A DNA stretch of 32,759 nucleotides from NCBI GenBank assembly GCA_035709005.1, contig DASTFB010000033.1, positions 1 through 32,759 of the forward strand. Direction: 5' to 3'. Below are positions 1 through 32,759 of the stretch, piece after piece. Position 1 is the stretch's first letter. Each line of letters begins with the position of its first letter. Position numbers and translations under genes: made by a program. The stretch comes from Candidatus Methylomirabilota bacterium (GTDB lineage Bacteria > Methylomirabilota > Methylomirabilia > Rokubacteriales > CSP1-6). The notes beneath the pieces are model-generated. The model was not told where the DNA came from. It searched no databases and saw only the letters and a program-made list of their open reading frames with translations.

Positions 1-206
1 CTCGCTACGCCCGGGGCCGGCGGGGCGTGATCTCCGAAGACCACGGCGTGTGGGTGTTCCCCGACACGCACTCGGCGACGCAGGACCCCAGGCCGCAGCA
101 CTGCTACAGCGTGCGGTTCACCGCGCGCGAGCTGTGGGGCGCGCAGGGCGGGGCACGCGATCACGTCTACATCGATCTCTTCGACGACTACCTCGACCCG
201 GCATGA
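1..206 (+). CDS. nthB: Nitrile hydratase beta subunit, C-terminal part (5' truncated by window edge)
   Basis: Reading from base 3, the frame is open to the TGA at 204-206. It encodes the SH3-like C-terminal domain of the nitrile hydratase beta subunit, with the segments GVWVFPDTHS, YSVRFTARELWG and DHVYIDLFDDYLDPA. With the alpha subunit, which binds the Co or Fe, the enzyme hydrates nitriles to amides in the cytoplasm. Only about 67 residues are inside the window, so the N-terminal half and any alpha-subunit gene lie to the left. The stop overlaps the start of the nitrile hydratase accessory gene (ATG at 203-205), so the two are translationally coupled, and the accessory gene independently supports the call. 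A thiocyanate-hydrolase-type relative cannot be excluded from this fragment. Confidence 0.88.
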   Translation, partial: RYARGRRGVISEDHGVWVFPDTHSATQDPRPQHCYSVRFTARELWGAQGGARDHVYIDLFDDYLDPA

Positions 207-568
207 CGCCTCAGCCCGTCGCGCTCGACGCGCTGCCCCGGATCCCGCGAGACGAGGAGGGGCCGGTGTTCCGGGAGCCGTGGGAGGCCGAGGCCTTCGC
301 CATGGCCGTGCTCCTCCACGAGCGGGGCGTCTTCGCGTGGAAAGAGTTCGCCGAGCGCCTGGCCGCGGAGATCGCTGAGGCCGGGGCCCGGGGCGACGTC
401 GACGATGGCCGGCGCTACTACGAGCACTGGCTGAGCGCGCTGGAGAAGCTGGTGGCCGCCAAGGGGCTGGTTCTCGCCGACGCGCTCAGGACCCGCAAGG
501 ATGAGTGGGATCGCGCCGCCCGGGCGACGCCGCACGGCCAGCCCATCGAGCTGCATCGGCTGGCCTGA
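203..568 (+). CDS. Nitrile hydratase accessory protein
   Basis: This 121-residue protein has the pattern of nitrile hydratase accessory proteins: an N-terminal LPRIPRDEEGPVFREPWEA, then AFAMAVLLHERGVFAWKEF, DDGRRYYEHWLSALEKLV, and a terminal TPHGQPIEL. The family resembles the N-terminal part of the beta subunit and is thought to help insert metal into, or mature, the alpha subunit. The ATG at 203 overlaps the beta-subunit stop (ATGA). A longer in-frame start at 50 would run 150 nt back into the beta-subunit gene and add residues with no family match, so I rejected it. The order beta then accessory is usual for nitrile hydratase operons. Confidence 0.88.
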   Translation: MTPQPVALDALPRIPRDEEGPVFREPWEAEAFAMAVLLHERGVFAWKEFAERLAAEIAEAGARGDVDDGRRYYEHWLSALEKLVAAKGLVLADALRTRKDEWDRAARATPHGQPIELHRLA

Positions 569-2166
569 GCCACTACCCGGCGGCCGCCACGAAGACCGCG
601 AGCCGACGGCGCTTCATCGCGGCGGGCCTGGCCGCGGCCGGAAGCGTCGCCGTGCCGGCCCGGCTTCGCGGGCCCGTCTACGGCCAGCCTTCCGAGACGG
701 CGCGCCCGGCGGTGCCCTGGGGCGTGCAGTGCGGGGAGGCCACGGCGTCGAGCGCGGTGATCTGGAGCGCGACCGATCGCCCGGCCCGCATGCTGGTCGA
801 GTACGCGACCGACGCCCGATTCGGCGGCGCCCGGCGCGTGACGGGCTCCGCCGCTCTCCCCGAGACGGGATACACGGCCCGGGCGCTCCTCACCGATCTG
901 CCGGCCGGACGGGACATCTTCTACCGTGTGGTCTTTCAGGACCTCGGAGATCTCCGAACGCTGAGCGCGCCGGCGAACGGCTCCTTCCGGACGGCGCCGG
1001 CCGACGCGCGCTCGGTGAGCTTCATCTGGTCGGCCGACACGGCGGGCCAGGGCTGGGGGATCAACCCCGAGTGGGGTGGCATGAAGATCTACGCAACGAT
1101 GCGCCGGATGGCCCCCGACTTCTTCGTCCACTGCGGAGACCTGATCTACGCCGACAATCCCATCGAGTCCGAGGTCGCGCTGCCCGATGGACGCGTGTGG
1201 AAGAACTTGACGACGCCCGCGAAGGCCAAGGTGGCTGAGACGCTCGACGAGTTCCGGGGCAACTACACGTACAACCTGATGGACGAGCACGTCCGGCGCT
1301 TCGGGGCCGAGACCGCCCAGTACGTCCAGTGGGATGATCACGAGGTCACCGACAACTGGTACCCGCAACGGCTCCTGGACGACGAACGCTACACGGTGAA
1401 GAGCTGCGCTGTGCTGGCGGCCCGGGCCCGGCGCGCGATGCTGGAGTTCACGCCGCTGGCGCTGGATGCGCGGGACGGCGAACGGCTCTACCGGGCCGTC
1501 CGGCGCGGGCCCTTGCTGGATCTCTTCCTGCTCGACACGCGCAGCTACCGGGGCCCCAACTCCGACGATCAGCAGGCTCGGCTCGGCGATGAGGCGCGCC
1601 TGCTGGGTGCGGCCCAGAGCCGCTGGCTCGAGCAGGAGCTGCGCGCATCGCGAGCGACCTGGAAGGTGATCGTCGCCGCCGCGCCGCTCGGCCTCATCAT
1701 CCACCACGACTGGCGCCGCCGGTGGGGTTCCGACGGCGTCGCTCAGGGCGACGGCCCGCCGCGGGGGCGGGAGCTGGAGATCGCCGATCTCCTCCGCTTC
1801 ATCAAGGACAATGCCGTCCGCAACGTGGTCTGGATCACGGCCGACGTGCACTACTGCGCGACCCACCGGTACGAGCCCGCCCGGGCCCGGTTCACGGAGT
1901 TCACGCCGTTCTACGAGTTCGTCTCCGGGCCCCTGCACGCCGGGGGATTCGGCCCCAACGCGCTCGACGACACCTTCGGCCCCCGGGTGGTGTTCGCCCG
2001 GCCCCCCGCCCGCGTCAACGCGCCCCCCACCGAGGGCGGTCTCTATTTCGGCCACGTCGCGATCGACGGCCGCAGCGGGGTGATGACGGTCAGCCACCGC
2101 GATGTCGCCGGCGCCGTCCTTCACCAGGCCCGGCTCGTCCCGGAGGGGCCGGCGGCGCGGAGCTAG
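505..2166 (+). CDS. phoD: PhoD-like alkaline phosphatase/phosphodiesterase, Tat-exported
   Basis: The product is a metallophosphoesterase of the PhoD family. It has a twin-arginine signal (SRRRFIAAGL at about residues 33-42), an N-terminal Fn3-like domain with WGVQCGEATASSAVIW, and the catalytic motifs HCGDLIYAD, DDHEVTDNW, DTRSYRGPN and ITADVHYCATHRY. Family members hydrolyse phosphate mono- and diesters in the periplasm, usually with Ca and Fe. The start is uncertain. GTG 505 overlaps the accessory gene by 64 nt and has a closely spaced AAGGA at 497-501. No ATG, GTG or TTG lies between the upstream stop and the Tat motif; a CTG at 565 is the only later choice. The stop TAG shares the palindrome CTAG (2163-2166) with the convergent beta-barrel gene. 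It is probably cotranscribed with the nitrile hydratase genes, though no functional link is evident. Confidence 0.85.
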   Translation: MGSRRPGDAARPAHRAASAGLSHYPAAATKTASRRRFIAAGLAAAGSVAVPARLRGPVYGQPSETARPAVPWGVQCGEATASSAVIWSATDRPARMLVEYATDARFGGARRVTGSAALPETGYTARALLTDLPAGRDIFYRVVFQDLGDLRTLSAPANGSFRTAPADARSVSFIWSADTAGQGWGINPEWGGMKIYATMRRMAPDFFVHCGDLIYADNPIESEVALPDGRVWKNLTTPAKAKVAETLDEFRGNYTYNLMDEHVRRFGAETAQYVQWDDHEVTDNWYPQRLLDDERYTVKSCAVLAARARRAMLEFTPLALDARDGERLYRAVRRGPLLDLFLLDTRSYRGPNSDDQQARLGDEARLLGAAQSRWLEQELRASRATWKVIVAAAPLGLIIHHDWRRRWGSDGVAQGDGPPRGRELEIADLLRFIKDNAVRNVVWITADVHYCATHRYEPARARFTEFTPFYEFVSGPLHAGGFGPNALDDTFGPRVVFARPPARVNAPPTEGGLYFGHVAIDGRSGVMTVSHRDVAGAVLHQARLVPEGPAARS

Positions 2167-2849
2167 AACCGGATGGAGACCCCCATCAGGATGTGGTGGG
2201 TGTTGAGCTTCGTGTCCACCCGCTCCTCGATCGGGCCGAAGTCGGAGTCCTCGTCGGTGTCGATCGGCAGGTAAGTGAAGCGGTACTCGGTGAACACGCC
2301 CACGCGGGGGTGGAACTGCCAGGCCAGGCCGGCCCGGACGTCCAGGCCGAGCTCGACCGAGTCGAAGCGCAGCTTGCGCGCGAGCTCCGGACGGAAATCC
2401 ACGGTTGTGTCGTAGTAGGCGATCGACGGCCCCACACCGACGTACGGCTGCAGCCGTCCTCGGGGGATCTCGTCGGTGGCCAAGAGCGGCAGTCGGAACA
2501 TCACCAGCACCGAGAACGGCACGATCCGGAACCGCACGTCGGCGGCGTCCGCCTCGAAGGTCGACAGGTCCCCGGCAACCCCGAGCCAGGGGACCGGGTC
2601 GATCCAGTAGCCGCCCCGCACGCCGAAGGTGGCCGACAGGTCGAAGTCCGCGTTCCGGGTCGCCTCCGTCTCGGGGCCGCAGACGGCGAAGAAGAACCCC
2701 ACGTCGCAGTCACGCTGTCCCGCGGTCACCCGCGCCGACTCCGTCTGGGCCGCACCGCCGTACAGGTCGAGGAAGGGCTCGGCCAAGGCAGGACGGCCGC
2801 CGAGTAGCACTGCACCGGCGGCGAGGATACCCGCGAGCAGGATGGGCAT
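2163..2849 (-). CDS. Outer-membrane beta-barrel protein (OmpA/OprF-porin-like fold, function unknown)
   Basis: This is a 228-residue exported protein. An N-terminal signal peptide (MPILLAGILAAGAVLLGG, then an ALA-E cleavage-like site) is followed by alternating hydrophobic strands such as PFLDLYGGAAQ, TFGVRGGYWIDP, LQPYVGVGPSIAYYD and VGVFTEYRFTYLP. The chain ends in the aromatic SIRF, typical of beta-barrels handled by the BAM machinery. Its size fits an eight-stranded barrel. ATG 2849 is chosen because it directly precedes the signal peptide; the open frame continues far upstream only because of high GC. It carries two cysteines (CDVGFFFAVC) that could form an extracellular-loop disulfide. 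Its role is unknown, and it stands alone between convergent phoD and divergent neighbours. Confidence 0.75.
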   Translation of the reverse strand: MPILLAGILAAGAVLLGGRPALAEPFLDLYGGAAQTESARVTAGQRDCDVGFFFAVCGPETEATRNADFDLSATFGVRGGYWIDPVPWLGVAGDLSTFEADAADVRFRIVPFSVLVMFRLPLLATDEIPRGRLQPYVGVGPSIAYYDTTVDFRPELARKLRFDSVELGLDVRAGLAWQFHPRVGVFTEYRFTYLPIDTDEDSDFGPIEERVDTKLNTHHILMGVSIRF

Positions 2850-2904
2850 GACCCTGATGCCACGATCCTGCGCCGGGCTGCCGCGAGGGGTCAAGGAATT
2901 GTTG

Positions 2905-2910
2905 TACACT
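2905..2910 (+). promoter_or_regulatory. Putative -10 hexamer, leaderless start
   Basis: TACACT lies 8 nt before the ATG at 2919, and no Shine-Dalgarno sequence fits between them. This places the expected transcription start at or next to the start codon. No convincing -35 element is visible. The same arrangement occurs before several other genes in the window. Confidence 0.45.
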
Positions 2911-2918
2911 CCCGTCCC

Positions 2919-3968
2919 ATGAAGTTCTCGCTCCAGCTGCTGCTGACGTTGCGGGACACTCAGACGCACGGCGAGGTGTACGCGCATGCCCTGGAGGAAG
3001 CCCGGCTGGCCGAAGCCGTGGGCTTCGATGCCGTGTGGCTGGCCGAGCATCACTTCTCCCCCTACGGGATCTGCCCGTCCCTGGGCGTCCTGGCCGCGGC
3101 CATCGCGCGGGAAACGCGCCGGGTGCGCATCGGGACGTCGGTCGTCATCGCGCCCTTCGCTCACCCGCTGCGCATCGCCGAAGAGTGGGCCATGGTCGAC
3201 ATCCTCTCCGAGGGGCGGCTGGAGTTCGGGCTGGGCCGGGGCTACCAGCCCAAGGAGTTCGCCGGGCTCGGGATCTCCATGGAGCACACGCGGGAGCGCT
3301 TCGAGGAGTGCATGGAGGTGATCCGCCGCGCGTGGACCGAGGAGCGCGTCGTCTTCGACGGCCGGTTCTACCAGGTGCCGGGGATCACCGTGTTCCCCAA
3401 GCCGCTCCAGCGACCGCACCCCCCGCTGTGGACGGCCGCGGTCTCCCCCGACACGTACCGCCTGGCTGCCCGGCGCGGCTTCAAGATCCTGACGGCACCC
3501 TCGTTCACGCCCTGGGAAATCTTGAGAAAGAACTACGATGCCTATCTGGACGAGTGGCGGGCGGCTCACGGCGGCGACGGCGGAGCCGAGATCGCCATGA
3601 ACAAGATCATCTACGTGGCCGAGTCGTCCCGGCGGGCCCGCGAAGAGCTCCGGGAGCCGATCCGCTGGTTCTTCGCCACGCAGGCCGGGCTCATCGCCGA
3701 CGCCGAGGGCGTGCCCCCCGACCAGTACCGATTCTATCGCCGCGTGCGCGAGAACCTGCTGGCCTTGACCGACGAGCAGGCGCTGGACCAGGCGGCCATC
3801 GCCGGCGACGCCGAGGAAGTCGCCGACAAGATCCGGGCCCACCACGAGGCGCTGGGGATCACGCACTTCATGGGCTCCTTTTCGCGCGGCATGGCGGATC
3901 AGGCCGCGGTGTTACGCTCCATGCGCCTGTTCGGGGAGAAGGTCCTCCCGCGCTTCGCCGGCGCCTGA
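2919..3968 (+). CDS. LLM-class (luciferase-like) flavin-dependent oxidoreductase
   Basis: The 349-residue protein is a bacterial-luciferase-like TIM barrel. Recognisable elements are AEAVGFDAVWLAEHHFSPYG (residues 31-50, with the EHHF motif), IGTSVVIAPFAHPLRIAEEW, GRLEFGLGRGYQPKEF and the C-terminal gating region around ITHFMGSF. Members use reduced FMN or F420 to oxidise organic substrates; the exact cofactor and substrate cannot be read from the sequence. The ATG at 2919 gives the standard MKFSLQLLLT strand 1. The esterase gene follows after 12 nt on the same strand, so the two probably share a transcript. Such oxidoreductases are often numerous in soil bacteria with broad catabolic ability. 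Confidence 0.88.
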   Translation: MKFSLQLLLTLRDTQTHGEVYAHALEEARLAEAVGFDAVWLAEHHFSPYGICPSLGVLAAAIARETRRVRIGTSVVIAPFAHPLRIAEEWAMVDILSEGRLEFGLGRGYQPKEFAGLGISMEHTRERFEECMEVIRRAWTEERVVFDGRFYQVPGITVFPKPLQRPHPPLWTAAVSPDTYRLAARRGFKILTAPSFTPWEILRKNYDAYLDEWRAAHGGDGGAEIAMNKIIYVAESSRRAREELREPIRWFFATQAGLIADAEGVPPDQYRFYRRVRENLLALTDEQALDQAAIAGDAEEVADKIRAHHEALGITHFMGSFSRGMADQAAVLRSMRLFGEKVLPRFAGA

Positions 3969-3980
3969 TCGCACCACCCC

Positions 3981-4658
3981 GTGGCTGACCTGCGCGAGAC
4001 CGTCGAGATCGAGACGGGCCGGGCGCCGCAAGCCGCCGTCATCTGGTTGCACGGCCTCGGCGCCGACGGTCACGACTTCGAGCCGATCGTACCCGAGCTC
4101 GACCTGCCCCCCACCGTGCCCGTCCGGTTCGTGTTCCCCCACGCGCCACTCCGCGCGGTGACGGTCAACGCCGGCATGGTCATGCGGGCCTGGTACGACG
4201 TGCGCGACGCCGGTGGCGAGCGGCGGGAGGACGCGGCAGGCGTGCGCGCCTCGGGCGAGCGGATCGAGGCGCTCATCGCCCGCGAGCGGTCGCGGGGGGT
4301 GCCGGCCGCCCGGATTGTGCTGGCCGGCTTCTCGCAGGGCGGGGCCATGGCGCTGCACACCGGGTTACGCCACGGCGAGCGTCTGGCCGGCATCCTGGCG
4401 CTATCCTGTTTCCTGCCTCTGGCCGACACGCTGGCCGCCGAGGCCAGCGCGGCCAACCGCGACACGCCGATCTTCCTGGCCCACGGTACCCACGACCCGC
4501 TGATCCCCCTCGCTCGCGCCCGGCGCGCGAAGGCGGTGCTCGAGAGCCTGGGCTATCTGGTGGAGTGGCGGGAGTACGCCATGCCCCACGCCGTGTGCGC
4601 CGAGGAGATCGCCGACATCGCGGGCTGGCTGCGCCGGGTCCTGACCGGGCCGGCGTGA
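3981..4658 (+). CDS. Carboxylesterase/phospholipase family alpha/beta hydrolase
   Basis: This 225-residue protein matches the small bacterial carboxylesterase/acyl-protein-thioesterase-like family. Visible features are the oxyanion loop VIWLHGLGADGHDF, the nucleophile elbow GFSQGG (Ser118), the acid in HGTHDPLIP (Asp172) and the base in MPHAVCAEEI (His203), so the triad is complete and normally spaced. The usual length of about 220 residues agrees. It should hydrolyse short acyl esters in the cytoplasm. Translation starts at GTG 3981, 12 nt after the oxidoreductase stop. Its stop overlaps the GTG of the next hydrolase gene (4655) by 4 nt, indicating a coupled operon. Confidence 0.87.
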   Translation: MADLRETVEIETGRAPQAAVIWLHGLGADGHDFEPIVPELDLPPTVPVRFVFPHAPLRAVTVNAGMVMRAWYDVRDAGGERREDAAGVRASGERIEALIARERSRGVPAARIVLAGFSQGGAMALHTGLRHGERLAGILALSCFLPLADTLAAEASAANRDTPIFLAHGTHDPLIPLARARRAKAVLESLGYLVEWREYAMPHAVCAEEIADIAGWLRRVLTGPA

Positions 4659-6091
4659 GCGTTCCCGTCGTCCTGCTCCACGGCTACTCCGACGCCGGTC
4701 CCTCCTTTCGCGCCTGGCGCGAGGTGCTGAGCGCCCACGGTTACAGCCCGCGCCGCGTGCACGTGAGCACCTACAAGACTCTCACCAACGAGGTGACCAT
4801 CCGCGATCTGGCCGAGGCCTTCGATCGCGCGCTGCGCCTGGAAGCCGGGCTGGGCGACGATCAGGCCTTCGACGCCATCGTGCACTCGACCGGCATGCTG
4901 GTCATCCGCGCCTGGCTCACCCAGTACGGCGGCCGCGCACGTCGGCTCAAGCGTCTGGTGGGACTGGCTCCCGCCACCTGGGGTTCGCCGCTGGCCCACA
5001 AGGGCCGCTCCTGGATGGGCGCGATCTTCAAAGGCAACAAGGACCTGGTCGCTCCCGACTTCCTGGAAGCGGGCGACGCCGTCCTCGATGCGCTGGAGCT
5101 GGGGAGCCGCTTCACCTGGGACCTGGCCAGCCTGGACCTGCTCGGCCCCGATGTCTACTACGGTCCCGACGGCCGGACCCCGTGGGTCTTCATCGTGTGC
5201 GGCATCGAGTCGTATTCGGGGCTGCGCGCGGTCGTCAACGCCCCGGGCACCGACGGCACCGTCCGGTGGGCAGGCTGCGCGCTGAACACGCGCAAGATCG
5301 TCCTCGACCTCACCCGCGCCCCCCGGCGGCGGGCGGCCCGGGACCGGGCCCTCATCGCTCCGTGGCGCCACGTCGACAGCCCGCTCGTGCCCATCGCCGG
5401 CGTCAACCACGGGACGATCCTGACCCAACCCGCCAAGGGCGACGGGCTCGTGGATCTCGTGCTGCGCGCGCTCACCGTGTCGACCCGCCGGGAGTACGAG
5501 GCCTGGCAGGCCGCCGCGGCCCGGCGCACGGCGGCGGCCCGGGCTCAGCTGCGCGACGAGCGGGGCGAGTGGCAACAGTTCGTGGTGCGCGCCCTGGACG
5601 AGCGCGGAGATCCCATCCCCGACTACCACCTGCAGCTGGTGACGCGCGACGAGAACCCCTTGCGGGAGACGGCCGCCTTCGAGACCGAGGTGCACGCCTA
5701 CCAGACGGACCCCAGCTTTCGCTGCTTTCATCTCGACCTGCGCCGGCTCCGGCGGATCGACCGTGGCCGGCTTCGGGTCCGCGTGCTCGCCTCGTCGGGC
5801 TCGACGCTGGTCACCTATACCGGCTTCGGAAGCGAGAAGCTCACCGCCGCCGGAGCCCAGGCCGACGGCAAGTGGGACGCCCAGCTCGACATGGGGCGGG
5901 TGCTGGGCGACGAGCGGGTGAAGCTCTTCTATCCGCTCACCACGACGATGCTCGAGCTGCGGCTGGACCGCGAGCCGCTGCCCCTCGGCACCCGCACGCC
6001 GCCCGCGATCTTCCGCTTCGTCGGCCTCGACGCCCTCCCTCCGCCGCCCCCGCCGCCGCGCGTGGATCCCGACCGCATCCAGGCGCCGTGA
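4655..6091 (+). CDS. Lipase-like alpha/beta hydrolase with C-terminal extension
   Basis: The 478-residue protein opens with an oxyanion-type motif VVLLHGYSDAGPSF. Its nucleophile elbow is HSTGM (Ser78) instead of the commoner GHSxG. A PGTDGTVRWAGC segment and AGVNHGTIL (candidate catalytic His) follow, as in lipases and PHB-depolymerase-like proteins. From about residue 300 a non-catalytic beta-rich region follows, and the chain ends in a polyproline stretch near LDALPPPP. No signal peptide or membrane segment is seen. GTG 4655 overlaps the preceding stop by 4 nt (GTGA). Hydrolase activity on an ester is well supported; the substrate is not. The C-terminal half may be a binding domain. It ends 4 nt before the convergent kinase-like gene. 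Confidence 0.72.
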   Translation: MSVPVVLLHGYSDAGPSFRAWREVLSAHGYSPRRVHVSTYKTLTNEVTIRDLAEAFDRALRLEAGLGDDQAFDAIVHSTGMLVIRAWLTQYGGRARRLKRLVGLAPATWGSPLAHKGRSWMGAIFKGNKDLVAPDFLEAGDAVLDALELGSRFTWDLASLDLLGPDVYYGPDGRTPWVFIVCGIESYSGLRAVVNAPGTDGTVRWAGCALNTRKIVLDLTRAPRRRAARDRALIAPWRHVDSPLVPIAGVNHGTILTQPAKGDGLVDLVLRALTVSTRREYEAWQAAAARRTAAARAQLRDERGEWQQFVVRALDERGDPIPDYHLQLVTRDENPLRETAAFETEVHAYQTDPSFRCFHLDLRRLRRIDRGRLRVRVLASSGSTLVTYTGFGSEKLTAAGAQADGKWDAQLDMGRVLGDERVKLFYPLTTTMLELRLDREPLPLGTRTPPAIFRFVGLDALPPPPPPPRVDPDRIQAP

Positions 6092-6095
6092 CGCT

Positions 6096-6803
6096 CTACA
6101 CCAGCGGCCAGGGGTAGCGGTAGGCGCCGTCGTCCTCGGGGAAGCGAGCGGCCTTGACCAGCGCGCGCGCCCGCCTCAGCAGGGCCTGCCGCTCGAGCGG
6201 GTCGAGCAGCTCGGCCAGGGCGGCGGGCAGTCCCGCCCGTTGCAGGCGCCTGACGTCGCCGAGGATCGGGCCCGGGACCGCCGTGCCGCCGAAGTCCCAG
6301 ATGACGGTGCGGAGCTTGGGCTCGGCATGAAAGGTCAGCGCGTTGTCGATGGCCCAGATCCGGCCGTCCGGCCCCAGCAGGCAGTGACCGCTCTTGCGGT
6401 CGGCGTTGTTGGCGAGCAGATCGAAGGCGCAGATCCGCTGCAGCCGGTCCTGGTGGCTCTCCGCTTCCCGTAGCGTGAAATAGTGCTCGGCGAAATCGGC
6501 CTGCACGAATTCCTGAAGCGACCCCTCGCCGAACGGTCCCTCGCGCAACACGGTGGGCGGCACGACGGCCCAGCCCAGCGCCTGGGACAGCTCCCAGGCC
6601 GCGACCTCGCGACGGAACAGGCTGGGTGGAAAATCCCACAGCGGCCGCTCGCCGCGGCCCGGCTTGTAGACGGCGAGCAGTGCCGTCCCTCCGGCCGTCA
6701 CCTCGACGAGGTATGTCGCGTTGCTGCTGCGGGGCATCCGTCCCCGCACCGTGATCTCGCCGCGGGCGAGCAGCTCCAGCGTCTCAGCGGTGGAGGTGCC
6801 CAT
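6096..6803 (-). CDS. SCO1664-family PI3/4-kinase-like protein
   Basis: The 235-residue protein resembles the SCO1664 family, known mostly from Actinobacteria and Chloroflexi and distantly related to phosphatidylinositol 3/4-kinases and HipA-like kinases. Kinase-type elements are a nucleotide-binding lysine in LLAVYKPGRGERPLWDFP, a catalytic loop FDLLANNADRKSGHCLL (D, N, D and R present) and a metal-binding IWAIDNALTFH. The substrate is unknown. It is the last gene of a probable five-gene run. ATG 6803 lies inside the end of the DUF3090 gene (20-nt overlap). Homologues elsewhere sit beside DUF3090 and a histidine phosphatase exactly as here, so the three very likely act together. Confidence 0.8.
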   Translation of the reverse strand: MGTSTAETLELLARGEITVRGRMPRSSNATYLVEVTAGGTALLAVYKPGRGERPLWDFPPSLFRREVAAWELSQALGWAVVPPTVLREGPFGEGSLQEFVQADFAEHYFTLREAESHQDRLQRICAFDLLANNADRKSGHCLLGPDGRIWAIDNALTFHAEPKLRTVIWDFGGTAVPGPILGDVRRLQRAGLPAALAELLDPLERQALLRRARALVKAARFPEDDGAYRYPWPLV

Positions 6804-7380
6804 TGCTACGGGGACAGACGTGTCCGGACGGATCCATGGGCAAGGCGCAGAGCACGCACTCCGGGCGGCCCGCTTCCATGAGCTCGCGGGCCCGCTCCAC
6901 GAAGGCCGCGGCCTGGGCCCGGGTGATGAGAAAGCGGGCCCGGGCCCCGGCCTCCTCGGCGGCTTCGGCCTCGGCGGTGGCTTCGCCGGCCACGCTGACC
7001 TCGGCCTCGAGCCCGGGCTCTTCGGGCTCGGCCTCGCCCTCGACGGGATCCTCGGCCTCGTCCTCGATGAGCTCGCGCGCCTCCACGACGATCCGATCGC
7101 CATCGGCGTCGTAGCCGGCGGCGATCGAGCGCACCGCCCAGGCCGGCTCCAGGGGCTGCAGGAGCGTGGCCTCGGGCGGCGCCTCGCTCGTCGCGGTCGC
7201 CAGGCTGGCCAGGAGCGTCGCGAGGTACTCGCCGAGCGCCCGGACCTGCTCCTTCTCGCACTTCAGGGTGCAGACCTGGCCATGCTGCCGACCCTGCATG
7301 TAGAAGACGCGCTGGCCCGGCTCGCCGACGGCGCCGGCGGTGAAGTGATCGGGATTGTCGAGCTCGAACGAGTCGCTCAC
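6784..7380 (-). CDS. DUF3090 family protein with C-terminal Cys cluster
   Basis: This 198-residue protein matches DUF3090: an N-terminal FELDNPDHFTAGAVGEPGQ and RVFYMQGRQHGQVCTLKCEK, a middle part ending ARFLITRAQAAAFVERAREL, and a tail with CVLCALPMDPSGHVCPR that looks like a small metal-binding knuckle. Between them, around residues 105-140, is an acidic Glu/Ala-rich linker. No enzymatic function is known for the family. GTG 7380 overlaps the stop of the histidine phosphatase by 4 nt (GTGA), and the 3' end overlaps the kinase-like gene. In Actinobacteria the phosphatase, this family and the SCO1664 family form a conserved triad. Confidence 0.82.
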   Translation of the reverse strand: MSDSFELDNPDHFTAGAVGEPGQRVFYMQGRQHGQVCTLKCEKEQVRALGEYLATLLASLATATSEAPPEATLLQPLEPAWAVRSIAAGYDADGDRIVVEARELIEDEAEDPVEGEAEPEEPGLEAEVSVAGEATAEAEAAEEAGARARFLITRAQAAAFVERARELMEAGRPECVLCALPMDPSGHVCPRSNGHLHR

Positions 7381-7988
7381 GCCCGCCCCAGCCAGGTGAG
7401 GTCGCCGTCGCCCGAGTTCAGGGTGAGCACGCGTGGTCCGTCGGGCCCGTAGGCGATCGCCGTGACCGACGCCGGCGCGATGACGATACGCTGGAACAGA
7501 TCGAGCGGCGCGCCCACCGCCTGCGCGGCGGCGGCCTTGATGGGATCGGCGTGAGAGACGGCGATGATCGTCGCTCCCGGGTGGCGGGCGATCAGCGCGG
7601 TGAGGGCGCCCGTCACGCGCGCTTGCATCTGGGCGAACGACTCGCCACCCGGAAAGCGGAACCCGCTGGGGTGGCGCTGGACCGCGGTCCACTCTCGCTT
7701 GCGTCGCGCCCGGGCCAGCGAGATGCCCGTCCACGCGCCCACGTCCAGCTCGCTCAGACCAGCCTCCACGCGCAGGCCCACGCCGCGGGCGCGGGCGATC
7801 GGACTCGCCGTCTCCCGGGCCCGCTCGAGGGGCGAGGAGTAGACGGCGGCCACCCGGGGCAGGCGCGCCAACCGCCGCGCCACGCCCTCGGCCTGGCGCC
7901 GACCCTCGTCGCTCAGGTGCAGCCCGGGCGCCCGGCCCGGAAGGCGACGACCGGTGGAGCCGGTGAGCGCGTGGCGCACGAGGAGCAC
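7377..7988 (-). CDS. Histidine phosphatase family protein (MSMEG_4193-like)
   Basis: The protein belongs to the phosphoglycerate-mutase-like histidine phosphatases. It has the N-terminal LLVRHALTGSTG (catalytic His in RHA where RHG is usual), then LSDEGRRQAEGVARRL, VYSSPLERARETA, the acid in GLSELDVGAWTG, and the second His in IIAVSHADPIKAA. Family members transfer phosphate through a phosphohistidine. The close match to the MSMEG_4193 group rests on the neighbouring DUF3090 and SCO1664-type genes. The start is uncertain: GTG 7988 places the RH motif at the usual position near the N terminus (203 residues), while GTG 8066 or TTG 8087 would overlap the VWA gene and add residues without family resemblance. 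Its stop overlaps the DUF3090 start. Confidence 0.8.
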   Translation of the reverse strand: MLLVRHALTGSTGRRLPGRAPGLHLSDEGRRQAEGVARRLARLPRVAAVYSSPLERARETASPIARARGVGLRVEAGLSELDVGAWTGISLARARRKREWTAVQRHPSGFRFPGGESFAQMQARVTGALTALIARHPGATIIAVSHADPIKAAAAQAVGAPLDLFQRIVIAPASVTAIAYGPDGPRVLTLNSGDGDLTWLGRA

Positions 7989-8013
7989 CAGGGTGGGGCG
8001 GATCGCCGAGCGC

Positions 8014-10020
8014 CTAGGCGAGGCTTCGGCGGCGGGCGGTGACGTAGTCGACCACCACGTACTCACCGAGCCGGTCAGGGGCGGCAAAGAAGGCGCGGCC
8101 GCGGTTGAGGCGGGTCATCTCCTCGACGAACGCGGTCAGCCACGGGGTCCGCTCCAGCATGAAGGTGTTGATGGTGATGCCGTCACGGGTGCAGCGCCGC
8201 ACTTCGCGTAGCGTCTCCTCGACCGTGCGCCGGGTCGGGGGGTAGGCGAAGTCCGCCACGTCGCCCTCCATGTGGGCGGTCGGCTCGCCGTCGGTGACCA
8301 TGATGATCTGCCGGGTGCCGCCCGCGTGGCGGGCCAGCAGTCGGCGGGCCAGCATGAACCCCGCGTGCATGTTGGTGCCGACGTTCCACTCGCTCCACGA
8401 CAGCGCGGGCAGCTGGTCGGGCGTGAATTCCCGCGCGTAGAGCGAGAAGCCCACGATGGACAGCGCGTCCCGGGGGAACTGGCTCCGGATGAGCGCGCTC
8501 AGCGCGAGCGTCACCTTCTTGGCCGGCAGGAAATACCCGTTGTTGAGCATGGACCGGCTCATGTCGAGCATCACCACCGTCGCGGCCCGGCTGCGCAGCT
8601 CGGTGCGGAACACCTGGAAGTCACCCGGTTCCAGCGCGACCGGCGTGCCCGGCCCGCGCCGCTCGATCCCGCGCATCACCGTGCCCTTGAGGTCGAGGAG
8701 GAAGGGGTCGCCGAACTCGTAGGCCTTGCTCTCGTCCATCGGGTCGCCACCGGCGCCCCGGCGGGCCACGGCGTGGCCGCCCACGCGGTCGCGCTTCAGG
8801 CGGAGGAAGATCTCGCGCAGCGCTTTGTCGGCGATTTTCCGGATGGCTCGCGCTGTCAGCCTCAGCTCGTCGCCATCGCGTTCCAGGTACCCGGCCTCCT
8901 CCAGCTTCCGGGCGATCTCCTTGAGCCGCTCCAGGTCCTCGGCGGCGTCCTCCCCGAGCAACCGCTCCAGGCGCTCCCGGGGAATGGCCTGCAACTCCTC
9001 CAGCGCCCGCACGTCCTTCAGCTCGCGCTCGAGCTGGTCCAGCTCCTGCAGCTCCTCCATGACCCGCATGGCCTCGGCGAGCGTCATCTCCTCGTCGCCC
9101 CGGAAGGGATAGCGCTGGACGAGGTTGTCCATCGGCAGGAGCTCGCTCAGGTGCATCGAGAGCTGGGAGAGGGCGGCCTCCAGCCGCTCATCGCGCATGA
9201 ACAGCGAGCGCATCAGCTCGTCGAGCTGACGGCGCTGCCCGGGCGACAGGCTGCGGAGCAGCGACTGCATCCGGGCCATCTGCTGGCCGAGCTGGTCCAG
9301 GAGCTGATCGAGGCTCTCCGCGCCCGGGAACCGATCGCCCCACTTCCGGCGAAAGGCCTCGAAGTCGGGCTCCCGGCCCTCGGCCCGCTCGCGCAGCATG
9401 CGGTTGAGGTCCTGGAGCATCTCCCGCAGCGACTTGAGATCGGCGGGCGTCAGGCCCGAGAGCGCCCGCTGCATGCCCTGCAGGAAGGGCTGCAGCGCCT
9501 GCTCGCGGAGGGAGGCCAGCAGCTCCTCGAACTTGCGGCGGGCGTCGGGATCCACGAAATCGTACTTCTGTAGCTCCCGGATTCGCCCGGCGGGGTCGGG
9601 CGGCAGCGCATCCAGCGCTTCGCGGTTACGAGCGGCGAGACGCTCGAACTTGCCGGCCGGCCCCGGGGGGACGTCGCCCCGTTGGGCGCCCTGGCGCATC
9701 TCGCTCAAACGGCGCTCGATTCCCTCGCGCTCGGTGCGGACGATGTCGTCCAGTCGGCGCTTGATATCGTCCAGGCTGGAGCCGAGATCGTAGCGACCCA
9801 GCCGTTGCTGGCGGCTCTGCCGCAGCCTCTCCAGGAGGTCCTTGAGCCCGGGCAGCCGCTGTCCCTGCGGGGGCTGCAGCCCCTGGCGCATCAGGCGCTG
9901 CAGCGCGGTGCGGAGGTCGCCGTGGGAGAGCACATCGTCCGCCATCTCCTCCAGCACGGCGTCGGCATCGAGCTCCGGCAGGTCTTGCGATCCATCCCAG
10001 CGCGAGTAGCGGATGAGCAC
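8014..10020 (-). CDS. VWA-domain protein, partner of the upstream AAA+ ATPase
   Basis: The 668-residue protein has a long, charged, mostly helical N-terminal part (about residues 1-430, rich in Leu/Arg/Glu, probably coiled-coil) and a C-terminal von Willebrand factor A domain. The MIDAS metal site is intact: DMSRS (Asp486, Ser488, Ser490), a Thr in NVGTNMHAG and an Asp in MVTDGEPTA. This arrangement is typical of VWA proteins working with MoxR/ChlI-type AAA+ ATPases, as in Mg-chelatase ChlD/ChlI and RavA/ViaA. Such pairs remodel or insert metal into a target. It starts at GTG 10020, 4 nt after the ATPase stop, so the genes are coupled. No signal peptide is present. The target is unknown. Confidence 0.85.
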   Translation of the reverse strand: MLIRYSRWDGSQDLPELDADAVLEEMADDVLSHGDLRTALQRLMRQGLQPPQGQRLPGLKDLLERLRQSRQQRLGRYDLGSSLDDIKRRLDDIVRTEREGIERRLSEMRQGAQRGDVPPGPAGKFERLAARNREALDALPPDPAGRIRELQKYDFVDPDARRKFEELLASLREQALQPFLQGMQRALSGLTPADLKSLREMLQDLNRMLRERAEGREPDFEAFRRKWGDRFPGAESLDQLLDQLGQQMARMQSLLRSLSPGQRRQLDELMRSLFMRDERLEAALSQLSMHLSELLPMDNLVQRYPFRGDEEMTLAEAMRVMEELQELDQLERELKDVRALEELQAIPRERLERLLGEDAAEDLERLKEIARKLEEAGYLERDGDELRLTARAIRKIADKALREIFLRLKRDRVGGHAVARRGAGGDPMDESKAYEFGDPFLLDLKGTVMRGIERRGPGTPVALEPGDFQVFRTELRSRAATVVMLDMSRSMLNNGYFLPAKKVTLALSALIRSQFPRDALSIVGFSLYAREFTPDQLPALSWSEWNVGTNMHAGFMLARRLLARHAGGTRQIIMVTDGEPTAHMEGDVADFAYPPTRRTVEETLREVRRCTRDGITINTFMLERTPWLTAFVEEMTRLNRGRAFFAAPDRLGEYVVVDYVTARRRSLA

Positions 10021-10024
10021 CGGC

Positions 10025-11416
10025 TCAGCCCCGATAGCGGGCGTGCCCGGACTGGAGGTCCTTGTTCAGCTTGCGATTGAGGTGCAGACCTTCCAGGACG
10101 AACTCCATGGCGGCCGCCAGGCTGGCGGGATCGGCGGCGCCCAGCTTGGCGGCGGCCGCCCGTAGGGGCGCGATCTCGCCGAGCTGTCGCACGTACTCGC
10201 TGGTGGGCATCATGTCGGAGACCTGCACGGTGAACCCGTTCTGGAAGGCCGCCACGACCGGCTCCAGCTCGGCGGCCGCGAAGCTACGGTTGAAAACGTT
10301 GAGCACGGCCCGCTGCACGAGCTTGCTCAGCACCTTGTCCTCGCTGGCGTCGCCGACCGCCTCCAGCTCGATCTTGCCCGCCGTGGAAGCCACCAGCGCC
10401 CCGAGATCGCTCATCCGGGGCACTGCTTCGCCCTCGCCCAGCCGCACGGCCCGCTTGAGCGCGCTCGAGATGAGATTCTCGTAGTTGCAGATGGTGACCC
10501 GCACCGACACGCCCGAGCGCTGGCTGATCTCGTTGGACCGCCGGGCCAGATGCGTCAGCTCGGCCACCACCTGCTTCATGTAGTCGGGGCTGCGCGTCTC
10601 CACGCCGTCGGTGGGGAAGGCGGTGCGCTCGGCCTCCATGATGTGGATCTCGTCCTGGAGCCGCCGGGGGTAATGCGTCCGGATCTGCGAGCCGAACCGG
10701 TCCTTGAGCGGCGTGATGATCCGGCCCCGGTTCGTGTAGTCCTCAGGGTTGGCGCTGGCCACCACGTAAAGGTCCAGGGGCAGCCGGACCTTGTAGCCGC
10801 GGATCTGGACGTCGCGCTCCTCCATGATGTTGAGGAGGCCGACCTGAATGCGTTCGGCGAGATCGGGCAGCTCGTTGATGACGAAGATCCCGCGGTTGGT
10901 GCGGGGCAGGAGGCCGTAGTGGATGGTCAGCTCGTCGGCCAGATACCGGCCTTCGGCGACCTTGATGGGGTCGACCTCGCCGATGAGATCGGCGATCGTG
11001 ATGTCGGGCGTGGCCAGCTTCTCGCCGTAGCGCCGGTCCCGGCTGATCCACACGACCTCGGCCCGGTCGCCCTTCTCGGCCAGGCGCACGCGGCAGGCCG
11101 GACAGATGGGGGCCAGGGGATCATCATTGATGTCGCACCCGGCTAGCGCGGGCACCGTCTCGTCGAGCAGGCCCACCAGCGCGCGGGCGATGCGCGTCTT
11201 GGCCTGGCCACGCTCGCCCAGGAAGATGATGTCCTGCCCGCTCATGACGGCGTTCTCGATCTGCGGGACGACGCTGTGATCGTAGCCGACGATGCCGGGC
11301 AGGAACGGCTCGTCACGGCGCAGTCGCGCCATGAGATTGTCGCGCAGCTCCTGCTTCACCGACCGGCGGCGATAGCCGCTTTCGCGAAGTTCTCCGACCG
11401 TGCGGGCGCTCGCCAT
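10025..11416 (-). CDS. AAA+ ATPase, MoxR/Mg-chelatase ChlI-like
   Basis: This 463-residue ATPase has a Walker A variant GERGQAKT (residues 67-74), a Walker B region IFVINELPDL (about 177-186) in which Asn replaces the usual first Asp, and a sensor-1/arginine region VVASANPEDYTNRGR followed by LKDRFGSQI. A loop after Walker A carries Cys94, Cys105 and Cys108 (PICPACRVRL), a possible zinc knuckle that is unusual in MoxR proteins. With the VWA protein just downstream it should form a hexameric remodelling machine. ATG 11416 is chosen because GAGGAA lies just upstream; a longer in-frame start at 11461 precedes no such site and would lie upstream of the predicted promoter -10. Confidence 0.84.
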   Translation of the reverse strand: MASARTVGELRESGYRRRSVKQELRDNLMARLRRDEPFLPGIVGYDHSVVPQIENAVMSGQDIIFLGERGQAKTRIARALVGLLDETVPALAGCDINDDPLAPICPACRVRLAEKGDRAEVVWISRDRRYGEKLATPDITIADLIGEVDPIKVAEGRYLADELTIHYGLLPRTNRGIFVINELPDLAERIQVGLLNIMEERDVQIRGYKVRLPLDLYVVASANPEDYTNRGRIITPLKDRFGSQIRTHYPRRLQDEIHIMEAERTAFPTDGVETRSPDYMKQVVAELTHLARRSNEISQRSGVSVRVTICNYENLISSALKRAVRLGEGEAVPRMSDLGALVASTAGKIELEAVGDASEDKVLSKLVQRAVLNVFNRSFAAAELEPVVAAFQNGFTVQVSDMMPTSEYVRQLGEIAPLRAAAAKLGAADPASLAAAMEFVLEGLHLNRKLNKDLQSGHARYRG

Positions 11417-11429
11417 GAAGTTCCTCGTC

Positions 11430-11458
11430 ACTATGCGACCGCGCGGAGGCTCTGTCAA
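11430..11458 (-). promoter_or_regulatory. Sigma-70-type promoter for the AAA+/VWA operon
   Basis: On the minus strand a perfect TTGACA (11458-11453) is separated by 17 nt from CATAGT (11435-11430, 4 of 6 consensus bases). The expected start point is about 6 nt before ATG 11416, which gives a very short leader. The element fires away from the gene at 11533. Confidence 0.65.
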
Positions 11459-11465
11459 CACAGAG
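11450..11465. promoter_or_regulatory. Inverted repeat overlapping -35 (possible operator)
   Basis: CTCTGT-CAAC-ACAGAG is a perfect 6-bp inverted repeat with a 4-bp centre. It covers the -35 hexamer of the minus-strand promoter and sits where a divergent plus-strand -35 would fall. A dimeric regulator bound here could control both directions. No regulator gene is adjacent. Confidence 0.4.
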
Positions 11466-11479
11466 GCGGTCGCCTGGCG

Positions 11480-11485
11480 TATGAT
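11480..11485 (+). promoter_or_regulatory. Putative -10 for the gene at 11533
   Basis: TATGAT matches five of six -10 consensus bases and lies 47 nt before ATG 11533. The nearest -35-like sequence, TCAACA at 11455-11460, is 19 nt away, so the promoter would be weak or activator-dependent. Confidence 0.4.
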
Positions 11486-11532
11486 CCCCGCGTGTCCGTC
11501 GCCCAGCCCAACCCAACGCGAGGAGCCTGCGC

Positions 11533-12114
11533 ATGACCGTGCCCGTGGATCCCAACGAGGTCCTCATGACCGGAGAGAACTCGTTCGTCCGGCTCAGCCC
11601 GGACGGCGGCAAGACCCAGACCGAGCGCTTCAGCCACTGGCGCGTGCTGTGGTGCCCCGCCGGCGTGGGCCATGTGCTCTCGGTGCACAGTCGCCTGCTC
11701 GGCGAGGAGGTCCGCGTCTACAGCGACAACATCGCGGTGGCCCGGTGGCTGCAACGCACGATCGAAAGTCTTCTCTACCCGCCGTTCGCGGACACCTCGC
11801 TGCCGGTCCTGCCCGCGCGATTCGAACGCGCGGGGGATCCCCGCTCGTCCGCCACCGAGACCGTCACCGGCGCCGCGGACACCGTCCGTCTCACGTGGTA
11901 CGACTTCATCGAGCCCTTCGTGCTCACCGCTCCGCCCGGCTTCAACAACCGGCCTCTCGGGGTCTTCAGCACGTTCTTTCCGGCGCGGGCCGCCCAGGCC
12001 GAGATCAACGGGCGCATCGCCGCCGGGCAGCCGTGGGCCGAGATGCGGGGCGATCGCCAGGGCTCGAGCTGCTGTCTGGCCTGGTCGGAGAGTTGGGTCC
12101 GGCCGCGCAAGTAG
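11533..12114 (+). CDS. Unrecognised conserved-looking cytoplasmic protein
   Basis: I do not recognise this 193-residue protein. It has no signal peptide, membrane segment or obvious catalytic motif. Notable segments are RFSHWRVLWCPAGVGHVLSV, VRLTWYDFIEPFVLTAPPGF and a C-terminal GSSCCLAWSESWVR with adjacent cysteines. Composition and codon use match the surrounding genes, and GAGGAG (11519-11524) sits 8 nt upstream of ATG 11533, so it is almost certainly a real gene. It is divergent from the AAA+/VWA operon, sharing a 116-nt control region that holds an inverted repeat, and the TPR genes lie downstream. The aromatic-rich beta-like stretches suggest a small ligand-binding or calycin-like fold, but this is a guess. 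Confidence 0.65.
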   Translation: MTVPVDPNEVLMTGENSFVRLSPDGGKTQTERFSHWRVLWCPAGVGHVLSVHSRLLGEEVRVYSDNIAVARWLQRTIESLLYPPFADTSLPVLPARFERAGDPRSSATETVTGAADTVRLTWYDFIEPFVLTAPPGFNNRPLGVFSTFFPARAAQAEINGRIAAGQPWAEMRGDRQGSSCCLAWSESWVRPRK

Positions 12115-12190
12115 TGGACGCTCCCGTGTCACGAGGACACGCGGCCAGCCGGTGGCGTGGCTTCCGCGGCCGTCCTCGACATCGGGTTTG

Positions 12191-12208
12191 GTGAGGCGGC
12201 GCCCTCAC
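12191..12208. terminator. Hairpin between 11533 gene and TPR genes
   Basis: GTGAGG and CCTCAC form a 6-bp stem around CGGCGC, followed by TTAGT with no long T run. It lies in the 133-nt gap after the stop at 12114. It could be a weak terminator or an operator for the TPR genes. Nothing else is visible in the gap. Confidence 0.3.
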
Positions 12209-12247
12209 TTAGTGGCCGGCCAGCGGGTTGGCGTGTGAATTGCTCGG

Positions 12248-13777
12248 ATGCCGTTCGCCATGCCTGCGGCTCCCAGCGCCCGCAACATCCGTCTGGTGCG
12301 CGCCCGCCGCCTCGCCTCGCACGCGAGCCTGCTGCTCGTCGTGGCCCTGGTCGTCTTCTGGGTCCTGGCTCGCCAGCACGCGCTGCGCATGGACGCCATC
12401 TTCTTTCAGCCGTCCTGGCAGGGCATCCGAGGACTGATCGCCTACGCCACGGGCGCCTACGGCTCGGCGGCCGGCGCCTATCGCGCCCACCTGCGCGGTG
12501 TCGTGGAAGCCGGGGGTACCGCCGGCGATCCCTGGACCGACGCCGTGCTGGTCGGCCGGCTGGATCGAGCCGAGCTCCTCGCGCGCGCCGAGATCGCCCG
12601 CGGCGCCGACCAGGTGACTCCGGCGCTGGCGCTCGGCGAGATCGCGCTGGGGCGCGGGCGCCCCGACGACGCCCGTCGCCATCTGGAGCGGGCGCTGCGG
12701 ACCTGGCCCGACCATCCCGACGTCCTGCTCCTGGCCTCAGTGGCGGATGTCGTCCGTGGCGCCGACGACGAGGCCGTGCTGGCCGTGCGGCGTGCCCTGC
12801 GCGGCGAACCGGCGGCGCCGCACCCGGTACCTTTCCTGAGGATCCTCGCGCTGCTCGGCGAGCTCGATGCCGACGGGCAGGCGTCGCGGCGCCTGGCCCT
12901 GCGCACCCTGTACCACCTCTATCTGTTTCGCTTCGACCCGTCCCAGGCCCGGTCGGTCGTCACCTACGCCGAGCGCGCCCTGGCGGCAGGCGACCGGCCG
13001 GCCGACGCCTCCATGGCCCTGGGTGTCCTCCACGCCCGCCAGGGCCAGCGCGACCGCGCGTTGAGCGAGCTTCAGCGGGCCACGCAGACCGATCCCCGCC
13101 ACGCCGAGGCCTATCGGCTGGCGGCCTCGCTCTACGGCGAGCGAGGAGATCTGGCCGGCCAGTACCGCATGGCCCGCGCCGCCTTCGAGGCCGCCCCCGA
13201 CGACCCGGTGTACCTCGAGGCGCTCGACCACCTCGTCGCCGAGCGCCTGGGCGACCCCCGCGTGATCGTCGAGGTGATGGAGCGGGCGCTGGAGTTCCCG
13301 GTCCACCGGCTTCGGGCTCATCGCCGACTGGGCCACGCCTACGCGTTCATCGGCGACGAGGAGCGGTCGCTGTCGCACTACCGCGCAGCCATCGAGCTGC
13401 AGCCGGGCGATGCGGTGCTGCACGAGCAGCTCGGCCTGGCATTGTTTCGCCTGGGGCGCACGGAACAGGCCATGGAGGCGTATCAGCGCGCGATGGCGCT
13501 GGCCCCCGAGGATCCGGCCCCCCGCCGGCTGCTCGGCGACCTCTATCGCTTCACGGGGCGAGATCGGGACGCGGTTCGCGAGTACCAGCTGGCACTGGGG
13601 CTAGGTGCGGGCGTGGAGGGCCTGGCCAAGCTCTGTGACACGCACTACGCGCTGCTGGCCCTGCAGGAAGCGTTGATCTGCTACGAGACGATCCTCGAGC
13701 TCGACTCCCAGAATCTGTTCGCCAAGGGCGTGGTTCCCGAGATCAAGATGATGCTGGGCGAGCGGCCGGGGCAATGA
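12248..13777 (+). CDS. Membrane-anchored TPR-repeat protein
   Basis: This 509-residue protein has a basic N terminus (RNIRLVRARRLAS), one transmembrane segment (about residues 27-43, LLLVVALVVFWVLA) and then a long alpha-helical solenoid. Tetratricopeptide-type repeats are clear in the second half, for example ASMALGVLHARQGQRDRALS, HRRLGHAYAFIGDEERSLSH and LHEQLGLALFRLGRTEQAME, each followed by a P-rich turn before the next helix. TPR solenoids scaffold protein complexes; the N-terminal anchor suggests the domain is held at the cytoplasmic membrane facing the periplasm. It overlaps the next gene by 4 nt (ATGA, 13774-13777). ATG 12248 is the first sensible start; an internal Met at residue 5 is an alternative. 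Confidence 0.78.
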   Translation: MPFAMPAAPSARNIRLVRARRLASHASLLLVVALVVFWVLARQHALRMDAIFFQPSWQGIRGLIAYATGAYGSAAGAYRAHLRGVVEAGGTAGDPWTDAVLVGRLDRAELLARAEIARGADQVTPALALGEIALGRGRPDDARRHLERALRTWPDHPDVLLLASVADVVRGADDEAVLAVRRALRGEPAAPHPVPFLRILALLGELDADGQASRRLALRTLYHLYLFRFDPSQARSVVTYAERALAAGDRPADASMALGVLHARQGQRDRALSELQRATQTDPRHAEAYRLAASLYGERGDLAGQYRMARAAFEAAPDDPVYLEALDHLVAERLGDPRVIVEVMERALEFPVHRLRAHRRLGHAYAFIGDEERSLSHYRAAIELQPGDAVLHEQLGLALFRLGRTEQAMEAYQRAMALAPEDPAPRRLLGDLYRFTGRDRDAVREYQLALGLGAGVEGLAKLCDTHYALLALQEALICYETILELDSQNLFAKGVVPEIKMMLGERPGQ

Positions 13778-15093
13778 CCGCAGACCTGCTGCGCCGCGCC
13801 TGGAGCTCGATCCTCTTCCCGCACGCCCTGCTCGGGATCCTGGCCCTGGCTGCGTTCCACGCCCAGAGCACGTATCGCATCCCCAACCTCCTCGGCGTGC
13901 TGGCCCTGCCCGTGGTGGGCGTCACCCTGGCCGCGCTGAGCATGGTGATCCTGCTCACCCGCCTGGGCGATCGGGCGGTCCGGAAGGCCGGCCACGGTCA
14001 CCGGACGCTGCTGCGTCTCGTGGTGCTCGTGGCCCTGCCGCTGGCCGCCGGCTCGCTCCTCGTTCCCGTCGGTATGGCCGACCGCGCCCTGAGAATGTTG
14101 CTGGTCTCCGGCTCCCTGGCCATCGCGTACCTGACCGCCGTCACCGGCGTCGCCCGTATGGCAGCGCCCTCGCTGGTGGGGGGCGTCGGTCGCGCGCTGC
14201 GCGCCGTCGAGCACGTCCTGCTGCTCATCGTCGGCGCCTTCGTGCTCTACGGCCTGGTGTGCTACGTCAACGGGGCGTTCGATCGCTCGGCTCCGGTCGA
14301 GGTGCACACGCAGGTGGTCCACATCGGTCGCGCCGAAGCTGCCTTTCACGAGGTCTTGCGGTACGCCTGGACCGACTTCTGGTCGTGGACGCCGTCCGGG
14401 GGCGCCGAGCGCGTGCTCCTGTCGGCGTCGGAGCGGGCGACGCTCTGGCCTGGCCAGGGGGTGATCATGGACGTCAGGGCCGGCGCGCTCGGCATCCCCT
14501 GGGTGACGCGGGTGCGGAGGGACGAAGAATGGCAGTACCGCCGGGTGCTGGAGATCGCGCCTACGGCGGCGGGGGCCAGGAAAGCGCTCGTCGACCTCTA
14601 CATCGCCCGGGGCCGCTGGCCGGAAGCCGCCGCCGCGGCGCTGGAATACCGGCGTCACTACCCCAAGGACTACGAGTACCTGCGCCGGGTGGCCAGCACG
14701 TTGATGTTCGTCGGTCAGGAGGCCGCGGCGGTGGCCCTCGTCGAGCCCTTCGCCCGGGACTCGGCCCACCCCGAGGTGCTGACCATGGCCGGCTGGGCAT
14801 TGCACCGCGCCGCCTGGCGGACGGCGCCGGCGACGCCGGGCGGGTCCCTGCCGGAGCAGAGCGCCCGCGGCATCGCCATGCTGGAGAGGTCCAGTCAACT
14901 CGATCCCGGCAACCTCTGGACCCAGTACTACCTGGGTTGCGCCTATCGCGACGTCGGACGGCTACCGGAGGCGATCGCCGCCTTCCAGCGCGTGCTGGAT
15001 CGCGTGCCGATCCACGCCGACGCTCAGCGGCAGATCAGCGCGCTCCGGGGACGGCTCAAGGCGTCGGCGCCGGCTCCGGCCGCGCTCCAGTAG
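13774..15093 (+). CDS. Polytopic membrane protein with C-terminal TPR domain
   Basis: The 439-residue protein begins with about five hydrophobic segments (around residues 16-32, 40-61, 79-97, 108-130 and 148-168). A soluble domain with DFWSWTPSGGAERVLLSASE follows, then TPR-like helices from about residue 250 (LVDLYIARGRWPEAAAAALE; WTQYYLGCAYRDVGRLPEAI). The translational coupling to the preceding TPR protein and the shared membrane-plus-TPR design imply the two form one complex. I know of no named system with exactly this pair; polysaccharide-export and O-antigen-ligase-related TPR proteins are the nearest comparison. The gene ends 3 nt before the convergent DedA gene. Confidence 0.72.
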   Translation: MTADLLRRAWSSILFPHALLGILALAAFHAQSTYRIPNLLGVLALPVVGVTLAALSMVILLTRLGDRAVRKAGHGHRTLLRLVVLVALPLAAGSLLVPVGMADRALRMLLVSGSLAIAYLTAVTGVARMAAPSLVGGVGRALRAVEHVLLLIVGAFVLYGLVCYVNGAFDRSAPVEVHTQVVHIGRAEAAFHEVLRYAWTDFWSWTPSGGAERVLLSASERATLWPGQGVIMDVRAGALGIPWVTRVRRDEEWQYRRVLEIAPTAAGARKALVDLYIARGRWPEAAAAALEYRRHYPKDYEYLRRVASTLMFVGQEAAAVALVEPFARDSAHPEVLTMAGWALHRAAWRTAPATPGGSLPEQSARGIAMLERSSQLDPGNLWTQYYLGCAYRDVGRLPEAIAAFQRVLDRVPIHADAQRQISALRGRLKASAPAPAALQ

Positions 15094-15096
15094 AGC

Positions 15097-15711
15097 TCAG
15101 CGCGCTCGCGAGGCTGCGCGGCGCCAGCGAAACCAGATGATGACGAGCGCGATGACGATCACGCCGACCACCACGCCGACGCGTCCAACCCACTGCTCGG
15201 CGATCCGCCAGGACGCCCCCAACAGGTAGCCCAGGGAGACGAGCGCGACGGCCCACAGCACGGCCCCCACGATGTTGAAGGCGAGGAACCGCAGATACGG
15301 CATCCGCGACGAGCCGGCCACGAAGGGAGCCAGGGCCCGGACGAACGCGATGAAGCGCGAGAAGAGGACGGTCTTGCCGCCGTGGCGCTCGAAGAGCTCG
15401 TCCAGGAGTTGCAGCCGGCGCCGGTGGAGGCCGAAGCGATTGCCGTGGCGCAGGAGCCAGGGGCGCCCCAGCCGGCGGCCGAGCTCGTAGCCGATGCTGT
15501 CCCCGAGCACCGCACCGGCTGCAGCGACCGCGATCGTCTCGGGCAGCTCGAGCACCCCTTCCCAGGCCAGGAAGCCGGCGATCAGCGCGATGGTGTCGCC
15601 GGGGACGAAGAGGCCCACGAACGCCGAAGATTCCAGGGTCGCGGCCACGAAGAGCAGCGCGTAGGACCAGGAGCCGACCCGGGCGAGTAGCTCCAGGAGA
15701 TAGTCGACCAT
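15097..15711 (-). CDS. DedA-family membrane protein
   Basis: The 204-residue integral membrane protein is a clear DedA/SNARE-associated family member. It has an ESSAFVGLFVPGDTIALIAG segment with the family's E and FxPGD residues, GDSIGYELGRRLGRPW, and FSRFIAFVRALAPFVAGSSR, which holds the conserved RF-x3-R-x7-G arginines. The C-terminal helix is GVIVIALVIIWFRW. DedA proteins are half-type transporters implicated in recycling undecaprenyl phosphate and phospholipids and in maintaining proton motive force. It begins 4 nt after the small membrane-protein gene and is the last gene of a three-gene minus-strand run from 17453. Confidence 0.9.
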   Translation of the reverse strand: MVDYLLELLARVGSWSYALLFVAATLESSAFVGLFVPGDTIALIAGFLAWEGVLELPETIAVAAAGAVLGDSIGYELGRRLGRPWLLRHGNRFGLHRRRLQLLDELFERHGGKTVLFSRFIAFVRALAPFVAGSSRMPYLRFLAFNIVGAVLWAVALVSLGYLLGASWRIAEQWVGRVGVVVGVIVIALVIIWFRWRRAASRAR

Positions 15712-15715
15712 CTCC

Positions 15716-16129
15716 CTACGTCGGGACGAGGAATACGCGGGTGCGTCGAACCTCGATGCCTTCTGCCGGCCCGTGACCGGGGCGGGCCACCACGAGGCGC
15801 AGGCGCCGGCGCGCCGTCACGATCACCGCTTCGGCGCGGTCGGGCACCACGTACCAGGCCCGGTCACCCGGGCGCAGGTGCCGGCTCACGCGGACGCCGA
15901 CGGCGCCGCTCACGGGACGCCAGCGCAGCCGCAGCGGCGGCACGAGCGCGAGCAGCCCGGCCACCGCCGCCGACAGCACCATCTGCGCCTGCAGGGGGAG
16001 CGTGAGCGCGGAGGCCAGCAAGGCCCAGAGCGCGAGCCAGGCCCCCAGCGCGTCGAGCCACCGGAGGTAGCGGACACGTGAAGCCCAACGTGCGACCGCG
16101 TCAGGGAGGGGTCGGATCGGCGTGCGCAT
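15716..16129 (-). CDS. Small membrane protein of unknown function
   Basis: This 137-residue protein has an amphipathic N terminus and a hydrophobic region of two closely spaced helices (about residues 27-66, ALGAWLALWALLASALTLPL, then VLSAAVAGLLALVPPL). A basic beta-like tail follows (RAWYVVPDRAEAVIVTARRR). I recognise no family. It lies between the CNNM/CorC-type gene (19 nt gap) and DedA (4 nt gap) on the same strand, so it is probably cotranscribed with both and membrane-associated. The tail resembles the cytosolic domain of PH-like membrane proteins only in general character. Confidence 0.6.
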   Translation of the reverse strand: MRTPIRPLPDAVARWASRVRYLRWLDALGAWLALWALLASALTLPLQAQMVLSAAVAGLLALVPPLRLRWRPVSGAVGVRVSRHLRPGDRAWYVVPDRAEAVIVTARRRLRLVVARPGHGPAEGIEVRRTRVFLVPT

Positions 16130-16148
16130 CGGAACCGTCGCCCCTTCA

Positions 16149-17453
16149 TTATGACAGCGGCCAGCGCTCGGCTCTGACCTTTCTGATTCGCGGCCCGCTC
16201 ATCTCGACGACGGTCCAGCGATAGCCGCCGGCCGTCGCCGAGGCGCCCCGCGCCGGCACCGTCTGCAGCGCGTGCAGGATGAAGCCAGCCAGCGTCGAAT
16301 AGTCCGCGGACTCGGGCAGCTCGGCCCCGAGGGCCTCGCGAACCTCGTCGAGCGGGGCCGCGCCGTCCACCAGGTAGGAGCCGTCGGGGAGTCGGGAGAC
16401 GTAGGCGGGCGTCGACTCGTCCTCTTCGCGAATCTCCCCCACGATCTCCTCGAGCACGTCTTCGATCGTGACCAGCCCGGCCAGGCCGCCGTACTCGTCC
16501 ACGACCAGTGCGATGTTCTGGCGGGCGCGCTGGAACTCCTGCAGGAGGGCGCTGATCCGCGCGGTCTCCGGCACGAACAGCTCCGGGCGGGTGAGCTCGG
16601 CCAGGTTGATGGGGCGGCCGAACGCCACCGTCCGGATCAGGTCCTTGATGGTCACGATCCCCGAGAGGTGCTCCAGCGAGCCCCGGTACACGGGAATCCG
16701 CGACTTGCCGATCTGCGCCACGCGGGGGAGGATGTCCTCGGCCGGGGTGTCGATGTCCACGCCCAGCACGTTCACGCGCGGCACCATGATCTCGCGCACC
16801 GTCGTGTCCGCGAACTCGAAGACGTTGTGCACCAGCTGCTCCTCCATCTTCTCGAACACCCCCTTGGCGGCGCCCTCCCGGAGCAGGTACTTCACGTCCT
16901 CCTCGGACACGAATGGCGACTGCGGCGTGGCGCCCTGGCCGAGCAGCCGGAGCACGACCGTGGTCGAGACAGCCAGGAAGCGGACGAGGCCGGAGACGAT
17001 GCGGCTGATCCATGCGATCACGGGCGCAGCCCGGCAGGCCAGGGCCTCGGGGTTCCGGAGGGCGAGCGCCTTGGGGGTCAATTCGCCCAGGATCAGCGCG
17101 AAGTAGGTGATGGCGAGGATGGCCATGCCCAGCGCTACCGGCCGCGCCCAGGTCGGGGCACCGGGGATAGGCAGGGCAGCGAGCCACGGCGCCACCTTCT
17201 CGGCCGCTGCGGCGCCGCCCACCGCCGAGGCCAGCGCGCCGACCAGCGTGATGGCGATCTGGATCGTGGCCAGGTAGGTCTCGGGGGACTCCTTGAGCTT
17301 GATCGCCGTGCTGGCGCCGGACACTCGCCGGGCGCGCAGCTGCGCGAGCCGGGCGATGCGGGAGGAGACCAGCGCGATCTCGGATGCGGCGAAGAACCCG
17401 TTGGCCAGGATCGCAACGAACACGAGCATGAGTTGGACCCACAAGGTATCCAT
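16149..17453 (-). CDS. CNNM/CorC-type (hemolysin family) membrane protein
   Basis: The 434-residue protein has the full architecture of bacterial CNNM/CorC transporters: an N-terminal DUF21 membrane domain (about residues 1-190, with [20 protein letters not shown] and [17 protein letters not shown]), a CBS pair (about 205-330, with [17 protein letters not shown] and [20 protein letters not shown]) and a C-terminal CorC_HlyC domain (about 345-425). These proteins export Mg or Na, with ATP/Mg bound at the CBS pair; the old name hemolysin is misleading. ATG 17453 is the start. It leads the run CNNM, small membrane protein, DedA, and is divergent from msrA across an 29-nt gap with overlapping -10 elements. 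Confidence 0.92.
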
Positions 17454-17458
17454 GCCGG

Positions 17459-17465
17459 TATTATG
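17459..17465. promoter_or_regulatory. Overlapping divergent -10 elements (msrA / CNNM gene)
   Basis: The same AT block reads TATTAT on the plus strand (17459-17464) and CATAAT on the minus strand (17465-17460), each matching five of six -10 consensus bases. The minus-strand element lies 6 nt before ATG 17453, which predicts a leaderless mRNA. The plus-strand element leaves a leader of about 12 nt carrying the msrA ribosome site. No good -35 is seen for either. Confidence 0.5.
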
Positions 17466-17470
17466 TGGGG

Positions 17471-17477
17471 GGAGGAG
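17471..17477 (+). promoter_or_regulatory. Ribosome binding site deciding the msrA start
   Basis: GGAGGAG is a strong Shine-Dalgarno sequence 5 nt before ATG 17483. It supports this start over the in-frame GTG at 17465, which lies upstream of the site. Confidence 0.7.
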
Positions 17478-17482
17478 CCGCC

Positions 17483-18075
<593 letters not shown>

Positions 18076-18079
<4 letters not shown>

Positions 18080-19296
18080 TGGCGGTCGACCCGGTGCGTC
18101 CCCGGAGCGCCGCCGGCCAGGAGCACGGCGAGGCCGGCCAGGACCAGCGCCGCCGTCAGGATCCAGAACACCGGCTCGTAGCCACCCAGCGCCGTCTGTA
18201 GCCAGGCGGCCCCGACCGGCCCGATCGCGCGCGCGCCGTTGGCGCCGAGCGCGATGGCGCCGGCGATGGCCCCGTAGTGCCGGGGTCCGAAGAGTTCGGC
18301 GATGATCGTGGCCCGCGCCAGGGTCGACATGCCGTTGGCGCCGCCCAGCATGACGACCATCGGCACGAGCGTCGGCAGCCGGCTCGCCAGCGCCAGCTGG
18401 GCCAGCCCGGCGGCCTGGACGAGGAAGATCGCCGTGGTCATGCCATGGTGTCCGAAGCGCGTGGCCAGCGGCGCGAACACGAGCCGGGCCGGGACCTGCA
18501 TCGCGCCCATCCAGCCGATCATCACCGCCGCCACCGTGGGCGAGTAGCCGCGGTCGCTGAGGTAGGGAATCATGTGGACGGTGACGGAATTGACCGTGAA
18601 GTTGCCCACGAAGAAAGCAGCGGCCAGGACCCAGAAGACCGTCGTCGCGGCGGCGGCGCGCAGCGTGAGGCCCGGCACGTCGACGCGCTCGGCGCCCGCG
18701 CCCCGCGCCGCCTCGGCGGTGCGGGGAGGGCGCCGAAGCACGAGGGCGTGCAGCGGGATGGTCAGCACCGCCAGGATGACTGCCAGCACCAGCAGCGCCG
18801 AGCGCCACCCCAGCCATGAGACCAGCCAGGCCTCGATGGGCATGAAGATCGTGCTGGCGAACCCGGCGACGATGGTGACGGTGAGCAGCGCGCGGTCGCG
18901 GTGACGTCCGGGGAACCACCCGACCACCGCGGCGAAGGCCGGCTCGTAGAGCGTGGCGGCCATGACCAGGCCCATCACGGCCCACACGGCGTAGAGCGCG
19001 AGCAGGCTGTCGACCCGTGACCACGCCACGACCATGAGCGTGCCCAGACAGGAGCCGAGGCTCATGAGCCCGCGTGCTCCGTGCCGATCGATCCACCGCC
19101 CCACCGGCAGGCCGGCGACGGCGGCCAGGCCCATGCCCACCGAGAACGCTCCGGTGATCGCCACGCGCGAGAAGCCGAGCTCGGTTTCCATCGGGCGCAA
19201 CATCACCGGGAACCCGTAATAGATGATTCCCCACGTCACGGTCTCGCTGATGCAGAGTGCGGCGACGACGATCCAGCCGTAGGGCGGGCGGGGCAC
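18076..19296 (-). CDS. MFS transporter
   Basis: The 406-residue protein has twelve predicted membrane helices in two six-helix halves and an MFS loop 2-3 signature ([20 protein letters not shown]) with a degenerate copy ([16 protein letters not shown]) between helices 8 and 9. The pattern resembles monocarboxylate or oxalate/formate-antiporter-type carriers ([23 protein letters not shown] start), but the substrate cannot be assigned. Translation begins at GTG 19296. It converges on msrA with overlapping stops and is divergent from the cupredoxin-like gene, with 65 nt between them. No neighbouring enzyme suggests its cargo. Confidence 0.88.
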
Positions 19297-19348
19297 GATC
19301 GCGCACTGTAGGCGCCAGGCTGGACGCGCGTCAACTAGTCCGGCATGG

Positions 19349-19354
19349 TATCTT
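19349..19354 (+). promoter_or_regulatory. Putative -10 hexamer, leaderless start
   Basis: TATCTT lies 7 nt before ATG 19362, with no Shine-Dalgarno sequence in between. This matches the TANNNT spacing seen at other genes in the window. No convincing -35 is visible. Confidence 0.4.
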
Positions 19355-19361
19355 GACGGCT

Positions 19362-20060
19362 ATGTCGCAGCTTCACGTGCGCTTCCTCGTGCTCGCCATC
19401 GCCCTCTTGACCTTCGTGCCGACGGCGCCCGCCGCCGGCGGCGAGATCCAGGGCTACGTCGTGCTGGGCGGGCCGGTGCCGCCGGCGAAGAAGGTGCCGG
19501 TGACGATCGACCAGTACGTGTGCGGCAAGGAGAAAGACGCCGGCGACCTCGTCCTGTCGGCCGCCCGCGAAATCCAGAACGTGGTGGTGTGGCTGCAGAA
19601 TCCGCCGCCGGGCGCGCCGTCGCCCGTCGCGGCCTCGACCCCGCAGATGGACCAGAAGGAGTGCGTGTTCGTTCCGCGGGTCGTGCTGGCGCCCGCGGGC
19701 GGGACCGTAGAGTTCCTCAATAGCGATCGGTTGCTGCACAATCTGCACGGCGCGCCCAAAGCGAACAACCCCTTCAACCGCACCCAGCCCAAGGGGCGCA
19801 CGATCGCCATCGCCTTCGCCCGGCCCGAGATCATCCGGATCGATTGCGACCTGCATTCCTGGATGCGGGGCTGGGTGGTGGTCGCCGACCACCCGTTCTA
19901 CGCCATCACCGACGCCACCGGCCGCTTCAAGTTCGACAACGTTCCGCCGGGCCAGTACACGCTGCAAGTGTGGCACGAGCGGCTCGGGCGCCGGACGAGC
20001 ACGCTCACCGTCAGCGGCGACGCCCCCACCCCGGTGAACATCGACCTTCGGGCTCGCTGA
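19362..20060 (+). CDS. Exported cupredoxin-like protein with carboxypeptidase-regulatory-like tail
   Basis: The 232-residue protein has a signal peptide (residues 1-25, LVLAIALLTFVPTAPAAGG). A cupredoxin-like region follows, with ECVFVPRVVLAPAGGTVEFL, NSDRLLHNLHG (first His ligand) and DCDLHSWMRGW, which holds a C-x2-H-x2-M cluster resembling the type I copper ligands of plastocyanins, although the Met is two residues closer to the His than in plastocyanin. A short Fn3/carboxypeptidase-regulatory-like segment (ITDATGRFKFDNVPPGQYTL) ends the chain. It probably acts as a periplasmic electron-transfer or copper-binding protein. ATG 19362 directly precedes the signal peptide. It faces the SORL-like gene across a strong hairpin, and both are exported redox-type proteins. 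Confidence 0.78.
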   Translation: MSQLHVRFLVLAIALLTFVPTAPAAGGEIQGYVVLGGPVPPAKKVPVTIDQYVCGKEKDAGDLVLSAAREIQNVVVWLQNPPPGAPSPVAASTPQMDQKECVFVPRVVLAPAGGTVEFLNSDRLLHNLHGAPKANNPFNRTQPKGRTIAIAFARPEIIRIDCDLHSWMRGWVVVADHPFYAITDATGRFKFDNVPPGQYTLQVWHERLGRRTSTLTVSGDAPTPVNIDLRAR

Positions 20061-20070
20061 ACGCCTTCGA

Positions 20071-20089
20071 GCGGCGGCTTTGCCGCCGC
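20071..20089. repeat. GC-rich hairpin (REP-like or terminator)
   Basis: GCGGCGGC and GCCGCCGC form a perfect 8-bp stem around a TTT loop, 10 nt after the cupredoxin-like stop. There is no T run after it. Together with the stronger hairpin 20 nt downstream it may form a REP-like intergenic element. Confidence 0.5.
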
Positions 20090-20109
20090 AATCCTGTCCG
20101 GGGGAGGCT

Positions 20110-20136
20110 CGGAGGGGGCCGTCGAGGCCCCCTCCG
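20110..20136. terminator. Strong bidirectional hairpin between convergent genes
   Basis: An 11-bp perfect stem (CGGAGGGGGCC / GGCCCCCTCCG, loop GTCGA) stands between the cupredoxin-like gene and the SORL-like gene. ATTAA follows on the plus side. It is the only strong intrinsic-terminator-like structure found in the window and can serve both strands. Confidence 0.7.
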
Positions 20137-20143
20137 ATTAAGA

Positions 20144-20581
20144 TCACGGGGTGACGGCGATCTTCTTGGAGGTCTCCCAGGCGGCCGAGTGAGTGGGCTC
20201 GGCCTGAGCCCGCAGCATCCCGCCCTCGTCGAGCGCGATGGTGAACGTCACCTGGGGCGCCGAGAAGACCGGATGCAGGTACGCGCGGCTGATCTCGACG
20301 CCATCCTTGTAGAGGGCGATGTACCGGATGAAGTGCTCGGCCAGCGAGGGATGCCGATCGCCGGCGCCGATGCTCACGGTGACGTCGAACCACTGGCCCC
20401 GCTTCACCGAGTCCGGCGCCTTGATGGCGGGGGTGTGCTTGGGGTCATAGCTCGACCGGGTCTGTTTGAACTCCGGCGTGAACTGCTCCTCCTGTCCGCC
20501 GTACACCGCCTGGGAGCCGGCGGTGAGCAGCCACACGGCCGCCGTGGCCGCCCCCAACGTTCTCCCGAGTGTCCACCGCAT
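20144..20581 (-). CDS. Exported SORL (desulfoferrodoxin/neelaredoxin-like) protein without cysteine
   Basis: The 145-residue protein has a signal peptide (residues 1-29) and a superoxide-reductase-like domain: KHTPAIKAP, RHPSLAEHFIRYIALYKDG and a tail AAWETSKKIAV that matches the neelaredoxin C-terminal strand. His49, His77 and His83 align with three equatorial iron ligands (the 6-residue spacing is kept), and His131 lies near the fourth. The axial Cys of the CNxHG motif is replaced (Pro129 by ungapped alignment), and the whole protein has no cysteine. It is therefore unlikely to be a normal superoxide reductase; a metal-binding or SoxZ-like carrier role is possible. AGAGGAGG lies 9 nt before ATG 20581. 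It follows the response-regulator gene by 24 nt. Confidence 0.65.
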   Translation of the reverse strand: MRWTLGRTLGAATAAVWLLTAGSQAVYGGQEEQFTPEFKQTRSSYDPKHTPAIKAPDSVKRGQWFDVTVSIGAGDRHPSLAEHFIRYIALYKDGVEISRAYLHPVFSAPQVTFTIALDEGGMLRAQAEPTHSAAWETSKKIAVTP

Positions 20582-20605
20582 GATGCAGCGCCTCCTCTGG
20601 CCGGA

Positions 20606-20980
20606 TCAGTTTTCGGGCACGAACTTGCGGATGAGCGCCAGCAGGTCCCGGGGGCTGTAAGGCTTGGCCAGATAGCCCGAGGCCCCGGCCGCCATGGCCC
20701 GCTGGTCGTCGCCGCTGAGGGCGAACGAGGTCACGACGATGATCGGGATGTCGGCCGTCGCCGGCTCCGCCCGGAGCGCGCGGGTGACGTCCAGCCCCGA
20801 CATGCGCGGCAGCTGGACGTCCATCAACACCAGGTCGGGACGATCCTGGCGGACCAGGGCCATGGCCGCCTCGCCGTCGGGCGCCTCCAGCAGCCGGTAC
20901 GAGGTCCGACTCAACAGCTGGCGCACGATCTTGCGGTTGTACTCGTTGTCCTCCACGTAGAGCACGGTTTTCTGGTTCAT
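20606..20980 (-). CDS. Single-domain response regulator
   Basis: This 124-residue protein is a stand-alone CheY-like receiver. It has the acidic pocket YVEDNE (Glu10, Asp11), the phosphoacceptor Asp54 in [11 protein letters not shown], the switch Thr/Ser in VVTSFALSG and the conserved Lys106 in YLAKPYSP. There is no DNA-binding or enzymatic output domain, so it must act by protein contact or as a phosphorelay intermediate. ATG 20980 overlaps the kinase stop by 4 nt (ATGA), so the two are partners. Such DivK/CheY-like receivers after hybrid-type kinases often feed another output protein not encoded nearby. Confidence 0.92.
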
Positions 20981-22608
20981 GATGCCTTGTCCACCTCCAG
21001 GGGGATGGAAAACCAGAACATCGAGCCCTTGCCCAGTCGACTCTCGACCCCGATGCGTCCGCCGTGCAGCTCGACGAACTTCTTGGTGATGCTGAGCCCC
21101 AGGCCGGTGCCGCCGTACTCCCGGGTGACGGTCGCATCGACCTGCCGGAACTCGCCGAACACGTTCTCCAGCTCCTTCTCCGGAATCCCGATGCCGGTGT
21201 CGGAGACCCGGTAGACCAGGTCGTAGCCCTCCTGGCTCACGCTGATCTCCACGCGGCCCTCCCGGGTGAACTTGATGGCGTTGCCGGCCAGGTTCAGCAG
21301 GCACTGGGTGATGCGCCGGCCGTCGCCGCGGGCCATGGGCAGGTCCGGCGGCACCCGGGTCGCGAATTCCAGCCCCTTCTCGGCGGCCAGCGAGCGCAGC
21401 GAGGCGCGGACCGATTCCACGACGTCGGCCACCGCGTAGGTGTCGACGACCAGCTCCAGGCGACCGGCCTCGATCTTCGAGAGATCGAGGACGTCGTTGA
21501 TCAGCCGGAGCAGGTGCCGGCCGTTGGCCTGGATGTCGGCCAGCGGCTCCCGGAGGTCGGCCGGCACGTCGCCGTACAGGCCATCGAGCAGCATCTCGGT
21601 GAAGCCCAGGATGGCGTTCATCGGGGTCCGCAGCTCGTGGCTCATGTTGGCCAGGAACTCCGATTTGGCCCGGCTGGCCTGCTCCAGGCGCTCGTTCAGG
21701 CGGCGGAGCTCGGCGGCTCCCTGCTCCTGCTCGGCGACCAGACGCTGCAGCTCCCGGCTCATGCGGTTCATCCGCTCCGCCAGGTCCCCGAACTCGTCGC
21801 GGTTGGCGACGCTGATCGTGGTGCCGAGCTCGCCCCCGGTCACCCGGGCCAGGAAGGCGTCGGCTTCGCGGACCGGCAGCACGAACGACCAGGAGATGAC
21901 GAAGCCCAGGATCAGAGCCAGGATGACCGCGGCCACGGCGAAGGAGGCCGCGACCACCAGGGACCGCTGGTTGGCGGCCTCCACCGCGCCACGCAGGCCG
22001 TCCATGCGTGCCTGCTCGGCTTGCACCAGCCGCCCCACGAGGGTTTCGATCTCGCGGTAGACGCGGTCCTCGCGGCCGAGGAGCGCGGCGCGCGCCTCGT
22101 CCAGGCGCCCGTCGCGAATCGCATTGGCGATGTCCGCCACGGTGGTCATGGCCTCGTCCTGGCGCGTGCGGATCTGCTGGATGAGCTCGCGCTCGGCCGC
22201 TCGGGCGGCGCCTTCCAGCTTGGCCAGCGTGTCGTTGAAGCGGTTGTTCTCGCGCAGGATGCGGGCCACCACCCCCTCGTCGCGCAGCAAGAGGGAGAGC
22301 GCCGTGAAGTGCATCTGCCGGGCCAGGGCGCGCTCGATGTCCTGTGCCCAGTGCACCCGCTGGTGCGCCTCGTCGAGCAGGCGGCTCTGCTCGACCATGC
22401 GCGCGATGGTCTGCAAGCTGATCGCGGCCAGCCCGATGAACAGCAGGGCGGTGAGCAGGAACGCCACCACCAGCTTGGTGTGGACGGAGGCCCGCCAGCG
22501 CGCCACCCAGTCCACCAGGCGGCCGATCGGGCTGCGGGTGAGCAGGAAGGCCACCACCGGGTTGAGCTGCCTGCCCGGGCGACTGCCCTGGAGTGCCGGC
22601 CCTCTCAT
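20977..22608 (-). CDS. Membrane sensor histidine kinase
   Basis: The 543-residue kinase has two transmembrane helices (about residues 46-65 and 217-244) flanking a helical, four-helix-bundle-like periplasmic sensor of about 150 residues. A HAMP domain (from Pro245, with [13 protein letters not shown]), a coiled linker, a HisKA domain with [14 protein letters not shown] (His324) and a HATPase domain (N box [12 protein letters not shown]1 DTGIGIP, G2 GGTGLGLSI) follow. The sensor contains methionine- and charge-rich helices but no recognisable ligand pocket. ATG 22608 has TATCAT 8 nt upstream. It is the first gene of the run kinase, receiver, SORL-like protein, so the SORL-like gene is likely expressed with its signalling system. 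Confidence 0.93.
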
Positions 22609-22616
22609 GAGGCGTC

Positions 22617-22622
22617 ATGATA
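22617..22622 (-). promoter_or_regulatory. Putative -10 for the histidine kinase operon, leaderless start
   Basis: TATCAT on the minus strand (22622-22617) matches five of six -10 bases and lies 8 nt before ATG 22608, with no ribosome site between. It is close to, and divergent from, the glnS -10 at 22663. Confidence 0.5.
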
Positions 22623-22662
22623 CCGCGAACCCACCCGCCGCTCGCGGGCTCCCCGGAGATGG

Positions 22663-22668
22663 TAGGAT
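22663..22668 (+). promoter_or_regulatory. Putative -10 for glnS, leaderless start
   Basis: TAGGAT lies 7 nt before the GTG at 22676. No Shine-Dalgarno sequence is present, and transcription would begin at the start codon. The element also supports GTG 22676 as the start. Confidence 0.5.
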
Positions 22669-22675
22669 TCGTCTC

Positions 22676-24349
<1,674 letters not shown>

Positions 24350-24355
<6 letters not shown>

Positions 24356-24697
24356 CCCGCTCTCCCGCCGCTGCTGACAGGCCAGACACGTGACCACGTC
24401 GGGCAGCGCAGCGAGCCGCTGGTAGGAGATCCGCTCTCCGCACTCCTCGCACAGCCCGTACTCTCCGCGCTCGGCGCGGGCCAGAGCCACCCGCAGCCGA
24501 CGGGCGCGATCGGCCAGACGCGTCGCGGTCAACTGGCCGAGATCGCGTTGCTCGCCGGCCTGAGCCCGGTCGACGAGATCGGTCGAGTTGTCGCTGCTCA
24601 GGCTGGTGACCTCTTCCGATTGCCCGTCGGCCAGGCGCAGGCGCGTGAGCGTAGTGGCCAGTTCCTTGCGCAGCTTTCGTGCGATCGGATGCGTCAT
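24350..24697 (-). CDS. TraR/DksA family zinc-finger protein
   Basis: The 115-residue protein has an N-terminal coiled-coil region and a C-terminal four-cysteine zinc finger: CEECGERIS (Cys83, Cys86) and [12 protein letters not shown] (Cys104, Cys107), the hallmark of DksA/TraR proteins. These bind in the RNA polymerase secondary channel and alter initiation, often with ppGpp. The coiled-coil tip lacks a clear DxxDxA motif ([13 protein letters not shown] has acidic residues nearby), so a DksA-like regulatory role is not certain. ATG 24697 is supported by GGGAGGGG 4 nt upstream. Overlapping stop codons with glnS leave no terminator between them. Confidence 0.86.
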
Positions 24698-24736
24698 GCG
24701 GCCCCTCCCATGCCAGGCGGCGTTGGACCGGGCGCA

Positions 24737-24767
24737 ACCGTAGGAGGTGACGGCGGGCGCCGTCAAT
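24737..24767 (-). promoter_or_regulatory. Possible promoter and operator of the DksA/TraR-like gene
   Basis: On the minus strand TTGACG (24767-24762) and TACGGT (24742-24737) are separated by 19 nt. A 6-bp inverted repeat, GACGGC-GGGC-GCCGTC at 24749-24764, overlaps the -35 and spacer. The spacing is long, so the promoter call is weak. The rest of the 265-nt gap up to 24962 shows no gene or other structure. Confidence 0.35.
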
Positions 24768-24962
24768 CATGTAATAGGCCGCATCCGCGGCGCTGTGTCC
24801 CTATCCGGCCTTCCGAACGCCGAGTCTTCACCACGATCTTTTCGCGTGGTGTCCGCCACGCCGCTTCAATCCGGTCGAATTCCCGAGGGCGCCGGCTCGG
24901 TGCCGGTCAGGCCGTCACATTTTGGCGTTGGGGATAGGCGTGGACTTGTGAATCTGCTGGCA

Positions 24963-25865
24963 TCACTGCGTCCGGGCCCGGACCTCGATCTGCCCCGCCC
25001 GCATGCGGACGTCCAGGCAGGGTTGCGGGAACGTCGACGGTCCTTCCAGCACGCGCCCGTCCTCGAGAGCGAAGCGGGATCCGTGCCAGGGGCAGCGGAC
25101 ACTGTCCCCTTCGAGAGTTCCCTCCACCAGCGGGCCGCCGAGGTGGGCGCAGGTCTCGACGAGCGCGTGGATGCGCCCCGCTCGTCGCACGAGCAGGATC
25201 GCCGTATCCTTCGCCTGCACTCGGCGAGGCGCCGCTTCGTGGAGCTCGAACTCCGGCAGGACGGCTACCCAGTCGTTCCAGGCTTCGGGACGGGGAGCGC
25301 GGCTCACGCCGATTTGCTTGCCGTAGACGAGGTGGCCGCCCAGGTACGCGGCGGCCGTGGCGACGAGGAATCCCGCGCTGGACAGCCCCTGGGCGGCCGG
25401 GCGGGAGCCGCGGCGGCGTAGCCAGAGGGAGCCGGCGTACAGCAGGGTGGCCGTCGTGTTCAGCAAGCCGTGCGCGAGCCCGGTACGGCGTGCTCCACCC
25501 GCGGTGTGGTGCCAGTCGGTGAGGCCCGTCACGGCGGCGCCGACCGCGCCCGCCAGCCCCACGCCGACCGCGGCGTCGGCCGCCCGGGAGAAGCCTCGGC
25601 CCCGGCCGCTGTCCATCGCGTCGAGCACGAGGGCGGCGGTCCAGGCTCCTAGCGGGACGTCGGTCAGCACGGGATGGAGAGGATGGCCCAGCCAGGTGCC
25701 GTGAAGCGCGTCCCGGATCACCCGACCGGTCTCGCCACCAGCCCGATAGAGACCGCCCACCGCCGCCTGCATGCGATCAGCGACACCATCCAGCCACCCC
25801 TGTCGCTCGATCGCAGCTACGGCTGCTTCGCCAACGTGCGCGCGTGTGTGTGCAGGCAAGGCCAT
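24963..25865 (-). CDS. DUF2231 membrane protein fused to a Rieske [2Fe-2S] domain
   Basis: The 300-residue protein joins an N-terminal DUF2231 membrane region (GHPLHPVLTDVPLGAWTAAL, then about four hydrophobic helices up to residue 190) to a C-terminal Rieske ferredoxin domain. The cluster ligands are complete: CAHLGG (Cys239, His241) and CPWHGSRF (Cys258, His261). It probably transfers electrons at the inner membrane. A perfect AAGGAGG-type site (CCTCCTT at 25874-25880 on the plus strand) lies 8 nt upstream of ATG 25865, fixing the start; a Met 13 codons earlier lacks one. It is downstream of the beta-barrel and PAP2 genes on the same strand with a 75-nt gap. Confidence 0.85.
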   Translation of the reverse strand: MALPAHTRAHVGEAAVAAIERQGWLDGVADRMQAAVGGLYRAGGETGRVIRDALHGTWLGHPLHPVLTDVPLGAWTAALVLDAMDSGRGRGFSRAADAAVGVGLAGAVGAAVTGLTDWHHTAGGARRTGLAHGLLNTTATLLYAGSLWLRRRGSRPAAQGLSSAGFLVATAAAYLGGHLVYGKQIGVSRAPRPEAWNDWVAVLPEFELHEAAPRRVQAKDTAILLVRRAGRIHALVETCAHLGGPLVEGTLEGDSVRCPWHGSRFALEDGRVLEGPSTFPQPCLDVRMRAGQIEVRARTQ

Positions 25866-25940
25866 GGTCGCCGCCTCCTTCCAGCCCACGAGCGGAATGC
25901 ACATCGGATGCCGGTGAGTACCGGACTACGGACGCGCTCC

Positions 25941-26921
25941 TCAGAATCGAAAGTCGACCTTGCCGACCAGGAACGGCCCGTCGTCCACGTCGATGCGGTT
26001 CTGGTTGTTGTCGGCGTAGCGCTCGCCCTCGAAGAAGAAGCGGTCGAAGGCGTACCCGCCCGTCAGCTCGAAGCCGATGTGACGCAGATCGAAGCGGAGG
26101 CCCGCCGTCACGCGTTTCGAGTAGTAGAAGAGCTTTTCGTCCTTGTCGGAGCGGCCCGCCCGGAAGTAGGCATCGTTGTCCCAGTCGAACCCGGCCAGGA
26201 AGCGCAGCGGCCGGAAGATCTCGAAGATCAGCCGGGCCGCCACCGTCCGGACCGGCACCCAGTGGAGGTTGATGGTGAGCCGGCGGAACGGCCGCACCCG
26301 GATGGAGGAGAACGGCACCCCGACGACGGCGGTGAACTCCTCGGACGGGGAATAGATGTAGGCCAGCCCGGGGAACGGGGCGTTTCCCAGGAATTCACTG
26401 AAGTTCGTGTAATTCAGCGTGACGAGCCAGGCGTTCCGCTCGCGGTGAGGGATCCGCAGGAACGTCGTGGCCAGCACGATCAGCTCGTCCCGGCTGTCGA
26501 ACAGCTTGTCGCTGGCCGACCCCACGAGCAGCAGCCCGCCTCCGATCCAGTCGTTGTCGAACCGGTGCCGGTACGCGGGGCCGAACCGGACATTCCACAG
26601 CTCGTCGGGAAGCGGCTCGCCGATATCCGGCAGGACGGCGTCGTGATCCAGGTCCTGGTAGCGGGCGTACCCGGAGAGCAGCAGCTCGTTACGGGAGTCT
26701 TGCCACAGCGGGGTGGAAAACGTCACGCGCTGCTCGAACCAGCCGATGTCCGTCGCCTGGTCTTTGACCGGGCGATCATATTGCCGGGTGGCCCGGTAGT
26801 CGGCTTCGGGCTGTTGCTCGCCCAGTGTCGGGTTGATCCATTGCTCGAGCTGTGCGGCGGCGATCCCGGGAAGGGCGAGCGCGAGGGCAGCCCCGACGAG
26901 GGTCGCGGTGACGAGCCTCAC
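25941..26921 (-). CDS. Outer-membrane beta-barrel protein, function unknown
   Basis: The 326-residue protein has a signal peptide (residues 1-22, TLVGAALALALPGIAAAQ) and many amphipathic beta-strands with aromatic girdles, for example VTFSTPLWQDSRNELLLSGY, RFGPAYRHRFDNDWIGGGLL and VTLNYTNFSEFLG. It ends with VGKVDFRF, a C-terminal Phe typical of outer-membrane barrels. Roughly 12-14 strands fit the length. GTG 26921 overlaps the PAP2 stop by 4 nt (GTGA), so it is translated with the PAP2 phosphatase. The family is not recognised beyond a general resemblance to DUF6268-like and transporter-type barrels. No cysteines are apparent after the signal. Confidence 0.75.
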   Translation of the reverse strand: MRLVTATLVGAALALALPGIAAAQLEQWINPTLGEQQPEADYRATRQYDRPVKDQATDIGWFEQRVTFSTPLWQDSRNELLLSGYARYQDLDHDAVLPDIGEPLPDELWNVRFGPAYRHRFDNDWIGGGLLLVGSASDKLFDSRDELIVLATTFLRIPHRERNAWLVTLNYTNFSEFLGNAPFPGLAYIYSPSEEFTAVVGVPFSSIRVRPFRRLTINLHWVPVRTVAARLIFEIFRPLRFLAGFDWDNDAYFRAGRSDKDEKLFYYSKRVTAGLRFDLRHIGFELTGGYAFDRFFFEGERYADNNQNRIDVDDGPFLVGKVDFRF

Positions 26922-27544
26922 GAGATGCGGCGGCGGCTGAGCGACTCGACGAGCCAGATCGTGAAGAGCAGATAGGCGAGGCCGAGCGCGAAGCTGCCGG
27001 CCACATCGGACAGCCAGTGGACGTCCAGATAGAGACGACTGAAGGCCACGGCGAGCACCGTGGTGCCAGCCGATGCCGCGCCCAGGCTTCGCCAGCCCCA
27101 GCTACACCGAGCGGTACAGAGCAGATAGGCGATGACGCCGCAGAAGACGACCAGCGCAAGCACATGCCCGCTGGGGAACCCCCAGTCGGCGAGGTTCGGG
27201 CGTGGACGATCGACCGCCCACTTGGCGAGAAACTGTAGCGCGCCCGTCCCGGCCATGACCACCGGCAAGGCCAGGGCCCAGGGCCGGCGGCCCGACCAGA
27301 GCGCCGCCGAGGTGAGCGCGATGAGGGGGATCAATCCGAGCTCTTCACCCAACAGCGAGAACCCGTGCATGGGGCCGTCGAGCATCGGGTGGCGCACCAG
27401 GCTGACGAGCTGGCGGACACTGTGATCCAGATCGAACCAGTAACGCTGGGCGGCGAACGCGGCCAGCACGAGGAATGACGTGAGCGATAGCGTCACTGTG
27501 GCCAGCAACGCGCACCGGCCGGCCGGCGCCCTCACGAGTCGCAT
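26918..27544 (-). CDS. PAP2-superfamily membrane phosphatase
   Basis: The 208-residue membrane protein is a type 2 phosphatidic acid phosphatase. The three catalytic motifs are present: KWAVDRPRPN, FPSGH and SRLYLDVHWLSDV. Six hydrophobic segments are expected. Substrates are phosphatidate, undecaprenyl pyrophosphate or related lipid phosphates on the periplasmic side. ATG 27544 gives a normal N terminus (MRLVRAPAGRCALLATVTLS); a GTG at 27598 would add 18 residues of no clear function and cannot be excluded. The stop overlaps the beta-barrel gene start. A flippase-like gene is divergent, and a lipid-kinase-like gene lies beyond it, so this segment looks devoted to envelope lipids. Confidence 0.85.
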   Translation of the reverse strand: MRLVRAPAGRCALLATVTLSLTSFLVLAAFAAQRYWFDLDHSVRQLVSLVRHPMLDGPMHGFSLLGEELGLIPLIALTSAALWSGRRPWALALPVVMAGTGALQFLAKWAVDRPRPNLADWGFPSGHVLALVVFCGVIAYLLCTARCSWGWRSLGAASAGTTVLAVAFSRLYLDVHWLSDVAGSFALGLAYLLFTIWLVESLSRRRIS

Positions 27545-27625
27545 GGACGGACTGTACCCCGAGAGCCGCCAGGGTGTCACCACTCCAAAGATTTGCACAC
27601 ATCGTGGGGTCTGGCACGGTGCGTG

Positions 27626-27631
27626 TACTGT
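27626..27631 (+). promoter_or_regulatory. Putative -10 for the flippase-like gene, leaderless start
   Basis: TACTGT lies 8 nt before ATG 27640. No Shine-Dalgarno sequence is present. The block GTACTGTAG also reads TACAGT on the minus strand (27633-27628), so a divergent promoter toward the PAP2 gene is possible. Confidence 0.4.
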
Positions 27632-27639
27632 AGTCCTGG

Positions 27640-28629
27640 ATGAAGCTGTTCCGCACTGCGCTCCTGCTCTTCGGGGCGGCGGTCCTGGTCTATCTGATCG
27701 CGCGAGTCGGCACCGAGCCCCTGGTCGCCTCGCTCACGCGCCTTACGTGGTGGCAGTTCGTCCTGGTCTGTCTGCCCTACGGCATCGTCATGGCCGTGGA
27801 TACGCTGGGCTGGCGCTACGCGTTTCCCGGTGATCCGGCTCCCTACGGGCGGATGCTCGCGGCGCGCGTCGCGGGCGAAGCGGTCAACGTGGTCACGGCG
27901 GTCGGCTCCATCGGGGGCGAGGCGGTCAAGGTCTGGCTGCTGCGGCCCGCCGTTCCCTACGAGGCGAGCGTGCCGTCGGTGATCATCGCCAAGACCACCA
28001 TCACGATCGCGCAGGCGCTCTTCCTCGTCCTGGGGCTGGCGATGGCCGCCACGGTAGTCACCGTCGACGGCCCGATCCTCACCGCGATGCTCGGCCTCCT
28101 CGTCGTCGAGGTCTTCGGCGTCGGCGGCTTCTTCGCCGCCCAGGTGACGGGCCTGGTGCGGCGGTCGGGCCGGCTGCTCGCCTGGGCCGGGCTCATCAAA
28201 GACGCCGCCTACGCCGAGCGCCTGGACGCCGCCCTGCGGGGCTTCTACCGATACCGGTGGCGGCAGTGCCTCGTCTCGGTGGCGGCTCACCTGGTCGGCT
28301 GGCTCCTGGGCGTGCTCGAGGCCCTCATCGTCGTGTGGGTGCTCGACATCCCGTTAACCGTGGGGGCAACGACGGTGGTCGAAGCGCTCGGCTCGGGCGT
28401 GCGGTTCGCCACCTTCCTGGTGCCGGGCAGCCTGGGGACGCTGGAAGGCGCCTACGCGGCCGCCTTCGCGGGGCTGGGCGTCGGGGCTGGGGCGGGACTG
28501 ACGTTCAGCCTCGTGCGTCGCGGGCGACAGGCGGTCTGGATCGGCGTGGGACTGCTGGTGCTCGTCGCCGCGCGCGCGAACGCCCCATTCGCCGGCGCCG
28601 GCGCGGCTCCGCGCGGCTCGGCCCGGTGA
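27640..28629 (+). CDS. Flippase-like / LPG-synthase transmembrane-domain protein
   Basis: The 329-residue integral membrane protein resembles the UPF0104 / lysylphosphatidylglycerol-synthase transmembrane family (flippase-like domain), including HpnL-type proteins of hopanoid loci. Features are an N-terminal hydrophobic helix (FRTALLLFGAAVLVYLIA), the family pattern AGEAVNVVTAVGSIGGEAVK, and FLVPGSLGTLEGAYAAAFAG near the C terminus. About eight membrane helices are predicted. It may move a lipid or sterol-like molecule across the inner membrane; the substrate is unknown. ATG 27640 follows a TANNNT element closely. Its last 125 nt overlap, antisense, the 3' end of the diacylglycerol-kinase-like gene, and the final residues (AGAAPRGSAR) are low-complexity. 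Confidence 0.83.
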   Translation: MKLFRTALLLFGAAVLVYLIARVGTEPLVASLTRLTWWQFVLVCLPYGIVMAVDTLGWRYAFPGDPAPYGRMLAARVAGEAVNVVTAVGSIGGEAVKVWLLRPAVPYEASVPSVIIAKTTITIAQALFLVLGLAMAATVVTVDGPILTAMLGLLVVEVFGVGGFFAAQVTGLVRRSGRLLAWAGLIKDAAYAERLDAALRGFYRYRWRQCLVSVAAHLVGWLLGVLEALIVVWVLDIPLTVGATTVVEALGSGVRFATFLVPGSLGTLEGAYAAAFAGLGVGAGAGLTFSLVRRGRQAVWIGVGLLVLVAARANAPFAGAGAAPRGSAR

Positions 28630-29479
28630 GGCCGGGAACCAGGAGCGGCAGCGCGCGGGGGCGTACTCTCAGCTCGTCCGACCGGCGGCCGTCGATCGTC
28701 ACCCGAACGAGCCGACCACGGCGCAAGAGCACGCCCTCGCGAGCTCCGCGCAGACCGAAGGCCAGCTTGAGGAGGCGCCCCCATACCGCGGCCATGCTGG
28801 TGCGGGGAATCACGAAGACGTCGAAGAGCCCATCGACGGGCGAGGCGTCCGGGGTCAGGCTGAGATACCCGCGGTAGGCCTCGACGTTGGCGACCGTGGC
28901 CAGGGCGGCGTTGTCGGCGAGCACTTCTCCGTCCACCTCGACGCGGATGGCGGGCAAGCGGCTCCCGAAGAGGAACCGAGGGGCGGCGGCGTAGTAGGCC
29001 AGGTGGCGCAGCGCCTTGGACCGGGGTTGGGCCCGGCTGCGCTCCACCGCGCCCTGGATCTCGGCCAGAACGCCGTAGCTCTGATGGGAGAGGAACAGCT
29101 CGCCGCCGCCGTTGACTACTCCCACGTCGACCCGACGGATCTGTCCGCGGTCCAGAACCTCGATCACCCGATCGATCCGCTCCGGGTGCCCGAAGGTGCG
29201 CGCGAAGATGTTGCCGAAGCCGCTGGGAACGGGCAACAGCGGAATCGACAGCCGTACCGACGCGGCCGCGGCGGCGCTGAGCGTGGCATCGCCGCCGACG
29301 CAGACGAGGCGCGAGAACGTGGGCGCGCAGGTCGCGGCCCACTGCTTGAGGCATGTGAGATCGGCAAAGGTCTCGACGCGGGCGTCTTGCCCCCGGCGGG
29401 CAAGCGCCCTCTGGAGCCGACGCGCGGTGGCCCGCGCCCGGCCGTCTCCCGACCCCGGTGTCGCGATGATCTGCACCAT
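28505..29479 (-). CDS. Diacylglycerol kinase-like lipid kinase
   Basis: The 324-residue protein has the diacylglycerol/sphingosine kinase catalytic fold. The nucleotide motif is VCVGGDATLSAAA (GGDAT), and LPVPSGFGNIFARTFGHP stands in place of the usual P.GTGNDFAR. A family C-terminal domain follows (ATVANVEAYRGYLSLTPDAS, DGLFDVFVI, RVTIDG). It should phosphorylate diacylglycerol or a related lipid using ATP in the cytoplasm. Phe-Gly replacing Thr-Gly in the binding loop is a notable deviation. The last 40 residues are a basic Arg/Pro tail (PSRAEPRRRRRM...) encoded opposite the flippase-like gene; the catalytic domain ends before it. The start ATG 29479 lies 57 nt downstream of the bicupin stop, and no promoter is obvious. 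Confidence 0.82.
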   Translation of the reverse strand: MVQIIATPGSGDGRARATARRLQRALARRGQDARVETFADLTCLKQWAATCAPTFSRLVCVGGDATLSAAAAASVRLSIPLLPVPSGFGNIFARTFGHPERIDRVIEVLDRGQIRRVDVGVVNGGGELFLSHQSYGVLAEIQGAVERSRAQPRSKALRHLAYYAAAPRFLFGSRLPAIRVEVDGEVLADNAALATVANVEAYRGYLSLTPDASPVDGLFDVFVIPRTSMAAVWGRLLKLAFGLRGAREGVLLRRGRLVRVTIDGRRSDELRVRPRALPLLVPGLTGPSRAEPRRRRRMGRSRARRRAPAVPRRSRPPVARDARG

Positions 29480-29536
29480 GGACGAAACGAGATGAAGCAG
29501 TCAGCGTGCCAGTGAGATGTTGTAAGTTCTTCCTCT

Positions 29537-30517
29537 TTAGTCCTCCGACGGGTCCATCCGATAGAGGCCCAGCAGCTTGAGCAACGGGACGTCCTGAGCG
29601 GAGAAGAGGATTGCCGGCTCGGTCTCGAGGTTGGCGTGCGCGTGGCGCGCCCACGGCGCGATCACGAAGAAGTCGCCCGGGCCCCACTCGAAGGTCTGGT
29701 CGTCCACGGTGGTAATGCCTCGGCCCCGGACGACGCGGTAGAGTGCGCAGCTCGACTCCCGATGGGCGCGGGTCCGGATGCCGGGACGCAGCAGTTGCAG
29801 ATAGCAGCCGAGGGTCGGCCGCAGCGAGCGCCCTGTGGTCGGGTCCAGGTACTCGATCAGCATGTCGTCGTACGGGTCCGGCTCCTGCTCGGCCCGGCGC
29901 AGCAGCCGCGCGTAGCTCTCGCTCCACGGATGGAAGATCTCGCGACCGGGGCTCCGCAGCGACGGCTGCTGCTCCTCGGGATACGGCTCGTAGGTCAGGT
30001 TCTCGAGGAAGCGCACGATCTGCCAGTCGAGGATGTCCATCCAGATGACCGGCGCCTGACCCTCGTTGCCGTGGTCGTGCCACGCCTGGCCGGGCGTGAC
30101 GACCAGATCGCCGGGCGACATGACGCATTTCTGTCCATCCACTGTCGTGTACGCGCCCTGGCCGTGGAGCATGAACCGGATCGCAGTGGGGGAGTGACGA
30201 TGCGCAGGCGCCACTTCACCGGGCAGGAGATACTGCACGGCGAGGACGAGGCTGTGGGCGACGGTCCGTTCGGGCACCCCGGGATTGTGCAGGCGGATGA
30301 CCCGGCGCTCGGCGCCGCGGTGCGGGCTCAGGAACTCGGCGCTCTCCCGCAGCAACGGCTCGATGTCGCGCCAGCGCCACAGCCGCGACTGCGTCGCGGT
30401 CGGCTTGGGCGGAATGAGCGGTCCTGGACGCGACCAGGGGGCGTCGAGCCCCGCCGCCCGCAGCCGAGCACAGTACGCCTCGAGCTCTTCAGCCGTTCGC
30501 GTCGTCTGGACCGCCAT
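29537..30517 (-). CDS. Gentisate 1,2-dioxygenase-like bicupin
   Basis: The 326-residue protein is a bicupin of the gentisate/1-hydroxy-2-naphthoate dioxygenase type. The N-terminal cupin has PAHRHSPTAIRFMLHGQGAY with His106, His108 and His147 (GQAWHDHGN) as probable Fe ligands. The second cupin (TRAHRESSCALYRVVRGRG and WARHAHANLE) keeps only part of the metal site. Family enzymes open aromatic rings of gentisate or related compounds. AAGGAG lies 7 nt before ATG 30517, in the gap after the SMP-30 gene's stop at 30531, so they are probably cotranscribed. The true substrate is not determined. Confidence 0.82.
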   Translation of the reverse strand: MAVQTTRTAEELEAYCARLRAAGLDAPWSRPGPLIPPKPTATQSRLWRWRDIEPLLRESAEFLSPHRGAERRVIRLHNPGVPERTVAHSLVLAVQYLLPGEVAPAHRHSPTAIRFMLHGQGAYTTVDGQKCVMSPGDLVVTPGQAWHDHGNEGQAPVIWMDILDWQIVRFLENLTYEPYPEEQQPSLRSPGREIFHPWSESYARLLRRAEQEPDPYDDMLIEYLDPTTGRSLRPTLGCYLQLLRPGIRTRAHRESSCALYRVVRGRGITTVDDQTFEWGPGDFFVIAPWARHAHANLETEPAILFSAQDVPLLKLLGLYRMDPSED

Positions 30518-30530
30518 CGTGGTGCTCCTT

Positions 30531-31451
30531 TCAGTGCAGGCCGTACAGGACTTTTCCCGCCACCGGCATCCGCGCGGTCAAGATCTCACCATTCAGGGAG
30601 TCGGTGATGTAGAGCGTCTTGCGGTCGGGACCGCCGAAGGCCACGTTCGTCAGCAGGCGGTGTCCGTCGGCGTGCACGAGGTGCGTGGGCAGGCCGCTGG
30701 CATCGAACCGCCAGACGCCCACGCCCAGGTGGCAGACGATCAGGCCGTCCTCCGCGTCCATCTCGATGCCGTCGGGACCGGCATGACCCCCGGAGAGCTG
30801 GATCGCGACCCCGGTCTTCGACGGCTGCCCGTCCGCCATCAGCGGCAGCCGCCAGACCTGCTGAGCGCGGGTCACCGCCACGTAGACCTGAGTGTCTTTC
30901 GTATTCAGCGTGATGCCGTTCGGGCTCGGCACGTTGCTGGCGAGCCTGTCCAGCGCCCCGTTGGCCTGGAGCCGGAAGACCCGGCCGGTGGGATCCGTGA
31001 TCCCGGTCTGCCCCTGGTCCGTGAAGTAGAGGTCGCCGTTGGACGCGAAGTGCAGGTCGTTCAGCCCCTTGAAGCTCTCGCTGTACGCCGTCTCCAGGAG
31101 CGGCTCCACCCGGCTCATGCGGGGATCCAGCACCATCAGGCCGCGCCGGTAATCGGCGATGAACAGGCGGCCGTCCTTGTGGAGCTTCAAGCCGTTGGGC
31201 CAGCCGTCGTACTGCACCACCAGGTCCCACTGGCCCCTGGTCGAGATTCGGAACACGCGGCCGAAGGGGATATCCACGAAGTACAGATTGCCGGCCCGGT
31301 CGAAGGCAGGCCCTTCGAGAAAGCTGTCGACTTCCGCGCCCTGGCGGTTGGGATCCGACCACCGCGTGCGCGCCTTGGTGCGGAACTGCTTGGGCATCGA
31401 CATGAACGTCTCGGCCTTGATCAGCTCGGGCTGCCTGAACGGGTTCAGCAT
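30531..31451 (-). CDS. SMP-30/gluconolactonase/strictosidine-synthase-like beta-propeller
   Basis: The 306-residue protein is a six-bladed beta-propeller of the SMP-30/gluconolactonase group. Blade motifs include EGPAFDRAGNLYFVDIPFGR, GLNDLHFASNGDLYFTDQGQ, SPNGITLNTKDTQVYVAV and GPDGIEMDAEDGLIVCHLGV. The conserved Glu, Asn and Asp that bind the calcium are present in these blades. Family members hydrolyse lactones or similar esters. No signal peptide is evident. ATG 31451 has a GAGAGGGGGG purine tract upstream; the open frame continues far upstream only because the decayed HNH gene is read out of frame. With the bicupin just after it, a role in aromatic or lactone catabolism is plausible. Confidence 0.85.
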   Translation of the reverse strand: MLNPFRQPELIKAETFMSMPKQFRTKARTRWSDPNRQGAEVDSFLEGPAFDRAGNLYFVDIPFGRVFRISTRGQWDLVVQYDGWPNGLKLHKDGRLFIADYRRGLMVLDPRMSRVEPLLETAYSESFKGLNDLHFASNGDLYFTDQGQTGITDPTGRVFRLQANGALDRLASNVPSPNGITLNTKDTQVYVAVTRAQQVWRLPLMADGQPSKTGVAIQLSGGHAGPDGIEMDAEDGLIVCHLGVGVWRFDASGLPTHLVHADGHRLLTNVAFGGPDRKTLYITDSLNGEILTARMPVAGKVLYGLH

Positions 31452-31531
31452 GGCGCCCCCCTCTCTTGGCGGCCCGAGTCTACCATTCTGCCGACGCCTC
31501 GCCGGGTGGGCTGTTCGTCGCGAGGGGCGCG

Positions 31532-32759
31532 CTAGCCGGTCTTCTCCGACTCGGGCGGTGAGGGTGGCTCCCCGAGAGCGCGTGGATGCAGCACATCGAT
31601 GGCCCAGCGTGCGTCCAGACGCTCCCCGAGCCAGCCGGGGCACGAGGTCCGCGGGTGGATGTTGAGGCCCTGCGCCGCGTGGCCTGAGCGAAGTGTTTGC
31701 ACCGGATCGGCGGGCACCGCGGCCGGCGGCGGCACCTCGGGCAGAAGCCGCCCATCCGGTCGGCGAAAACGCAGCGTCCCATCGGGTTGTCGATCGACCT
31801 GAAAGCCTTCCTCGTGGACCGCCCGGTGGTGCCGGCGACAGAGTAGCGTGAGGTTTGAGAGCGTGGTCGGGCCGCCCTGCGCCCAGTGGCGAATGTGGTG
31901 GCCCTGGCCGAAGTTCATGACGCATCACCACCCGGCTGGAGTCGCACGCGAGACGCTGGGACGTTCCAGCTGGAACGCGCACGCCGTCCTCGAGGACAGA
32001 CTGACCGGACGCATCGGCGTCCGCCAAGACCTCGGCGTCGACGTGGACGACTACTTGATAACGCTCCCCCGGGGCTCCGGGATCGAGCCCCTGGTGCAGA
32101 GCGGCTTCGGCCACCAGCGCCAGGGCATCGGCCTGTTGCTGGGCTAGCGTGGAGATGTCCGGGACCACCGGAAACGTTCCCGCGGGAACGTCGGCCGTGG
32201 CGTGCCCGCCTGGACCGGGACACTTCTCCGTCTCGGTCCCCGGACGCACTGCAGCGTCGGCTCCATTGGCGTTCCGCTGCTGATACAGCGCCTCTCGGGC
32301 GACCCCTAGCGCCTGCATCACCAGCGCGCCCACCTCAGGCTCCAGCCGTCCGCGCAGGACGACCATGCCGTCGTCATCGTGATACACGTGCAGGGCCCGG
32401 CTCTTGTGGCGCTGCGCCGCTTCCCGGGCCTCGGCCTGCCGGTCGACCTTCCGCCAGCCCCGCACGATTCGCTCGACGTGCTCGGTGGTGCCGGCCCGGC
32501 CGACGGCCAGCAGCCGCTCTTCGGTCTCCAAGGTGGCCACCCGGGTCAGCGCCCGGACTTTCGAGTACGAGAGCTCACCGCGGGCAAGCGCCTGAGCTAG
32601 TAGGGGTAACGTGCCCAGAGCGCGGGCGACGCGCACGTGCTCGCGGGCGGCGCCGGGAGCGAGGCCGACCCGCCAGGTCAACCAGTGGGCGCAGGACGTG
32701 AACCCGTTGCCCCAGCCGCCACGGGCGTCGAATTCGCGGATCAGATCGAGCAGGCGGGC
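31532..32759 (-). pseudogene. DUF222/HNH-endonuclease gene, broken by an internal deletion and frameshift
   Basis: The gene runs off the right edge and is read leftward. The DUF222 part is open from 32759 (ARLLDLIREFDARGGWGNGF) to about 31919, ending VPAGTSQRLACDSSRVVMRH. The HNH part, FGQGHHIRHWAQGGPTTLSN then LLCRRHHRAVHEEGFQV, continues in another frame from about 31912 to the TAG at 31532-31534. Between them the usual segment with TRTIPPALRRALxxRDxxCRFPGC (from memory, roughly 35-45 residues) is missing, including the first metal Cys residues of the HNH finger. The downstream reading frame of the DUF222 part is random and runs into the SMP-30 gene. DUF222/HNH genes are often multicopy and mobile-like. 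An assembly collapse could produce the same picture. Confidence 0.78.

Follow-up and report, generated by a model that had tools for sequence, protein, structure and literature searches.

Genes and features of the locus

Within the window, a stretch of 32,759 nucleotides from the genome of a Candidatus Methylomirabilota bacterium, lies a gene for an exported, Cys-free SORL (Desulfoferrodoxin-domain) protein, whose coordinates, strand and product had been correctly given in a preliminary description of this DNA (Table 1). The gene is the last of an operon that also encodes a histidine kinase and a response regulator, and it converges on a gene for an exported cupredoxin. Neither the linkage to a type-1 copper protein nor the operon with kinase and regulator genes, the two strongest facts about the locus, appears in the preliminary description. 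At a distance of 1.3 kb from the cupredoxin gene is one for a peptide methionine sulfoxide reductase (PF01625; positions 17465-18079, plus strand), which was not seen linked to SORL at other loci.

Table 1. Coordinates of the SORL gene, its neighbors and the residues discussed in the text (positions in the window).
Feature	Position	Strand	Basis or remark
Exported cupredoxin with C-terminal carboxypeptidase-regulatory-like domain, convergent to SORL	19362..20060	+	alignment, AlphaFold2, Foldseek
His126, predicted type-1 Cu ligand of cupredoxin	19737..19739	+	invariant in 21 of 21
C162-x2-H165-x2-M168 (CDLHSWM, amicyanin spacing), predicted type-1 Cu ligands	19845..19865	+	invariant in 21 of 21
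Pair of G+C-rich hairpins separating the convergent SORL and cupredoxin genes, probable bidirectional terminator	20061..20143	.	fold-energy z = -4.8 and -4.6
Exported Cys-free SORL (Desulfoferrodoxin-domain) protein	20144..20581	-	145 aa, ATG start, PF01880 match
E128-P129-T130-H131 loop, in place of SOR Y-C-N-[IL]	20189..20200	-	family alignment
His103 (YLHPV), without SOR counterpart	20273..20275	-	family alignment; nearly invariant, not in L051
His83, counterpart of equatorial His of EHH in SOR	20333..20335	-	family alignment; invariant
His77, counterpart of equatorial His of HP in SOR	20351..20353	-	family alignment; invariant
His49, counterpart of equatorial His of KHxP in SOR	20435..20437	-	family alignment; invariant
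Predicted signal peptide, residues 1-28, cut before GQEEQFTPE	20498..20581	-	hydrophobic leader and family-alignment junction
CheY-like response regulator, 124 aa, 24 bp upstream of SORL	20606..20980	-	PF00072, E 3e-29; linkage conserved
Membrane histidine kinase (periplasmic four-helix sensor, HAMP, HisKA, HATPase)	20977..22608	-	overlaps regulator by 4 bp

In Pfam profile searches the SORL protein matched PF01880 (Desulfoferrodoxin) with 65 bits (E 9.7e-18; cutoff 22.2), and the match, of residues 44-137 to positions 4-97 of the 98 in the profile, spans the whole domain. The elements of the SORL scaffold that had been proposed earlier (KHTP, HP-x4-EH and the terminal Trp) are all present. 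By contrast, the protein scored 14.6 bits with the SoxZ profile (PF08770; cutoff 25) and 13.5 bits with the SoxY profile (cutoff 28.4), and with no Cys at all it has no carrier Cys of the SoxY type on a C-terminal Gly-rich arm. Because the NCBIfam neelaredoxin model (TIGR00332, desulfoferrodoxin ferrous iron-binding domain) gives only 27.1 bits against a cutoff of 61.9, the protein is an outlier among the domains of superoxide reductases (SORs).

The protein carries a Sec-type leader and is predicted to be periplasmic: as the preliminary description had it, a signal peptide is indicated by a hydrophobic segment and by a junction kept in most relatives, in which AxA is followed by GQ(E/A)EQ (AVYG followed by GQEEQ in the window copy). 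The export had been held up as a contrast to cytoplasmic neelaredoxins and, while the export itself stands, it is not unusual, since Tat-exported SORs (the TAT-SOR class of SORGOdb) have been predicted (PMC3116461). These too are exported SOR-domain proteins; however, the Tat-exported SORs of loci L095 and L096 retain CNLHG together with all the ligands, whereas in the SORL family the leader is of the Sec type and Cys is absent.

We found about 45 orthologues in total. Relatives (57-76% identity) are encoded in 25 of 95 Methylomirabilota genomes, in 9 of 148 genomes of "Deltaproteobacteria" to which we ourselves have applied the class name Binatia and in 1 of the 250 Burkholderiales genomes sampled, as well as in a single genome of a further small phylum; no plasmid-borne relatives were found. 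The number of orthologues, together with a median dN/dS of 0.14 for the domain, which indicates purifying selection, rules out a pseudogene or random open reading frame. All 18 aligned family members examined match PF01880, and 16 of these also touch SoxY weakly. In a tree with Cys-containing SORs the family forms one clade (support 100/99), the exact sister group of which is unsure owing to long branches, and the SORL protein is probably derived from SOR-like ancestors. The PF01880 matches in Methylomirabilota fall into only two classes, the SORL family (61-73 bits) and longer proteins (24-47 bits) that, where read, are SoxYZ-like fusions; no canonical SOR was suggested among these matches.

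Conserved histidines and a rebuilt SOR metal loop

In the SOR loop Y-C-N-[IL]-H-G-x-W the Cys is the axial ligand and the His an equatorial ligand, and SOR chemistry depends on a Cys trans to the substrate site. The corresponding loop of the SORL family, x-P-[TN]-H-[ST]-x-x-W, is of equal length. At the position of the axial Cys, the loss of which had been noted from the window sequence, every member aligned has Pro, and the position of the fourth equatorial His is taken by Ser or Thr. Indeed, the mature domains of 34 aligned relatives are as free of Cys as the window protein was said to be. The four His residues put forward as equatorial ligands fared differently: His49, His77 and His83 align with SOR ligands and are invariant, whereas His131, although invariant, is out of register in ungapped alignments, lying one residue earlier than the fourth ligand of SORs, and might fall short of the putative metal site. 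His49, His77, His83, Pro129, His131 and Trp135 are retained even in members that are less than 50% identical. (Note that Glu128, an attractive substitute for the axial ligand in the main clade, where E-x-x-H would stand in for C-x-x-H, is excluded from this role by its replacement with Val or Ala in L120 and L121.)

Center II of SORs is Fe(His)4(Cys) (PMC3116461). The SORL protein cannot be classified as a superoxide reductase, the C-N-[IL]-H-G motif of that functional family having Pro in place of its Cys in all members. The canonical SOR mechanism of superoxide reduction is not expected to operate in this protein. It is very improbable, too, that the protein is a variant detoxifying enzyme, in which a His-only Fe or Cu site, drawing electrons from the cupredoxin, would dismutate or reduce superoxide in the periplasm. 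SOR ancestry, the three conserved ligands, the predicted periplasmic location and an aerobic context with terminal oxidase genes speak for such an enzyme; however, the Cys thiolate that defines SORs is missing from every member, and the window genome already encodes an Fe/Mn superoxide dismutase, so that cytoplasmic superoxide defense need not rest on the SORL protein.

Comparison of structures places the domain close to two families at once. The AlphaFold2 model of the SORL domain is of high confidence, and its top Foldseek match is a SOR (4bk8; E 1.6e-9); SoxZ chains follow just behind by E-value, but give the lowest rmsd (1.5-1.9 A) and target TM scores (0.78-0.84) that are higher than those of SORs. 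The model thus predicts a SoxZ-like Ig fold, which is also the fold of SOR. By sequence, SoxZ is ruled out as the better match, which had been named beforehand as a ground for rejecting the SORL reading: the credible PDB matches of the family profile are SORs only, with no SoxZ chain among them. We accordingly exclude SoxZ as an assignment and retain it as a rival at the level of the fold. Among known proteins, the SORL protein shows whole-domain homology (E 3e-13 with a single sequence, 6e-20 with the profile) to class II SORs, or neelaredoxins, such as those of Ignicoccus hospitalis (4brj/4bk8) and Thermotoga maritima (TM0658, 2amu). It shares with them an Ig-like fold, three of the four equatorial His residues, the Lys before the first His and the terminal Trp. 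Unlike them, it has no axial Cys, a fourth His offset by one residue, an extra His at position 103, a shorter loop after Leu90-Tyr91, a signal peptide and a cupredoxin partner. With SoxZ, SoxYZ and the quinoprotein-dehydrogenase-associated SoxYZ-like carrier (TIGR04557) it has in common the superfamily fold and a periplasmic location, and within the phylum related proteins are encoded near a paralogue of the cupredoxin; it differs from SoxZ and SoxYZ in the absence of a carrier Cys arm and in its profile scores.

These likenesses raise the possibility that the protein binds no metal and serves as a scaffold. It would then be an Ig-fold subunit of the SoxZ kind whose task is to dock or position a partner in the periplasm, be it the cupredoxin or another protein, and its His residues would be structural or simply exposed at the surface. 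The close superposition on SoxZ, the rebuilding of the SOR metal loop and the existence of paralogous loci with a SoxYZ-like protein beside a cupredoxin all speak for a scaffold; yet a mere scaffold would not need the three SOR ligand His residues and His131, which remain invariant at low identity, and it is SOR, not SoxZ, that the sequence resembles. We regard a scaffold as unlikely, though it is the main rival to the redox role that we favor.

Linkage to a copper protein and a two-component system

The product of the convergent gene is predicted to be a type-1 copper protein. It has the predicted ligands of such a site (Table 1), its AlphaFold2 model (pLDDT 92) matches CuNIR, amicyanin and plastocyanin in Foldseek, and its profile matches type-1 copper proteins in the PDB. 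The H...C-x2-H-x2-M ligand set and the cupredoxin fold are those of amicyanin and plastocyanin, from which it differs in its extra C-terminal domain; no methylamine dehydrogenase gene was seen adjoining it.

Genes for SORL and an exported amicyanin-like type-1 copper protein are paired in nearly all complete loci. Among the 22 SORL loci with context, the cupredoxin gene is present in 19 and kinase or regulator genes are present in 20. The pair is retained in Methylomirabilota, Burkholderiales, Binatia and L051 despite differences in the other neighbors. In three Binatia loci (L122-L124), for example, the convergent pair is kept between unrelated flanks, annotated in L122 as UvrB/UvrC and pilus genes; we dismiss the link to DNA repair and pili as chance, since only the SORL-cupredoxin island is common to other lineages. 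Conversely, the top cupredoxin subfamily (at least 334 bits) occurs in 24 genomes of the phylum, of which 22 have SORL, a fraction that is favored by the derivation of the cupredoxin profile from SORL neighbors. In the remaining three SORL genomes of the phylum the contig breaks off near the gene; one of these, G035, has a partial cupredoxin gene alongside. The other two genomes, G050 and G051, keep the cupredoxin without SORL, which is thus not indispensable. In G050 (L135, C90), the order of kinase, regulator and cupredoxin genes is the same and SORL is missing between the latter two, a natural deletion. Linkage of the two genes is no proof that their products interact physically.

The linkage of kinase, regulator and SORL genes is likewise found in most Methylomirabilota, in Burkholderiales and in some Binatia loci, and the kinase orthologues encoded upstream of SORL elsewhere are mostly 53-67% identical. 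At some loci an extra regulator gene lies between those for the CheY-like regulator and SORL; that of L033 (4583-5641) carries a fused adenylate/guanylate cyclase domain. The SORL protein might then be a sensory input: by binding a metal or a redox center in the periplasm it would, as a partner of the kinase, inform the regulator or regulator-cyclase of the state of oxidants or metals. The operon itself with its 24-bp spacing, the breadth of the linkage and the cyclase-domain regulator are consistent with such an input. However, L122-L124 and L051 hold SORL and cupredoxin genes without a kinase gene, and G050 holds kinase, regulator and cupredoxin genes without SORL. A sensory role appears improbable.

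Both in L051 and in those parallel loci that we read, genes for respiratory proteins adjoin the pair. L051, whose SORL is the most distant family member, contains an operon (positions 207-7091) that encodes, in order, a Rieske protein, cytochrome b6, a cytochrome b C-terminal protein, a multihaem cytochrome c, a cupredoxin, the Cys-free SORL and a second cupredoxin. In 16 genomes, genes for a cupredoxin paralogue and a SoxYZ-like fusion protein lie about 2.2-2.7 kb apart, and cbb3-type oxidase genes are near this pair in the three loci read, those of the window genome (L131), G003 and G039. Because of these parallel loci, a protein of SOR or SoxY fold and a type-1 copper protein can be considered a recurring pair in the phylum. 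Several of the SoxYZ-like fusions retain a complete SOR-like ligand set, including the Cys.

Loci L131, L132 and L133 contain, in part or in full, genes for sigma/anti-sigma-like proteins, the cupredoxin paralogue, a Tat metallophosphoesterase, a SoxA-like cytochrome, the SoxYZ-like fusion, a cbb3-type oxidase and a CtaG-like protein. In the fusions examined (L131:7640-8458, on C61 of G000; L133:4422-5282; L090, L159, L160, L161, L164 and L165) the SoxY-like half has the SOR-type ligands HxP, HP-x4-H and C-x-x-H-G (ECNLHGKW-like in most), and the same protein also bears a Gly-Cys carrier arm. In the fusion of the window genome the last His is lost (QCTRDGEW).

A possible periplasmic redox partner

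Taken together, the results are best explained, if only tentatively, by a protein of the periplasm that has a modified His-rich metal site and acts as redox partner of the cupredoxin. The SORL protein is a Cys-free member of the SOR/SoxYZ-fold superfamily, predicted to be periplasmic and probably of SOR-like ancestry, the iron loop of which has been remodeled by replacement of the axial Cys with Pro and a shift of the last His by one residue. A redox metal would be held by His49, His77, His83 and probably His131, and electrons would be exchanged with the amicyanin-like protein encoded next to it. The two proteins may form a respiratory side branch or safety valve, and synthesis or activity of SORL may be coupled to the histidine kinase and regulator encoded alongside. 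We favor this redox partner over the scaffold, its main rival, and over the sensor and the variant superoxide enzyme, which come next.

Our searches of the open-access literature found nothing relevant on a Cys-less SORL, or on SORL with a cupredoxin, and as far as these searches show the gene context of the Cys-free SORL has previously gone unremarked. That the gene is paired with one for a copper electron carrier points to a new redox function in the periplasm and away from a classic antioxidant enzyme. It is conceivable, although doubtful, that the locus specifies a new periplasmic redox center, in which the SOR site, rebuilt without its thiolate, has become an all-nitrogen (His) metal site acting together with a type-1 copper protein and the respiratory chain, and controlled by a dedicated two-component system. 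A conserved family of this kind, with most of the equatorial His residues kept, the Cys lost and a copper protein as its partner, would be a natural experiment on the role of the thiolate, and it would show the reuse of one Ig-like scaffold for superoxide reduction, for sulfur carrying (SoxYZ) and possibly for copper-linked electron transfer. For the Rokubacteria, which are known mainly from metagenomes, it provides a concrete and testable lead on their respiratory proteins.
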